A stretch of 64,000 bases of DNA from Actinokineospora enzanensis DSM 44649 (GTDB taxonomy: Bacteria; Actinomycetota; Actinomycetes; Mycobacteriales; Pseudonocardiaceae), in contig NZ_KB894410.1 in assembly GCF_000374445.1 (NCBI RefSeq), positions 62,001 to 126,000 of the forward strand, given 5' to 3'. This document shows positions 1-64,000 of the stretch, one piece after another (within the stretch, counting starts at the first letter, position 1; each line of letters opens with the position of its first letter). The translations under genes and the position numbers were made by a program. The notes beneath the pieces are model-generated. The model ran no database searches and was not told the DNA's origin. It was given only the letters and a program-made list of their open reading frames with translations.

Positions 1-1638
<1,638 letters not shown>

Positions 1639-1642
1639 TCAT

Positions 1643-1755
1643 CCTCCCTACGCCGGCATTACCCGGTCAGGTTCATCGGTCGGCGGCACCGGGTCCTCGG
1701 ATGGGACACCAGCCGCCCTCTCAGCCCGCCATGGCGCGAGCTCCCGCGGTGTGTT
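1643..1755 (-). ncRNA. TPP riboswitch (THI element) of thiC
   Basis: On the minus strand the leader shows the two conserved TPP aptamer blocks in order: GGGCTGAGAGGG near 1710-1722, then AACCTGACCGGGTAATGCC followed by GGCGTAGGGA around 1645-1675. The ribosome-binding site GGAGG (1643-1647) overlaps the 3' strand of the closing stem, so thiamine pyrophosphate binding would hide it. This suggests translational control. The 5' boundary is approximate. Confidence 0.95.
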
Positions 1756-1808
1756 CAGTTGTCTCGGCCGACCCTAGCCGGCCGGGCACGGACTGCCAAG
1801 TGAGCCAC

Positions 1809-1814
1809 TATGGT
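1809..1814 (+). promoter_or_regulatory. Leaderless -10 element of zinc-ribbon gene
   Basis: TATGGT lies six nucleotides before the ATG at 1821 and no ribosome-binding site is present. This TANNNT spacing is typical of leaderless actinobacterial transcripts and supports 1821 as the start. Confidence 0.6.
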
Positions 1815-1820
1815 TCCCCC

Positions 1821-2447
1821 ATGCCGCAGCCGTACCCGCCCGGAGCCCGGCTTCTGGCCAGACCGGAGACGGTCGAGCCGTGCCCCGCCTGCGCCGACCC
1901 GCTCGGCCGCGGCTACCCCACCTGCCTGACCTGCGCCGACCGCGTGGACGCCTACTGGCGCGCGGACTGGGACGCGCTGGTCGCCGAACAGCCCGGCGAG
2001 GCCGACGAGCGCGAGCTGGCGGCCACCGTGCTCGCGGGCGCGCCCGCGGACCACCCGTGGACCTGTGTCGACTGGGCCATGCGCCAGTCGAGTTGCCCGC
2101 TCTGCCGGGCCGAGCTCGGCGCGGGCCTGGCCTGCGTGCACTGCGCCAAGGCGGACGAGGCCCGCTGGGCCTGGGACCACGCGGCCATGCCCGGCTCGAT
2201 GACCGCCAACGAGCACATGCTCCGGCTCGCCGTGGCCGCGCTGCGCGCCACCACCCCCCACCGCGACAACGTGCTCACCTACTGGCGGCTGGTACTGCCG
2301 TTCCTGCTGGTCGGTGGTTTACCGACACCGGTGCAGGCCGGGCGGGTGCGGATCCACCTGCTCGCGGGCCGGGCGGACGAGCTGGCCGAGGCGGGCAGCC
2401 TGGCGGACATGGCCGACCTGGCCGACCTCCCCTGGCGCACGGCCTGA
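1821..2447 (+). CDS. Hypothetical protein with two zinc-ribbon-like Cys pairs
   Basis: A 208-residue protein I do not recognise. The N-terminal 120 residues carry four CxxC pairs (CPAC, CLTC, CPLC, CVHC) arranged as two zinc-ribbon-like units. The remainder is a hydrophobic, helical C-terminal part ending in a leucine- and aspartate-rich helix. An upstream in-frame ATG exists but reads through the thiC leader, so the ATG at 1821 with its close -10 element is preferred. It is divergent from thiC and convergent with the LysE gene. Metal binding is inferred from the cysteines only. Confidence 0.75.
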   Translation: MPQPYPPGARLLARPETVEPCPACADPLGRGYPTCLTCADRVDAYWRADWDALVAEQPGEADERELAATVLAGAPADHPWTCVDWAMRQSSCPLCRAELGAGLACVHCAKADEARWAWDHAAMPGSMTANEHMLRLAVAALRATTPHRDNVLTYWRLVLPFLLVGGLPTPVQAGRVRIHLLAGRADELAEAGSLADMADLADLPWRTA

Positions 2448-2459
2448 CGGTGGCGCCCG

Positions 2460-3062
2460 TCAGGACTCGATGGCCAGCTTGATGCCGAGACCGATCAGCA
2501 CCGCGCCGGAGAGCCGCTCGATCCGCGCGCGGACCTTCGCCTTGCGCAGCCAGCCCAGGACGTAGCCGAGCAGGGCGACGATCAGCAGGTACCAGACCGT
2601 GTCGACCAGCACCCACAGCCCGGCGAACGCGACCAGCACCCAGCGCGGCGCGCCCGGCTCGACGAACTGCGGGAGGAACGAGATCGCGAACACCGCCAGC
2701 TTGGGGTTCGCCAGGTTCACCAGCAGCCCGGCCCGGTAGCCGGAACCGCTGACCGGCACCTCCGGATCGGCCGACTTGTGCCTGCCGAACAGCGCCTTCC
2801 CGCCGACCCACAGCAGGTACAGCACACCCGCCACGCGCAAGGTCTGGTACGCGACCTCGGAGGCGAGCAACAACACCGACAGCCCGAGCGCGGCGGCGGC
2901 CGCCCAGAACGCGACCGCCGACTCCATGCCCGCGACCGTGGTCAACGCGCCGCGCCTACCGCCCCGGATGGACTGTCGGACCAGCATCGCCGTGCCCACG
3001 CCGGGGACCATGGCGAGCACGAGCGACGCCACGAGGAACGCGAGGAGGCCGGAACCGGTCAT
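2460..3062 (-). CDS. LysE/RhtB-family amino acid exporter
   Basis: Integral membrane protein of about 200 residues with the LysE/RhtB layout: a hydrophobic N-terminus leading into VPGVGTAMLVRQSIRGG (family PGP-type motif near residue 22), then about five more membrane segments. Family members export amino acids or homoserine-type compounds; the substrate cannot be read from sequence. The start was set at ATG 3062 because the family begins close to the first membrane helix. A GTG at 3089 would add nine residues. It lies 43 bp downstream of def and could be co-transcribed with it. Confidence 0.9.
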   Translation of the reverse strand: MTGSGLLAFLVASLVLAMVPGVGTAMLVRQSIRGGRRGALTTVAGMESAVAFWAAAAALGLSVLLLASEVAYQTLRVAGVLYLLWVGGKALFGRHKSADPEVPVSGSGYRAGLLVNLANPKLAVFAISFLPQFVEPGAPRWVLVAFAGLWVLVDTVWYLLIVALLGYVLGWLRKAKVRARIERLSGAVLIGLGIKLAIES

Positions 3063-3105
3063 GGCGTGGATGATGCGCCCGCCCGGCACCGACCCGCCAA
3101 CGGAT

Positions 3106-3675
3106 TTAGGCGAACGGGTCCTCGCTGTCCGCCGGGTCCCAGGACAGGCCAGGCCCGCCCCACCTGTTCGCCTTCAGCATCCGCTTCGCCTCCCGCTGGT
3201 GGCGGCCCACCAGCCGGTTCAGGTACAGCAGGCCGTCCAGGTGGTCGGTCTCGTGTTGCAGGCAGCGGGCGAAGTAACCGGTGCCCTCCACTTCGAGCGG
3301 CGCGCCGTCGGTGTCCTGACCGGTCACCTTCGCCCAGCTCGCCCGGCCGGTCGGGTAGGTCTCGCCGGGCACGGACAGGCAGCCCTCGAAGTCGTCGTCC
3401 GGGTCCGGCATGCCTTCCGGCCGCTCCGAGGTGGTCAGCACCGGGTTCACCACCACGCCCCGGTGCCGGGTGCCCTCGTCGTCCGGGCAGTCGTAGACGA
3501 AAACCCGCAGGTCCACCCCGATCTGGTTGGCCGCCAGCCCCACCCCGTTGGCCGCGGCCATGGTCTCGAACATGTCCTCGACCAGGGTCTTGAGATCGTC
3601 GTCGAACGACTCGACCGGCTTGGTCGGGTTGTGCAGGACGGGGTCGCCGACGATCCGGATCGGGTGCACTGTCAT
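3106..3675 (-). CDS. def: Peptide deformylase
   Basis: Removes the formyl group from nascent polypeptides; cytosolic metalloenzyme of 189 residues. All three signature motifs are intact: [10 protein letters not shown] (near residue 44), EGCLS (metal-binding Cys) and QHETDHLDG (two metal-binding His and the catalytic Glu). The C-terminal extension is longer than in E. coli, as in mycobacterial enzymes. A leaderless -10 element sits six nucleotides before the ATG. Its neighbour, a DUF3263 gene in divergent orientation, is the same as in M. tuberculosis (Rv0429c/Rv0430). Confidence 0.97.
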
Positions 3676-3681
3676 GGGCCC

Positions 3682-3687
3682 AGCCTA
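3682..3687 (-). promoter_or_regulatory. Leaderless -10 element of def
   Basis: On the minus strand TAGGCT is followed by six nucleotides and then the def ATG at 3675. No Shine-Dalgarno sequence is seen. Confidence 0.6.
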
Positions 3688-3830
3688 GAGATCCGGCTCC
3701 CGGCCCGAGGTGGCGGACGCGCCGCGGGCGTGACGATCACTTCCCGGGGTGACGTGGTGTAATTGGCGCCGGGCACCGGCCACCGGCCCGCCCGCCCGAG
3801 CCCGGAGCCGACCCGTGAGGCGAGGAGCCA

Positions 3831-4157
3831 ATGGACGCCGCCGAGATGCCCGACCGGCCGGACCAGCCGCCCGCGCGGCCGGACCCCGGACGTGAAGTGG
3901 GCGGACTCAGCGAGCGCGAACGCGCCATCCTCGCTTTCGAGCGGCAGTGGTGGAAGTACGCGGGTGCGAAGGACCAGGCCATTCGCGAGCTGTTCGACCT
4001 GTCCAGCACCCGCTACTACCAGCTGCTCAACGACTTGATCGAGAAGACCGAGGCCCTGGAGGCCGACCCGATGCTGGTCAAACGCCTGCGCCGGATGCGC
4101 GAGACCCGACGTCGCGCCCGCTCCGCCCGCAGGCTGGGGATGCTGAGGCCGCGATGA
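3831..4157 (+). CDS. DUF3263 family protein
   Basis: A 108-residue protein with the DUF3263 core LSERERAILAFERQWWKYAG followed by a helix-turn-helix-like segment (AIRELFDLSSTRYYQLLNDL) and a basic C-terminus. Function is unknown; the fold resembles a small sigma-region-4 or HTH unit, so DNA binding is a reasonable inference. GAGGAG precedes the ATG. The stop overlaps the next ATG (ATGA), so it is translationally coupled to the LytR_C gene, exactly as Rv0430-Rv0431 in M. tuberculosis. Confidence 0.92.
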   Translation: MDAAEMPDRPDQPPARPDPGREVGGLSERERAILAFERQWWKYAGAKDQAIRELFDLSSTRYYQLLNDLIEKTEALEADPMLVKRLRRMRETRRRARSARRLGMLRPR

Positions 4158-4792
4158 CAACCGAACCCGGCGGATCCGCCCGCACCGCGCGTGTAGCGGG
4201 CCTGAGCCTGTTGGCCGTGGCCGCCGCGGCGGCCGTGATCGGCGTGATCACGCTCATCGACGGGGGTGGCGGGGACGACAACACCGCCGCGCCGCCGCCG
4301 GTGACCTCGGCGCCCGCCACGCATCCGACGACTTCGCCGCCGACGACCGGAGATCTCACGAGTTCGCCGCCGACGGCTACGACGACGTCCGGGCCGGGTG
4401 TGCCGACTACGACCTCGTTGCCGCCGGTGGTGACGAGCACTGTTGTGCCGAGCACTGTGGTGCCGTCGCCGGGGACCTCCGCGAGTGGGCAGGTGCGGGA
4501 GCCGTTGCGGATCTACAACAACAGCATGATCCAGGGGTTGGCGGCTCGGGCGGCGCAGGAGATCGGGGCCGAGGGGTGGCCGGTCGATGAGATCGGTGCT
4601 TATTCGAGTGGGAACATTCCTACCACGACGGTGTATTGGCAGGCCGGGACCGGGCAGGAGGCTGCTGCGCGGGAGTTGGCGCAGGAGTTCGGGTTTCGGG
4701 CTGAGGAGAGGTTTGACGGGATCAAGGGGGCGCGGCCTGGGTTGATCCTTATCGTGACCAATGATTATCGGGTCGATAAGGACAACAAGTAG
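4154..4792 (+). CDS. LytR_C-domain membrane protein, VirR-like
   Basis: A 212-residue single-pass protein: short cytoplasmic N-terminus, one membrane helix (residues about 13-34), a Pro/Thr/Ser-rich extracellular linker (about 40-115) and a C-terminal LytR_C domain (IYNNSMIQGLAARAA through TVYWQAGTGQEAA). Its position next to DUF3263 and def makes it the probable orthologue of mycobacterial Rv0431 (VirR), which affects envelope integrity and vesicle release. A similar role here is inference. Codon third positions shift from C to mostly G/T after about 4380, unlike the first half of the gene. Confidence 0.88.
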   Translation: MTTEPGGSARTARVAGLSLLAVAAAAAVIGVITLIDGGGGDDNTAAPPPVTSAPATHPTTSPPTTGDLTSSPPTATTTSGPGVPTTTSLPPVVTSTVVPSTVVPSPGTSASGQVREPLRIYNNSMIQGLAARAAQEIGAEGWPVDEIGAYSSGNIPTTTVYWQAGTGQEAAARELAQEFGFRAEERFDGIKGARPGLILIVTNDYRVDKDNK

Positions 4793-4872
4793 GTCGTTGG
4801 TCGGCTCGCCTTCGGTATTGCGCTGGGACGCGGGTTTCGTGGTGGGCTTGATCGGGTGGAATGACTTTATGC

Positions 4873-4917
4873 GCACCAGGTCGGTATGACTGGTGGTGTC
4901 GTCGACCGACCTGGTGC
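4873..4917. terminator. Bidirectional hairpin between convergent genes
   Basis: Thirteen-base perfect arms (GCACCAGGTCGGT / ACCGACCTGGTGC) around a 19-nt loop lie between the LytR_C gene and the AAA ATPase gene, which converge. A T-rich run follows on the plus strand. Confidence 0.7.
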
Positions 4918-4924
4918 TTGTGTC

Positions 4925-7171
4925 TTATCGGGACGATGCGTAGGCCGCCAGGGAAGCCAGCTGGGCGGGGTCCAGTGAGGGCCGGACGTTCTCGCGGGCC
5001 TTGGTCAGGTGGGCGGCGGTGACGACGGTGGCTTCCAGGGATTCGCGCATGGCGGTCAGTGCTGCTTCGCGGACCAGGGCAGCGCAGTCGGCGGCCGAGT
5101 AGCCGTCCAGTTCGGTGGCGTAGGTGTCGAGGTCGACGTCGTCGGCCAGTGGGGTGTTGCGGCTGGTGGCGCGGAGGATGGCGGCGCGGGCCTCGGCGTC
5201 GGGTGGTGGGACGTAGATGAGGCGTTCCAGCCGTCCGGGGCGGAGTAGCGCCGGGTCGACCAGTTCGGGGCGGTTGGTGGCGCCGACCACGACGACATCG
5301 CGGAGGGGTTCCACGCCGTCGAGCTCGGTGAGCAGGGCGGCGACCACGCGGTCGGACACGCCGGAGTCGGAGGATTGGCCTCGGCGGGGGGCCAGGGCGT
5401 CGACCTCGTCGAGGAATACCAGCGAGGGGGCGGCTTCGCGGGCCTTGCGGAACAGTTCGCGGACGGCGCGTTCGGATTCGCCGACCCACTTGTCCATCAG
5501 TTCGGCGCCCTTGACCGACAGCACGTTCAGTTGGCCTGTGCCCGCCAATGCCCGGACCAGGAAGGTCTTGCCGCCGCCCGGCGGACCGTACAGCAGCACG
5601 CCGCGCGGTGGGGCGACGCCGAGGCGGGCGAAGGAGTCGGGGTAGCGGAGGGGCCAGAGGACGGACTCGGTGAGGGCCTGTTTCGTCTCGACCATGTCGC
5701 CGACGTCGTCCAGCTGGATGTCGCCAGCGCGGACGGTGTCGGAGGTGCTCACCGAGGTGGGGCGGACGGTTTCCAGGGCGCCGAACATGTCTTCCGCGCC
5801 GATGCGCGGGTCGTCCGCCGTGCCGTGCCGGAGAGCGGCGCGGATGGCCGACTCGCGGCGGAGGGCGACCAGGTCCGCGGCCACGAAACCGGGGGTGCGT
5901 TCGGCCAGCGCGGCGTAGTCCACACCGGACTCGACCGGGAGGTCGCGGAACAGCACGCGCAGCAGGTCGGTGCGGGTCTTGGTGTCCGGCAACGGGAGGC
6001 GGAGCTCGCGGTCGACCAGGTCGACGCCGCGCAGGCGGGGGTCGACGGCCTCCGGGTGCGCGGTGGTGACGACCAGAGCGGCGTGCGGGATCTTGATCGC
6101 GGTGCGCAGGGCGTCCAGGACGACGGTGGACAGCGGGGGCGGGGAGGTCGCGGGCAGCAGGGCGTCGATGTCGTTGATCATCAGGATGGCCGGGGCGTCC
6201 GCCGTGCTGTGCGTGCGGACGGCCTCGATGGCGGCGCCGACCCGGGCGGCGGCGGCGTTCGGCTCCATGACCGCCACCGTGGGGCCCGCCAGCTCCACGA
6301 CGGTCGCGGTGGCGGAGTGGGCGACCGAGCGCACGACGCTGGCCTTGCCGACGCCTTCCGGGCCGGTGACCATGATGCCGAGGCGGGCGGCCGCGCCCAG
6401 GCGTTCCAGCAGGTCGGGGCGGGTGAAGGCGAGTTCGAACCACTCGCCGAGGGTGCGCACCTGGTCTTGTGCGCCGACCAGGTCGGCGGTCGGGATCGGC
6501 GACGGGGCCTCCTCCGCCACCGCGACCGGCATCTCGGTGACGGGGGCCGTCGTGGTCGAGACCACCGGTGCGCCGCCCACCGGCAGGGCGGCGCGTTCGC
6601 CGGTGCGCACGCCGTCGCGCCAGCCGACCACAGTGGACGGATGCACGGTGACCGCGCCCGCCGGTTCCACCGCGGTGACCGTGAGCAGCTCGTTGGTCCA
6701 GGTGGCGCCGATCGCCCTGGACAGCTTGCCGCGCACCGCGGGCACGTCGGCGCCCGGTGGCGGGGCCAGGTCCTGGGGCAGCAGGGACACCGCGTCGCCC
6801 AGCGTCAACACCTTGCCTACCAACGCCAGGCGCAGTGTCTCCGGCGGCAGCGACACCGAGGCCAGCCGGGAACCGGCGACCGTCACCGACCGCGCGGCCG
6901 TGACCGCCACCGGCGACACGACTACCTCCGCGCCCTCGACCACGCCGAGGTTGGACAGCGTCACGTCGTCCAGCAGCACGATCCCGGCTGCGGCCTCGGT
7001 CTCGCCAAGGGCGGCCAGCGCGGCGCTGATCCGGGCGCCCACCATGCGGACGGCGTCCCACTGCCGCAGCCCGAGCGCGTCGAACACCTCGGGGTGCAGC
7101 CGGACGACGCCGCGCCTGGTGTCCAGGGCGGACGGTGACAGTCTCGCGGTCAGCGTGATCTCGGTTCCCAC
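4925..7171 (-). CDS. CDC48-like tandem AAA ATPase
   Basis: A 748-residue cytosolic protein with an N-terminal double-psi-barrel-like region (about 1-180) and two AAA modules. The first is divergent (GPEGVGKASV near residue 270). The second is canonical (GPPGGGKTF, LVFLDEVDALAPRRG, GATNRPELVDPALLRPGRLE), so the second ring is likely to hydrolyse ATP and the first may be weakened. The mycobacterial counterpart is Rv0435c, next to pssA and psd as here. The substrate is unknown; protein unfolding or remodelling is expected from the family. GTG start with a leaderless -10 element. Confidence 0.93.
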   Translation of the reverse strand: MGTEITLTARLSPSALDTRRGVVRLHPEVFDALGLRQWDAVRMVGARISAALAALGETEAAAGIVLLDDVTLSNLGVVEGAEVVVSPVAVTAARSVTVAGSRLASVSLPPETLRLALVGKVLTLGDAVSLLPQDLAPPPGADVPAVRGKLSRAIGATWTNELLTVTAVEPAGAVTVHPSTVVGWRDGVRTGERAALPVGGAPVVSTTTAPVTEMPVAVAEEAPSPIPTADLVGAQDQVRTLGEWFELAFTRPDLLERLGAAARLGIMVTGPEGVGKASVVRSVAHSATATVVELAGPTVAVMEPNAAAARVGAAIEAVRTHSTADAPAILMINDIDALLPATSPPPLSTVVLDALRTAIKIPHAALVVTTAHPEAVDPRLRGVDLVDRELRLPLPDTKTRTDLLRVLFRDLPVESGVDYAALAERTPGFVAADLVALRRESAIRAALRHGTADDPRIGAEDMFGALETVRPTSVSTSDTVRAGDIQLDDVGDMVETKQALTESVLWPLRYPDSFARLGVAPPRGVLLYGPPGGGKTFLVRALAGTGQLNVLSVKGAELMDKWVGESERAVRELFRKAREAAPSLVFLDEVDALAPRRGQSSDSGVSDRVVAALLTELDGVEPLRDVVVVGATNRPELVDPALLRPGRLERLIYVPPPDAEARAAILRATSRNTPLADDVDLDTYATELDGYSAADCAALVREAALTAMRESLEATVVTAAHLTKARENVRPSLDPAQLASLAAYASSR
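6626..6638. repeat. Copy of iterated palindrome (one mismatch)
   Basis: GACCACAGTGGAC inside the AAA ATPase gene; one base from GTCCACAGTGGAC. On the coding strand it forces a rare ACT threonine codon. Confidence 0.5.
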
Positions 7172-7178
7172 GCCGACG

Positions 7179-7184
7179 AGACTA
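7179..7184 (-). promoter_or_regulatory. Leaderless -10 element of AAA ATPase gene
   Basis: TAGTCT lies seven nucleotides before the GTG at 7171 on the minus strand, separating this gene from the upstream psd-pssA pair. Confidence 0.6.
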
Positions 7185-7212
7185 ATGGCTCACCCGCCGA
7201 GGCCGCCCCAGG

Positions 7213-7221
7213 TTGTCCACA
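7213..7221 (+). other. DnaA-box-like nonamer
   Basis: TTGTCCACA matches the actinomycete DnaA box consensus and sits in the 77-bp gap between pssA and the AAA ATPase gene. No origin-like cluster is present. Confidence 0.3.
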
Positions 7222-7248
7222 GGCCCATACCGAAGCCGTTGACAAGCC

Positions 7249-8238
7249 TCAGCGGGACTTGGACTCCCCGGGTCGCTGGTGCTTGCGCAGCCCGGTCCGC
7301 CGCCAGTTGCGGCCGCGCGCACCGGCCGGTCGCGGGTCGGTGGGCAGGGCGATGTGGGTCGAGTCGCCGTTGCGCATCGGCCGCATGACCGCGCGCCGGG
7401 CCGCGCCCGCCACCCGGCGCAGCGGCGGCCGCAGCCCCAGCCGGACCTGCGAGCCGTGCGCCCGCCGGATCGCCCGGCGCTCGCGCGGCGGCACGTCCCA
7501 TGCCTCCGGGTGGTTGGCCAGCCAGTGCTTGCGGCGCACCGCGTACGGGATGTGCCCGAGGTAGAGGGCCAGCACGGCGGCCAGCGTGATCTGCGGGTAG
7601 GTGATCACCGCGGCGGCCAGCAGGCCCACACCGACCAGCAGCGGGGCGACCGCGCGCGGGGACACCCGGATGGACTTCACCGCCAGCGTGGGGATGCGGC
7701 TGATCAGCAGCGCGGCGACGCCGATGGTCCAGGCCATCACCGCGGGCCGGGACTGCCACCAGTGCCCGTGGTCGCCGAACTCGTTGGTCAGGATCAGCGG
7801 CAGCAGCGCCAGCAGGCCGCCTGCGGGCGCGGGCACGCCGACGAAGAACTCCTTGGCGTACGGCGGTTGCTCGGTGTCGTCGAGCAGCGTGTTGAACCGG
7901 GCCAGGCGCAGGATCATGCACACCACGAAGATCAGCGCCACCACCCAGCCGACCCGGTCGCCGCCGAACCGCCACAGGTAGAGCATCAGCGCGGGCGCCA
8001 CGCCGAACGAGATCGCGTCCGCCAGCGAGTCCAGCTCGGCGCCCATCTTGGTGGTGGCGTCGAGCATTCGGGCGATCCGCCCGTCGAGGCTGTCCAGCAC
8101 GGCCGCGATGGTGATCGCCGCGATGGCCGCGCTGTACTGCCGGTTGAGGATGAACTGCACCGCGGACAGGCCCGCGCACATGGCGAGCACGGTCAGTGCG
8201 TTGGGCAGCAGCCGGACGCCGGGCGAGGTCGGGGCCAT
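7249..8238 (-). CDS. pssA: CDP-diacylglycerol-serine O-phosphatidyltransferase
   Basis: Integral membrane enzyme that makes phosphatidylserine from CDP-diacylglycerol and serine. The 329-residue product carries the CDP-alcohol phosphotransferase signature DGRIARMLDATTKMGAELD (DGxxARx8GxxxDxxxD, continuing to a final D) near residue 52, and several membrane helices. It has a basic C-terminal tail of about 90 residues, longer than in many homologues. It starts 4 bp after psd and so is translated from the same message. The pair supplies phosphatidylethanolamine. Confidence 0.95.
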   Translation of the reverse strand: MAPTSPGVRLLPNALTVLAMCAGLSAVQFILNRQYSAAIAAITIAAVLDSLDGRIARMLDATTKMGAELDSLADAISFGVAPALMLYLWRFGGDRVGWVVALIFVVCMILRLARFNTLLDDTEQPPYAKEFFVGVPAPAGGLLALLPLILTNEFGDHGHWWQSRPAVMAWTIGVAALLISRIPTLAVKSIRVSPRAVAPLLVGVGLLAAAVITYPQITLAAVLALYLGHIPYAVRRKHWLANHPEAWDVPPRERRAIRRAHGSQVRLGLRPPLRRVAGAARRAVMRPMRNGDSTHIALPTDPRPAGARGRNWRRTGLRKHQRPGESKSR

Positions 8239-8242
8239 CGGC

Positions 8243-8959
8243 TCAGCCCGCCGCGGGCGTGTACTCGGCCAGCACGGTCTCGCCGCCGATGGTCCGCTGG
8301 CCGGGTTCGACCAGTACGCGGCTGCCCGTCGGCACGTAGAGGTCGACGCGGGAGCCGAACCGGATCAGGCCGTACGTGTCGCCCGCGAGGACCTTGTCCC
8401 CGTCCGCGACCTGGCACACGATCCGTCGCGCGATCAGGCCCGCGATCTGCACGACCGCCAGGTCGACGCCGTCGTCGGTGCGCAGGTGCAGGCTGTTGCG
8501 CTCGTTGACCTCGCTGGCCTCGTCCAGGTCGGCGGAGAGGAACTGCCCAGCCTTGTGCACCGCGCGCACCACCTCGCCGGTCGCGGGGGAGCGCTGGACG
8601 TGCACGTCGAAGACCGACAGGAACACGCTGACCCGCAGCATGGGCGCGTCGCCCAGGCTGAGTTCGGCGGGCGGGACGGCCTCGACCACGTGCGAGACGG
8701 TGCCGTCGGCGGGCGCCACGGCGATGCCCGGACGTCGGGGGGTGACCCGCTTCGGCTCGCGGAAGAACCACGCCAGCCAGGCGGTGACCACCGCGGCGGG
8801 GACGCCCGCGCGGCGGGACAGTCTGCGTACGGCCAGGGTGGCCACCGCGGCGCCGAGGATGAACGGGCGGCCGCCCGGGTGCACCGGCGGGATGATGCTC
8901 TTGGTCAACTCCACGGCGTGGCGCAGGGCACCGGACTTCTGGGGCGGATGAGCGGTCAT
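8243..8959 (-). CDS. psd: Phosphatidylserine decarboxylase
   Basis: A 238-residue pyruvoyl-dependent enzyme of the short actinobacterial form that converts phosphatidylserine to phosphatidylethanolamine. Visible features: an N-terminal membrane-associated segment, the FDVHVQRSP active-site region and the C-terminal RFGSRVDLYVP, whose Gly-Ser is the expected self-cleavage site producing the pyruvoyl group. The longer upstream reading frame is not conserved-looking, so ATG 8959 was chosen; GAGGAA lies about 11 nt upstream. It overlaps no gene and is followed after 4 bp by pssA. Confidence 0.94.
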   Translation of the reverse strand: MTAHPPQKSGALRHAVELTKSIIPPVHPGGRPFILGAAVATLAVRRLSRRAGVPAAVVTAWLAWFFREPKRVTPRRPGIAVAPADGTVSHVVEAVPPAELSLGDAPMLRVSVFLSVFDVHVQRSPATGEVVRAVHKAGQFLSADLDEASEVNERNSLHLRTDDGVDLAVVQIAGLIARRIVCQVADGDKVLAGDTYGLIRFGSRVDLYVPTGSRVLVEPGQRTIGGETVLAEYTPAAG

Positions 8960-9181
8960 CTGGTCGGGGGTTCCTCGCGAGTCGGCCGGATTTCCGCACA
9001 CGCTACGCCTATCGGCCGCGCCGCCGAGAAGGCAGCCGCGACCTGGAGGAACGCGGGGTACCCGATGCCGTGTGCGCTTCCCCCGACGAGGCGCACCGCG
9101 ACATCGGGATACCCCACGGTGGAGCCCGCCCAGTCTAACCGCGCCCCTCGGGTGGATCAATGATCAGCTGTGGGGAATTGA

Positions 9182-9463
9182 CTACCTTCGGTCGCGATCC
9201 GTTGGGCCGGTGCGGAGCAGGCGCAGCAAGGCCAGCAACAACACGGAACCGAGCGCGGCGACACCGAGGCTCGGGAAGTCGAACTCGAAGGTCATCTGCT
9301 TGCCGGTGGCCAGTCGGTAGATGAACCCGCCCAGCGCCGCGCCGACGACCCCGACCAGCACACTGACCAGGCAGCCCTGCCGCTGCCTGCCCCGACCGCC
9401 GACGACCAGGTTGGCCGCCCAGCCCGCGATCGCCCCGAACACGATCCACGCGAAGAAACCCAT
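9182..9463 (-). CDS. GlsB/YeaQ/YmgE-family small membrane protein
   Basis: A 93-residue protein with three predicted membrane helices (MGFFAWIVFGAIAGWAANLV at the N-terminus) and the glycine-rich pattern of the YeaQ/YmgE family, often called transglycosylase-associated or general-stress proteins. The biochemical role of the family is unknown. A leaderless -10 element precedes the ATG. It lies between moeA and psd on the same strand. Confidence 0.9.
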   Translation of the reverse strand: MGFFAWIVFGAIAGWAANLVVGGRGRQRQGCLVSVLVGVVGAALGGFIYRLATGKQMTFEFDFPSLGVAALGSVLLLALLRLLRTGPTDRDRR

Positions 9464-9469
9464 AAGCCC

Positions 9470-9475
9470 AGCGTA
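9470..9475 (-). promoter_or_regulatory. Leaderless -10 element of GlsB-like gene
   Basis: TACGCT lies six nucleotides before the ATG at 9463 on the minus strand, without a Shine-Dalgarno sequence. Confidence 0.6.
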
Positions 9476-9511
9476 CGGCTAGTGGGCCGATGTTTCGGGC
9501 GGACCGGGGTC

Positions 9512-10726
9512 TCAGCTGAGCAGGATCAGGTCGACCTCGTCACCCACGCCCACCTCGGCCACCCCGGCGGGGATCTCGATCAGGCAGTTCGACTGGGCGA
9601 ACGAGGCCAACAAATGGGATCCCGGTCCGCCGACCGGCACCACCTCGACGCGCCCCGCGTCGTGTCGCCCGCGCCGGTACTGGACCCGGTTGGGCGGTGA
9701 AGTCATGGCGGTCGTGGCCTTCGCACGCACGCGCGGGCGGTCCGTCGCGGCATGTCCCATCGCGCCGAGCAGGGCCGGGCGGATGAACAGCTCGAACGAC
9801 AGCGCGGCACTGACCGGGTTACCCGGCAACGTGACGACGGGCAGTCCCTCGAACACCCCGCGCCCCTGCGGCCCACCGGGCTGCATCGCGACCCGCAGGA
9901 ACTCCACGCCGTGCCCCGCGAGTGCGTCCTTCACCACCTCGTACGCCCCCGCGCTCACCCCGCCCGAGGTGACCAGGAGGTCCGCGTCGGCCGCGTGCGC
10001 GGCGATCGCCGCGCGGAAGGTGTCCACGTCGTCGGGGACGAACCGCAGCACCACCGGCTCCCCGCCGATCTCCGCCACGGCCGCGGCCAGGAAGGCGCTG
10101 TTGGATTCGTAGATCTGTCCGGGAACGAGCGGTTCGCCCGGCGCCACCAATTCCGAACCGGTGGACAAGATCAAGACGCGCGGCGGCCTGCGCACCGGCA
10201 ATTCGGCTATCCCCACTGCCGCGGCCAAGCCGATCTGCGGCGGATTCAAAACCGTGCCCGCTTGGAGTATCAACGCCCCCTGCGTCACATCCTCACCGAT
10301 GAAACGCACATGCGTCCGTTCCGTCACCGCCCGGTCTATCCGCACGGTTTCGGTACCGCCATCGGTGTGCTCGACCTGCACCACGGCGTCCGCCCCCACG
10401 GGCATCGGCGCGCCGGTCATGATCCGGTGCGCGGTACCCGGTGCCAATGGCCGCAGGTCCACCCGCCCAGCCGGGATGTCGTCCGCGACCGGCAGCCACA
10501 CTGGGGAGTCCGGGTCTGCACCGGCCACATCGGACGCTCGCACCGCGTACCCGTCCATCGCCGAGTTGTCGAACGGCGGCAGCGACACGCCCGCCACCGC
10601 GTCCGCCGCGAGCACGAGCCCTCGGCACTGGTGCAACGGGCGCGCGACGACCGGCATCGGCTGCACCAACGCCGAGATCTCCTGCCGGTACCGCCCCGGG
10701 GGCATGGTGGCGTTCACGCGGTCCAT
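9512..10726 (-). CDS. moeA: Molybdopterin molybdotransferase MoeA
   Basis: Inserts molybdenum into adenylylated molybdopterin. The 404-residue product shows the MoeA N-terminal domain (LPPFDNSAMDGYAVRASD), the MoCF-binding core (ILSTGSELVAPGE, TSGGVSAGAYEVV, LPGNPVSALS-like TLPGNPVSAAL) and a C-terminal beta-barrel domain. AAAGGCAGG precedes ATG 10726. Its position near psd and groEL2 matches mycobacterial moeA2 (Rv0438c). Together with moaA, moaC, moaD and the mogA-moaE fusion further right it can serve the Mo hydroxylase in this window. Confidence 0.96.
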   Translation of the reverse strand: MDRVNATMPPGRYRQEISALVQPMPVVARPLHQCRGLVLAADAVAGVSLPPFDNSAMDGYAVRASDVAGADPDSPVWLPVADDIPAGRVDLRPLAPGTAHRIMTGAPMPVGADAVVQVEHTDGGTETVRIDRAVTERTHVRFIGEDVTQGALILQAGTVLNPPQIGLAAAVGIAELPVRRPPRVLILSTGSELVAPGEPLVPGQIYESNSAFLAAAVAEIGGEPVVLRFVPDDVDTFRAAIAAHAADADLLVTSGGVSAGAYEVVKDALAGHGVEFLRVAMQPGGPQGRGVFEGLPVVTLPGNPVSAALSFELFIRPALLGAMGHAATDRPRVRAKATTAMTSPPNRVQYRRGRHDAGRVEVVPVGGPGSHLLASFAQSNCLIEIPAGVAEVGVGDEVDLILLS

Positions 10727-10802
10727 CCTGCCTTTGTCCGCATTCGGTGTTTCCCCCGTCCCGTTCTGACCGAACCGGACGCGGCCGTCACGGGGCGGAC
10801 GT

Positions 10803-10808
10803 TAGGCT
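10803..10808 (+). promoter_or_regulatory. Leaderless -10 element of kinase gene
   Basis: TAGGCT is followed by seven nucleotides and then GTG at 10816. This fixes the kinase start and rules out the longer upstream reading frame, which overlaps moeA. Confidence 0.6.
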
Positions 10809-10815
10809 CGCCTCC

Positions 10816-12069
10816 GTGTCGGAGGACCTCACCGGGCGTCGCCTAGGGCATTACCGCATCGACGGGGTGCTCGGTAAGGGCGGGATGAGCGTCATGTACC
10901 GGGCCACCGACATGAGACTGGGCCGCAAGGTCGCGCTGAAGGTGATCGCCGAGCACCTGACCGAGGACCCCGAGTTCCGCGAGCGGTTCGTCGACGAGGC
11001 CCGCAACACCTCCGCGATCGACCACGCCAACGTGGTCCCGCTCTACGACTTCGGCGAGGTCGACGGCCTGCTCTACATCGCCATGCGGCTGGTCGACGGC
11101 TCCGACATGGCCAGTCTGATCAAGAACGGCCCGTTAGCCCCGCAGCGCGCGCTGAGCCTGCTCGGCCAGGTCGCCGAGGCGCTGGACAACCTGCACGAGC
11201 GCGGCCTGGTCCACCTGGACGTGAAGCCCGCCAACGTGCTGGTCACCGCGCGCGAATCGGCCAACGAGCACATCTACCTGGCCGACTTCGGCCTGACCCG
11301 GCGCGGCGCCACCGGCCACCGCACGCGCGGCGGCGACTTCCTCGGTTCCCCCACCTACGCCGCCCCGGAGCACCTGCGCGGCGAACCGGTCGACGGGCGC
11401 ACCGACGCGTACTCGCTCGCCTGCGTGCTGTTCGCGTGCCTGACGGGCAGGCCGCCCTTCCAGGGCCAGGTGGCGGAAGTCATCCAGGGCCACCTCAACC
11501 GGGAAGTGCCCGCCCTCACCGACTACATCGCGCTACCGCCCGCCATCGACGACGTCGTCCGGCGCGGCATGGCCAAGACTCCCGGACAGCGCTACAGCAG
11601 CTGCCGCAAGCTGGTAGCCGCCGCGCGGCAGGCCCTCTCGGGTATGCCTCCCAGGCCGCCCATGCACCTTGGTCCGAACTCCACCCTGGTCGCCCCGGCC
11701 GAGCAGATCCGGCAGCACTATCCGCCGCCGCACATGACCGGTCCGCACTCTCTCCCGCAGCCGGTCCAGTCCGATCCGGTGCGGCTGCGCCCGCCGGTGC
11801 AGGTGCGTACCACCGCGTTCGACGAGCGCAAGAGCGGCAGCCGGTGGATCGTGCCGGTCATCGTGGGCCTGGTCGCGATCGGTGCCATCGTGGCCGCCAT
11901 CCTGCTGATCGGCGGTGACGGCGGCGGGGGCGACCCGGGCACCCCGGACCCGCAGAAGGCGCCGTCGATCCCGGTCGGGCCGGAGCGCACCAGCACCCGG
12001 CCGAGCACCCCACCGCGCACGACCACGCACAAGCCGTTGCCGTCGATCACCATCGTGCCACCCCCCTGA
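10816..12069 (+). CDS. Transmembrane Ser/Thr protein kinase, non-RD type
   Basis: A 417-residue PknB-like kinase: catalytic domain (about 12-275), a Pro-rich juxtamembrane segment, one membrane helix (about 337-360) and a short Thr/Pro-rich extracellular tail with no sensor domain. Gly loop GKGGMSVMY, Lys42 in VALK, Asp135/Lys137/Asn140 and DFG at 157 are intact. The usual HRD is HLD (residues 133-135), so the activation-loop arginine is missing and control by loop phosphorylation may differ. It lies directly upstream of groEL2 in the same direction, separated by the CIRCE operators. Confidence 0.93.
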   Translation: MSEDLTGRRLGHYRIDGVLGKGGMSVMYRATDMRLGRKVALKVIAEHLTEDPEFRERFVDEARNTSAIDHANVVPLYDFGEVDGLLYIAMRLVDGSDMASLIKNGPLAPQRALSLLGQVAEALDNLHERGLVHLDVKPANVLVTARESANEHIYLADFGLTRRGATGHRTRGGDFLGSPTYAAPEHLRGEPVDGRTDAYSLACVLFACLTGRPPFQGQVAEVIQGHLNREVPALTDYIALPPAIDDVVRRGMAKTPGQRYSSCRKLVAAARQALSGMPPRPPMHLGPNSTLVAPAEQIRQHYPPPHMTGPHSLPQPVQSDPVRLRPPVQVRTTAFDERKSGSRWIVPVIVGLVAIGAIVAAILLIGGDGGGGDPGTPDPQKAPSIPVGPERTSTRPSTPPRTTTHKPLPSITIVPPP

Positions 12070-12078
12070 CCGGGCCTT

Positions 12079-12105
12079 CTTGCACTCCGGTGCCGCGAGT
12101 GCTAA
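12079..12105. promoter_or_regulatory. CIRCE operator 1 (HrcA site)
   Basis: CTTGCACTC, nine bases, GAGTGCTAA. The right arm is a perfect match to the CIRCE consensus and the left arm matches seven of nine. It indicates HrcA repression of groEL2. Confidence 0.85.
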
Positions 12106-12111
12106 ACACGG

Positions 12112-12142
12112 TTCTGGCACTCGGGGTCCCCGAGTGCCAGAA
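12112..12142. promoter_or_regulatory. CIRCE operator 2 (HrcA site), extended perfect palindrome
   Basis: Eleven-base perfect arms TTCTGGCACTC / GAGTGCCAGAA flank a nine-base spacer. The spacer (GGGGTCCCC) is itself palindromic except for its centre base. This is the CIRCE architecture with GC-type arms, about 110 bp before the groEL2 start. Confidence 0.85.
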
Positions 12143-12156
12143 GGTCGGGACGGTGA

Positions 12157-13872
<1,716 letters not shown>

Positions 13873-13902
13873 TCCACGCCGACTAGCACCACCGGCTTCA
13901 CC

Positions 13903-13939
13903 GGAAGGCCCGGTCCGCGCTCCGCGGACCGGGCCTTCC
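13903..13939 (+). terminator. Terminator after groEL2
   Basis: Seventeen-base perfect stem (starting GGAAGGCCCGGTCCGCG) with a three-base loop, 30 nt after the stop. There is no U-tract, as is common in actinobacteria. Confidence 0.9.
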
Positions 13940-14072
13940 ACGTTTGGTGGCGACCGGGTCGGGGAAGACCCGCCGGGCGTCGGTCGGATGCGCTACATTG
14001 GGAATTCGGCATAAAAAATAGCCGCCACATGTCGGGCGACTATGCGCACAGTATAGGGCAATTGGAGGACGA

Positions 14073-16343
14073 TTGTCAACCGAGCTCGACGTGGAGCAGG
14101 AATACGTCACCATGCTCTACGCGCACCTCGACGGACTCCGCGCCGACACCGACACGCGGCTGGCCGCGACGTTGCGCGAGACCAGCAGCAACCCGCAGGC
14201 GATGACCCAGCGGGACGCCGCGACCGCGCTTTACAGCGAACAACTCGCGCAATACAGCGCCGTGGAGAACGGCCTCTGTTTCGGCAGGCTCGACTTCACC
14301 GACGGCACCCGCAGCTATATCGGCCGGATCGGGTTGTTCGACACCGAAGGCGACTACGAACCACTGCTGATGGATTGGCGCGCGCCCGCCAGCAGGCCCT
14401 TTTACCTGGCCACCGCCGCCTCCCCGGACGGGGTGCGCAGGCGGCGGCACATCCGCACCTCCCGGCGCAAGGTCATGGCCGTGGACGACGAGGTGCTCGA
14501 CCTCGACGCGGGCGGGTCCGCCGGGCACGAGGGGCTGGCGGGCGAGGCGGCGCTGCTGTCCGCGCTGAACGCCACCCGCACCGGCCGGATGACCGACATC
14601 GTCGAGACCATCCAGGCCGAGCAGGACGAGATCATCCGGTCCGGGCTCAACGGCGTGCTGGTCGTCCAGGGTGGACCGGGCACCGGCAAGACCGCCGTCG
14701 CCCTGCACCGCGCCGCCTACCTGCTCTACACCTACCGGCAGCAGCTCTCCCGCCGCGGCGTGCTGATCGTCGGCCCCAACGCGACGTTCCTGCGCTACAT
14801 CGGCCAGGTGCTGCCGTCCCTCGGCGAGACCGGCGTGCTGCTGCAGACCGTCGGCGACCTCTACCCCGGCGTGCGCGGCACCCGCCCGGAACCCGCCGCG
14901 GCCGCCGAGATCAAGGGCCGGATCGGCATGGTCGACGCGCTGCGCCGGGCCGTGCAGGACCGGCAGACCATCCCGGCCGAACCGATGGTGCTGCTGGTGG
15001 AGCGCGAGGAGTTGGTGCTCGACGGGCCGACCGTGCGGGCCGCGCGCACCCGGGCAAGACGCTCGCGCAAGCCGCACAACGAGGCCCGGCCGATCTTCGC
15101 CGAGGAGATCGTCACCGCGCTCGCCCGGCAGGAGGCCGAGCGGCTGGGCGCGGAGTTCCTGGACGCGGCCGACCTCGCCGACATCCGCCGCGAGATGGCC
15201 GCCGACGAGGTGGTGCGGGCCGCGATCGAGGAACTGTGGCCGAACCTCACTCCGCAGCGTCTGCTGACCGATCTGTACGCCTCCGCGGACCGGATCGCCT
15301 CCGCGTTCCCGGATCTGACCGACGCCGAGCGCGCGCTCCTGTTCCGTTCTCCCGGCCTCGGTTGGACGGCTGCGGACGCTCCACTGCTGGACGAAGCCGC
15401 TGAACTGCTTGGTGTGGATGATCGTGCCGAGCGTGCGGCTGCCGCGCGTAGGCGCCGTGATGAGCAGGACTATGCGCAGGGCGTGCTCGACATCCTGCAG
15501 ATGGAGGACGACGCCGATCCGGACATCCTCACCGCCTACGACCTCATCGACGCGGGCAGGCTCGCCGAGCGGCACGATGACGAGGACCATCGCACCGCCG
15601 CGGAGCGCGCGGCCGCGGATCGCAGTTGGACGTTCGGGCATGTGATTGTGGATGAGGCGCAGGAATTGTCCGCAATGGCCTGGCGGGTGTTGATGCGTCG
15701 GTGTCCGTCTCGGTCGATGACCCTGGTCGGAGATGTTGCCCAGACTGGGGATCTGGCCGGTACCGCCACGTGGGCTGGTGCGTTGTCGCCGTATGTCGAG
15801 GATCGGTGGCGGTTGGCTGAGCTGACGGTCAACTATCGGACGCCTGCCGAGGTCATGGCTGTGGCGGCGGATGTGTTGGCCGGGTTGGGGACTGACCAGG
15901 CGGCGCCGACCTCGGTGCGGGAGACCGGGGTCGATCCTTGGCGCCTGCGAGTTGCCGGGGACCGGATTGCGGACACGGTTGCTGAACTGGCTGCCGGGCA
16001 CGAGAGCGGCACGTTGGCTGTGTTGGTGCCCGCTGGACTGGTGGGTGAGGTCGGACGGGCGGTGCTCGGGCGGGTGCCTGATGCCGGGCTGGGGGATCGG
16101 CCCGAGTTGGAGTGTCGGGTGGTGGTGTTGACCGTCGCCCAGTCCAAGGGGCTGGAGTTCGACGGTGTGCTGGTGGTGGAGCCTTCTGGGGTGCTCGCGG
16201 AGTCCAGCCGTGGGGGGAATGATCTGTATGTGGCATTGACCCGGGCTACTCAGTGGGTCGGGGTGGTGCACGCGGCGGAGCTGCCGGAATCACTGGGCAA
16301 GCTCGTGGAGCGGACTGATGGGACAGCAAGGGTGGGGTGGTAG
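14073..16343 (+). CDS. HelD/HelR-type RNA polymerase recycling ATPase
   Basis: A 756-residue UvrD-like superfamily 1 protein. Motifs: GGPGTGKT at residues 200-207, IIVDEAQELSAMAW-type VDEAQELS, SKGLEF and LYVALTRAT. It has the N-terminal coiled-coil arm and insert typical of HelD. Family members pull stalled RNA polymerase off DNA; the HelR branch also displaces rifamycins. The start is TTG at 14073, four bases after GGAGGA, and an AT-rich promoter region (13990-14060) lies upstream. Third codon positions become G/T-rich after about 15640. Whether it protects against rifamycin is inference. Confidence 0.9.
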   Translation: MSTELDVEQEYVTMLYAHLDGLRADTDTRLAATLRETSSNPQAMTQRDAATALYSEQLAQYSAVENGLCFGRLDFTDGTRSYIGRIGLFDTEGDYEPLLMDWRAPASRPFYLATAASPDGVRRRRHIRTSRRKVMAVDDEVLDLDAGGSAGHEGLAGEAALLSALNATRTGRMTDIVETIQAEQDEIIRSGLNGVLVVQGGPGTGKTAVALHRAAYLLYTYRQQLSRRGVLIVGPNATFLRYIGQVLPSLGETGVLLQTVGDLYPGVRGTRPEPAAAAEIKGRIGMVDALRRAVQDRQTIPAEPMVLLVEREELVLDGPTVRAARTRARRSRKPHNEARPIFAEEIVTALARQEAERLGAEFLDAADLADIRREMAADEVVRAAIEELWPNLTPQRLLTDLYASADRIASAFPDLTDAERALLFRSPGLGWTAADAPLLDEAAELLGVDDRAERAAAARRRRDEQDYAQGVLDILQMEDDADPDILTAYDLIDAGRLAERHDDEDHRTAAERAAADRSWTFGHVIVDEAQELSAMAWRVLMRRCPSRSMTLVGDVAQTGDLAGTATWAGALSPYVEDRWRLAELTVNYRTPAEVMAVAADVLAGLGTDQAAPTSVRETGVDPWRLRVAGDRIADTVAELAAGHESGTLAVLVPAGLVGEVGRAVLGRVPDAGLGDRPELECRVVVLTVAQSKGLEFDGVLVVEPSGVLAESSRGGNDLYVALTRATQWVGVVHAAELPESLGKLVERTDGTARVGW

Positions 16344-16394
16344 AGCACCCCATCACCGCCGGGCGGCTTACCGGTCTCGGGCCGACGCCTTCCG

Positions 16395-16427
16395 CCGTGG
16401 AGCTCCACCGGCCTTAGAGCTCCACGG
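16395..16427. terminator. Hairpin between convergent genes
   Basis: Eleven-base arms CCGTGGAGCTC / GAGCTCCACGG, with an 11-nt loop. It overlaps the last codons of the leftward gene and may stop transcription from both sides. Confidence 0.5.
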
Positions 16428-16899
16428 TGGGAGTCACCACGGTGCGTGGTTTGCCGCCGTTCATGCGGACGAGGATCTGGGTGGTGCCCCTGGGGACCTC
16501 GGTCAGCACGAAGCGGCCGCCCTCGTCCGCGGTCGTCGCGCTGGAGCCGTGGTCGGCGACGCGGACCTCGACACCGTGTTCGCCCGCGGGGACCAGCCAG
16601 CCGTCGATGCGCTGCTTCTCGCCGGTGCGGGTCACGTTCACCATCACGGTGAGGTCGCCGACGAAGAAGGTGATCGTGCCAGGGGCGCCGCCGCGGACGC
16701 CCGCCAGCGGGCTGATGTCGGCCCAGCGGGCGGCTTCCAGCTCCACCTCGGCGTCGATGTCCTCGATGGCGATGGCGAACTGGGTGCGCTCCACGAGGCC
16801 GGGCGGTACCGGGTCGAGCTCGTCCACCAGCCGGGCCACCTGGGCCAGCCAGTACTCCTGCTCGGCGGGGTCCATCTCGTAGTCGTCCATCGTCCTCAT
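16414..16899 (-). CDS. Sigma-coupled protein with Ig-like/carboxypeptidase-regulatory-like domain
   Basis: A 161-residue protein whose ATG overlaps the sigma-factor stop (ATGA). The N-terminal 60 residues are helical (EYWLAQVARLVDELDPVPPG, then LVERTQFAIAIEDID); the C-terminal 80 resemble a beta-sandwich of the carboxypeptidase-regulatory type (WLVPAGEHGVEVRVADHGSS, GRFVLTEVPRG). No membrane segment or zinc anti-sigma motif is seen. The tight coupling suggests it binds or controls the sigma factor, which is inference. A second ATG at 16890 is possible. Confidence 0.8.
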   Translation of the reverse strand: MRTMDDYEMDPAEQEYWLAQVARLVDELDPVPPGLVERTQFAIAIEDIDAEVELEAARWADISPLAGVRGGAPGTITFFVGDLTVMVNVTRTGEKQRIDGWLVPAGEHGVEVRVADHGSSATTADEGGRFVLTEVPRGTTQILVRMNGGKPRTVVTPTVEL

Positions 16900-17501
16900 C
16901 TGCCACCATCCCCATCGTGGTACAGGCCGCGCAGGGCGCTGAGGCAGCGCATCCGCGTCGGTCCGATGCTGCCGTGTGGCATGCGCAGCCGTTCGGCCAC
17001 GACGCGGTACTCGGCACGACCGGCCAGCACGGTCAGGCGCAGCAGCTCCTGGCAGCGCTGGTCCAACTTGTGGAACGCCGACCACAGCTGCTGGTCGCGC
17101 TCGGACCGCAGCGCTTCCGCCTCCGGCATCGGCTCGGTGCTCGGCACGTGCTCGGCGACCTCGGGGGACAGTTCCACCTGGCCGTTGCCGCGGGTCTGCG
17201 TGCGCCGTGCCTCGCGTCGGGTGGTGGTGAGCAGCCAGCCCACCACGGCCTTCGGCTCGGTGATCGCCTCCACGTGTCGGAGCAGAGCCAGCCAGACGGT
17301 CTGCACGACGTCCTCGGTCGCCGCCCGGTCCAGACCGATGCCTCTCGCCACGTGCCACACCAGCGGGGTGAGCTCGGCCACCAGCACGTCCAGCGCGCCG
17401 CGGTGGCCCTCGCGCGCCGCGATCACGCAGGCGGCGTGCCGCTCAGGCCCTTCCAGACCCTCCCATGGCGGGTTGGTCCTTGCCGTGTGGAGCTCGGTCA
17501 C
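16896..17501 (-). CDS. ECF-type RNA polymerase sigma factor
   Basis: A 201-residue sigma factor with region 2 (DVLVAELTPLVWHVARGIGL, then AATEDVVQTVWLALLRHV, the DVVQ core-binding motif) and region 4 (CQELLRLTVLAGRAEYRVVA). The linker is short and there is no sigma 1.1 or 3. GTG 17501 was chosen because GGGAG lies just upstream; GTG 17510 would add three codons. It overlaps the downstream partner gene by four bases, and the chagasin-like gene lies 137 bp upstream on the same strand. Target promoters are unknown. Confidence 0.92.
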   Translation of the reverse strand: MTELHTARTNPPWEGLEGPERHAACVIAAREGHRGALDVLVAELTPLVWHVARGIGLDRAATEDVVQTVWLALLRHVEAITEPKAVVGWLLTTTRREARRTQTRGNGQVELSPEVAEHVPSTEPMPEAEALRSERDQQLWSAFHKLDQRCQELLRLTVLAGRAEYRVVAERLRMPHGSIGPTRMRCLSALRGLYHDGDGGR

Positions 17502-17638
17502 CGCTCCCACCCCATCCTTCGTCCGCCGGGGTCGTGCATCCTGGTGGCACCCGCTACATCGCCGGTTGTCGGTGCTGTGCGTCCCGGCACAGTCTGCCTC
17601 ACTCGAACGGGCGTAGCGGCGGTCCACCACCAGTGTGA

Positions 17639-17956
17639 CTAGCGGGCGTCCAGCACGAATGTCAGTGCCTGCCGCGCCCGCCCTTCCCACGGTTTGGCCA
17701 GTTCGGCCCGGAGCTCGTGCAGACCGGTCGTCGTCACGTCGAAGGCCAGCCTCCGCTCGCCCGCGGCACCCGGTGCCCCCGCGCCGACCGTCGCCGGGAT
17801 GTGCTCGTCGGCGATCAGGCGCAGGGCCTCCGGGAGCCACCAGCGCCAACGGTAGCCGGTGGTCGCGGACTCCGGGAGCCGTAACTCGACGGTATCGCCC
17901 CGGCGCAACTCGGTCGGTCGGTCGGCGTCCTGGACCGTCAGGTGCACCAACGCCAT
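17639..17956 (-). CDS. Chagasin-like (I42) peptidase inhibitor family protein
   Basis: A 105-residue protein with the three loop motifs of the chagasin/I42 fold in order: a TTGYRW loop (family NPTTGYxW), GAAGERRLAF (family GxGGxxxxxF) and KPWE (family RPW). No signal peptide is visible, so if it inhibits a cysteine peptidase it would act inside the cell or be used as a scaffold. AAGGAG precedes ATG 17956. It lies upstream of the sigma factor on the same strand. The target protease is not in this window. Confidence 0.78.
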   Translation of the reverse strand: MALVHLTVQDADRPTELRRGDTVELRLPESATTGYRWRWWLPEALRLIADEHIPATVGAGAPGAAGERRLAFDVTTTGLHELRAELAKPWEGRARQALTFVLDAR

Positions 17957-17994
17957 GACTGGCTCCTTCTCCCATGCCGCCCCCGCCCCCGGTG

Positions 17995-18033
17995 GGCCGG
18001 TCGGACGGGTCCCCTGCACCCGTCCGACCGGCC
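17995..18033 (-). terminator. Strong hairpin upstream of chagasin-like gene
   Basis: Sixteen-base perfect arms (GGCCGGTCGGACGGGT / ACCCGTCCGACCGGCC) with a seven-base loop. No U-tract. It sits between a small basic ORF and the chagasin-like gene and may terminate or attenuate the former. Confidence 0.7.
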
Positions 18034-18046
18034 ATGATCCGCGTGT

Positions 18047-18373
18047 TCACACCGGCATCCGGCGCGCCCGGCCGGATGCGTTCCCCTGGTGGTACACGGG
18101 CAAGTCGTCGGCGACCGCGCTGACGTGACGGGGTCCGCGCGGGATTGCCCCGCGGATGAGATCGGTCACGGAGCGTGCCGGGGTCCGGTGAGCTGCCGCG
18201 CGCCTCGCCGACGTGGCCGGAACGCGCTGGGCAGACCCCTCGAAGGAGGCCTCGGCGGTCACCGGGCGGATCGGCTTCACTCGCTCGGGCGTACGGATTT
18301 CACTCGTTCGTACACACGCGCGGGGGTGGTGCGCAGCTTGGCGCGCGACGTGCGGTGGCCGTCGGTCGCTCAT
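18047..18373 (-). CDS. Hypothetical small basic protein
   Basis: A 108-residue reading frame with a strong ribosome-binding site (GGGGAGAGGAG, six bases before the ATG). The product is Arg/His-rich with no membrane segment and ends ADDLPVYHQGNASGRARRMP. I recognise no domain. Codon use is weakly biased in the first third and normal afterwards. It is included because of the ribosome-binding site and orientation with the chagasin-sigma group; it could also be chance. Confidence 0.45.
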   Translation of the reverse strand: MSDRRPPHVARQAAHHPRACVRTSEIRTPERVKPIRPVTAEASFEGSAQRVPATSARRAAAHRTPARSVTDLIRGAIPRGPRHVSAVADDLPVYHQGNASGRARRMPV

Positions 18374-18499
18374 GGCTGCTCCTCTCCCCGGGCGGGTAGT
18401 TCTACTCAGACGCTAAGAAGAGCGGTGGGAGAGCGGCTGGATACGTCCATCTTTTGACAAGTTTGTGCGGCGTCCCCCGCGCGAGGATGTCGGCCCAGG

Positions 18500-18799
18500 T
18501 CAGCGGGTCAGGAGTAGCAGCAACGCGCCAACCGCGAGCAGCGTGCCCACCAGTAGCGTGCCGCACCCCAGCAGCACCACGCGCCGGGTGGACAGCGCCC
18601 GGACGGCGAACACCACGGCGGTGGCCGCGGTCAGCACGCTCACCGCCGTGTAGGTCAACGCCGCGGCGACCGGCGAGCCGTGGCCCAGCGCCGGGCCGAA
18701 CACCAGCACCAGGAAGCAGACGACCCCGCCCGCGGCGAACACCACTGCCGCCGCGAGCAGCACGACGACCCTGGCCGTGCCGGTCCGCTGCTCCACCAC
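18500..18799 (-). CDS. Small multi-pass membrane protein
   Basis: A 99-residue hydrophobic protein with three predicted membrane helices (RVVVLLAAAVVFAAGGVVCF, a second around residues 42-65 and a third at the C-terminus). No family recognised. A TAGGGT -10 element lies six bases before the first of two adjacent GTG codons, pointing to leaderless expression. It lies immediately downstream of the PspC gene. Confidence 0.75.
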   Translation of the reverse strand: MVEQRTGTARVVVLLAAAVVFAAGGVVCFLVLVFGPALGHGSPVAAALTYTAVSVLTAATAVVFAVRALSTRRVVLLGCGTLLVGTLLAVGALLLLLTR

Positions 18800-18805
18800 C
18801 CGGCG

Positions 18806-18811
18806 ACCCTA
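18806..18811 (-). promoter_or_regulatory. Leaderless -10 element of small membrane protein
   Basis: TAGGGT, six nucleotides before GTG 18799 on the minus strand, in the 15-bp gap after the PspC gene. Confidence 0.55.
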
Positions 18812-18814
18812 TCG

Positions 18815-19036
18815 TCACGCCTCCTCGGGCATCAGGATCCAGCAGGCCAGGTAGACCAGCGCGCCGGTGCCGACGCCGAGCAGGGTGGCGGCCACCAGGA
18901 TGATCCGGATGACCGGGGTGTCCACGCCGAAGGTGCGGGCCAGGCCGCCGCACACCCCGGCGACCATCCGGTCGGACCGGCTGCGGCGCAGCTTGCGGGC
19001 GGTGGTGCGGGCCTCTTCGTACACGTTGTTCGTCAT
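18815..19036 (-). CDS. PspC-domain protein
   Basis: A 73-residue protein with a PspC domain (RMVAGVCGGLARTFGVDTPV followed by a membrane helix ending in CWILMPEE). PspC proteins respond to envelope stress; stand-alone short forms are common in actinobacteria and their partner is unknown. A weak leaderless element CACGAT lies six bases before the ATG. Divergent from the MoxR gene. Confidence 0.9.
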   Translation of the reverse strand: MTNNVYEEARTTARKLRRSRSDRMVAGVCGGLARTFGVDTPVIRIILVAATLLGVGTGALVYLACWILMPEEA

Positions 19037-19118
19037 GGCTCAATCGTGGCTGCTCAGCGCGGCGCCGACATCGGGGAGCGACCCGGAAAGCGGACTAGGG
19101 GTCGGATCGGGGTCGGGT

Positions 19119-19124
19119 TAGGGT
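19119..19124 (+). promoter_or_regulatory. Leaderless -10 element of MoxR gene
   Basis: TAGGGT followed by seven nucleotides and ATG 19132. This favours ATG 19132 over the in-frame GTG at 19123. Confidence 0.6.
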
Positions 19125-19131
19125 GACCCTC

Positions 19132-19983
19132 ATGCCCCAGTCCACCCCGGCAGGCCCGGACGAGCTGGCGCTGGCCCTCGACCGGGTCGGGTACCTGGCC
19201 GACGAGGGGCTGGCGACGGCCGCGTTCCTCGCCGCGCGGCTGGGACGGCCGCTGTTCTGCGAGGGCGAACCGGGCACCGGCAAGACCGCGCTGGCGACGG
19301 CGCTGGCCGAGGCGCTGGGCGTCGACCTGGTCCGGTTGCAGTGCCACGAGGGGATCGACGCCACCCAGGCGCTGTACGACTGGGACTTCCCGCGCCAGCT
19401 GCTGCATCTGCGCGCCGGTGGCGAGGATTCCCTATACACGCGGCGGTTCCTGCTCGCGCGGCCGTTGCTGCGTGCGCTGGAGGAGGCGCCGTGCGTGCTG
19501 CTGGTCGACGAGATCGATCGGGCGGACGACGAGTTCGAGGCGTTTCTGCTGGAAGTGCTGAGCGAGAACGCGGTCACCATCCCCGAGCTGGGGGTTGTGC
19601 GGGCCGCGGTGCCGCCGCTCGTGGTGCTGACGTCCAACCGGACGCGCGAGGTGCACGACGCGTTGAAGCGCAGGTGCCTTTACCACTGGCTGGACCACCC
19701 GTCGCTGGAGCGTGAGCTCGCCATCCTACGGCGTCGCGTACCCGGTGTGGGTGAGCGGTTGGCCGAACAGGTGACGGTGGCCGTGCGCAGGCTGCGCGCG
19801 GCGGAGTTGTTGAAACCACCCGGTGTCGCGGAGACGATCGACTGGGCGAGCGCGTTGTTGGCGTTGGGGCGTACGGAATTGGACGCGCGCACGGCGGCGG
19901 TGACACTGGGTGCGGTGTTGAAGTACCGGGAAGACGCCGACCGGGTGATCGCGGCGGGACTGGACGCGTTGATCGCGGGTTGA
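19132..19983 (+). CDS. MoxR-type AAA ATPase of a Mo-hydroxylase locus (CoxD-like)
   Basis: A 283-residue AAA ATPase with Walker A GEPGTGKTAL, Walker B VLLVDEIDRADDEFEAFLLE and sensor TSNRT. MoxR/CoxD proteins work with a VWA protein (CoxE) in maturing the active site of molybdenum hydroxylases. The expected CoxE partner is not adjacent but 6.2 kb away at 26173, beyond the NRPS cassette. The role is therefore inferred from family plus the nearby cox-like genes. Confidence 0.9.
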   Translation: MPQSTPAGPDELALALDRVGYLADEGLATAAFLAARLGRPLFCEGEPGTGKTALATALAEALGVDLVRLQCHEGIDATQALYDWDFPRQLLHLRAGGEDSLYTRRFLLARPLLRALEEAPCVLLVDEIDRADDEFEAFLLEVLSENAVTIPELGVVRAAVPPLVVLTSNRTREVHDALKRRCLYHWLDHPSLERELAILRRRVPGVGERLAEQVTVAVRRLRAAELLKPPGVAETIDWASALLALGRTELDARTAAVTLGAVLKYREDADRVIAAGLDALIAG

Positions 19984-20154
19984 CCTGTTCCGCAACTGGT
20001 TTTTGTTGCGGCGGTGGGAAAATCGTTCGCGTGTGGGTCGGGTCCGGCGCATCATGGGAGTGGGAAAACCGAACAAGCCGGAGTTCGCCGCCTCGGGTGG
20101 CGAGTGGTCCGGCACCGCGGGGCGTTGTGGCGGCGCCCCGCACCGCCGATCATG

Positions 20155-20167
20155 GTCCACTGTGGAC
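20155..20167. repeat. Copy of iterated palindrome GTCCACWGTGGAC
   Basis: GTCCACTGTGGAC, here extended to a 15-base perfect dyad (20154-20168), in the intergenic region downstream of the MoxR gene. Confidence 0.7.
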
Positions 20168-20204
20168 CACTTCGGTCTTCCCCCGGTGTGGTAGTCGTTT
20201 CCGT

Positions 20205-20247
20205 GACTCCCCGCGCCCGGCGACCGCCGTGTGCGCGGCGGGGAGTC
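20205..20247. terminator. Hairpin between convergent genes
   Basis: GACTCCCCGC pairs with GCGGGGAGTC across a 23-nt loop. One of two adjacent hairpins at this convergent junction. Confidence 0.55.
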
Positions 20248-20255
20248 CGTCCGGT

Positions 20256-20279
20256 GCGGGGCCGCTTGACCGGCCCCGC
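20256..20279 (-). terminator. Terminator after M1 aminopeptidase
   Basis: GCGGGGCCG / CGGCCCCGC stem with a six-base loop, eight bases beyond the aminopeptidase stop. Confidence 0.7.
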
Positions 20280-20287
20280 GTCGGACG

Positions 20288-21649
20288 TCAGCGCTGGGAC
20301 GCGGGCAGTCGCGGTAACGCCGGGTTGTGCAACCAGGCGGAGAACAGCTCGGTCAGCGGCCACGGGGTGTGCCGCTGCGCCAGGGTGACGAACTCGTCCG
20401 TGGTGACCGTGCCGTGCCGGTGCGCCGAGGTCCACACGTGCAACAGCGCGAAGAACGCCTCGTCGCCGATGCGCAGCCGCAGCGCGTGCAGGGTCACCGC
20501 GCCGCGCAGGTAGACGCGGTCGTCGAACATGCCGCGCACGCCCGGGTCGGCCAGCCGCAGGTTCTGCGGCCGGGCCGCCAGCTCCTGCCAGGCGCGGCGG
20601 GCGTGCGCGTCGGCCGGTTCGCCGCCGGACGCGGCCGACCAGAGCCATTCCGCGTAGGTGGCGAACCCCTCGTTGAGCCAGATGTGCCGCCACTCGGCCA
20701 CCGTGAGGCTGTTGCCGAACCACTGGTGCGCCAGCTCGTGCGCCACCAGCCGCTCGCTGCCGCGCCTGCCGTCCACGTGGTTGCTGCCGAACACCGACAG
20801 CGACTGCGCCTCGATCGGCGCGTCCAGCTCGGCGTCCACCACCACGACCCCGTACTGCTCGAACGGGTACGGGCCGAACAGCCGCTCGAACTCGATCAGC
20901 ATCTGCGGCTGCCGACCGAAGTCGTGCGCGAACCGGCTCATCAGCCGGGCGGGCACGGCCGCGTGCATCATCGGCACGGTGCCGAACGAGGACTCCGCGT
21001 ACCGTCCTATCTGGACGCTGACGAGGTAGGTCGGGGTCGGCTGGGAGAGCCGGAAGTCCCAGGTGGTCGTGCTGGCCGCGGACTGCTTCGCGTCCAGCAC
21101 CCCGGTCACCACCACCTGGTACGGCGAGGCCGTGGTGACCGCGATCCGGTAGGTGGCCTTGTCACTGGGGTGGTCGTTGCACGGGAACCAGGACGGCGCG
21201 CCGATCGGCTGGCTGGCCACGATCACGCCGTCGTCCAGGTAGTCCCAGCCGATCTCGCCCCAGTGGCTGCTCACCGGCGCGGGCGAGCCGGTGTAGCGGA
21301 CCTCCACGGTGAACCGGCCGCCGTCCGGCAGCGGCCGCGGCGGGGTGATCACCAGCTTGCCGCCGCGCTGGGCGTACCGCACGGCCTTGCCGTTCACCGT
21401 CACCTTGGTCGCCCGCAGCCCGGCGAAGTCCAGGCTGAACCGGGACAGCGCCTGGGTGACCGCCGCGGTGATCCGGGCGCGACCGTCCAGCCTGCCCGGA
21501 CCCACCCGGTAGGTCAGGTCGAGATCGTAGTGCGCGACCCGGTACCCGCCGTTGCCGTGGCCGGGCAGGTACGGGTCGGACGAGGTGCTCGCGCCGGGCT
21601 GCCCGGCGCGAGCCGGATCAGCCTTGGCGCTCACCGGCCCATTCAACAT
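20288..21649 (-). CDS. M1-family zinc aminopeptidase, NRPS partner
   Basis: A 453-residue M1 metallopeptidase: N-terminal beta domain, then the catalytic domain with HELAH (His304, Glu305, His308) and the third ligand Glu327 in WLNEGFATYAEW. The substrate-binding GAMEN motif is replaced by IEAQS, as in many actinobacterial M1 enzymes. No clear signal peptide. It begins 17 bp after the NRPS stop, so the two form one transcript. Zinc aminopeptidases have been reported to degrade epsilon-poly-lysine in its Streptomyces producer; a similar trimming or self-degradation role is inference. Confidence 0.92.
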   Translation of the reverse strand: MLNGPVSAKADPARAGQPGASTSSDPYLPGHGNGGYRVAHYDLDLTYRVGPGRLDGRARITAAVTQALSRFSLDFAGLRATKVTVNGKAVRYAQRGGKLVITPPRPLPDGGRFTVEVRYTGSPAPVSSHWGEIGWDYLDDGVIVASQPIGAPSWFPCNDHPSDKATYRIAVTTASPYQVVVTGVLDAKQSAASTTTWDFRLSQPTPTYLVSVQIGRYAESSFGTVPMMHAAVPARLMSRFAHDFGRQPQMLIEFERLFGPYPFEQYGVVVVDAELDAPIEAQSLSVFGSNHVDGRRGSERLVAHELAHQWFGNSLTVAEWRHIWLNEGFATYAEWLWSAASGGEPADAHARRAWQELAARPQNLRLADPGVRGMFDDRVYLRGAVTLHALRLRIGDEAFFALLHVWTSAHRHGTVTTDEFVTLAQRHTPWPLTELFSAWLHNPALPRLPASQR

Positions 21650-21666
21650 GACGACCCGGCTCCCGG

Positions 21667-24600
21667 TCAGCCCTCGCCCGGCCAGGCCGAGATCGGGTTG
21701 CCCAGCCAGCGGGTGCCGTCCGGGACGGACTCGCCGCGCATGACCAGCGAGGCCGGGCCGACCGTGGTGCGCGCGCCGACGGCCGCGCCGGGCAGCACGA
21801 TGCCGTGCGGGCCGAGCGTGCCGCCCGCGCCGACGGTCACCGGGGCCATCCGCATGATCCGGTCGTGGAACAGGTGGGTCTGCAGTACACAGCCGCGGTT
21901 GACCGTGGCGCCGGGGCCGACCCGGACCAGGTCGGCCTCGGGCAGCCAGTAGGTCTCCACCCAGGCGCCCCGGCCGATCTTCGCGCCGAGCCCGCGCAGC
22001 CAGGTGTTCAGCAGCGGCGAGCCGGTCGCCCACGGCGCGAACCACGGCACGGCCAGCATCTCCACGAAGGTGTCGGCCAGCTCGTTGCGCCAGACGAACG
22101 AGCTCCACAGTGGACGGTCCAGGGTGCGGAGCTGGCCGACCAGGACCCACTTCGCCAGCACCGCCACCACACAGGCCTCGATCCCGGCGCCGAACAGCAC
22201 CACGCCGCCGATGGCCAGACCAAGCCAGAAGCCCGCGTAGGTCAGGCACGCGGCGACCAGCACGGCCAGCGCCACCGAGGCCATCACCGGCACCACCCGG
22301 CACAGCTCGACCAGCGCGCGCGCCACCACCAGCCGCCGCGGCGGGTCGAAGGTGGTGCTCTCGTCCGCGGCGTCGGCCGTGCGCGGCAGCTTCATCGGCG
22401 GCATGCCCAGGTAGGACGACCCCGCCTTCGCCTTCTTCGGCGTCGAGGACAGCACGCCGACGAGCCCGCGCTTGGGTACCGCGCGGCCGGGCGCGGTCAT
22501 CCCGGAGTTGCCCAGGAACGCCCGCTTGCCGACGCGCGCGACGTCGATGCGCAGCCAGCCGCCGCCGAGCTCGTAGGAGCCGACCATGGTGTCGTCGGCC
22601 AGGAACGCGCCGTCGCCGACGGTCGTCATGCTCGGCAGCGCCAGCACCGTGGACGCCTCCACGCGCTTGCCCACCTTCATGCCCAGGGCGCGGAGCCACA
22701 CCGGCGTGAACAGGCTTGCGTAGATGGGGAACAGACCGGAACGGGCCATCTCCATCAACCGCTCAGTGGCCCACGCCTGCCACGCGATCCGGCTGTGCAC
22801 CGCGTGCCTGCCCGGTCGTAGGCCGATCGAGAGCAGACGTACGAGGACCAGGATCAGCAACGCGTAGCTGACCATCCAGGCCAGCGTGATCAGCGGTACC
22901 GCGATCAGGGCCTGCGTCAGGGCGGCGCCGAGGGTGGCCGTGCCCGCCAGGAAGCCCATCAGGATCACCACCGACGGGACCGCCGCCGCGACCGGCAGCA
23001 GGCTCAGCACGAACGACATCGCCGCGTACATGGCGACCCAGCGCCGCTTGCGCGCCGGGCGGCCGCCCTTCTGGTCGGCCTTCCCGGTCCGGCTCGCGGG
23101 CGCCCCGGACCAGCGCTGACCAGCGGGAACCGTGCCGTCGACGCCGGAGCCCGGGCCGATCTCGGCGTGCTTGCCGACGTGCGCGCCGGGGAACAGGGTG
23201 CTGCGCGCGCCGACCGTGGCGTGCGCGTCCACCCGGACCTGGCCGATGTGCAGGACGTCGCCGTCCAACCAGTGGCCGGACAGGTCCACCTCGGGCTCGA
23301 TGGCGGCACCGCGTCCCAGTCGCAGCATGCCCGTCACCGGTGGCAACGAGTGCAGGTCGACGCCATCACCGATGCGCGCGCCGAGAGCCCGCGCGTAGTG
23401 GGTCATCCAGGGTGCACCCTGCAGGCCCGCGGCACCGGTCAGTTCGACCATCCGCTCCGCCGCCCACAGGCGCACGTGGACACTCCCGCCGCGCGGGTAT
23501 GAACCGGGTTCGACGCCTCGCAGCAGCAGACGCGCTGTCACGGCTGCCAGCGTCATCCGGCCCCACGGGCTCAGGAACACCAGCCAGCCCGCGAGCACCA
23601 GCCACCAGGACACCTTGGGCGCCCAGGGCAGGGCCACCAGGTTGTTCAGCGCGGCCAGGGCGACCACCCAGCGGGCACCGACCACGGTGAGCATCGGGAG
23701 CGTCAGCGCGAGCTGCGCGATCCGGCTGCCGCGCGGGGTCGGCCACACCATCCGCTCGCGCTGCGTGCTCGCGGCGGCGGCGTCCACCCGTCGGGCCAGC
23801 TGGCCCAGCGTCGAGTGCTGGTACAGGTCGGCGACCGCGATGCTCGGGTGCCGCTCGCGGATCTTGGAGACCAGCTGCGCGGCGGACAGGCTACTGCCGC
23901 CGTGCGCGAAGAAATCGGCCTTCGGGGTGGCGACGCCGACGCCAAGCAGGTCTCGCCACAGGCCCGCCAGCCAGCGCTCGGTGTCGGTCAGCGCGGCCGC
24001 GTCCACGTCGGCGGTGTCCAGGGCCAACGGCCACGGCAGCGCCGCGCGGTCGACCTTGCCGGAGGTGCGCGTGGGCAGGGTGTCGACGGGGGCGAGCAGG
24101 GGCACCAACGCGGCCGGTAGCTCTGTCCGTAGCCGGTCTACCGCGGCGTCCGCGTCGAACTCCGCGCCCGTCACGACGTACCCGACCAGGAGCTGGTTAC
24201 CGGCGGCGGTAGTGCGCACGGCGGCCGCGGCACCCGCGACCCCGGGCAGCGCCTGCAACGCCGCGTCGACCTCGCCCAGCTCGATGCGCCTGCCGCCGAG
24301 CTTGATCTGCTCGTCGGCGCGGCCCAGGAACAGCAGGCCCGCTGGCTCGGCCTTGACCATGTCGCCGCTGCGGTAGGCGCGGTCCCAGGACAGCGCGGGC
24401 AGCGGCGCGAACTTCTCCGCGTCCTTCACCGGGTCGAGGTAGCGGGCCAAGCCCGCGCCGCCGATCACCAGCTGCCCGGTCTCGCCCATCGGCACCAGCT
24501 CGCCCGCCTCGTCCACCACGGCCAGCTCCCAGCCGTCCAGCGGCAGGCCGATGCGCACCGGGCCGCGCCCGGTCAGCTCGGCGGCACAGGCGACGACGGT

Positions 24601-25539
24601 CGCCTCGGTCGGGCCGTAGGTGTTCCACACCTCGCGGCCGGGCACGGCCAGCCGCTCGGCCAGCTCGGGCGGGCAGGCCTCGCCGCCGAAGATCAGCAGC
24701 CGGACCCGGTCCAGCGCCTCGGCAGGCCACAGCGCGGCCAGCGTCGGCACCGTGGAGACCACCGTGACACCCCGCGCGACCAGCCACGGGCCCAGGTCGA
24801 CGCCGGTGCGCACGAGCGCGCGGGGGGCGGCGACCAGGCAGGCGCCGTAGCGCCAGGCCAGCCACATCTCCTCGCAGGAGGCGTCGAACGCGACCGACAG
24901 CCCGGCCAGCACCCGGTCGTCGGGGGTGATCGGCGCGTCCGGCAGGAACAGCTCGGCCTCGGCGTCCACGAACGCGGCGGCGCTGCGGTGGCCGACCGCC
25001 ACGCCCTTTGGCTTGCCGGTTGAGCCGGAGGTGAAGATGATCCACGCGTCGTCGTCCGGGGTGGGCGTACCCGGGGTGCCGGTCGGGGCGGCCAGCCGGG
25101 TGAGCGCGCGGTGGGCGCCGAGTACGGCGCAAGCGTTTGCCTCGCCGAAGACCAGGGCCGCCCGCTCGTCCGGGTCGTCGAAGTCGACGGGGACGTAGGC
25201 GGCGCCTGCGGCGAGGACGCCGAGGATCGAGACGTAGAGGTCGGCGGTGCCGGACGGCACCCGGATACCCACCCGGTCGCCCCGGCCGACGCCCGCCGCG
25301 GCCAGTTCGGCGCGCAGGTCGTCGACCGCGGTGAGCAGCTCGCGGTAGGTCAGGACGGTCGTGCCGTCGTCGATCGCGCCCGCGTCGGGGTACCGGGCGG
25401 CGGTGGCGGCGAGGACGTCGACAAGGGTGCGGGGCGCGGACTCCGGGCCCGCGCGGAACACGGCCAGGCCGCGCGCGGCGGCGTCGGCCAGTGGGTCGTG
25501 GGAGTCGAGCAGGGACGGCGCGTGATCGGCAATGGTCAT
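21667..25539 (-). CDS. Pls/PosA-type single-module NRPS, homopoly(amino acid) synthetase
   Basis: A 1290-residue membrane NRPS. Adenylation domain (about 35-500) has FTSGSTGKPKG at 169, NTYGPTEAT at 306, YRSGDM at 389 and Lys495 in TSGKVDR. The carrier domain has HGGSSL with Ser550 for the pantetheine arm. Three pairs of membrane helices follow, each followed by a left-handed beta-helix domain. This is the architecture of epsilon-poly-lysine synthetase. The A4 stretch FDASCEEMW places Glu in the pocket, fitting a diamino acid. ATG 25539 starts close to the A domain without a good ribosome-binding site; ATG 25578 is the alternative. Confidence 0.93.
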   Translation of the reverse strand: MTIADHAPSLLDSHDPLADAAARGLAVFRAGPESAPRTLVDVLAATAARYPDAGAIDDGTTVLTYRELLTAVDDLRAELAAAGVGRGDRVGIRVPSGTADLYVSILGVLAAGAAYVPVDFDDPDERAALVFGEANACAVLGAHRALTRLAAPTGTPGTPTPDDDAWIIFTSGSTGKPKGVAVGHRSAAAFVDAEAELFLPDAPITPDDRVLAGLSVAFDASCEEMWLAWRYGACLVAAPRALVRTGVDLGPWLVARGVTVVSTVPTLAALWPAEALDRVRLLIFGGEACPPELAERLAVPGREVWNTYGPTEATVVACAAELTGRGPVRIGLPLDGWELAVVDEAGELVPMGETGQLVIGGAGLARYLDPVKDAEKFAPLPALSWDRAYRSGDMVKAEPAGLLFLGRADEQIKLGGRRIELGEVDAALQALPGVAGAAAAVRTTAAGNQLLVGYVVTGAEFDADAAVDRLRTELPAALVPLLAPVDTLPTRTSGKVDRAALPWPLALDTADVDAAALTDTERWLAGLWRDLLGVGVATPKADFFAHGGSSLSAAQLVSKIRERHPSIAVADLYQHSTLGQLARRVDAAAASTQRERMVWPTPRGSRIAQLALTLPMLTVVGARWVVALAALNNLVALPWAPKVSWWLVLAGWLVFLSPWGRMTLAAVTARLLLRGVEPGSYPRGGSVHVRLWAAERMVELTGAAGLQGAPWMTHYARALGARIGDGVDLHSLPPVTGMLRLGRGAAIEPEVDLSGHWLDGDVLHIGQVRVDAHATVGARSTLFPGAHVGKHAEIGPGSGVDGTVPAGQRWSGAPASRTGKADQKGGRPARKRRWVAMYAAMSFVLSLLPVAAAVPSVVILMGFLAGTATLGAALTQALIAVPLITLAWMVSYALLILVLVRLLSIGLRPGRHAVHSRIAWQAWATERLMEMARSGLFPIYASLFTPVWLRALGMKVGKRVEASTVLALPSMTTVGDGAFLADDTMVGSYELGGGWLRIDVARVGKRAFLGNSGMTAPGRAVPKRGLVGVLSSTPKKAKAGSSYLGMPPMKLPRTADAADESTTFDPPRRLVVARALVELCRVVPVMASVALAVLVAACLTYAGFWLGLAIGGVVLFGAGIEACVVAVLAKWVLVGQLRTLDRPLWSSFVWRNELADTFVEMLAVPWFAPWATGSPLLNTWLRGLGAKIGRGAWVETYWLPEADLVRVGPGATVNRGCVLQTHLFHDRIMRMAPVTVGAGGTLGPHGIVLPGAAVGARTTVGPASLVMRGESVPDGTRWLGNPISAWPGEG
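22103..22115. repeat. Copy of iterated palindrome (core TCCACAGTGGA)
   Basis: CTCCACAGTGGAC within the NRPS gene. On the coding strand it reads through a rare CCA proline codon. Confidence 0.6.
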
Positions 25540-25733
25540 CGCGACGAACGCATTTCTCACCTTTTCCGGTGGGGTCATCGGCCGGGGAGCCGGCCGAGCG
25601 GCAGCGCGCGGACGCTTCCGGAGCGAGCACGTTACCGGCCTTGTTATCGGCTTGTCGCGTCCGACCATTACTTCAGTGTCCTGGTTCACACGTGTGGGTT
25701 GCTTGTGCCGCAACAGTTTTGCTATCGGTCTCC

Positions 25734-25752
25734 GATATCGAGATCCGATATC
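25734..25752. promoter_or_regulatory. PadR operator candidate, distal copy
   Basis: GATATCGAGATCCGATATC: seven-base arms GATATCG/CGATATC around five bases, in the 290-bp gap between the divergent NRPS and PadR genes. Confidence 0.7.
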
Positions 25753-25802
25753 AATCACGCCTGCCGCTTGTGTACTGCCTAAATGGCAGCTACTCGTTGG
25801 CC

Positions 25803-25821
25803 GATATCGACATGCGATATC
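25803..25821. promoter_or_regulatory. PadR operator candidate, proximal copy
   Basis: GATATCGACATGCGATATC: the same arms and spacing as the copy 69 bp upstream. It ends eight bases before the PadR ATG, a position that would allow autorepression. Confidence 0.7.
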
Positions 25822-25829
25822 GTGGAGCG

Positions 25830-26129
25830 ATGGACGTGGTCCGTGAGTTCGCCAACGGCGCGCTGCGCCTCCGGGTGCTGCGCTACGCCGCCGAGGAGGA
25901 GGTACACGGTGCCTGGCTGACCGAGGAGCTGGCTGGTCGCGGGCACCGCGTGTCGCCCGGGACGCTCTATCCGCTGCTGCACCGCCTACAGGAGGCGGGT
26001 CTGCTCAAGTCGCGTACGGAGGTGGTCGACGGCAGGCGCGTACGGCGCTACCGGACGACCAAGCGCGGCAAGCGCGTGCTCTCCGACTGCCGTGCGGTGC
26101 TCGCGGAACTGGCCGAGGACATGGCGTAG
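25830..26129 (+). CDS. PadR-family transcriptional regulator
   Basis: A 99-residue winged-helix protein of the short PadR type (GAWLTEELAGRGHRVSPGTL, then YPLLHRLQEAGLL and a wing with VDGRRVRRYRTTKRGKRVL). GGAG lies directly before ATG 25830. Longer upstream frames run through the operator region and are not credible. Two identical-type dyads flank its promoter. It is divergent from the NRPS and probably represses it and itself. The ligand is unknown. Confidence 0.93.
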   Translation: MDVVREFANGALRLRVLRYAAEEEVHGAWLTEELAGRGHRVSPGTLYPLLHRLQEAGLLKSRTEVVDGRRVRRYRTTKRGKRVLSDCRAVLAELAEDMA

Positions 26130-26172
26130 TCCGCCCCTGCGGCACCGGGCTGTCCTGCGCAACACTGCAACG

Positions 26173-27264
26173 GTGGACCCATTGCCCGGTCTGGTCGGTT
26201 TCGCCGCCGCACTCCGTGCGGCTGGTGTTGCGTGCGGTCCTCAGCGCGTGCAGACCTACCTGGACGCGCTGGAGCTGATGGACCTAGCCGACCTCGACCA
26301 GGTCTACTGGGCCGGCAGGGTCACCCTCTGTTCCGAGCTGGACGACCTGCCCAAGTACGACGCCGCCTTCCAGGCATGGTTCACCGGGGTCACGCCACGT
26401 GCCGCACAACCACGCCTGGGCCACCAGCCCAAACGCGCTCATCTCGCCGCGCTCGCGGCAAGCGCAGGCTCCGGCGCGGAGAGCAACAGTCCGCACGTCG
26501 AGCGCAGGGCCAGCGACGCCGAGGTGCTGCGCCATCGCGACATCGCCGAGCTGACCGCCGCCGAGCGCGCCCACCTGCGCGAGATGATCGCTCTGCTCCG
26601 TCCTGAGCCGCCCCAGCGCGCCGCCCTCCGCTGGCGGCCGGACCGGCGCGGCCGCGTCGACGACCGCCGGACCGTTCGGATCATGCGTGCCTGCGGCGGC
26701 GAGCCTGCCCGGCTCGCCCGCAAGCGCCGCCGCACCCGGCCCCGGCGGGTCGTGCTGCTGATCGATGTCTCCGGCTCGATGTCCCCCTACGCCGACGCCC
26801 TGCTCCGCTTCGGGCACGCGATGGCCCACCGCTCGCCAACCGAGGTGTTCACCCTCGGTACCCGTCTCACCCGCCTGACCAGGCAACTCGGCCAGCGGGA
26901 CGCTGAGCTCGCGCTCGCCGCGGCCGCGCGGGCCGTCCCCGATTTCGCGGGCGGCACTCGGCTGGGCGAGACCCTGCGCGCGTTCCTGGACCGCTGGGGG
27001 CAGCGCGGTGTGGCCCGGCAGGCGGTGGTGGTGCTGTTCTCCGACGGTTGGGAACGCGGCGATGTGAGCCTGCTCGGCGCGCAGATGGCCCGCCTGGGCA
27101 GGCTCGCGCACCGGGTGTTCTGGGTGAACCCGCACGCGGGCTCGCCGGTGTACGAGCCGGTCCAGTCCGGTATCGCGGTTGCCTTGCCGCACGTCGACCG
27201 ATTGCTCGCCGGGCACAGCGTGGCGACACTTGATCATCTTCTACGGGAGGTGCGCCGTGCGTGA
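26173..27264 (+). CDS. VWA-domain protein, CoxE-like
   Basis: A 363-residue protein with an N-terminal helical region and a C-terminal von Willebrand A domain carrying the metal-ion site DVSGSMS at residue 198. CoxE proteins act with a MoxR/CoxD ATPase on apo Mo-hydroxylase. GTG 26173 was chosen because upstream residues overlap the PadR gene end and look non-coding. It overlaps xdhC by eight bases. Its ATPase partner (19132) is separated from it by the NRPS cassette. Confidence 0.9.
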   Translation: MDPLPGLVGFAAALRAAGVACGPQRVQTYLDALELMDLADLDQVYWAGRVTLCSELDDLPKYDAAFQAWFTGVTPRAAQPRLGHQPKRAHLAALAASAGSGAESNSPHVERRASDAEVLRHRDIAELTAAERAHLREMIALLRPEPPQRAALRWRPDRRGRVDDRRTVRIMRACGGEPARLARKRRRTRPRRVVLLIDVSGSMSPYADALLRFGHAMAHRSPTEVFTLGTRLTRLTRQLGQRDAELALAAAARAVPDFAGGTRLGETLRAFLDRWGQRGVARQAVVVLFSDGWERGDVSLLGAQMARLGRLAHRVFWVNPHAGSPVYEPVQSGIAVALPHVDRLLAGHSVATLDHLLREVRRA

Positions 27265-28369
27265 CGTGCTGGACGAGGTCCTACGCCACTACGAAGCGGG
27301 AGAGGCGGTCGCGGTCGGCACCGTGGTCGCCACCTTCTCGTCCGCGCCGCGCGCGCCGGGCGCGGCCATGGTCGTCACCGCGGATGGAACGGTCGCGGGC
27401 AGTGTGTCCGGTGGTTGCGTGGAGGGCGCGGTCTACGAGCTGGGCCGCGAGGTGCTCGACACCGGACGGCCCGTGCTGGAGCGCTACGGCGTCAGTGACG
27501 ACGACGCGTTAGCGGTCGGCCTCACCTGCGGCGGCATCATCGACGTCTACGTCGAGCGGATCGACCGCGCCACCTTCCCCGGTTTCGCGGACCTGGTCGC
27601 GGCAGTGCGCGCGGAACTGCCGGTCGCGTTGGCGACGGTCATCGCCCACCCGAATCCGACCCGCTTGGGCACCCGGATCGTGGTGTGGCCGGACCGCGCG
27701 TCGGGCACCACCGGCTCGGCCCGGATCGACGACGCGGTGATCGACGACGCCCGCGGCCTGCTCGCCTCGGGCCGCACCGCCGCGGTCGGTTACGGACCGG
27801 ACGGCGAGCGGCGGGGCGAGGGCATGACGGTGTTCGTCAGCTCCTTCGAGCCGCCGCCCCGGCTGTTGGTCTTCGGTGCCATCGACTTCGCCGCCGCCAT
27901 GGCGCGCATGGGCGCCTACCTGGGCTACCGCGTCACGGTGTGCGACGCGCGCCCGGTCTTCGCCACCGCCAGCCGGTTCCCGAGCGCGCACGAGGTCGTC
28001 GTCGACTGGCCGCACCGCTACCTGGGCGCGGAGCTGGCCGCGGGCCGGGTGGACGAGCGCACGGTGGTGACCGTGCTGACCCACGACCCCAAGTTCGACG
28101 TGCCGGTGCTGGCCGTGGCGCTGCGCGGGAAGCTCGGCTACGTGGGCGCTATGGGCTCCCGGCGCACGCACGAGGACCGGATCGCCCGGCTCCGCGAGGC
28201 CGGGCTGGACGACGGCGAGCTGGCCGTGCTGGCCTCGCCGATCGGCCTGGACCTGGGGGCCCGCACCCCGGAGGAGACCGCGGTGTCGATCGCCGCGGAG
28301 ATCATCGCGTCCCGCTGGGGCGGCCGCGGGCAACCTCTCTCGGTCCTCTCCGGTCGTATTCACCATTAG
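27257..28369 (+). CDS. XdhC/CoxF-family Mo-hydroxylase maturation factor
   Basis: A 370-residue protein with an N-terminal XdhC domain (GSVSGGCVEGAVYELGREVL) and a C-terminal Rossmann-type domain (LLVFGAIDFAAAMARMG, GYVGAMGSRRTHEDR). XdhC binds and sulfurates molybdenum cofactor and hands it to the hydroxylase. GTG 27257 follows GGGAGG by about five bases and overlaps the VWA gene. The structural subunits begin 151 bp downstream. Confidence 0.93.
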   Translation: MRDVLDEVLRHYEAGEAVAVGTVVATFSSAPRAPGAAMVVTADGTVAGSVSGGCVEGAVYELGREVLDTGRPVLERYGVSDDDALAVGLTCGGIIDVYVERIDRATFPGFADLVAAVRAELPVALATVIAHPNPTRLGTRIVVWPDRASGTTGSARIDDAVIDDARGLLASGRTAAVGYGPDGERRGEGMTVFVSSFEPPPRLLVFGAIDFAAAMARMGAYLGYRVTVCDARPVFATASRFPSAHEVVVDWPHRYLGAELAAGRVDERTVVTVLTHDPKFDVPVLAVALRGKLGYVGAMGSRRTHEDRIARLREAGLDDGELAVLASPIGLDLGARTPEETAVSIAAEIIASRWGGRGQPLSVLSGRIHH

Positions 28370-28383
28370 GTCCCGTGGACGAG

Positions 28384-28412
28384 TTGTCCACAGGGCCGTC
28401 GAGCTGTCCACA
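28384..28412 (+). other. Pair of DnaA-box-like nonamers
   Basis: TTGTCCACA (28384-28392) and CTGTCCACA (28404-28412) form direct repeats with a 20-bp period between xdhC and the 2Fe-2S subunit gene. They match the actinomycete DnaA consensus but could be a regulator site. Confidence 0.35.
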
Positions 28413-28520
28413 GGCCCCGGTGGCGGGCTTGTCGGATGGGCTGAACGGGGGCAGGCTGCGTTGTGAGCCCGATCACGCGCCACGGGCCGGGACGCCGCCG
28501 CTCATCCCCAGGAGGCACAG

Positions 28521-29045
28521 ATGCGCATCACCGTCACCGTCGACGGGACCACCTACACCGACGAGGTCGAACCGCGACAGCTGCTCGTGTACTACCTGCG
28601 CGAGACGCTGGGCAAGACCGGCACCGTCGTGGGATGCGACACCAGCAACTGCGGCGCGTGCACGATCCACCTCGACGGTCACAGCGTGAAGTCCTGCTCG
28701 GTGCTCGCGGTGCAGGCCGACGGCGCCGAGGTCACCACCATCGAGGGCCTGGCCAGGGACGGCGAGCTGCACCCGGTGCAGCGGGCCTTCCACGACAACC
28801 ACGCGCTGCAGTGCGGCTTCTGCACCCCGGGGATGATCATGCAGACGCTCGACCTGCTGGCCGACGACCCGGACCCGGACGAGCACGCGGTGCGGCACGG
28901 CCTGGAGGGCAACCTCTGCCGCTGCACCGGCTACCAGAACATCGTGCGCGCCGTCCGGGACGCCGCCGACCGGATGCGCCCCGGCGCGGGCCCGGCCGCC
29001 GAGCGGCTCGCGGACGACTCCCGCCAGATGGTCGGGGGCGAGTGA
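28521..29045 (+). CDS. Mo-hydroxylase small subunit, 2Fe-2S (CoxS-like)
   Basis: A 174-residue iron-sulfur subunit with the plant-type cluster [10 protein letters not shown] plus a fourth Cys (SVKSC) and the second cluster in CGFCTPGM and [10 protein letters not shown]. It passes electrons from the molybdenum site to the FAD subunit. AGGAGG precedes ATG 28521 well. Its stop overlaps the large-subunit ATG (TGATG). Confidence 0.96.
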
Positions 29046-31474
29046 TGACCGCGACGGTCGAGCCCGAGGTCGGCCGGGCGCGTACCCGCAAGGAGGACGC
29101 GCGGCTGATCACCGGTCGTACCCGGTGGACCGACAACATCACCCTGCCCGGCCTGCTGCACCTGGTGTTCGTGCGCAGCCCGGCCGCGCACGCCAAGATC
29201 ACCGCCATCGACACGGACGAGGCCCGCCGGATGCCCGGGGTGATCGCGGTGTTCACCGGCCGGGACCTGGCCGACGTGCAGGGCAGCCTGCCGTGCGCCT
29301 GGCCGATCACCCCGGACATGAAGGCACCGCCCGCGCCGCCGCTGGCCGTCGACCAGGTCAACTTCGCGGGCGAGGCGGTCGCCGTTGTGGTCGCGCGCAG
29401 CCGGGCGGAGGCGGTCGACGCGGTGGCCGCCATCGACATCGACTACGACGACCTGCCGGTGGTGCTCGACCTGGCCGCCGCGGCCGCCGACAGCGACCTC
29501 GTGCACCCCGACCTGGGCACCAACCGGTCCGCCACCTGGGTGTTCGACTCGGCCGACGCGGGCACCGGCGGCGATGTCGCGGCCGCCATCGCCGATGCCG
29601 AGGTGCTCATCGAGCGCACCTATCGGCAGCAGCGGCTCATCCCCGCGTTCATGGAGCCGCGCTCGGTGGTGGTCGACCCCACCGGCGAGCAGCTGACCAT
29701 GTGGTCGGCCACCCAGGTCCCGCACATCCTGCGGCTCATGCTGGCGCTGACCACCGGCACCCCGGAGCACAAGATCCGGGTGATCGCCCCGGACGTGGGC
29801 GGCGGCTTCGGCGGCAAGCTCCAGGTGACGCCGGAGGAGGTACTGGCCATGGTCATCGCCCAGCGCCTGGGCAAACCGGTGAAGTGGACCGAGACCCGAT
29901 CGGAGTCGCTGGTGTCCGCGCACCACGGCCGTGACCAGATCCAGAAGCTCACCCTGGCGGCCCGCCGCGATGGCACCGTCACCGGCCTCAAGGTCGAGCT
30001 GCTCGCCGACATGGGCGCGTACCTGCGGCTGGTCACCCCGGGCGTGCCGATCCTGGGCGCGTTCATGTTCAACGCCATTTACAAGTTCCCCGCCTACCAC
30101 TTCTCCTGCACCAACGTGTTCACCACCAAGACCCCGACCGACGCCTACCGGGGCGCGGGCCGCCCGGAGGCCACGTTCGCCATCGAGCGCCTGATGGACG
30201 AGCTGGCCGCCGAGCTGGGCCGCGACCCGATCGAGGTGCGCGCGCAGAACTGGATCCGGCACGACGAGTTCCCGTTCACCACCGTGTGCGGGCTGGAGTA
30301 CGACACCGGCAACTACGAGGCGGCCACCGCGCGCGCCAAGGAACTGTTCGACTACGACGGCCTGCGCGCCGAACAACGCGAACGCCGCGAACGCGGTGAC
30401 GTGGTCCAGCTCGGCATCGGCACGTCCACCTTCACCGAGATGTGCGGCCTCGCCCCGTCCCGCGTGCTCGGCTCGCTGTCCTATGGCGCGGGCGGCTGGG
30501 AGCACGCGGCGATCCGGATGCTGCCCAGCGGCAAGGTCGAGGTGGTCACCGGCTCGTCCGCGCACGGGCAGGGCCACGAGACGGCGTGGAGTCAGATCGT
30601 CGCCGACCAGCTCGGGGTGCCGTTCGAGGACATCGAGGTCCTGCACGGGGACACCCAGTCCTCGCCCAAGGGCCTGGACACCTACGGTTCGCGCTCGCTG
30701 ACCGTCGGCGCGATGGCGGTGCTCAAGGCGGGCGAGAAGGTGATCGCCAAGGCCCGCCGGGTGGCCGCGCACCAGCTGGAGTGCGCGGAGGGCGACCTGG
30801 AGTTCGCGGGCGGGCGGTTCACCGTGCGGGGCACCGAGAAGTCGACCGGCATCACCGACGTCGCCCTCGCCGTGTTCGCCGCGCACGACCTGCCCGACGG
30901 TGTCGAGCCATCGCTGGACTCCGAGGCCACCTTCGACCCGGAGAACTTCTCCTTCCCGCACGGCACCCACCTGTGCGCGGTCGAGGTGGACACCGAGACC
31001 GGGTTCGTCAAGATCCGCAAGTACGCGTGCGTCGACGACGTCGGCACCGTCGTCAACCCGCTGATCGTGGACGGCCAGGTGCACGGCGGTCTGGCCCAGG
31101 GCCTCGCCCAGGCACTCTACGAGGAGGCCGTGCACGACGAGAGCGGCACGCTCACCACCGGCACCCTGGCCGACTACCTGGTGCCCTCGGCGGTCGACCT
31201 GCCGCATTTCGACACCGACCGCACGGTCACCCCGTCGACCACCAACCAGCTGGGCGCCAAGGGGGTCGGCGAGGCGGGCACCATCGCGTCCACCCCGGCG
31301 GTGGTCAACGCGGTCGTCGACGCGGTGCGCCACCTCGGCGTCACCGACGTGCCGATGCCGTGCACCCCGATGCGGGTCTGGGCGGCGATCAACCACCGCT
31401 CCGCCGACTCCGGCCTCGGCACCGAGGCGGGTGGCGGGCTCGGTTCCCTCGACACCTCCGGAGGTGCGGTGTGA
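29045..31474 (+). CDS. Mo-hydroxylase large subunit, form II CoxL-like
   Basis: An 809-residue molybdopterin-cytosine-dinucleotide subunit of the aerobic CO dehydrogenase family. The active-site loop reads AYRGAGR at residues 367-373, the form II signature, instead of AYXCSFR of true (form I) CO dehydrogenases. The nucleophilic cysteine is therefore absent and the substrate is uncertain. The QxxHG-type stretch SSAHGQGHET and GVGEAG near the C-terminus are intact. The start overlaps the small-subunit stop and the end overlaps the medium-subunit start (GTGA). Confidence 0.95.
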   Translation: MTATVEPEVGRARTRKEDARLITGRTRWTDNITLPGLLHLVFVRSPAAHAKITAIDTDEARRMPGVIAVFTGRDLADVQGSLPCAWPITPDMKAPPAPPLAVDQVNFAGEAVAVVVARSRAEAVDAVAAIDIDYDDLPVVLDLAAAAADSDLVHPDLGTNRSATWVFDSADAGTGGDVAAAIADAEVLIERTYRQQRLIPAFMEPRSVVVDPTGEQLTMWSATQVPHILRLMLALTTGTPEHKIRVIAPDVGGGFGGKLQVTPEEVLAMVIAQRLGKPVKWTETRSESLVSAHHGRDQIQKLTLAARRDGTVTGLKVELLADMGAYLRLVTPGVPILGAFMFNAIYKFPAYHFSCTNVFTTKTPTDAYRGAGRPEATFAIERLMDELAAELGRDPIEVRAQNWIRHDEFPFTTVCGLEYDTGNYEAATARAKELFDYDGLRAEQRERRERGDVVQLGIGTSTFTEMCGLAPSRVLGSLSYGAGGWEHAAIRMLPSGKVEVVTGSSAHGQGHETAWSQIVADQLGVPFEDIEVLHGDTQSSPKGLDTYGSRSLTVGAMAVLKAGEKVIAKARRVAAHQLECAEGDLEFAGGRFTVRGTEKSTGITDVALAVFAAHDLPDGVEPSLDSEATFDPENFSFPHGTHLCAVEVDTETGFVKIRKYACVDDVGTVVNPLIVDGQVHGGLAQGLAQALYEEAVHDESGTLTTGTLADYLVPSAVDLPHFDTDRTVTPSTTNQLGAKGVGEAGTIASTPAVVNAVVDAVRHLGVTDVPMPCTPMRVWAAINHRSADSGLGTEAGGGLGSLDTSGGAV

Positions 31475-32325
31475 TCCCCACGGCATTCGACTACCTCGCA
31501 CCGTCCACAGTGGACGACGCGGTCCGGGTGCTGGCCGACGCAGGCGAGGACGCGAAGGTCATCGCGGGCGGGCAGAGCCTGGTCCCGGTACTGCGGATGC
31601 GGCTGGCCGCGCCGACCACGCTGGTCGACCTGGGTCGGATCGCCGAGCTGCGCGGCATCCGCGACGACGGCGACGCGCTGGTCATCGGGGCCATGACCAC
31701 CCACCACGACGTGCGCCGCGACCCGCTGGTGGCCACCCACACGGCGTTGCTGCGCGCGGCCACCGACACCGTCGCCGACCCGCAGGTCCGGCACCGCGGC
31801 ACCTTCGGTGGTGCGCTCGCGCACGCCGACCCCGCAGGCGACCTGCTCGCCCCCGCGCTCGCGCTGGAGGCGGAGATGGTGGTGTGCGGGATGGACGGTC
31901 GCCGCGCGGTGGCCGCCCGCGACTTCTTCGTCGACTACTTCACCACCGCGCTGCGCCCCGACGAGATCCTGGTCGAGGTCCGGGTGCCCAAGCACACTGG
32001 CTGGGGCGCGCACTACGAGAAGTTCAGCCGGGTCGCCCAGGCCTGGTCGATCGTCGCGGTGGCGGCCGCCGTGCAAGCCGAGGACGGTGTGATCACGCAG
32101 GCACGGGTGGGGCTGACCAACATGTCGTCGGTCCCGGTCCGCGCGCACGCGGTGGAGGACGCCCTGGTCGGGCGCCCGGCCACGGTCGAGTCGATCAGGG
32201 CGGCGGCCGAGCTGGCCGCCGAGGGCACCCGCCCGGCCGGGGACGGCAACGCCGACGTCGCCTACCGGCAGCACCTGGCGCGCGTGCTCACCACGCGCGC
32301 CCTGGTCACCGCCGTCGGCGCCTAG
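31471..32325 (+). CDS. Mo-hydroxylase medium subunit, FAD-binding (CoxM-like)
   Basis: A 284-residue FAD subunit with AGGQSLVPVLRMRL near residue 30 and RHRGTFGGALAHADPAGD near residue 105, both typical flavin-contact motifs. GTG 31471 overlaps the large-subunit stop. Subunit order S-L-M differs from the M-S-L order of classical coxMSL and is common in form II loci. A copy of the 13-bp palindrome lies near the start of the gene. Confidence 0.95.
   Translation: MIPTAFDYLAPSTVDDAVRVLADAGEDAKVIAGGQSLVPVLRMRLAAPTTLVDLGRIAELRGIRDDGDALVIGAMTTHHDVRRDPLVATHTALLRAATDTVADPQVRHRGTFGGALAHADPAGDLLAPALALEAEMVVCGMDGRRAVAARDFFVDYFTTALRPDEILVEVRVPKHTGWGAHYEKFSRVAQAWSIVAVAAAVQAEDGVITQARVGLTNMSSVPVRAHAVEDALVGRPATVESIRAAAELAAEGTRPAGDGNADVAYRQHLARVLTTRALVTAVGA
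31503..31515. repeat. Copy of iterated palindrome GTCCACAGTGGAC
   Basis: Perfect 13-base copy in codons 11-15 of the FAD subunit gene; it imposes a rare ACA threonine codon. Confidence 0.7.
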
Positions 32326-32338
32326 GAGGGGAGTGGAC

Positions 32339-33112
32339 GTGCGGTTGGAGCACCGGTTCACCGTCCCGGCGGACCTCGACACCGTCTGGGCGGCCGTGCT
32401 CGACCCCGAGCGCGTGGCGCCGTGCCTGCCCGGCGCCGCGCTCACCGGGGTCGCAGGCACGGCTTTCTCGGGCACGGTCAAGGTCAAGCTCGGGCCGATC
32501 TCGTTGCTGTACAAGGGTTCCGGCGAGTTCCTGGAGCGAGACGCGGACGCCCGTCGGATCGTGATCAAGGCGTCCGGAAAGGACTCCAGAGGTAACGGCA
32601 CCGCCAACGCCACGGTGACCGTCACGCTGAGCGCCGATGGCGACACCACCGTGGGCCGGGTCGACACCGATCTGGCGATCACCGGGAAGCCCGCCCAGTT
32701 CGGCCGCGGCCTCATCGCCGAGGTCGGCGGCAAGATCCTCGACGCGTTCGCGGCCAACCTGGCCGAGGCGCTCACGACTCCCGCGGCGTCGGTCGACGCC
32801 GCGGCCGGACCGGAACCGTCCGAACCGGAGCCCGCGGAGTCGGTGGCGGCGCCACCGCCCGACACCGAGGGTAACGAGCAGACGGACCGGGACGTACCGG
32901 AAACCCGGGAGGCAACGGAAACCCGAGATCCCCAGGACGCCGAGTCCGCTCCGGAATCGGAGACGGCCACACCGCGCCCACTGCGCGCGGTGTCGGAGGC
33001 CGAGCCCATCGACCTGATGGAGCTGGCCGGGAAGTCCACGGCCAAACGGCTGCTGCCGATCCTGGTGGTGGCCCTGGTGATCGCGTTGGTCATCGCCCGC
33101 CGACGCCGCTAG
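32339..33112 (+). CDS. CoxG-like SRPBCC protein with C-terminal membrane anchor
   Basis: A 257-residue protein: SRPBCC/CoxG domain (about 1-145), an acidic Pro/Glu-rich linker (about 150-220) and a C-terminal membrane helix (LLPILVVALVIALVI) followed by RRRR. CoxG proteins tether the hydroxylase to the membrane and couple it to quinone, which fits this layout. AGGAGG lies nine bases before GTG 32339; GTG 32333 is too close. The 17 bases around this start are identical to those at the prs-like start 970 bp away. Confidence 0.9.
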   Translation: MRLEHRFTVPADLDTVWAAVLDPERVAPCLPGAALTGVAGTAFSGTVKVKLGPISLLYKGSGEFLERDADARRIVIKASGKDSRGNGTANATVTVTLSADGDTTVGRVDTDLAITGKPAQFGRGLIAEVGGKILDAFAANLAEALTTPAASVDAAAGPEPSEPEPAESVAAPPPDTEGNEQTDRDVPETREATETRDPQDAESAPESETATPRPLRAVSEAEPIDLMELAGKSTAKRLLPILVVALVIALVIARRRR

Positions 33113-33173
33113 GGACACTGCCTACCAACCCGGGAACCATCGAGCAGAGAACAGGAGTGATGCGCGTGAAACG

Positions 33174-33186
33174 GTTGTCGGACAAC
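33174..33186. repeat. Short dyad GTTGTCGGACAAC
   Basis: Six-base perfect arms around one base, between the coxG-like and prs-like genes. More like an operator than a terminator. Confidence 0.3.
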
Positions 33187-33259
33187 TGAATAGTCGCGGG
33201 ATGCCGTAAGCCTTGGCGGAGAAGGGCGCTGGTCAAGGGGCGGGTCGACGACCCACTAG

Positions 33260-33293
33260 GGTTGGGCGCAGTACACGCTGTGGTCGCCCAACC
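33260..33293 (+). other. Leader hairpin before prs-like gene
   Basis: GGTTGGGCG pairs with CGCCCAACC across a 16-nt loop, ending two bases before the GGGGAG ribosome-binding site, so it could affect initiation. Confidence 0.45.
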
Positions 33294-33305
33294 TGGGGAG
33301 TGGAC

Positions 33306-34241
33306 GTGCGGGACATCGCGTTGTTCGGCGGAAGTGCGCATCCGGAACTGGCCGAGGAGATCTCGGAGCACCTGGGTGTGCCGCTGCTCCCGGTGCGGGT
33401 GCAGCGGTTCGCCAACGACTGCCTTGAGGTGCAGCTGCAGGCGAACTGCCGGGAACGCGACGTTTTCCTGATCCAGCCGCTGGTGGACCCGGTGCAGGAG
33501 AACCTCGTGGAGCTCCTGCTGATGCTCGACGCGGCGCGCGGGGCGTCCGCGGCGCGCATCACCGTGGTCCTGCCGCACTACGCGTACGCGCGGTCGGACA
33601 AGAAGGACGCGCCGCGGATCTCCATCGGTGCCCGGCTGGTGGCCGACCTGATGGTGACCGCCGGGGCGAACCGGGTGTTGGCCATGACCCTGCACTCGCC
33701 CCAGGTGCACGGCTTCTTCAGCGTGCCGGTCGACCACCTGCACGCGCTGCGCGAGCTGGCCGGGCACTTCCAGCGCCTCGACCTGTCCAACACCACGGTC
33801 GTCTCGCCGGACCTCGGCAACGTCAAGGAGGCCGCGCGGTTCGCCCGGATCCTGGGCGTGCCGGTGGCGGCGGGTGCCAAGCAGCGGTACGCGGACGACC
33901 GGGTGGCGATCTCGTCGGTGATCGGCGAGATCGACGGCCGGGACATCATCGTGCTCGACGACGAGATCGCCAAGGGCAGCACGGTGATCGAGCTGCTCGC
34001 CCGGCTGCGCGAGCACAACGTCCGCTCGGTGCGGGTGGCCTGCACGCACGGCCTGTTCGCCGCGGGCGCGCTCAAGCGCATCGGCGACCAGCCGGAGGTG
34101 CTGGAGATCGTCTGCACGAACACGGTCCCGCTGCGTGAGCGGTCGGAGAAGCTGACCGTGCTGTCCGTGGCCCCCGCGCTCGCCGAGGCGGTCCGCCGGA
34201 TCCACAACGGCGAGTCCGTCAGCGCGCTCTTCGACGCCTGA
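33306..34241 (+). CDS. Divergent ribose-phosphate pyrophosphokinase
   Basis: A 311-residue PRPP synthetase family protein. Family landmarks are present but altered: LPHYAYARSDKKDAPRIS (usual PYFGYARQDRK), SPDLGNVKEAARFA (usual SPDxGGxxRA), and the PRPP loop LDDEIAKGSTVIE (usual DDMIDTGGT). It may be an active paralogue with different regulation or a specialised ribose-phosphate enzyme. GGGGAG lies five bases before GTG 33306. It overlaps the CapA start by one base (TGATG), so they are co-translated. Confidence 0.85.
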   Translation: MRDIALFGGSAHPELAEEISEHLGVPLLPVRVQRFANDCLEVQLQANCRERDVFLIQPLVDPVQENLVELLLMLDAARGASAARITVVLPHYAYARSDKKDAPRISIGARLVADLMVTAGANRVLAMTLHSPQVHGFFSVPVDHLHALRELAGHFQRLDLSNTTVVSPDLGNVKEAARFARILGVPVAAGAKQRYADDRVAISSVIGEIDGRDIIVLDDEIAKGSTVIELLARLREHNVRSVRVACTHGLFAAGALKRIGDQPEVLEIVCTNTVPLRERSEKLTVLSVAPALAEAVRRIHNGESVSALFDA

Positions 34242-35485
34242 TGACCACGCGAGCGGGCCTGCCGAAGCGGTCGGTGGTCACCCGGGTCGGTGCGCTGTCG
34301 GCGAGCCTGGCGTTGCTCGGCGCGTGTTCCGGCGACCCCACGGTCGGGCCGATCCCCGAGGACTCGTTCGCGGGTACAGCGGTTCCGGGTACAGCTGTGC
34401 CGGGTACGGCGGTCGCGGACATGAACGGCGCGGGCTCGGCCACCGCGGTGCCGCCGAGCACGTCGGCGGCGTCGAAACCGGGGACGTTCACGCTCGTGGC
34501 CGGGGGAGACGTCCTTATCCACCCGGCGCTCACCGAGCAGGCCACCGCCGATGGGCACGGCACCCGCGACTTCGCCCCGCTGCTGGCCGGGATCAAGCCG
34601 GTCATCGGCGGCGCCGACGTCGCGGTGTGCCACCTGGAGATCCCGCTCGCGGGCCCGACCGGCCCGTTTCGCGGCTACCCGAGGTTCAGCGGCCCGCCAG
34701 AGGTGGCCACCGCCCTGGCCGCGACCGGCTTCGACACCTGCTCGACCGCCTCCAACCACACCCTCGACCAGGGTCCGGCCGGGGTGGCGAGCACGCTCGA
34801 CGCGCTGGACGCGGCCAAGATCACGCACACCGGCTCGGCCCGCTCCGCCGCCGAGGCAGGCACCCCGCTGATCCGCGACGTCGCGGGCGTCAAGGTCGCG
34901 TTCCTGTCCTACACGTTCGGCTTCAACACCGGCACCAGCCGCCCGGCAGACAAGCCGTGGATGGCGAACCTGATCTCCCCCGAGGCCATCCTCACCGCCG
35001 CCAGGTCCGCCCGCGCGGCCGGTGCCGAGGTGGTCGTCGCCAGCCTGCACTGGGGTGTGGAGGGCAAGCACGACCCGAGCGCCGACCAGGTCAGGACGGC
35101 CAAGACGCTGCTCGCCGACCCGGCCATCGACCTGATCATCGGCCACCACGCGCACGTGGTGCAGCCGTTCGAGAAGGTCGCGGGCAAGTGGGTGGCCTAC
35201 GGCATGGGCAACCTGGTCGCCCGGCATGAACAGCCTGCGGGCGACACCGAGGAAGGCGTCCTCGCACGCTTCCACTTCACCAAGACGCCCACCGGCTGGA
35301 CCGTCGACCGCGCCGAGTACCTGCCCACTCTGGTGGATCTCGGCCCGCCCATCCGCCTCCGCGACCTGAGCACGGACACGACGGTCGGTCAGGCCCGCAA
35401 GGACGAGGCCCGCACCCGCACCGACCAGACGGTGCTGAGCCGCAAAGCCGGGGACGCGGGCCTCACCCGTCCCCGGAACCCATGA
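34241..35485 (+). CDS. CapA-family lipoprotein (metallophosphatase-like)
   Basis: A 414-residue exported protein. A lipobox (LALLGAC, Cys29) is followed by a short linker with a GTAVP tandem repeat and a CapA domain (FTLVAGGDVLIHPAL, YPRFSGPPEVATALAATGFD, TASNHTLDQG, LHWGVEGK, IIGHHAHVVQP), which belongs to the metallophosphoesterase fold. CapA-like proteins are linked to poly-gamma-glutamate capsule work, but no capBC partner is nearby. The function here is open. Confidence 0.9.
   Translation: MTTRAGLPKRSVVTRVGALSASLALLGACSGDPTVGPIPEDSFAGTAVPGTAVPGTAVADMNGAGSATAVPPSTSAASKPGTFTLVAGGDVLIHPALTEQATADGHGTRDFAPLLAGIKPVIGGADVAVCHLEIPLAGPTGPFRGYPRFSGPPEVATALAATGFDTCSTASNHTLDQGPAGVASTLDALDAAKITHTGSARSAAEAGTPLIRDVAGVKVAFLSYTFGFNTGTSRPADKPWMANLISPEAILTAARSARAAGAEVVVASLHWGVEGKHDPSADQVRTAKTLLADPAIDLIIGHHAHVVQPFEKVAGKWVAYGMGNLVARHEQPAGDTEEGVLARFHFTKTPTGWTVDRAEYLPTLVDLGPPIRLRDLSTDTTVGQARKDEARTRTDQTVLSRKAGDAGLTRPRNP
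34373..34417 (+). repeat. Three 15-bp tandem units encoding GTAVP/A
   Basis: Three near-identical units beginning GGTAC, just after the lipobox of the CapA-like protein. Length change would alter the linker only. Confidence 0.8.
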
Positions 35486-35556
35486 CCGGTCGGTTCTGTT
35501 AAGGGGTGATGACATCGGCTCGGGGCATCCCGGTCCGGTGGTGCCCGGTGGTCTGC

Positions 35557-35562
35557 CACGAT
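35557..35562 (+). promoter_or_regulatory. Weak leaderless -10 element of menC
   Basis: CACGAT keeps the conserved A and T of TANNNT and lies six bases before GTG 35569. Confidence 0.35.
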
Positions 35563-35568
35563 GCTGGC

Positions 35569-36534
35569 GTGTTCGCCGAGCAGACGCGTGTCTACGCGAT
35601 CCCCATGCGTACCCGGTTCCGTGGCATCACCGTGCGCGAAGGGCTGTTGTTGCGGGGGGACGCCGGGTGGGGGGAGTTCTGCCCGTTCGCGGACTACTCC
35701 GACGCGGAGTCGGTGCCGTGGTTGGCGAGCGCGCGGGAGGCGGCCGAGCACGGGTGGCCGGAGCCGGTGCGGGATCGGGTACCGGTGAACGTGACGATCC
35801 CGGTGGTGGCGCCGGAGCGGGCGGCCGAGATCGCCGCCGGGTCCGGGTGCGCGACGGCCAAGGTGAAGGTGGCCGATCCAGGGGTGGACCTGGCCGACGA
35901 CATCGAGCGGGTGGCCGCGGTGCGCGACGCGATGGGGCCGTCCGCGCGATTGCGGGTGGACGCGAACACCGCCTGGGACGTGGAGACGGCGGTGCGGGCC
36001 ATCGGTGAGCTCGATCGGGCCGCGGGCGGCCTGGAGTACGTCGAGCAGCCGTGCCGCACGATCGAGGAACTGGCCGCCGTCCGCCGCCGGGTGGACGTGC
36101 CGATCGCCGCCGACGAGTCCATCCGCCGCGCCGAGGACCCGATGCGGGTCGCGGTGGCCGGGGCCGCGGACATCGCCGTTCTCAAGGTGGCCCCACTTGG
36201 CGGGGTGCGTCGCGCCCTCGCCGTCGCCGAGGCATGCGGCCTGCCGTGCGTCGTCTCGTCGGCCCTGGAGACCAGCGTCGGCCTCGCGGCGGGCCTGGCC
36301 CTGGCCGCTGCCCTCCCGACCCTGGACTATGCCTGCGGCCTTGGCACCCTCTCGCTGCTGACCACCGACGCCGTGGCCCGCCCGCTCCGCCCCATCGACG
36401 GCTGGCTCCCCGTCTCCCGCACCGCCCCCGCCCCGGACGCCCTCCACGAGGCCGACGACGACACCCGCGACCGCTGGCTTTCCCGCCTTGGCCGCGTCGC
36501 CGCCATCAGCGGCCGCCGCCCCGCCGACATCTGA
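35569..36534 (+). CDS. menC: o-Succinylbenzoate synthase
   Basis: Enolase-superfamily enzyme of menaquinone synthesis, 321 residues. Catalytic Lys pair in TAKVKV, metal ligands Asp in RVDANTAW, Glu in YVEQPC and Asp/Glu in IAADES, and the second catalytic Lys in AVLKVAPLGG are all present. GTG 35569 (VFAEQTRVYAIPM) fits the family length; the earlier ATG at 35506 adds 21 unlikely residues. Codon third positions move from G-rich at the 5' end to C-rich at the 3' end. Confidence 0.94.
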   Translation: MFAEQTRVYAIPMRTRFRGITVREGLLLRGDAGWGEFCPFADYSDAESVPWLASAREAAEHGWPEPVRDRVPVNVTIPVVAPERAAEIAAGSGCATAKVKVADPGVDLADDIERVAAVRDAMGPSARLRVDANTAWDVETAVRAIGELDRAAGGLEYVEQPCRTIEELAAVRRRVDVPIAADESIRRAEDPMRVAVAGAADIAVLKVAPLGGVRRALAVAEACGLPCVVSSALETSVGLAAGLALAAALPTLDYACGLGTLSLLTTDAVARPLRPIDGWLPVSRTAPAPDALHEADDDTRDRWLSRLGRVAAISGRRPADI

Positions 36535-36552
36535 CCTGCGCGATGGGTCTCG

Positions 36553-36558
36553 TAGGGT
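36553..36558 (+). promoter_or_regulatory. Leaderless -10 element of serine hydrolase gene
   Basis: TAGGGT followed by seven nucleotides and ATG 36566, 18 bases after menC ends. Confidence 0.6.
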
Positions 36559-36565
36559 CGGGACC

Positions 36566-37375
36566 ATGCGCAGTCTGGATGCGGTGGGGCAGTGGCCGGT
36601 CGACAACGTGGCCGTCGCGGTGGTGGGGGCCGACGGGAAGGTGCTCGGCTCGGTCGGCGACCAGCAGCGTCAGTTCAAGCTGGCCTCGGTCACCAAACCG
36701 CTGACCGCCTATGCCGTGTTGGTGGCCGTCGAGGAGGGCGCGGTCGAGTGGGACCAGCCCGCCGGGCCCGCGACCGTCCGGCACCTGATCGCGCACACCT
36801 CGGGCCTCGCCTTCGACTCGGCGACCCGGCAGGCCGAGCCGGGGACGCGGCGGATCTACTCCAACACCGGCTTCGACGTGCTGGCCGAGGCCGTCCACAC
36901 CGCGACCGGCATCCCGTTCGCCGACTACCTCCGCGAAGCCGTGTTCGAGCCGCTGGGGATGGGCGCGTCCGAGCTGACGGGTTCGGCCGGTGCGGGCGCC
37001 GTGTCCACTTGCGCGGATCTGACGTTGTTCGCCGCCGAATTGCAGGCGCCGACGTTGGTGGCGGCCGAGACCGTGGCCGAGGCGACGTCCGTGGCGTTCT
37101 CCGGGCTCAACGGGGTGCTCCCCGGATATGGCATGCAGAAGCCCAACGACTGGGGGCTGGGGTTCGAGATCCGGGACGGCAAGAGTCCACATTGGACTGG
37201 GTCGGGCAGTTCCGCGCGCACCTACGGCCACTTCGGCCAGTCCGGCACCTTCCTGTGGGTCGACCCGGACGTGGGCCTCGCCTGCGTCGCACTCACCGAC
37301 CGCCCGTTCGGCGAGTGGGCGATCGAGGCCTGGCCACTGTTCACCGACGGTGTTCTCGCCGAGTTCCGAGGCTGA
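36566..37375 (+). CDS. Beta-lactamase-family serine hydrolase
   Basis: A 269-residue class C beta-lactamase/DD-peptidase-like hydrolase lacking a signal peptide. SVTK (nucleophile Ser and Lys), YSN and HFGQSG (the third, HxG-type motif) are all present. Cytosolic members are often esterases or amidases. It is shorter than AmpC-type enzymes. The substrate is unknown. Expression is probably independent of menC because of its own -10 element. Confidence 0.9.
   Translation: MRSLDAVGQWPVDNVAVAVVGADGKVLGSVGDQQRQFKLASVTKPLTAYAVLVAVEEGAVEWDQPAGPATVRHLIAHTSGLAFDSATRQAEPGTRRIYSNTGFDVLAEAVHTATGIPFADYLREAVFEPLGMGASELTGSAGAGAVSTCADLTLFAAELQAPTLVAAETVAEATSVAFSGLNGVLPGYGMQKPNDWGLGFEIRDGKSPHWTGSGSSARTYGHFGQSGTFLWVDPDVGLACVALTDRPFGEWAIEAWPLFTDGVLAEFRG
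37185..37197. repeat. Degenerate copy of iterated palindrome
   Basis: GTCCACATTGGAC, one mismatch from the consensus, inside the serine hydrolase gene. It reads through four A/T-ending codons in a row (AGT CCA CAT, then ACT after TGG). Confidence 0.4.
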
Positions 37376-37467
37376 CCCGCTCAGCGCGGCCGGATCGGCG
37401 GCGAAAGCACCACCGACTTCGTCAACGCGACAAACAGCCCACTGAGGACACTTCGGGCCGGGTGGAT

Positions 37468-37492
37468 GCGCCGGGAATGGGCGTCCCGGCGC
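37468..37492. terminator. Hairpin between convergent genes
   Basis: GCGCCGGGA / TCCCGGCGC with a seven-base loop, between the serine hydrolase and the small leftward gene. Apart from this the 212-bp gap shows nothing notable. Confidence 0.6.
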
Positions 37493-37587
37493 GGTCGGGG
37501 TGTCCGGTGGTCCACCTGATCAGGATGCCGGGCACACGGGTTGTCATCGAGCGGGCCGATTCGCCCGCTCGGTCCTCTGTGTCCGGT

Positions 37588-37755
37588 TCAGTGTCCGGTT
37601 CGGCGCAGTGGCTTGGGTACCTGGACCGGAACCGGGATGGTGTCCGGCTCCATCTCCTCGTACTCGTGGGCCGCCCACTTGGCCTCTTCGATGGCCACGT
37701 GGACCCGTTGCATCAGCTCGCCGTTGTCCCAGTGGTGTTCCGGGTGCTCGCTCAT
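37588..37755 (-). CDS. Small conserved-looking acidic protein
   Basis: A 55-residue frame starting MSEHPEHHWDNGELMQRVHV, with helical character (VAIEEAKWAAHEYEEME) and a Pro/Val-rich tail. No domain recognised. Codon usage is strongly C/G-ending, which supports coding. The ribosome-binding site is weak (GGCGGG). It lies 59 bp downstream of the XPB helicase on the same strand and may be co-transcribed with it. Confidence 0.65.
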   Translation of the reverse strand: MSEHPEHHWDNGELMQRVHVAIEEAKWAAHEYEEMEPDTIPVPVQVPKPLRRTGH

Positions 37756-37814
37756 CCCGCCAAGGTGCCCCGTCCGGGCGCGCTCTCAAACCTCCGTTAC
37801 CGAACTGCGACGTA

Positions 37815-39470
37815 CTACCCCGGAATCTGTGGTCCGAGCAGGTCGTCGGCGTCGCAAATGCGGTACGCGTAGCCCTGTTCCGCGAGAAACCGCTGTCGGT
37901 GCGCGGCGTACTCGGTGTCCAGAGTGTCCCGGGCGACGACCGAGTAGAAGTGTGCCTGCCTGCCGTCCCCCTTGGGCCGCAGCAGCCTGCCCAGCCGCTG
38001 GGCCTCCTCCTGTCGGGAGCCGAAGGTGCCGGACACCTGCACCGCGACCGAGGCCTCCGGCAGATCGATGGAGAAGTTCGCCACCTTCGACACCACCAGC
38101 GTGCGCAGCTCGCCCCGGCGGAAGGCGTCGAACAGCTCCTCCCGCTCCTTGTTCTTCGTCGACCCCTGGATGACCGGCGCCTGCAACGCCTCGCCCAGTT
38201 CGTCCAGTTGGTCCAGATACGCGCCGATGACCAGGGTGGGCTCGTCCGGGTGCCGGTCCAGGATGGAGCGAACCACCGGGATCTTGGTGTGCGCCGTCGA
38301 GCACACCCGGTAGCGCTCCTCCGGCTCGGCGGTCGCGTACTTCAGCCGTTCGTTCTCGGTGAGCGTGACCCGGACCTCGACGCACTCGGCAGGCGCGATC
38401 CAGCCCTGCTCCTCGATGTCGCGCCAGGGCACGTCGTAGCGCTTGGGGCCGATCAGGGAGAACACGTCGCCCTCGCGGCCGTCCTCGCGGACCAGCGTGG
38501 CGGTGAGCCCGAGCCTGCGCCGGGACTGCAGGTCGGCGGTCATCCGGAACACCGGCGCGGGCAGCAGGTGCACCTCGTCGTAGACGACCAGGCCCCAGTC
38601 CCGGGAGTCGAACAGCTCCAGGTGCCGGTACTCGCCCTTCGACTTGCGGGTGATGACCTGGTAGGTGGCGATGGTGACCGGGCGGATCTCCTTGCGCTCC
38701 CCGGAGTACTCGCCGATCTCCTCCTCGGTCAGCGACGTGCGCGCGATCAGCTCGCGCTTCCACTGCCTGCCCGCCACCGTGTTGGTGACCAGGATCAGCG
38801 TGGTGGCCTGGGCGTGCGCCATCGCGGCCGCGCCGACCAGGGTCTTGCCCGCGCCGCAGGGCAGCACGACCACGCCGGAGCCGCCCGCCCAGAACGACTC
38901 GGCGGCCAGCCGCTGGTACTCGCGCAGCTGCCAGCCGTCCTCGACCAGGGCGATCGGGTGCGCCTCGCCGTCCACGTAGCCCGCGTGGTCCTCGGCTGGC
39001 CAGCCCACCTTGAGCAGGACCTGCTTGAGCCTGCCCCGCTCGCTCGGGTGCACCACCACGGTGTCGTCGTCGATCCGGGCACCCAGCATCGGGATGATCT
39101 TCTTGTTGCGCAGCACCTCCACCAGCACCGCGCGGTCGTTGGTAGCCATCACCAGCCCGTGTGCCGGGTGGTTCTGCAGGGTCAGCCGCCCGAACCGGGC
39201 CATCGTGTCCACGATGTCGATCAGCAGCGGCTGCGGCACCGGGTAGCGGGAATAGGTCGACAGCGCGTCGACCACCTGCTCGGCGTCGTGCCCGGCCGCG
39301 CGCGCGTTCCACAACGCGAGTGGCGTGACCCGGTAGGTGTGCACGTGCTCGGGGGCCCGCTCCAGCTCGGCGAACGGCGCGATGGCGATCCGCGCCTCGT
39401 TCGCGCTCGGGTGGTCGATCTCCAGCAGGAGCGTCTTGTCGGACTGCACGATCAGCGGGCCGTCGGTCAC
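37815..39470 (-). CDS. XPB/Ssl2-type DNA repair helicase
   Basis: A 551-residue superfamily 2 helicase related to eukaryotic XPB and mycobacterial Rv0861c. N-terminal damage-recognition-like domain (about 1-170), then motif I LPCGAGKTLVG, motif II VYDEVHLLP (DEVH), motif III LTATLVREDG and motif VI QRLGRLLRPK. XPB-type proteins unwind 3'-to-5' around damage or open promoters. GTG 39470 follows AGGGAC. Its usual partner, the helicase-associated protein, is found at 49353 rather than next door. Confidence 0.95.
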   Translation of the reverse strand: MTDGPLIVQSDKTLLLEIDHPSANEARIAIAPFAELERAPEHVHTYRVTPLALWNARAAGHDAEQVVDALSTYSRYPVPQPLLIDIVDTMARFGRLTLQNHPAHGLVMATNDRAVLVEVLRNKKIIPMLGARIDDDTVVVHPSERGRLKQVLLKVGWPAEDHAGYVDGEAHPIALVEDGWQLREYQRLAAESFWAGGSGVVVLPCGAGKTLVGAAAMAHAQATTLILVTNTVAGRQWKRELIARTSLTEEEIGEYSGERKEIRPVTIATYQVITRKSKGEYRHLELFDSRDWGLVVYDEVHLLPAPVFRMTADLQSRRRLGLTATLVREDGREGDVFSLIGPKRYDVPWRDIEEQGWIAPAECVEVRVTLTENERLKYATAEPEERYRVCSTAHTKIPVVRSILDRHPDEPTLVIGAYLDQLDELGEALQAPVIQGSTKNKEREELFDAFRRGELRTLVVSKVANFSIDLPEASVAVQVSGTFGSRQEEAQRLGRLLRPKGDGRQAHFYSVVARDTLDTEYAAHRQRFLAEQGYAYRICDADDLLGPQIPG

Positions 39471-39638
39471 CAGTGTCCCTCGCGTCTCTCGCCCTGGGGG
39501 TGGGGTGCGACTTCCCAGTGTGGCAAATCGGGCAGGCGATTGCCCCAGGGCCACAGTTCGGTAACCGGTGTGCGCCGCCTCCGGCGCGGACGGCTACCGT
39601 CCACGCGCCAGCCGACCCCGCACGGTGAGGAACAGCGC

Positions 39639-40286
39639 ATGAGCAACCCACCGAACCCGGACGCGACCCCGGACGAGCCTCAGGACAAGTCTCCGACAGA
39701 GAACCCGGAGACCCCCGAGACCCCGGAGACCCCGGCCGCCGACGAGCCCTTCTGGACCCCCGAGGGCGGCGACGGCACCCCGCCCGCCGGGTTATCCGAC
39801 CGGGAGAAGGCCCGCCGCAGGCTGTTCATCGGGGTGATCGCCCTGGTCGCGGCGCTGATCGTGGCTGGCGGGTTCGTGGTCCTGCACTTCGTGGTGAGCT
39901 CCGGCACCGGCGACTGCGCCTCGGTCACCGGCTCGGGTGACCACCCGCCGGTCGAGCTGGTCGCCTGCGACGACTCCGAGGCAACCTTCCGCGTCGCCAG
40001 CCGCCAGGCCGCCAACGCGACCGGCTGCCCCGACGGCGCCTACCGCGAGGTCTCCTACGAGGAGAAGCTGCTCTGCCTGATGCCCAACTTCGCGGCGGGC
40101 CACTGCTACGTCTACGACGAGAACAACCAGGCATTCAAGGTCGGCCCCTGCGAGTCCCCCGACGCGATCCGCATCTCCCGGGTCATCCCCGGTAGCACCG
40201 ACACCTCGCCCTGCCCGGAGAACGAGGGCCTGAGCTACCCGGATCCCCCGACCGTCTTCTGCGTCGAGACGCCCAACGCGCACTGA
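39639..40286 (+). CDS. Single-pass membrane protein, LppU/SCO3897-like extracellular domain
   Basis: A 215-residue protein: acidic Pro/Glu/Thr-rich cytoplasmic N-terminus (about 1-60), one membrane helix (LFIGVIALVAALIVAGGFVV) and an extracellular domain with eight cysteines (GDCASV, LVACDDSEATFRV, CLMPN, HCYVY). The Cys pattern resembles the LppU/SCO3897 family of unknown function. Divergent from XPB. AGGAAC lies a few bases before ATG 39639. Confidence 0.82.
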   Translation: MSNPPNPDATPDEPQDKSPTENPETPETPETPAADEPFWTPEGGDGTPPAGLSDREKARRRLFIGVIALVAALIVAGGFVVLHFVVSSGTGDCASVTGSGDHPPVELVACDDSEATFRVASRQAANATGCPDGAYREVSYEEKLLCLMPNFAAGHCYVYDENNQAFKVGPCESPDAIRISRVIPGSTDTSPCPENEGLSYPDPPTVFCVETPNAH

Positions 40287-40307
40287 ACACCCGATGAGTA
40301 CTGACGC

Positions 40308-40345
40308 GAACGGGGCCCGCGCCGAACCCGGCGCGGGCCCCGTTC
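40308..40345. terminator. Bidirectional terminator
   Basis: Sixteen-base perfect stem starting GAACGGGGCCCGCGCC with a six-base loop, between the LppU-like gene and the ABC transporter operon, which converge. Confidence 0.9.
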
Positions 40346-40357
40346 ACCAAGAACGTC

Positions 40358-41134
40358 CTACCGGGCGCCCACCGGCGTGTTGCCCTGCAGCATCCCGGCG
40401 ACCCGTGCGCGCAGGTCCACGAACTCCCCGCTGGCCCGGGTGCCGATCTGGTCCCGCACCGGGCCGAGCGGCACGTCCAGGTCGGCCACCACCGTTGCGG
40501 GCGACTTCGACAGCACCAGCACCCGGTCGCCCAGGTACACGCTCTCGTCGATGTCGTGCGTGACCAGCAGGATCGTGGTGTCCTGCTCGCGCCGCACGCG
40601 CAGTAGCAGGTCCTCCAGCTCGAACCTGGTCTGTGCGTCCACCGAGGCGAACGGCTCGTCCATCAGCAGCAGCGCGGGCCGGTAGGCCAGCGCGCGGGCG
40701 ATGGCGACCCGCTGCTGCATGCCGCCGGAGAGCTGCCACGGGTACTTCCGCCCCGCCTTGCCCAGACCGACCGCCGACAGTGCCTCGGCGGCGCGCGCCG
40801 CCCGCTTGCGCCGGGACAGCTTGCGCAGCGGGAACTCCACGTTCCTGGTCACCGACATCCAGGGGAACAGCGACCGGCTGTAGTCCTGGAACACGACGGC
40901 CAGGTCGGACGGGACGCCGTCGACCGGGGTGCCGTGCAGCATGACCCGGCCGCTGGTGGGTCTGACCAGGCCCGCGATGGTGCGCAGCAGGGTCGACTTG
41001 CCGCAGCCGGACGGGCCGACGACGCACACCAGCTCACCCGCCTCCACGCTGAAGCCGAGCCCGTCGATGGCCGTGTGCGCGCCGTCCTTGCCTTGGTAGG
41101 TATGTCCGAGGTCGCTGACCTCAAGCATTCGCAT
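40358..41134 (-). CDS. ABC transporter ATP-binding protein (SsuB/TauB type)
   Basis: A 258-residue ABC ATPase: Walker A GPSGCGKST, Q-loop VFQDYSRSLFPWMSV, signature LSGGMQQR, Walker B ALLLMDEP and H-loop THD. The Q-loop sequence places it with nitrate/sulfonate/taurine importers. GGAGG precedes the ATG. It is the last gene of a four-gene leftward operon (binding protein, two permeases, ATPase). Confidence 0.95.
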   Translation of the reverse strand: MRMLEVSDLGHTYQGKDGAHTAIDGLGFSVEAGELVCVVGPSGCGKSTLLRTIAGLVRPTSGRVMLHGTPVDGVPSDLAVVFQDYSRSLFPWMSVTRNVEFPLRKLSRRKRAARAAEALSAVGLGKAGRKYPWQLSGGMQQRVAIARALAYRPALLLMDEPFASVDAQTRFELEDLLLRVRREQDTTILLVTHDIDESVYLGDRVLVLSKSPATVVADLDVPLGPVRDQIGTRASGEFVDLRARVAGMLQGNTPVGAR

Positions 41135-41135
41135 G

Positions 41136-41918
41136 TCATCCTCCGGTGGCGAGCGCCCGCGCTTCGAGCGAGTGCCGCGGCTGCCAGGCCAGCGCGCGCC
41201 GCTCCAGCAGCAGGAGCAGGGAATTGAGCAGGTAGCCGAGCAGCCCGAGCAGCACGATCCAGGACCACATGGCCAGCGGGTCGAAGTCGCTGCGGGCGTA
41301 CTGCAGCTGGTTGCCGATGCCGTACTCGGAGCCGCGCAGCTCGGCGACGACCATCAGGATCAGCGCCAGCGACAGGCTCAGCCGCAGCCCGGCGAACACC
41401 TTGGGCAAGGCGGAGGGCAGCAGCACGCGCAGCGCCCACTGCGGTCCGGACAGCCGGAACACCCGGGCGGTATCGACCTTGGTGGCGTCCACGGCGCGGG
41501 CGCCGTCCACGCTGTTGAGCAGCACCGGCCAGAGCGAGCCGAAGATGATCACCGGCAGCTGCATCCTGGTGATGCCGATTGAAGCCGCGAAGAACGGCAC
41601 CATCAGCGGCGGCGGGATCGACCGCAGGAAGGTGAACACCGGTCCCAGGTAGGCCACGGCCACCCGGGAACGGCCGAGCAGCAGGCCGAGCGCGACGCCG
41701 ATGACCCCGGCGACCGCCCAGCCGAACAGCATCCGGCCCATGCCCGGCAGGATGTGCTTGGTCAGCAGCGGCGAGAACAGCTTGTCCTGCAGATCCAGCG
41801 CGATCTTGATCGGCGTGGGGAAGAAGACGCTGTCCGCGGCCGTGGTGACCAGCTGCCACGCGATCAGCACGACCACGAACACGGCCCACCGCTGGGCCAG
41901 CCGCACGGCGCCGTTCAC
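41136..41918 (-). CDS. ABC transporter permease (SsuC/TauC type), second
   Basis: A 260-residue integral membrane protein with six predicted helices and an EAA-like cytoplasmic loop (TARVFRLSGPQWALRVLLPS). It overlaps the first permease by four bases (ATGA) and ends one base before the ATPase start. Two different permeases imply a heterodimeric channel, unusual for SsuC-type systems, where one permease commonly dimerises. Confidence 0.93.
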   Translation of the reverse strand: MNGAVRLAQRWAVFVVVLIAWQLVTTAADSVFFPTPIKIALDLQDKLFSPLLTKHILPGMGRMLFGWAVAGVIGVALGLLLGRSRVAVAYLGPVFTFLRSIPPPLMVPFFAASIGITRMQLPVIIFGSLWPVLLNSVDGARAVDATKVDTARVFRLSGPQWALRVLLPSALPKVFAGLRLSLSLALILMVVAELRGSEYGIGNQLQYARSDFDPLAMWSWIVLLGLLGYLLNSLLLLLERRALAWQPRHSLEARALATGG

Positions 41919-42691
41919 CGTTCACCGCCCCGGGGCAGGCTCCACGCGAACGCCTTGCGGTGCGCCCATTCCAGGGCCGCGTTGGCGCCGAGCCCGAGCG
42001 CGCCCGCGAGCACGGTCGTGGCCAGCACCTCGGCCATCATGTTGGTGCCCTCGGCCGCCTCCATGGCGTACTGGCCGAGCCCGATGGTGCCGCCGGTGAA
42101 GAACTCGGTGCTGATCACCACGCCGAGCGAGAGGGCGAGCGCCAGCCGGACGCCGGTGAGCACGAACGGTGCCGCGCTGGGCAGCGCGACGCGGGTCAGC
42201 ACCGATAGTCTGCGTACACCGAACGCGCGGGCGGTCTGCACGTGCAGCGGGTCGATCTCGTCGAGGGCGTACATGGTGTTGAACAGGATCGGCCAGGTCG
42301 CGGCGTACACCGCCAGGCCGATCTTGGTCTCCGGTCCGCTGCCCACGGTGATCACGGCCAGCGGGATGATGGCGACCGAGGGGATCGGCCGCAGGAACTC
42401 GACCAGGGTCATCACGGCCCGGCGGACGACCGGGACGCTGCCCAGCAGGAGTCCGGCGGGCACCGCGATCGCTGTCGCGATCACCAGGGCGATCAGGGTG
42501 GCCAGCACGGTGGCCACCAGCGCCCGTTGGAAGTGGTTGTCCCCGAGCAGGCGCACCAGTGTGGGCAACACCACACTCGGCGGACGCAGGTAGTAGTCCG
42601 GAACGAGACCGGTCCGGCTGGCCGCTTCCCATAGCGCGAAGAAGCCAGCCAGACCGATCACGCTCGCGGAAACTCGCGGAGTTCCGCTCAC
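41915..42691 (-). CDS. ABC transporter permease (SsuC/TauC type), first
   Basis: A 258-residue membrane protein with about six helices and the EAA loop (TARAFGVRRLSVLTRVALPS). Related to, but clearly different from, the second permease. Follows the binding-protein gene by 40 bp. Confidence 0.93.
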   Translation of the reverse strand: MSGTPRVSASVIGLAGFFALWEAASRTGLVPDYYLRPPSVVLPTLVRLLGDNHFQRALVATVLATLIALVIATAIAVPAGLLLGSVPVVRRAVMTLVEFLRPIPSVAIIPLAVITVGSGPETKIGLAVYAATWPILFNTMYALDEIDPLHVQTARAFGVRRLSVLTRVALPSAAPFVLTGVRLALALSLGVVISTEFFTGGTIGLGQYAMEAAEGTNMMAEVLATTVLAGALGLGANAALEWAHRKAFAWSLPRGGER

Positions 42692-42731
42692 TGTCGTTTA
42701 CGGCCCCCTGGGCGGGAGCCCGCCTCCCGAC

Positions 42732-43763
42732 CTATTTGTTCGAGCTGGGGCTGCTGACGATCATCGACGAGACATCCAGATTCCCCTTGATCACCTGGAA
42801 CTCCTGCATCAGGTTGGCCACCCGCTGAATGCGGTTGGCCTCCAGCGAGGTGGAGTAGGTGGAGATGGTGACCAGCTTCGCGGTCTGCTCGTCGACCTTC
42901 GCGTACTTCACGAACATCGGCTCCATCTTCGACCGGTCGGTCGCCTCGGCCTGTGCCTTGGCCAGTCCGCGCTGGAACGCGGCGACGGTCTTCGGGTTGG
43001 CCGCGGCGAACTTCGCCGTGGTGAAGTAGCCGGACATCGGCATCTCGGCGGTGGGGCCGGAAGCGCAGTCGAACACCGGCACGGCGCCAAGCTGCTTCTC
43101 CGCGATGGTCACCCACGGCTCGACCACGACCGCGCCGTCCACGAGGCCCTTCTGCATCGCCGGGATCATTTCCGGCAGGGACATCTCGACGAACTGGACC
43201 TGGGTGTAGTCGACGCCCTGGGTCTTGAGCACCGACATCGGGGCCATGTCGGTCATGGTGTTGCGGGCCGAGATGGCGATCTTCTTGCCGGGCGCGTCGG
43301 TCGGCTTCTTCAGCGGCGAGTTGGGCGGGGAGACGACCACGATGTGGCCGGGCTTGGCGGCCAGGCCGTCCGCGATGATCTTGAGGTCGCCGGTCTTCTT
43401 GCTCTGCGCGGCCAGCGGCGCGGGGTAGGAGGCGAAGCCGACGTCGAGGTCGCCGCCCACGGTGGAGTTGACCACCTGGCCGCCGTTGGGCTGGACGACG
43501 GGATCGATGTCCAGGCCCTGCTCCTTGAAGTAGCCCTGCTCGATCGCGCGGTAGAACGGGGCGACGTCGACGACCGGCAGCATGCCCACCCGGATCTTGG
43601 CCTTCTCCACCGCGCCGGTACCGCCTCCGCCTCCGGAGGTGGACTGGTCGTCGCTGCCGCCGAGCAGACCACAGCCGCTGAGCGAGGCCAGCAGCGTGGC
43701 GGCGAGCAGGGCGATCGGCAGCCGGACGCGGGCAGTCCGTCTGGTGGCAACGCGTCGAAGCAT
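42732..43763 (-). CDS. ABC transporter substrate-binding lipoprotein (NMT1/SsuA-like)
   Basis: A 343-residue exported lipoprotein: signal peptide with lipobox LSGC, Gly/Ser linker, then a periplasmic-binding-type II domain (KIRVGMLPVVDVAPFYRAIE, GYFKEQGLDIDPV, GLVDGAVVVEPW). The family takes up nitrate, sulfonates, taurine or the thiamine pyrimidine moiety; the ligand is not predictable here. GAGGAGAG precedes the ATG. First gene of the operon, with its own sigma-70-like promoter. Confidence 0.93.
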   Translation of the reverse strand: MLRRVATRRTARVRLPIALLAATLLASLSGCGLLGGSDDQSTSGGGGGTGAVEKAKIRVGMLPVVDVAPFYRAIEQGYFKEQGLDIDPVVQPNGGQVVNSTVGGDLDVGFASYPAPLAAQSKKTGDLKIIADGLAAKPGHIVVVSPPNSPLKKPTDAPGKKIAISARNTMTDMAPMSVLKTQGVDYTQVQFVEMSLPEMIPAMQKGLVDGAVVVEPWVTIAEKQLGAVPVFDCASGPTAEMPMSGYFTTAKFAAANPKTVAAFQRGLAKAQAEATDRSKMEPMFVKYAKVDEQTAKLVTISTYSTSLEANRIQRVANLMQEFQVIKGNLDVSSMIVSSPSSNK

Positions 43764-43835
43764 TTGCTGACTCTCCTCGTAGGAGGTGGGTTTTGTCGAG
43801 GTGCTAGCGAGTAGCCCTGCGGCACACGAGGACGC

Positions 43836-43865
43836 ACTCTAGAGACTGTCGGGTGCGTGTCACAA
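43836..43865 (-). promoter_or_regulatory. Promoter of the ABC transporter operon
   Basis: On the minus strand TTGTGA (43860-43865), an 18-bp spacer and TAGAGT (43836-43841) resemble a housekeeping promoter, about 75 bp before the binding-protein start. Confidence 0.5.
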
Positions 43866-44355
43866 TGAGTGTGCGCAAGATGCCGTGCGGTGAACCCTCT
43901 CACTGAATCGGGTGGAGTTGTTGACCCAACCGGGCGAATCTTGTAACGGCCCTGACCTGGGGTTTACGGTCCGTAGTTGGTGATCTCGGCCGATACCGAT
44001 TACTCATCCATACGGGCGATGGTGAACGTAGGGAAAACCACCACGCCATCACGCAGACGAGTAGTTGTTAATGCTAAGTATTCGATACGGGCTGTGATGA
44101 TGCCCTGGAAGGGTTACATCGTGACGGAGACTTCGCTACCTTCTGTGCCCACAGTGAGGCGCTCGCACCGAGCGGCGGAGGAGAGCAGGCGACATGCTCG
44201 CGGGTAACGTTGGACCGCCCCGGTCCGACATCTTGCGGTGGCCGCCTACGCCCCGAGCGTCCGCGACGTGCCGCGTCCTCCACTGGGGTAGTTGTCCGTT
44301 CGAGCTGGCCTCCGGGTAACGGGCTACTGGCTCAGATGCAGGGAGAGTGCTGGCA
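43866..44355. other. Long, partly AT-rich region upstream of the conservon
   Basis: No convincing gene in this 490-bp stretch. Positions 43970-44110 are clearly more AT-rich than the rest of the window and contain the small dyad GTATTCGATAC. This is the likely conservon promoter and leader region. A 76-codon GTG frame at 43977 lacks a ribosome-binding site. Confidence 0.5.
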
Positions 44356-47300
44356 GTGCCCGACCACACCACTGGGGTGGATTCAGGCCCAGGGAAAGAC
44401 GGTGGTGCCGCCGTGTCGCAACTAGACGCAGGCAGCGAGGTCGCGCTCGCTAACCCGAGGCCCTCCGGTCGCAAGACCGTCGAGGGCGGGTCGCGGTGGC
44501 GGCTGCGCAACTGGCGGCTGCGCACCAAGCTGGTGGCCGTCCTCCTCGTCCCGGTCATCACCGCGGTCGCCCTCGGCGTGCTGCGCGCGACCAACGAGCT
44601 CGACCGCGCCGACACCTTCGACCAGGCCGCGACCAGCGTCACCGCGACCCTGGACGTGGTCGCGCTGGTGCATGAGATGCAGAGCGAACGCAACCTGATG
44701 GTGGCCTACGTCGCGGGCGGCCGGAAGGCCGACCAGGCGAACGAGCTGGCCAACGTCCAGGGCCAGATCCAGAAGACCAACGCCACGCTGACCCGCCTCG
44801 GGCAGGCCGTCGCCAAGGTCACCACGGACAACGGCAACGTGCTCGGCCAGCTGCAGAACCGCCTCACCGCGGTCGAGGCCATCCGCAACGCCGCGCTCAA
44901 CAGCTTCTACCCGGACGTCGCGGTCTACCAGTCGTACACCTCGCTGCTGGAGACCGTGCTCTCCGCCGGCTCGGAGTTCACCGCATCGCTGGCCCAGCCC
45001 GAGATCTCCCGGCTGGCCTCCGCCTCGCTGAGCATCGTGCAGGCCAAGGAGTTCCTCGGTCGGCAGAACGCCATCCTGATGATCGCGGGCACCCGCAACG
45101 CCTTCCCGTCCAGCATGCTCGACCAGGCGCGCGCCGCCGAGGCCAGCTACAACGCCTCGATCGCCAACTTCCGCGCCAACGCCGACATCAACGAGGCGCA
45201 GTTCTTCTCCGACACCTTCAGCGGTGCCGAGGTCGACGAGCGCGAGGGCATCAAGCAGACCGCGTTCGTGCACGCCGACCAGAACCTGCCCAGCCTGGGT
45301 ATCCAGATGGACAAGCTGGTCCCGGACGCCCGCGCGACCGCCGAGTCGCTGCGCAAGGTCGAGGTGACGCTGCTGGAGAAGCTGCGCACGCTGGCCAGCC
45401 AGTCCGCGGACACCGCCAAGTCCAACGCCTGGCAGGAAGCGGTCATCGTGCTGCTGGCCATCCTGCTGGCCTTGATCGTCACCTTCGTCGTCGCCCGCTC
45501 GCTGCTGGTCCCGCTGCGCGTGCTGCGCCGCGACGCGCTGGACGTGGCGAACCGGCGGCTGCCGGAGACGGTGCAGCGCATCCTCGCCGACCCGGACCCG
45601 GTGGAGGCCTCCAAGAACGCGGTGGAGCCGGTGCCGGTGTTCACCCGCGAGGAGACCGGCCAGCTGGCCCGCTCCTTCGACGCGGTGCACGACCAGGCGG
45701 TCCGGATGGCGACCGAGCAGGCGCTGCTCCGCGACAACATCAACTCGATCTTCGTCAACCTGTCCCGCCGGTCGCAGACGCTGGTCGAGCGCCAGCTGTC
45801 CCTGATCGACCGGCTGGAGCAGGACGAGCAGGACCCCGACCAGCTGGCCAGCCTGTTCGAGCTGGACCACCTGGCCACCCGGATGCGGCGAAACTCCGAG
45901 TCGCTGCTGGTGCTCTCCGGCTCCGGCCTGTCCCGCCAGCTGTCCCGGCCGGTCCCCGCGGCCGAGGTCGTCGGCGCGGCGGTCTCCGAGGTCGAGCAGT
46001 ACGCCCGCATCGAGGTGCTCTCCGCCCCGGAGGTGTCGGTCCAGGGCCGCGCGGTCTCCGACCTGGTCCACCTGATCGCGGAGCTGCTGGACAACGCGAC
46101 CTCGTTCTCCGAGCCGGAGAAGAAGGTCTACGTGCGGATGGCCGTGACCCGCAAGAAGGAACTGGCCATCCAGATCACCGACTCCGGCGTCGGCATGAGC
46201 GACGACGAGATCGAGACCGCCAACGCCCGGCTGGCCGACCCGCCGGACATCGACGTCGCGGTGACCAGGCGGATGGGTCTGTACGTGGTCGCCCGGCTGG
46301 CCAAGCGGCACGACGTCAAGGTGCGGCTGCGCGACAACGAGGACATCGAGGGCGGCCTGATCGCCCGGATCACCGTGCCAGCCACGCTGGTCCAGACCTC
46401 CGGCTCGGCCCAGCCGACCAGCATCGTGGCCCAGACCCCGAGCCTCGGCGATACCGCGGCCAAGGCCAGCGGCATCGCCGGTGCGTTCAGCGGCGGCACG
46501 CCGCGCCCCCGCCCGGAGGCCGCTGGCCTGCTCAGCGAGTCCCAGGTGGACCGCCCGGCCGAGCAGGTGGCGGGCTACCCGGCGTTCGACCCGGCCGCGT
46601 TCGGCACCGGCAGCCTGGAGGACACCGGCGGCTGGGGCCCGCCCGCCTCGCCGGAGGAGATCAAGGCCCGGCTCAACGGCCACCTGGTCGACGACCAGAT
46701 CACCGGCTCGCTGTTCGGCCTGCCGCTGCCCGAGCCCGCCGACGACCCGGCCGAGGACGCGGCCGACACCGGCGGCTACAACCCGGTCACCCCGCGCGCC
46801 GAGCAGACCCCGCCGGAGCGCGTGGTCGACGCCCCCACCGAGCGGCTGCCGATCTACGAGGCGGTGCTCTCGCAGTGGTTCGAGGCGGGCGACACCGGCT
46901 CCACCCCGGTCACCAACGGCCACCTGGCGCCGGAGACCGAGGAGACCGCGGCACCCGAGCCCGAGCCGCGGCCGGTCGCGCACCACGCCGCGCCCGACGA
47001 GGCCGACGGCGACCACGGTGATCTTCGTGACCACGGTGATCTTGGCGACCTTGGCGATGCCAGGGACCTCGGGGACAGCGCCGAGTACCAAGACCTGGGT
47101 GACACCGGCGCCACCAGGGGCGAGCTGGACACCGACGCGGACACCCCCGAGGTGCCCGAGACCCGCGAGCCCGAGCAGGCCAAGGCCGACGCCTGGCGCT
47201 CGCCCGGCGATGACGGCTGGCAGCGCGCCCGCGCCCTGCTGGACACCACCGCCGACACCATGACCACGGCCGGTCTGCCCAAACGCGTTCCCAAGGCACA

Positions 47301-47508
47301 CCTCGTGCCGGGCTCCGCCGGACCGAGGGAGGACACCGCGGAACAGCCCGCGGTGGCCCCGCTTCCTCCACGCACGGCGGATGCCGTTCGCGGCCGCATG
47401 TCCAGCTTCCAGCAGGGGGTCCGGCGTGGCCGGCATGCCCTCATCGACGCCTACGCTGGTGACCAGACCGGTTCAGACGAGAGCCGCCAAGACGAGGAGC
47501 AGGAGTGA
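44356..47508 (+). CDS. cvnA: Conservon sensor histidine kinase-like protein CvnA
   Basis: A 1050-residue membrane protein: basic N-terminus, membrane helix ([18 protein letters not shown]), long extracellular nitrate-sensing-like helical domain (about 80-360), second membrane helix ([19 protein letters not shown]), HAMP region, a dimerisation helix with [20 protein letters not shown], and a HATPase domain ([24 protein letters not shown]). A 370-residue acidic Pro-rich tail with Asp/Gly repeats follows. GGGAG is ten bases before GTG 44356; GTG 44347 is also possible. The first of four overlapping conservon genes. Confidence 0.94.
47011..47043 (+). repeat. Two 15-bp direct repeats in cvnA tail
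   Basis: GACCACGGTGATCTT occurs twice with an 18-bp period, encoding part of the [10 protein letters not shown] acidic repeat tract. Confidence 0.8.
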
Positions 47509-47930
47509 CGACCGCGTCCGTACAGCAGCCCGGTAGCTTCGGGTGGCTCATCACCGACTTTGTCCGCCAGGTGCCCGGCGTGGCGCACGCCGTGGTGGTG
47601 TCCGCCGACGGGCTGCTGCTCGCCGGGTCCCAAGGCCTGCCCCGCGACCGCGCCGAGCAACTGTCCGCGGTCGCGTCCGGCCTGGTCAGCCTCACCGCGG
47701 GGGCCGCCCGCTGCTTCGAGGCAGGCGGCGTCAACCAGACCGTGGTCGAGATGGACCGGGGCTACCTGTTCCTGATGTCGATCTCCGACGGGTCCTGCCT
47801 TGCCGTGCTGGCCGCGCCGAACTGCGACATCGGCCTCGTCGCCTACGAGATGACCCTGCTCGTCGAGCGGGTCGGCCAGCAGATGACGCCGGAACTGCGC
47901 GCGCAGCTCCAAGGCGCGCAACGCAGGTAG
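47505..47930 (+). CDS. cvnB: Conservon roadblock/LC7 protein CvnB
   Basis: A 141-residue roadblock/LC7 protein ([20 protein letters not shown], then [20 protein letters not shown]). In conservons CvnB bridges CvnA and the GTPase CvnD at the membrane. GTG 47505 overlaps the cvnA stop (GTGA), implying coupled translation. Confidence 0.95.
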
Positions 47931-47960
47931 CAGCGGGCGAGACGGCGGGGTGAGAACGCG

Positions 47961-48671
47961 ATGAGCACGGGCCGCAGACCCACTGGCAGACGCACCGAGG
48001 ACGACTTCTCGTACCGGGACCTGTTCGAACCGGAAGCGGCCTACGGCGATTCGGACCACGAGCACCCCCGGGACCCAGTGGTGGACGAACCGGAGCGGAG
48101 GCAGGCGGACATGTCTGAGCGAGGATGGGACGACCTGTCCGACTCAGGGCTCGGTGAACCGCCCAACCGGTTCGACATCGACGGGTTCCGCGCCCGCCTG
48201 TTCGGCGGACCGAGTGCCACCCTCTACGGCGACCCGGGCATCCCGGCGCAGTCGGACTGGGACAGCAAGGAGATCCCCGCGGTCGCCGAGCTGGAGCCGG
48301 AGCCCGACCCGGCGGACCCGCAGCCGCACGAGACCGGCTCGCTCGTCCGCCCGTACACCAAGACCGGCGGTCGCACCCGGTCCGACTACGATCTCGCGAT
48401 CGAGGCGCTGGTCTCCACCAGCGACCGGGGCCGCCTCCCCGACGCCGCGGTCCGCCCCGAGCACCGGTCCATCTGCGGCCTGTGCCTGGACACCCGGTCC
48501 GTCGCCGAGGTGGCCGCGCATCTGCGGCTGCCGCTCGGCGTGGCCCGGGTCCTGATCGGTGACATGGCAGGTATGGGCCTGGTCTCGATCCACCAGAGCG
48601 GCATGGTCGTGGGTGACCGGCCGTCGATCGAATTCATGGAAAGGGTGCTCAGTGGGCTCCGCAGGCTCTAG
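47961..48671 (+). CDS. cvnC: Conservon DUF742 protein CvnC
   Basis: A 236-residue protein with a long acidic, disordered-looking N-terminus (about 1-125) and a C-terminal DUF742 domain (SLVRPYTKTGGRTRSDYDLA, AEVAAHLRLPLGVARVLIGD), which has a winged-helix look. The N-terminal extension is longer than in typical DUF742 proteins of about 120 residues. The 3' end overlaps cvnD by 20 bases. Confidence 0.94.
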   Translation: MSTGRRPTGRRTEDDFSYRDLFEPEAAYGDSDHEHPRDPVVDEPERRQADMSERGWDDLSDSGLGEPPNRFDIDGFRARLFGGPSATLYGDPGIPAQSDWDSKEIPAVAELEPEPDPADPQPHETGSLVRPYTKTGGRTRSDYDLAIEALVSTSDRGRLPDAAVRPEHRSICGLCLDTRSVAEVAAHLRLPLGVARVLIGDMAGMGLVSIHQSGMVVGDRPSIEFMERVLSGLRRL

Positions 48672-49257
48672 TCCTCTCAGCGCGCGCGGCGCTTCCCCCC
48701 AGCCGACCACCTCGGCCAAGATCGTGGTGGCCGGTGGCTTCGGGGTGGGCAAGACGACCCTGGTCGGCTCCGTCTCGGAGATCGTGCCGCTGACCACCGA
48801 GGCCGTCATGACCGAGGCCAGCGTGGACGTCGACGACCTGTCGTCGACGCCGAACAAGGTGACCACCACGGTGGCGATGGACTTCGGTCGCGTGTCGCTG
48901 GACTCCGACCTGATCCTGTACCTGTTCGGGACGCCTGGGCAGCACCGGTTCTGGTTCATGTGGGACGACCTGGTGCGCGGCGCCATCGGGGCGATCGTGC
49001 TGGTCGACACCCGGCGGCTCGCCGACGCGTTCGCCTCGATCGACTTCTTCGAGGACCGCGGGCTGCCGTATGTGATCGCGCTGAACTGCTTCGACCGGGT
49101 GTTGCACCACCGGATCGACGATGTGCGCGAGGCGTTGACGGTGGAGCCGTCGGTGCCGATCGTGACCACGGACGCGCGGGATCGGGACTCCACGAAGGAG
49201 ACGTTGATCACGTTGGTTGAGCACGCGATGCATCAGCGGATGTCGCGCGCTGTCTGA
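48652..49257 (+). CDS. cvnD: Conservon small GTPase CvnD
   Basis: A 201-residue Ras-like GTPase: P-loop GGFGVGKTTLV, FGTPGQHRFW in place of the usual DxxGQ (so the catalytic Gln is kept but the Asp is not), and NCFD at the NKxD position. These are family traits of CvnD. GTG 48652 lies inside cvnC. The last 180 bases use G-ending codons, unlike the start of the gene. No P450 (cvnE) follows. Confidence 0.95.
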   Translation: MGSAGSSPLSARGASPQPTTSAKIVVAGGFGVGKTTLVGSVSEIVPLTTEAVMTEASVDVDDLSSTPNKVTTTVAMDFGRVSLDSDLILYLFGTPGQHRFWFMWDDLVRGAIGAIVLVDTRRLADAFASIDFFEDRGLPYVIALNCFDRVLHHRIDDVREALTVEPSVPIVTTDARDRDSTKETLITLVEHAMHQRMSRAV

Positions 49258-49274
49258 GTTGTGGTTTTCTGGGG

Positions 49275-49306
49275 CGCCCGGACTATCGGTCCGGGCGTCT
49301 TTTGTT
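49275..49306 (+). terminator. Canonical intrinsic terminator of the conservon
   Basis: Nine-base stem CGCCCGGAC / GTCCGGGCG, five-base loop, then TCTTTTGTTT: a rare case here with a true T-tract. Confidence 0.95.
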
Positions 49307-49352
49307 TCCCCCGGTTGCGGTTGCCGGGTTGCGGTCGCCGCTCACTGTCCGG

Positions 49353-51605
49353 TTAGGACGGTTCGACCAGGGCCGCGGAGGTGATGCGGTGCAAGGGGAC
49401 GCGGCGGACCTCGTCGGTGCTGGGGTCGCGGCCTTCCAGGATGCCGCCGCCGATGCGGAGGGGTTCCAGGACGCGTTGGCTGGCGATGCCGTTGGCGTCG
49501 ACCTGGCCAATCCACACCGTCGTCTGGGTTCGGGTGGCTTCCTGGAGCAGGGCCATCGTCTCCGTCGTGTTGCCGGTGGTGCGGGTGGTGGCGGGGACGG
49601 CCCGGCCGCGTTTGCTGTCGGCGGCCCGGTCGCCCGCGCGCATGGCGGCGACCATCTCGGCGATCTGGTCGTCGTCCGGGGGACGGGTCACGACGCGGCG
49701 GACGGCCCGGAGCGGGGATTGGATGCGGCGGCTGGACGGGCGGAGGTCGACCACGTGGCCCTCGGCGTCCTCGGCGGCGGGGGCGAAGCCCGCGGCGCGT
49801 AGTTCGTCCAGGATTTCCAGCAATGGGACCGGGCTCACCAGGACCGTGGGGGCGATCCGGCGTAGCCGCAGACCGGCGGCGGCCGGGCTGGCGGCCACCT
49901 CGGCGATCAGTGCCGGGTCGTCGCAGCGCAGGAAGGACGCGGTGGAGCCGCCGCGTAGGCGGCCGTGGCGGCGGGCCACGTCGTCGATCAGGTAGGTCAG
50001 GGACTGCGGCATCGGGGTGCGGGACCTGGTTCGGAACAGCTCGTGCAGGTCGCCTGCCGTGCGGCCCGCGTCCAGGGCGCGGCGGATCGAGGTCTCGCTC
50101 ACCCGGTAAACCGTCGCGCTGCCCGCGGACTCGACGTCGGCGACCTCGTTGACGAGGGTGGCCAGGTGCGGTTCCAGCGGCCCTGGCGCCACCACCGTCA
50201 GGTCTGCCTGGACCAGCACATGGTCGATCGGTTCCGGCATGGCCTCGGCCATCCGCTTCGCTGCCGCCGCCGTGCCCTCGGAGAGCAGCACCCGGCCGGG
50301 ACCGGACAGTGCGCCGAGTGCGACCACGCCAACGGCGGTCGCCTCGGCCATGGTCCAGCGGACGATCTCGTCGCGGAGTCGGCCGCCGCGTCGGGGGGCG
50401 CGCCAGGCCAGGACGGTGGCGAGCTCGTCCGGGTCGACCACGCCGGTGCCGGGTTTGAAGTCGGCCAGTACTTCCAGGACCCGGGTGCGTTCCATCGGTG
50501 CGACCGGTCGGCGCAGATCTTCCGACAGCGGCGCCAGCACTCGCTCCTTCGCGTCGCGCTGGCCGCCGATGCCCGGCAGACGGGGGAGGTCCAGCCAGGC
50601 GGCGGCGAGGGTGGCCCATTTGTTGGCCGGGCCCGCCGTCAGCCAGACGTCCGCGTGGGTGGTCGGGAGGTACTCCGGGTTCGTGGCCTCGTTGTCGGCG
50701 ATCAGCGATGCCGCCATGGCCACCTCCACCAGGACGGTCACCTCCCGGTCGCCAAGGTCGGTGGCTCGGGCCAGCCGTCGTACGTCCCGGACGCCGAGGC
50801 CGCCGGACTTGAGCACCGGCGGCGGCTCCTGCGACCACAGCCGCAGCAGGGTCTCGGTGTGCCGGACGAGCTCCAGCCCGGCCCCGGCGGCGGTCGAGTC
50901 GACGTTCTTCTGCGCCTTGGTGCGCAGACCGGGCTCGTCCACGGTCAGCGCGCCGGTGCCGACGCCGCGCAGGGCCAGGCCGATCTGCCGGGGCAGCTCG
51001 ACCGTGCTCGCGTCGACGCGGGTGAGCAGGCCGCGGGCGAGCAGGCGCTGGATCGGGGTCCTGGCCTCGGCGAGGGTCGGGATGGCGGCCGCGTCCCTGG
51101 TGTTGCCCACCGGGCCGTTGTGCGAGAGCCGGGCGAGGACACCGCGCTCGTCCTCGGGCAGGTCGGCCAGCGCCGCCTCGACGTCCACGCCGTCCAACGC
51201 GGCCGACGGCCTGCCCAGGCCCGTCGGGAACAGCCCGCCCGCCTCCCGGGCGGCCGGCACCAGCGAGATGGCGTCGTCCGCGCCCCACGCCACGGCCAGC
51301 GACCGCAGCCGGTGCACCGCGGACATCACCCGATCCGGCGATACCGCGACGGCCAGGTCGACGGTGGCCGGGTCGACCGGCGCGCGGTCCGCCCCGGCCG
51401 CCAGCAGGGCGTCGAGCACGGCGAGGGTGAAGGTGTCCAGGCCCTCCGCGGCCCTGGCCACCGAGGCCCTGGTCGCGGCCCTGGTCGCCAGCACGGAGCT
51501 GTCCGCGGGCCGCGGCGTGGCCAGGTCGGGCCGGGCGCGCAACACGTCTGCCAACGTCTCGTCGTCGCGCGCGCGGAGCCAGTCGGTGAGCGTGGTGCCG
51601 GACAC
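49353..51605 (-). CDS. Helicase-associated protein (XPB partner, Rv0862c-like)
   Basis: A 750-residue protein of the helicase-C-terminal-associated family that neighbours XPB in mycobacteria. N-terminal winged-helix-like repeats (TDWLRARDDETLADVLRARP) and a C-terminal WYL-like region (TTVWIGQVDANGIASQRVLE, IGGGILEGRDPSTDEVRRVP). No ATPase motif of its own. It likely assists XPB, but the two genes are about 10 kb apart here. GTG 51605 is favoured over 51614 by a -10 element at the right spacing. Confidence 0.88.
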   Translation of the reverse strand: MSGTTLTDWLRARDDETLADVLRARPDLATPRPADSSVLATRAATRASVARAAEGLDTFTLAVLDALLAAGADRAPVDPATVDLAVAVSPDRVMSAVHRLRSLAVAWGADDAISLVPAAREAGGLFPTGLGRPSAALDGVDVEAALADLPEDERGVLARLSHNGPVGNTRDAAAIPTLAEARTPIQRLLARGLLTRVDASTVELPRQIGLALRGVGTGALTVDEPGLRTKAQKNVDSTAAGAGLELVRHTETLLRLWSQEPPPVLKSGGLGVRDVRRLARATDLGDREVTVLVEVAMAASLIADNEATNPEYLPTTHADVWLTAGPANKWATLAAAWLDLPRLPGIGGQRDAKERVLAPLSEDLRRPVAPMERTRVLEVLADFKPGTGVVDPDELATVLAWRAPRRGGRLRDEIVRWTMAEATAVGVVALGALSGPGRVLLSEGTAAAAKRMAEAMPEPIDHVLVQADLTVVAPGPLEPHLATLVNEVADVESAGSATVYRVSETSIRRALDAGRTAGDLHELFRTRSRTPMPQSLTYLIDDVARRHGRLRGGSTASFLRCDDPALIAEVAASPAAAGLRLRRIAPTVLVSPVPLLEILDELRAAGFAPAAEDAEGHVVDLRPSSRRIQSPLRAVRRVVTRPPDDDQIAEMVAAMRAGDRAADSKRGRAVPATTRTTGNTTETMALLQEATRTQTTVWIGQVDANGIASQRVLEPLRIGGGILEGRDPSTDEVRRVPLHRITSAALVEPS

Positions 51606-51612
51606 CCTGACC

Positions 51613-51618
51613 ACGGTA
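51613..51618 (-). promoter_or_regulatory. Leaderless -10 element of XPB-partner gene
   Basis: TACCGT, seven nucleotides before GTG 51605 on the minus strand. Confidence 0.55.
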
Positions 51619-51677
51619 TACGGCGCGGGTGTCCGATAGCCTCAGGAGGCGACCAAGCAGGTGTTCGAGGAGGACCC

Positions 51678-51857
51678 GTGGCGAAGACCACCAAGACCGA
51701 CCGCATCGACCCCACGTGGGCCGCGGGCGACGACGACTCCCACCCGGTCTCCGAGCTGCACTCCGACCGCCAGGGTGCGCTGTCCCCGTTCGGCGATGTC
51801 ACCTTCCCGCTGGAGCGCACCCCGTACGTGCACCCCAGCACCAAGATCAACCGCTGA
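51678..51857 (+). CDS. Small conserved hypothetical protein
   Basis: A 59-residue protein starting VAKTTKTDRIDPTWAAGDDD and ending YVHPSTKINR. GAGGAGGA precedes the GTG at a good distance and codon use is typical. No domain recognised. It is divergent from the XPB-partner gene; a small hypothetical (Rv0863) occupies this position in mycobacteria, so it is probably conserved. Confidence 0.8.
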   Translation: MAKTTKTDRIDPTWAAGDDDSHPVSELHSDRQGALSPFGDVTFPLERTPYVHPSTKINR

Positions 51858-51986
51858 GCCGAGGCCGTCGACGCCCCTGCCCGGGACCGGGCGGGGGCGT
51901 TGTGTCGTTCCCCGAGGGAATCGGTCGCCCGACCCAGGACTACGATCTCAACCGATTCCGTGACCTCGTCCACTCGGGAGAGTCGT

Positions 51987-53378
51987 ATGCCCGTCCCCGG
52001 CCCAGGCTATTCGATCACCGTCCGGGTGGAGGCGCCGCCGTCCGCGAGCGCCGCCGGTGATCTGACCAGCGCGGTCGGCCGGGTCGGCGGCGTGATCACG
52101 GCGTTCGACGTGGTCGAGTCGCACAGCGACCGGGTGGTTGTCGACATCACCTGCAACGCTATGTCGGCCAACCACGCGCGGGACATCACCGAGGCGCTGG
52201 AGGCGCTGCCCGGGGTGGCGGTCCGCAAGGTGTCGGACCGGACGTTCCTCATGCACCTCGGCGGCAAGATCGAGGTGAGCGCCAAGGTCGCCCTGCGCAA
52301 CCGCGACGACCTCTCCCGCGCCTACACCCCGGGCGTGGCCCGGATCTGCCAGGCGATCGCGGAGAACCCGGACGACGCGCGCAGGCTGACCATCAAGCGC
52401 AACACCGTCGCGGTCGTCACCGACGGGTCCGCGGTCCTTGGCCTCGGCAACCTCGGTCCGGCCGCCGCGCTGCCGGTGATGGAGGGCAAGGCGGCGCTGT
52501 TCAAGAAGTTCGCTGGCGTGGACGCCTGGCCGGTATGCCTGGACACCCAGGACACCGAGGAGATCATCCGCGCGGTCGAGCTGATCGCCCCGGTCTACGG
52601 CGGCATCAACCTGGAGGACATCGCCGCGCCGCGCTGCTTCGAGATCGAGGCGCGGCTGCGCGACAAGCTGGACATCCCGGTCTTCCACGACGACCAGCAC
52701 GGCACCGCGATCTGCGTGGTCGGCGCGCTGCGCAACGCGCTGCGCGTGGTCGGCAAGTCGCTGACCGACGCCCGGATCGTGGTCTGCGGCGTCGGCGCGG
52801 CCGGGTCGGCGATCATCCGACTGCTGCTGCACCGCGACCCGGCCGACGTGGTCGCCGTCGACATCAACGGCATCGTGCACCGCGGCCGCGAGAACATGGA
52901 CGCCAACATGGCGTGGGTCGCGGAGAACACCAACAAGGCGGGGATCAGCGGGACCCTGCACGACGCGCTCGTCGGCGCCGACGTGTTCATCGGCGTGTCC
53001 GCGCCCAACCTGTTCGGCGCCGAGCAGGTCGCCACCATGGCGGCGGACCCGGTGGTGTTCGCGCTGGCCAACCCGGACCCGGAGATCGACCCGCTGGAGG
53101 CGCAGAAGCACGCCGCCGTGGTCGCCACCGGCCGCTCGGACTACCCGAACCAGATCAACAACGTGCTGGCCTTCCCCGGCGTGTTCCGCGGCCTGCTGGA
53201 CGCGCAGGCGCGCGGGATCACCGACGCCATGCTGCTGGCCGCCGCCGACGCGATCGCCGACATCGTGGACGACGACCGGCTCAACGCCTCGTTCATCGTG
53301 CCAAGCGTGTTCGACGCGGCGGTGGCGCCCGCGGTGGCGGATGCCGTGCGCAAGGCCGCGGGCGCGCAGTCGGGCTGA
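51987..53378 (+). CDS. NAD-dependent malic enzyme with N-terminal ACT domain
   Basis: A 463-residue oxaloacetate-decarboxylating malate dehydrogenase. N-terminal ACT domain ([20 protein letters not shown], residues about 7-85), malic domain ([43 protein letters not shown]) and NAD-binding domain ([17 protein letters not shown]). The ACT domain suggests allosteric control by an amino acid. GGGAGA is about six bases before ATG 51987. Confidence 0.95.
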
Positions 53379-53395
53379 CCCCGCCCGGGGCCCCG

Positions 53396-53401
53396 TAGCA
53401 T
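53396..53401 (+). promoter_or_regulatory. Leaderless -10 element of moaC
   Basis: TAGCAT, seven nucleotides before GTG 53409. Confidence 0.55.
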
Positions 53402-53408
53402 CGCTCTC

Positions 53409-53885
53409 GTGGGTGAGTTGAGCCATGTGGACGCGGGTGGCGCCGCGCGGATGGTGGATGTCTCCGGCAAACCGGTGACCGCGCGCGAAGCGGTCGCCAG
53501 CGGCGTGCTGCGCACCACCGCCGAGGTGATCGCGCTGCTGCGCCGGGACGGCCTGCCGAAGGGCGACGCGCTTGCCACCGCCCGGATCGCCGGGATCATG
53601 GGTGCCAAGCGCACCCCGGACCTGATCCCGCTGTGCCACCCGCTGCCGATCGCCGGCGTGCGGGTCGAGCTTGAGCTGGGCGAGGCGGAGGTGCGGGTGA
53701 CCGCGACCGTGCGCACCACCGGGCAGACCGGCGTGGAGATGGAGGCACTGACCGCCGTCGCGGTGGCCGGGCTGACCCTGCACGACATGATCAAGGCCGT
53801 GGACCCGGCGGCCGTCCTGGACGCGGTCCGGCTGGACCGCAAGGACGGCGGCAAGTCCGGGCACTGGACCCGAGGAGCGTCATGA
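53409..53885 (+). CDS. moaC: Cyclic pyranopterin monophosphate synthase MoaC
   Basis: A 158-residue enzyme for the first step of molybdopterin synthesis with MoaA. Motifs [40 protein letters not shown] and [20 protein letters not shown] are intact. Overlaps the mogA-moaE fusion start by four bases. Confidence 0.97.
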
Positions 53886-54796
53886 CCGACCGCACGGCCC
53901 GCGTCGTCACCGCGTCGAACCGGGCGGCGAGCGGGGTGTACCCGGACAAGACCGGCCCGATGATCGCGGGCTGGCTGCGCGACCGCGGCTACCGGGTGCC
54001 CGCCGCGGTGGTCGTGCCGGACGGGCCGCCGGTCGAGCTGGCGCTGCGCGCGGCGATCGCGGATGACGTGGCCGTGGTGATCACCACCGGTGGCACCGGC
54101 ATCAACCCGACCGACCGCACCCCGGAAGCGACCCGCGCGGTCCTGGACTACGAGATCCCCGGCCTGGCCGACGCCATCCGCGCGGCGGGCCTGCCCAAGG
54201 TGCCCGCAGCCGTGCTGTCCCGAGGTGTCGCGGGGGTGGCCGGGCGGACGCTGGTGGTGAACCTGCCCGGCTCGACCGGGGGAGTCCGGGACGGCCTCGC
54301 GGTGCTGGCCGATGTGCTGGACCACGCCGTCGACCAGCTGCACGGCGGTGACCACGCGCGGCCCGAGCCACGCCGCGCCGAGGTGGTGCGCGCCGAGATC
54401 AGCGCGGAGCCCATCTCGGTCGACGAGCACGCCGCGCTGGTCGAGCACCGGGCGGCAGGCGCGGTGGTCACGTTCGCGGGCGTCGTGCGGGACCACGACC
54501 ACGGCCGGGACGTGCGGTCACTGACCTACGAGGGCCACCCGAACGCCAAGGACGTCATCGCCGAGGTGGCCGCCGAGCTGGCCGCGGCCGATGGCGTGCG
54601 GGCGATCGCGGTCAGCCACCGAGTGGGCGACCTGGCGATCGGGGACGTGGCGCTGGCCTGCGCGGTCGCCGCCGAACACCGGGGCCAGGCGTTCACGACC
54701 TGCGCGCGGCTGGTGGACGAGGTGAAGGCCCGGCTGCCGATCTGGAAGCACCAGCACTTCACCGACGGCACCGACGAGTGGGTCAACTGCCCCTGA
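53882..54796 (+). CDS. MogA/MoaB-MoaE fusion protein
   Basis: A 304-residue two-domain protein. Residues 1-160 are a MogA/MoaB adenylyltransferase ([35 protein letters not shown]). Residues about 168-304 are MoaE, the large subunit of molybdopterin synthase ([45 protein letters not shown]). One polypeptide would both add sulfur with MoaD and activate the product. Its last 14 bases overlap the convergent VOC gene. Confidence 0.95.
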
Positions 54797-55166
54797 CCCA
54801 CAGGCAGAACGGGTGCCCGGCCGGGTCGAGGTAGACCCGGACGTCGTCCTGCGGTTGGAAGTCGGCCAGCTCGGCCCCCTCGGCGACCGCCCGCGCGCCC
54901 GCCGCGTCCAGGTCGGCCACCTCGATGTCCAGGTGGCTCATCATCTGCTGCCTGCCCCGGCTGGTCGGCCAGGAGGGCGGCACGTAGCCGGGCTCGCTCT
55001 GGAAGGACAGCCCGGTGCCCCCGCCCGGCGGCCGCAGCGTCACCCAGTCCGGCTCGTCCGCGCCCCGCGGCCACCCCAGCAGCCGCTGGTAGAAGCCCGC
55101 CAACTCCCGCGCGTCCGGGGAGTCGAGCACGGCGGCGGTCAACGTCATCCACGGTCTCGATCCCAT
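54783..55166 (-). CDS. VOC-family (glyoxalase-like) protein
   Basis: A 127-residue vicinal-oxygen-chelate protein ([54 protein letters not shown]). Two beta-alpha-beta-beta-beta units; the end of the domain has the usual DPxGHPFCL. The substrate is unknown; relatives include antibiotic-binding and isomerase proteins. Leaderless -10 element upstream. The 3' end overlaps the mogA-moaE fusion. Confidence 0.9.
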   Translation of the reverse strand: MGSRPWMTLTAAVLDSPDARELAGFYQRLLGWPRGADEPDWVTLRPPGGGTGLSFQSEPGYVPPSWPTSRGRQQMMSHLDIEVADLDAAGARAVAEGAELADFQPQDDVRVYLDPAGHPFCLWVRGS

Positions 55167-55172
55167 GTCACC

Positions 55173-55178
55173 AGGCTA
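55173..55178 (-). promoter_or_regulatory. Leaderless -10 element of VOC gene
   Basis: TAGCCT, six nucleotides before ATG 55166 on the minus strand. Confidence 0.55.
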
Positions 55179-55217
55179 TGCGTGATCGACCGAGCAGTGT
55201 GTTGATCATGAAGGCAG

Positions 55218-55246
55218 TTGTCCACAACCCCGCCGATTCATCCACA
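55218..55246 (+). other. DnaA-box-like pair
   Basis: TTGTCCACA (55218-55226) and TCATCCACA (55238-55246), again with a 20-bp period, in the gap between the VOC and Rpf genes. Confidence 0.35.
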
Positions 55247-55340
55247 GTTTTCGATCGGGCGATATTGACAGCCCAGGCGAACCCGTAGCTTCAGCAATGG
55301 GCAAAGTGGCTCTGACCTGGGGCTTTGTGGCCGGAAATGG

Positions 55341-55373
55341 CTCGGACCCATCGCAAGGAGCGATGGGTCCGAG
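55341..55373 (-). terminator. Terminator after Rpf gene
   Basis: Thirteen-base perfect stem CTCGGACCCATCG / CGATGGGTCCGAG with a seven-base loop, about 40 nt beyond the Rpf stop. Confidence 0.85.
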
Positions 55374-55415
55374 CAGGCTCCAACCCCGGGGTAATACCTC
55401 GGGTTGTGCGTGGAC

Positions 55416-56400
<985 letters not shown>

Positions 56401-56535
56401 GCGATCTCGCCATCTTCCCAGGTCAATCGGTCACACTCGGCTGTTACCCGGGCGTGTCCGTCCCGAGATAAATAACCGTCGGTGAGTTCTGGCTCACGTT
56501 GAATTCGAGGCCGCTAGGCCATCCGGGGAGGGTGT

Positions 56536-56799
56536 TCAGCCACCCGCGAAGGGGGGCAGCACGTCCAACTCGACCCCGTCCGCGAGCCTCAACGCACGAT
56601 CCCGCACGGCCACTCCGTCCACCAGGAAACTGGCCGAGCGGAGCACTCGGGTCAACGCCTCCCCGTGCCGCTCACCCAACGCCGCCACCGCGTCGCCCAC
56701 GGTTGTCTCGACGGGCAGGGATACCTTCTCCTCACGCACGCCCGCGGCCGCGCGCGCGCCCGCGAAATACCGCACAGTCACCTCGGCGGACACCCCCAT
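56536..56799 (-). CDS. moaD: Molybdopterin synthase small subunit MoaD
   Basis: An 87-residue ubiquitin-like sulfur carrier (VTVRYFAGARAAAGVREEKV) ending FAGG; the terminal Gly-Gly is the thiocarboxylate site. Its MoaE partner is the fusion protein at 53882. ATG 56799 fits family length; GTG 56835 has the better ribosome-binding site (AAAGGG) and would add 12 residues. It follows moaA by 40-75 bp on the same strand. Confidence 0.93.
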   Translation of the reverse strand: MGVSAEVTVRYFAGARAAAGVREEKVSLPVETTVGDAVAALGERHGEALTRVLRSASFLVDGVAVRDRALRLADGVELDVLPPFAGG

Positions 56800-56874
56800 T
56801 CGGCCCGTATCGCCCGACCTCACTCGGTTCAGCACGAATTCACCCTTTCGGACAGGTCGGGTACCCCGGCAGGC

Positions 56875-57945
56875 TCAGCCGCCGATGGCACTCATGGGTC
56901 GCAGCGGCTGGGCGAACCCGGCCTCGTTGATGGCGTGCCCGGCGAGCTTTCCCCACATCGCCACCCGCCACCGCTCGGCGATCTCGTCGTCGTCCGCGCC
57001 GGCGCGCAGCAGGCCGCGCAGGTCCGTCTCGGTCTGGCTGAACAGGCAGTTGCGCACCTGCCCGTCGGCGGTCAACCGGGTGCGGTCGCAGTCGCCGCAG
57101 AACGGCCGGGTCACCGAGGCGATCACGCCGACCTCGCCCGGCCCGCCGTCGACCAGCCACCGCTCGGCGGGCGCGGCGCCGCGCGGGCTCGGGCTGGGGG
57201 TGAGGTCGAACTCGGCGCGCAGCGCGGCCAGGATCTCCGCCGCGGTGATCATCTCGGCCCGGTTCCAGCCGTGCTGGGCGTCCAACGGCATCTGCTCGAT
57301 GAACCGCAGCCGGTAGCCGCGGTCGAGGCAGAACCGCAGCAGCGGCACGGCCTCGTCGTCGTTCTGCCCGCGCACCAGCACCGAGTTGACCTTCACCGGG
57401 GTCAGCCCGGCCGCCTGCGCGGCGGCGAGTCCGGCGAGCACGTCGGGCAGCCGGTCGCGGCGGGTCAGCGCGGCGAACCGGTCGGGGCGCAACGTGTCCA
57501 GCGAGACGTTGATCCGGTCCAGCCCGGCCGCGGCGAGACCGTCCGCCCGGGACTCCAGGCCGATCGCGTTGGTGGTCATGGACAGCCGCGGCCGCGGGGC
57601 GAGCGCGGCGGCCCGCGCGATGATCTCGGTGAAACCCTTGCGCAGCGTGGGTTCGCCGCCGGTGAACCGGATGTTGGTGACGCCGAGCCGCTCGACCGCG
57701 ATCCGGACCAGCCTGCCCACCTCGTCGTCGGTGAGCATGTCCGCGCGTGGCATCCACTCCAGGCCGTCGGCAGGCATGCAATAGGTGCAGCGGAGGTTGC
57801 AGCGGTCGGTCAGCGACACCCGCAGATCGGTGGCCACCCGCCCGAACCGGTCGATCAGCCCCGGCGTGTCCGGGCGGCGGGCGGAACCGGCCGGGGGAAC
57901 GGCGGGAACCCCGAGGTCGACTGGTCCGCGATCTACCGCTGTCAC
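56875..57945 (-). CDS. moaA: GTP 3',8-cyclase MoaA
   Basis: A 356-residue radical-SAM enzyme that starts molybdopterin synthesis from GTP. N-terminal cluster motif DRCNLRCTYCMP (CxxxCxxC), SAM-binding RFTGGEPTLRKG, C-terminal cluster FCGDCDRTRLTADGQVRNCLF split as CxxC then Cys, and the essential C-terminal Gly-Gly. GTG 57945 was chosen by family length; no clear ribosome-binding site. Divergent from the Mop-type regulator gene. Confidence 0.97.
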   Translation of the reverse strand: MTAVDRGPVDLGVPAVPPAGSARRPDTPGLIDRFGRVATDLRVSLTDRCNLRCTYCMPADGLEWMPRADMLTDDEVGRLVRIAVERLGVTNIRFTGGEPTLRKGFTEIIARAAALAPRPRLSMTTNAIGLESRADGLAAAGLDRINVSLDTLRPDRFAALTRRDRLPDVLAGLAAAQAAGLTPVKVNSVLVRGQNDDEAVPLLRFCLDRGYRLRFIEQMPLDAQHGWNRAEMITAAEILAALRAEFDLTPSPSPRGAAPAERWLVDGGPGEVGVIASVTRPFCGDCDRTRLTADGQVRNCLFSQTETDLRGLLRAGADDDEIAERWRVAMWGKLAGHAINEAGFAQPLRPMSAIGG

Positions 57946-58068
57946 CAGATCAAGGGTAGTCGTACCCACGACAGCGGGGCCGTTCGGCGAGGGCGCCGGA
58001 CGGCCTGATCGCGAGCGGACAGCGGTTGTGTTCCAGATCATATCGGAACCGCGGCGCAGCTGCGGGGT

Positions 58069-58074
58069 TATCGT
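58069..58074 (+). promoter_or_regulatory. Leaderless -10 element of Mop-type regulator
   Basis: TATCGT, seven nucleotides before ATG 58082. Confidence 0.6.
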
Positions 58075-58081
58075 CACCCCC

Positions 58082-58474
58082 ATGCCGTACTTCAGGGTCG
58101 CCGAGGCCGCGAGGCTGCTCGGGGTCAGCGACGACACCGTGCGCCGCTGGATCGACCAAGGTCATCTCACCGCCGAGACCGACGGTTCCGGCCGCAAGGT
58201 CGTGGAGGGCGCGGCGCTGGCCTCTTTCGCCCGCGACCAGGCCACCGAGATCCCCGACCCGATCACCGTGGGCCGCTCGGCCCGCAATCGGTTCGTCGGC
58301 CTGGTCACCGAGGTCGTGCTGGACACGGTCATGGCCCAGGTCGAGCTCCAGTGCGGCCCGCACCGGGTGGTGTCGCTGATGAGCGCCGAGGCGGTGCGCG
58401 AGATGGGCCTGGCGCCGGGGGTGCTCGCGGTCGGTTTGGTCAAAGCCACCCAGGTCATAGTCGAGACACCGTGA
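58082..58474 (+). CDS. MerR/excisionase-type HTH protein with TOBE (Mop) domain
   Basis: A 130-residue protein: N-terminal helix-turn-helix (YFRVAEAARLLGVSDDTVRR, residues 3-50) and C-terminal TOBE/Mop domain (ARNRFVGLVTEVVLDTVMAQ, residues 64-130), which binds molybdate. It is the likely molybdate-responsive regulator of the divergent moaA-moaD pair; the direct target is inference. Confidence 0.93.
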   Translation: MPYFRVAEAARLLGVSDDTVRRWIDQGHLTAETDGSGRKVVEGAALASFARDQATEIPDPITVGRSARNRFVGLVTEVVLDTVMAQVELQCGPHRVVSLMSAEAVREMGLAPGVLAVGLVKATQVIVETP

Positions 58475-58484
58475 CCTGCCTGGG

Positions 58485-58490
58485 TAGCCT
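58485..58490 (+). promoter_or_regulatory. Leaderless -10 element of HAD gene
   Basis: TAGCCT, six nucleotides before ATG 58497. Confidence 0.55.
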
Positions 58491-58496
58491 CTCGCC

Positions 58497-59285
58497 ATGA
58501 GCGGGTGGACGTACCTGATGGACATGGACGGGGTGCTGGTGCATGAGGAGCACCTCATCCCAGGCGCGGACCGGCTGATCGCCGAGCTGGGTACCGCCGG
58601 GACGCCGTTCCTGGTGCTCACCAACAATTCCATCTACACCCCGCGCGACCTGCGGGCCCGGCTGCTGCGCACCGGCCTGGACGTGCCGGAGCGGTCGATC
58701 TGGACCTCGGCGCTGGCCACCGCGCGGTTCCTGGACAGCCAGCGGCCCGGCGGTTCCGCGTTCGTCATCGGCGAGGCCGGGCTGACCACCGCGCTGCACG
58801 AGATCGGCTACGTGCTCACCGACCGGGACCCGGACTACGTGGTGCTCGGCGAGACCCGCACCTACAGCTTCACCGCGATCACCAGGGCGATCCGGCTGGT
58901 CGAGGAGGGCGCCCGGTTCATCGCAACCAACCCGGACGCGACCGGCCCCAGCCGCGAGGGCTCGCTGCCCGCCACCGGCTCGGTCGCCGCGCTGATCGAG
59001 CGGGCGACCGGCCGTGCACCTTATTACGTCGGCAAGCCGAACCCGCTGATGATGCGCTCCGCGCTGCGGGCGCTCGGCGCGCACTCGGAGACCACGTTGA
59101 TGATCGGTGACCGGATGGACACCGACGTGCGCAGCGGCCTTGAGGCGGGCCTGAACACGATCCTGGTGCTCAGCGGGATCTCCGGCGCGCAGACCGCCGA
59201 GCTGTTCCCGTACCGGCCCACCCGGGTGATCGACTCGGTCGCGGACCTGGTCGGGCACACCGCCGACCCGTTCCCCGGCCGGTAG
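58497..59285 (+). CDS. HAD-IIA family phosphatase (NagD-like)
   Basis: A 262-residue HAD phosphatase with motif I DMDGVL, motif II TNNS, the type IIA cap domain, motif III Lys in YVGKPNPLM and motif [11 protein letters not shown]. Family members dephosphorylate nucleotides or sugar phosphates. Cytosolic; substrate unknown. Confidence 0.94.
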
Positions 59286-59363
59286 CGGGGGCGGCATGGC
59301 GGGTTCGGGCAGGCCATGGTGGACGGGATTCTCGATCACAGCGCGTCGCCGACGCGGCTCCCC

Positions 59364-59369
59364 TATCGT
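59364..59369 (+). promoter_or_regulatory. Leaderless -10 element of metallophosphoesterase gene
   Basis: TATCGT, seven nucleotides before GTG 59377; this start excludes 27 upstream in-frame codons. Confidence 0.6.
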
Positions 59370-59376
59370 CGTCGAT

Positions 59377-60705
<1,329 letters not shown>

Positions 60706-60712
60706 TCCGGGG

Positions 60713-63058
60713 TCAGCGCAGGCGGCGGGCCAGGCGGGCGATGGCCTGGGCGTCGTTGTCGCGCAGTAGGGCGCGGATGGCCTTCGTGACGTGCTCGTCC
60801 GGGCGGGGGAAACCGAGTCTGCCGAGGGCCGTGGCCCAGGCGAGATCGTCGTCGACCGCGTCGGCCAGCAGATCGAGGCCGGATTTGTCGTCGACCATCG
60901 TGCGCAGGTGCTTCTGGTAGCCCGGCCACCGGGTGGCCAGATCGGCGACCGCGACGAGATCTCGCGCGCGGGCGACCGAGGGCTCGCCGTCCGCGAGGGT
61001 CAGGACGCGGAGATAGAACTGCCAGAGCGTGATCAACCGCTTCTCTTCCCGCACGGTCCGTTCGGGCTGAGCCGACAACCGCGCCACGAACGCGGCCCGG
61101 ACAGCCGGATGCCGTTCGACCGGGATGGAGTCTTTCGGTTCGGCGGCAGTCGGCTCGGGTGTCGGGCGGTCGGCAGGCGGTGCTTGATCACTGGCCTGCC
61201 CGCGCACCGCCGGGATCGGGGCGGCGACGACGGCCTCCGGACCGAGGTGCCGGTCGAGCACGGCACGCATGTCGTCGTCGGCGAGGCGGGGGAGCTGGAC
61301 CGGCAGCTGGACCATCTTGCGCAGGAACGTCCACCCCGGACTCGGGTCGTCCGGGTGGCAGACCGGTTTGCCGTCGGCGAGGTCGCGGTGGGCCCGGTCC
61401 ACGTGCGCGGCCACCACGTTCGGGTCGAGACCGAGGACGAACCGGGTGCGCGGCAGGTTGCCGGAGAGAAAAGCGTTGATCGCCTCCAGCACCTCGGCCG
61501 TGGTGTGCGCGGCGCACCGGTCGAGATCGTCGACGAAGACGACCAGGTGTCGGCCCGCGCGGGCGAGTTCGGTCAGGAGGCCGCCGATGTCGTGCTGCAG
61601 GAGATAGAGGTATCCGGATCGTGCGTGGTAGTAGGGATCGCGCAGCGTCGGGTCGCTCGGCGGCGTGTTCGCCGAGAACGCGCCGCTGGGGAGTGGGCCG
61701 TGGAACAGCTCACTGGGCAGGAAGGCGGCGGCTCGGTCGAAGAAGAAACGCGCGGCCGTGTGCAGCACGCCCAGAAGTAGCAGTGCGGCAGGCAGCAGCA
61801 GCAACCAGGTGAGCGAGGACGTCAGGAGCCGCGCGGTCAGTGGCACGAGCAGGCTGAACGCGCTGTAGGCGAGCAGTGGCGAGCGGATCCGCCGCCAGAT
61901 CTCGCGGCGCTGTCGGGGACGATCAATCTTGTCCAGGTTGCGGGTGAACCAGAACCGCTGCCGCGAATCCGCGTCGGGATAGACGGTGTCCTCCACCGTC
62001 CTGGTGAGTACTCGCGCCAACCCGGCCCACACCTGCTCGCTCGACTGATGCCGCCACGGGTTGAAGTTCGCGACAACCGGAGCGGACGGACCATCGGGCG
62101 GTGACACCGGCGACACCGGGGGATCGCGCAGCAACCGGTAAGCCTCGCGAACCCGCAGTGGCCGGGCGTGCGGTGGGTCAACGGGCGCGGACCGCAGTTC
62201 CTTATCCATAAGGTGCAGCAGCGTGCTCTTGCCCGACCCCCACGGACCCTCCACGGTGATCACCGTTGGCCCTTGGTCGTCTCCGTCGTGCATCGGCGCC
62301 CGGAGCAGATCGGCGAGCACCGACACGAGGTGCCCGCGCCGCAACAGGTCTTCCTCGGCTCGCCGATCCCCGAAACCCCGCACCAGAACCGGCCCCGCGC
62401 GCTCGGTGCCGTGATCGGCCGCCGCCGCGTTGACCGCGAAAGGCAGCGGCTCGGTTCCCCAGCTCAGCAGTTCCGGCTCGCTCCAGCCTTCCTCGGTCAT
62501 GGTGGTGCCCGCGGCCGCCACGACATCGGGGAACGTCAGCAGCGGCGGACCACCGGGCACGCCCTTGGCCAACTGGGTGGCCAAGGCCAGGCTGAACGGG
62601 CTGCCGCTGCTGGCGAGCAGGTGCCCGCTCGGCACGCCTTCGCATTCCAGGGATCCGCCATAGGAGGTCTCCAGCAGGAGGTAGACCTCCTTCACAGACT
62701 GGCTGAGCAGGTGGACGATGAGTAGTTCGCCGGGCAACCAGGCAGGCGAACCCCCGGTCCCCACGATGCCCAACTGTTCGACGCCCTGGTGCAGACGCGA
62801 CTGGCCGCAGAAGTGGATCAGGACTCGGTGCGCGCGCTCCGCCGCGGTCTCGACGGCGGAGAGCACCTCCGGCCAGTTCGGCTCGATCAGCGTCGTGAAC
62901 CGGTCCGAGGTCAGGCCGCAGTGTGCCGACATCGCCTGGTAGAGCCGTCGCGGATGGTCGAGGGTCATCGGCGTCGGGCCCAGAGGGGAACCGGGCGCGA
63001 AGCCCGCCGCGATCAGCAGGACCCGGCTGTCCGGGGAGGCGAAGGCGAGGTCGGCCAA
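60713..63058 (-). CDS. Membrane KAP P-loop NTPase with N-terminal pseudo-caspase domain
   Basis: A 781-residue protein. Residues about 10-160 look like a caspase fold (SRVLLIAAGF strand, VLIHFCGQS where active enzymes have SGHG, VYLLLETSYGG where they have DCCxSG), so the catalytic His and Cys are both missing. A KAP NTPase follows: Walker A GPWGSGKST at 271, NPWRHQSSEQVWAGL, two membrane helices (about 405-450) and Walker B VVFVDDLDRC. The start is probably TTG 63058, five bases after the YccF stop. Family and context suggest a conflict or signalling NTPase; the role is inference. Confidence 0.85.
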   Translation of the reverse strand: MADLAFASPDSRVLLIAAGFAPGSPLGPTPMTLDHPRRLYQAMSAHCGLTSDRFTTLIEPNWPEVLSAVETAAERAHRVLIHFCGQSRLHQGVEQLGIVGTGGSPAWLPGELLIVHLLSQSVKEVYLLLETSYGGSLECEGVPSGHLLASSGSPFSLALATQLAKGVPGGPPLLTFPDVVAAAGTTMTEEGWSEPELLSWGTEPLPFAVNAAAADHGTERAGPVLVRGFGDRRAEEDLLRRGHLVSVLADLLRAPMHDGDDQGPTVITVEGPWGSGKSTLLHLMDKELRSAPVDPPHARPLRVREAYRLLRDPPVSPVSPPDGPSAPVVANFNPWRHQSSEQVWAGLARVLTRTVEDTVYPDADSRQRFWFTRNLDKIDRPRQRREIWRRIRSPLLAYSAFSLLVPLTARLLTSSLTWLLLLPAALLLLGVLHTAARFFFDRAAAFLPSELFHGPLPSGAFSANTPPSDPTLRDPYYHARSGYLYLLQHDIGGLLTELARAGRHLVVFVDDLDRCAAHTTAEVLEAINAFLSGNLPRTRFVLGLDPNVVAAHVDRAHRDLADGKPVCHPDDPSPGWTFLRKMVQLPVQLPRLADDDMRAVLDRHLGPEAVVAAPIPAVRGQASDQAPPADRPTPEPTAAEPKDSIPVERHPAVRAAFVARLSAQPERTVREEKRLITLWQFYLRVLTLADGEPSVARARDLVAVADLATRWPGYQKHLRTMVDDKSGLDLLADAVDDDLAWATALGRLGFPRPDEHVTKAIRALLRDNDAQAIARLARRLR

Positions 63059-63063
63059 GCCTG

Positions 63064-63438
63064 CTACCTGATGGGGACGATGCGGGAGCCGAGTGGGACC
63101 AACGAGACCGGGATCATCTTGAAGTTGGCCACGCCCAGCGGGATGCCGATGATGGTGACGCAGAGCAGCAGCCCGGTGACGATGTGGCCGATGGTCAGCC
63201 ACCAGCCCGCGAAGATGATCCACAGCACGTTGCCGATGGCCGAGCCCGCGCCCGCGTCGCGGCGAGGTTCGATGGTGCGGCCGAAGGGCCAGAGGGCGTA
63301 GTTGGCGATGCGGAAGGACGCCAGGCCGAACGGGATGGTGATGATGAGGACGCAGCAGATGATGCCCGCGACGACGTAGCCGACGGCCATCCAGAAGCCG
63401 CAGAGGAAGAGCCAGATCACGTTCAGCAGCAGGCGCAC
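63064..63438 (-). CDS. YccF-domain inner membrane protein
   Basis: A 124-residue membrane protein with two YccF domains (WLFLCGFWMAVGYVVAGIIC, IPFGLASFRIANYALWPFGR; then WIIFAGWWLTIGHIVTGLLL, IPLGVANFKMIPVSLVPLG). Function unknown. Starts with GTG at 63438. It lies immediately upstream of the KAP gene and the two are probably co-translated. Confidence 0.93.
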   Translation of the reverse strand: MRLLLNVIWLFLCGFWMAVGYVVAGIICCVLIITIPFGLASFRIANYALWPFGRTIEPRRDAGAGSAIGNVLWIIFAGWWLTIGHIVTGLLLCVTIIGIPLGVANFKMIPVSLVPLGSRIVPIR

Positions 63439-63538
63439 GTCTTCAACTCTTACCGGAGCGCGGAAGTGAGGGTGTCAGGATCACCCGCTTCGCGACAGGA
63501 TGGTGACCGGGACCACATCGAGGGTGAGGGAGACGCGC

Positions 63539-64000
63539 ATGAGGGCCAGCTACTCGTCCGGGACCTCGGCGACGCCCCTGCTCGGCGACACCATCGGCGC
63601 CTGCCTGGACCGCGCGGTGGCCGAGCACGGCGACCAGGACGCGGTCGTCGACCGGGCGGCTGGCAGGCGCTGGACCTACCGCGAGTTCGACGCCGAGGTG
63701 GCGGCGGTCGCGCATGGCCTGCTCGGGCTCGGGGTGGGCAAGGGGGACCGGGTCGGGATCTGGGCGCCGAACTGTGCGGAGTGGACCATCGTCCAGTTCG
63801 CCACGGCGCGGGTCGGCGCGGTCCTGGTCAACATCAACCCCGCCTACCGCACGCACGAGCTGCGGTTCGTGCTCGACCAGGCCGGTATCCGGACCCTGGT
63901 CGCCGCGCCCGGCTTCAAGGACGCCGACTACGCGGCCATGATCGAGGAGGTGCGGCCCGCCTGCGCCGCGCTGCACGATGTGATCCTCATCGGCCGGGAC
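63539..64000 (+). CDS. Acyl-CoA synthetase (AMP-binding), 3' end cut by window edge
   Basis: First 154 codons of a FadD-type adenylating enzyme (GDTIGACLDRAVAEHGDQDA, WTYREFDAEVAAVAHGLLGL, GDRVGIWAPNCAEWTIVQFA, VNINPAYRTHELRFVL). It would activate a fatty or other carboxylic acid to its CoA thioester. GAGGGAGA precedes ATG 63539. The catalytic motifs lie outside the window, so the substrate class is a guess. Confidence 0.92.
   Translation, partial: MRASYSSGTSATPLLGDTIGACLDRAVAEHGDQDAVVDRAAGRRWTYREFDAEVAAVAHGLLGLGVGKGDRVGIWAPNCAEWTIVQFATARVGAVLVNINPAYRTHELRFVLDQAGIRTLVAAPGFKDADYAAMIEEVRPACAALHDVILIGRD

Follow-up and report, generated by a model that had tools for sequence, protein, structure and literature searches.

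We identified a gene set that most likely constitutes an epsilon-poly-L-lysine system with its own switch, a reading to which we give, judging from sequence, a probability of about 0.85. It lies within a 64,000-nucleotide stretch of Actinokineospora enzanensis DNA (the window) and comprises a synthetase gene, pls, a peptidase gene directly behind it, and a divergent padR gene, with putative operators between pls and padR. The synthetase and the peptidase correspond to the already-known pls-pldII pair; what is new here is the PadR regulator and its candidate operators.

The synthetase gene and its start

The pls gene (21667-25539, (-) strand) was recognised by profiles, by a PDB match and by its substrate pocket. 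Its product, P0001, scored 760.5 bits against TIGR02353, the profile of the Pls/PosA family. A Pfam search gave one AMP-binding and one PP-binding domain above cut-off, and weak matches to AMP-binding_C and Hexapep below it; no condensation or thioesterase domain was found, nor anything further at E 0.001. The adenylation (A) domain spans residues 69-526 (24037-25410, (-) strand) and the carrier (thiolation, T) domain residues 547-610 (23785-23976, (-) strand). They are followed by the TIGR02353 region, residues 633-1308 (21691-23718, (-) strand), in which the profile and an AlphaFold2 model place six membrane helices and three acetyltransferase-like beta-helices, as three repeats of helix pair plus beta-helix; structure comparison of the model gave modest fold matches. 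Because Met26-Thr27 of P0001 is nearly invariant in the genus alignment, the start is best placed at the ATG at 25539, and the carrier serine is therefore Ser550. A preliminary description of this DNA had proposed a single A-T module with a carrier site at Ser550, three pairs of membrane helices each followed by a beta-helix, and the positions of the synthetase, M1 peptidase and PadR genes, all of which were borne out.

Sequence comparison revealed a possible leader ORF, MRSSR* (25536-25553, (-) strand), whose TGA overlaps the pls ATG. In 15 of the 16 genomes of the genus, a ribosome-binding-like sequence and an ATG are followed by such an overlapping short ORF, of 5 codons in 12 genomes and 9 codons in 3; it is absent from the remaining genome, G006. 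At locus L042, where an earlier ATG is present, the ORF was read directly from the sequence. A competing reading, to which we grant a real chance, somewhat short of even, is that there is no separate ORF and that the leader is the N-terminal start of a longer Pls initiated at a GTG (window position 25560): the frame is open, and K-V-R-N-A is conserved in most sequences of the genus. Against this extension, L050 has GTA in place of the GTG, the GTG sits within the ribosome-binding-like sequence, and 15 of 16 genomes preserve the leader's ATG, its 5- or 9-codon length and its overlap with the pls start codon.

We do not extend the leader ORF to pls genes in general: candidates were scored at 9 of 80 named Pls loci from elsewhere with a limit of 20 codons, and at 14 of 80 with a limit of 60 codons, compared to 2 to 6 in 20 shuffles. 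Only L055, L060, L062 and L065 among these 80 had a ribosome-binding sequence and ATGCG laid out as in the genus. Since most ORFs at the named loci look different, the leader ORF is claimed for the genus only.

A PadR regulator beside pls

The padR gene (25830-26129, (+) strand) encodes a 99-aa PadR regulator, assigned by PF03551, NF053635 and alignment. Its winged-helix domain reached 61.8 bits against PF03551 (Pfam gathering score, 27), and its score against NF053635, the Rv3488 equivalog, was 121.6 bits, below the NCBIfam cut-off of 140. We set the start at 25830 because the N-terminus MDVVREF begins there, with M-D-V invariant in 16 of 16 sequences.

A profile built from the 16 PadR proteins found padR in all 15 relatives searched, and the PadR-Pls-M1 set is intact throughout the genus (16 of 16 genomes). 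For other genera of the family, linkage was assessed at the named loci, which had been retrieved with two patterns, one of them overlapping the pocket in part: a cassette-type PadR was beside Pls at 0 of 80 (E 1e-3, within 4 kb where the contig reaches). The single weaker match (E 0.0014, L078) lay more than 5 kb from Pls. At E 1e-22, a PadR match was present in 14 of 200 family genomes, of which ten belong to the genus. The other four PadR relatives share 48-57% identity across the matched region and have no Pls adjoining; one of these genomes carries a Pls of 38% identity on another contig. Within the accessible text of the open PMC literature (subscription journals were outside the scope), we found no description of a regulator encoded next to pls, PadR or otherwise, nor of a PadR operator of this kind. 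Transcriptome studies of S. albulus name PadR genes that fall, which the accessible text does not place beside pls.

Conserved dyads between pls and padR

Pattern search and conservation delineated two putative operators made of TATCG-N5-CGATA dyads. O1 consists of two overlapping dyads (25723-25737 and 25736-25750), situated 184-211 bp ahead of the pls start codon; O2 is a single dyad just upstream of padR (25805-25819), and a copy with one mismatch (25818-25832) covers the padR ATG. The window holds no exact dyad besides these three. Between pls and padR, the dyads often form a tandem series in which GATATC recurs every 13 bp. Allowing one mismatch, every one of the 16 genus genomes has dyads close to positions -24 and -92 relative to padR (script offsets), the offsets in L053 being -93 and -80. 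Altogether, 56 sites were counted across the 16 genomes, against a shuffled mean of 0.085. A longer, 19-base site, GATATC-N6-CGATATC, occurs in 15 of the 16 whole genomes, among the matches listed at the cassette only; the sixteenth, G008, has a one-base variant of it at the cassette. A spacing of six free bases from CGATATCG to CGATATC does not describe the site: across the 16 genomes that pattern had a single match, and an unrelated one.

The dyad also accompanies the PadR genes that are not linked to pls: all four of these relatives have an exact copy upstream of the PadR match, at distances of 14 to 456 bp, as compared to 1 in 4000 shuffled loci. The VWA loci (114 kb) contained no exact dyad; the named Pls loci (1.66 Mb) contained a single copy, in L104, some 327 bp upstream of Pls. 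Because dyads are found at both pls-linked and unlinked PadR genes, we conclude that this PadR subfamily very likely reads TATCG-N5-CGATA. That O2 and the one-mismatch copy reach the padR start codon suggests self-control of padR. Repression is the usual mode of PadR regulators, and we assume it, rather than activation, from the family in general. A promoter scan detected no sigma-70-type consensus promoter at either end of the cassette, and one weak terminator-like site was scored (25698-25714, (+) strand; 0.3 expected).

Genomic setting

The cassette is flanked by cox-type genes. Flank profiles identified a MoxR-type AAA ATPase (coxD-like; 19123-19983, (+) strand) on the left and a VWA_CoxE protein (coxE-like; 26173-27264, (+) strand) on the right, whose start is either the GTG at 26173 or 26092, overlapping padR. 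On the right, the VWA_CoxE gene is followed by XdhC and then by CODH-like small, large and medium subunits and CoxG; the large subunit scored 687 of 991 bits, below the CODH cut-off. Both MoxR and VWA flank the cassette in 11 of the 16 genomes of the genus, XdhC alone is present at the flank in 4 (one of them on a 9.8-kb contig), and no flanking gene was matched in the stretch fetched for G006. Outside the genus, we took the 30 best family loci, from 80 genomes of which 59 gave a match, and set aside two that belong to the genus. VWA comes immediately after MoxR (13-139 nt) in 21 of the remaining 28 genomes, the gap is 889 nt in 1, and no MoxR lies within 1.5 kb in 6. At the 80 named Pls loci, the flanks contained no cox-type gene. 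Most simply, the cassette would have been inserted at a coxD-coxE junction within this genus, with loss of cox genes in some lineages.

With coxE starting at 26173, padR and coxE would be about 43 nt apart, and may share a transcript. This short gap and common direction, together with the presence of XdhC after padR in 15 of 16 genomes, could mean that PadR regulates chiefly itself and the downstream cox-type genes, its place beside pls being incidental. We consider this improbable, as padR adjoins pls in 16 of 16 genomes, including G006 where no cox gene was matched, and the position of O1 on the pls side is fixed across genomes. The preferred reading remains that of a switch acting on pls; the preliminary description had proposed a PadR switch, and the conserved set of putative operators between pls and padR lends support to it.

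Monomer, product and peptidase

By far the closest PDB match to the A domain was the epsilon-polylysine synthase of S. albulus, 7wew (683 bits). The remaining single-stretch matches did not exceed 241 bits, with PosA (8g95) at 204 bits. The ten pocket residues, located by motif anchors, read DAESIGTVVK and are identical to those read off 7wew. At position 2, PosA, which uses ornithine, has Met (DMEHNGTVSK) and the PDAP/PDAB synthetases have Phe (PMC10522769, accessible text); the pls pocket has neither, but Ala. Since the pocket is that of 7wew and departs at position 2 from those of PosA and the PDAP/PDAB synthetases, the monomer is narrowed to L-lysine, and the nearness of the A domain to 7wew makes epsilon-poly-L-lysine the predicted product. 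The gene set thus very probably makes this natural antimicrobial polymer, as systems of a known kind do. The preliminary description had predicted a cationic homopolymer from a diamino acid, which the pocket sharpens to L-lysine; the pocket comparison it proposed gave identity to 7wew and a difference from PosA at position 2. It had also named A-domain phylogeny as a test. Here the A-T region groups with lysine-pocket sequences, apart from DFE-type paralogues, in a tree built without a biochemically characterised enzyme.

Another homopolymer (poly-ornithine, poly-Dab, poly-Dap or poly-beta-lysine) is very unlikely: pocket codes are imperfect and degenerate as substrate predictors, PDAP, PDAB and beta-lysine synthetases being hard to separate (PMC10522769, accessible text), but Ala at position 2 in a pocket identical to that of 7wew, the far higher score against 7wew than against PosA (683 versus 204 bits), the clade separate from DFE-type paralogues, and the peptidase neighbour, a feature that PMC8117764 attributes to Pls but not to the other three synthetases, all speak for epsilon-polylysine.

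A second synthetase, encoded elsewhere in the genome outside the window, carries Phe at the second pocket position; a scan of six neighbouring ORFs revealed no Dab aminotransferase.

The M1 metallo-aminopeptidase gene, in a PldII-like position (20288-21649, (-) strand; P0002, 453 aa; Pfam, conservation and synteny), starts 17 bp downstream of pls. Its zinc site, HEXXH (here HELAH) plus a downstream Glu, does not vary across an alignment of 17 sequences, 14 of which come from the genus; the gap and the presence of a zinc aminopeptidase agree with the earlier annotation. All 16 genomes of the genus, and 79 of the 80 named loci, have an M1 gene close behind Pls on the same strand, the exception being L131 (Kitasatospora sp. 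GP82). A pls-peptidase operon is known in Streptomyces and Corynebacterium (PMC8117764), and this arrangement supports, by analogy, the dedicated turnover suggested earlier. In S. albulus, pls and pldII overlap by 4 bp (PMC4361855), in contrast to the 17-bp gap here. PldII is described as self-protective and located outside the membrane (PMC9223678), whereas P0002 has no obvious signal sequence at its N-terminus.

Proposed mechanism and comparison with known systems

We propose that the A domain would activate L-lysine and the carrier domain hold it as a thioester, and that the membrane-borne beta-helix part would link lysines via the epsilon-amino group and release the chain. The M1 enzyme would degrade the polymer and protect the producer, like PldII. 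PadR would bind O1 and O2, repressing pls-M1 and its own gene, until some signal releases repression. A more specific version, which we offer tentatively and hold to be rather doubtful as a whole, is a genus-wide, pathway-specific polylysine switch in which a TATCG-N5-CGATA-reading PadR was recruited beside pls-pldII, with a 19-base site found nowhere else in nearly every genome of the genus, a two-sided operator tying synthesis to the CODH-like molybdenum hydroxylase operon, and a five-codon MRxx[R/K] leader adding control of translation through stop-start coupling to pls.

As described in the accessible texts, the pls-pldII operon of S. albulus and the pls-peptidase operon of Corynebacterium variabile have the same architecture, a lysine pocket and a peptidase directly behind pls; the divergent padR with its conserved putative operators, found beside Pls at none of the 80 named loci, sets the present locus apart. 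PosA, the delta-poly-L-ornithine synthetase of Acinetobacter baumannii, likewise has (as modelled) A-T, six membrane helices and three beta-helices, but is described as a single-gene operon without peptidase. Short PadR regulators of the Rv3488 type are matched through NF053635 and structures such as 5zhc; unlike them, the present PadR falls below the equivalog cut-off and is linked to pls and to TATCG-N5-CGATA sites.

Significance

Epsilon-polylysine is an industrial food preservative. Its regulation was called unknown in 2015 (PMC4361855), and HrdD and AdpA have been named since as controlling its synthesis in S. albulus. These are a sigma factor and a global regulator, whereas PadR is encoded beside pls. 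If the model is correct, having the regulator gene next to pls and its operator defined would open a direct route to the natural signal that governs polymer synthesis, and to silent pls genes too. The dyad would also help to locate the targets of other short PadR regulators, as supported by its presence at both pls-linked and unlinked PadR genes. Finally, a strong Pls match was found in 14 of 296 genomes across the phylum, against 16 of 16 genomes of the genus keeping the whole set, which suggests that the polylysine genes have a lasting role in this lineage.

Genomic context of the probable polylysine cassette

The polylysine cassette interrupts a CODH-like molybdenum hydroxylase cluster (MoxR, CoxE, XdhC, the small, large and medium subunits, and CoxG), which spans positions 19123-33112 of the window. 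At the start of pls, a candidate five-codon leader ORF, MRSSR (25536-25553, minus strand), overlaps the pls start by ATGA, and a 5- or 9-codon form of it was found in 15 of the 16 genus genomes.

Among the 80 named Pls loci, the exact TATCG-N5-CGATA dyad, the putative PadR operator, was present only in L104 (Streptomyces avidinii), at position 8674, about 327 bp upstream of Pls. The same putative operator is carried by four unlinked PadR relatives from other genera (L179, L180, L181 and L182). One of these has a DoxX protein as neighbour, and an arginase-family match adjoins another. At only one lysine-pocket Pls of the 80, that of L131 (Kitasatospora sp. GP82), an M1 homologue was looked for in the flanks and was not found.

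A second synthetase in the same genome

Outside the window, the genome encodes a second full-length Pls/PosA-type synthetase (G000:C1:587690-591649, L026/L054), at about 33-36% identity. Its pocket reads DFECLSCVSK, in which position 2 is Phe, a feature shared with Dab/Dap synthetases. Among the matches listed, a paralogue of this type was found in 7 of the 16 genus genomes.
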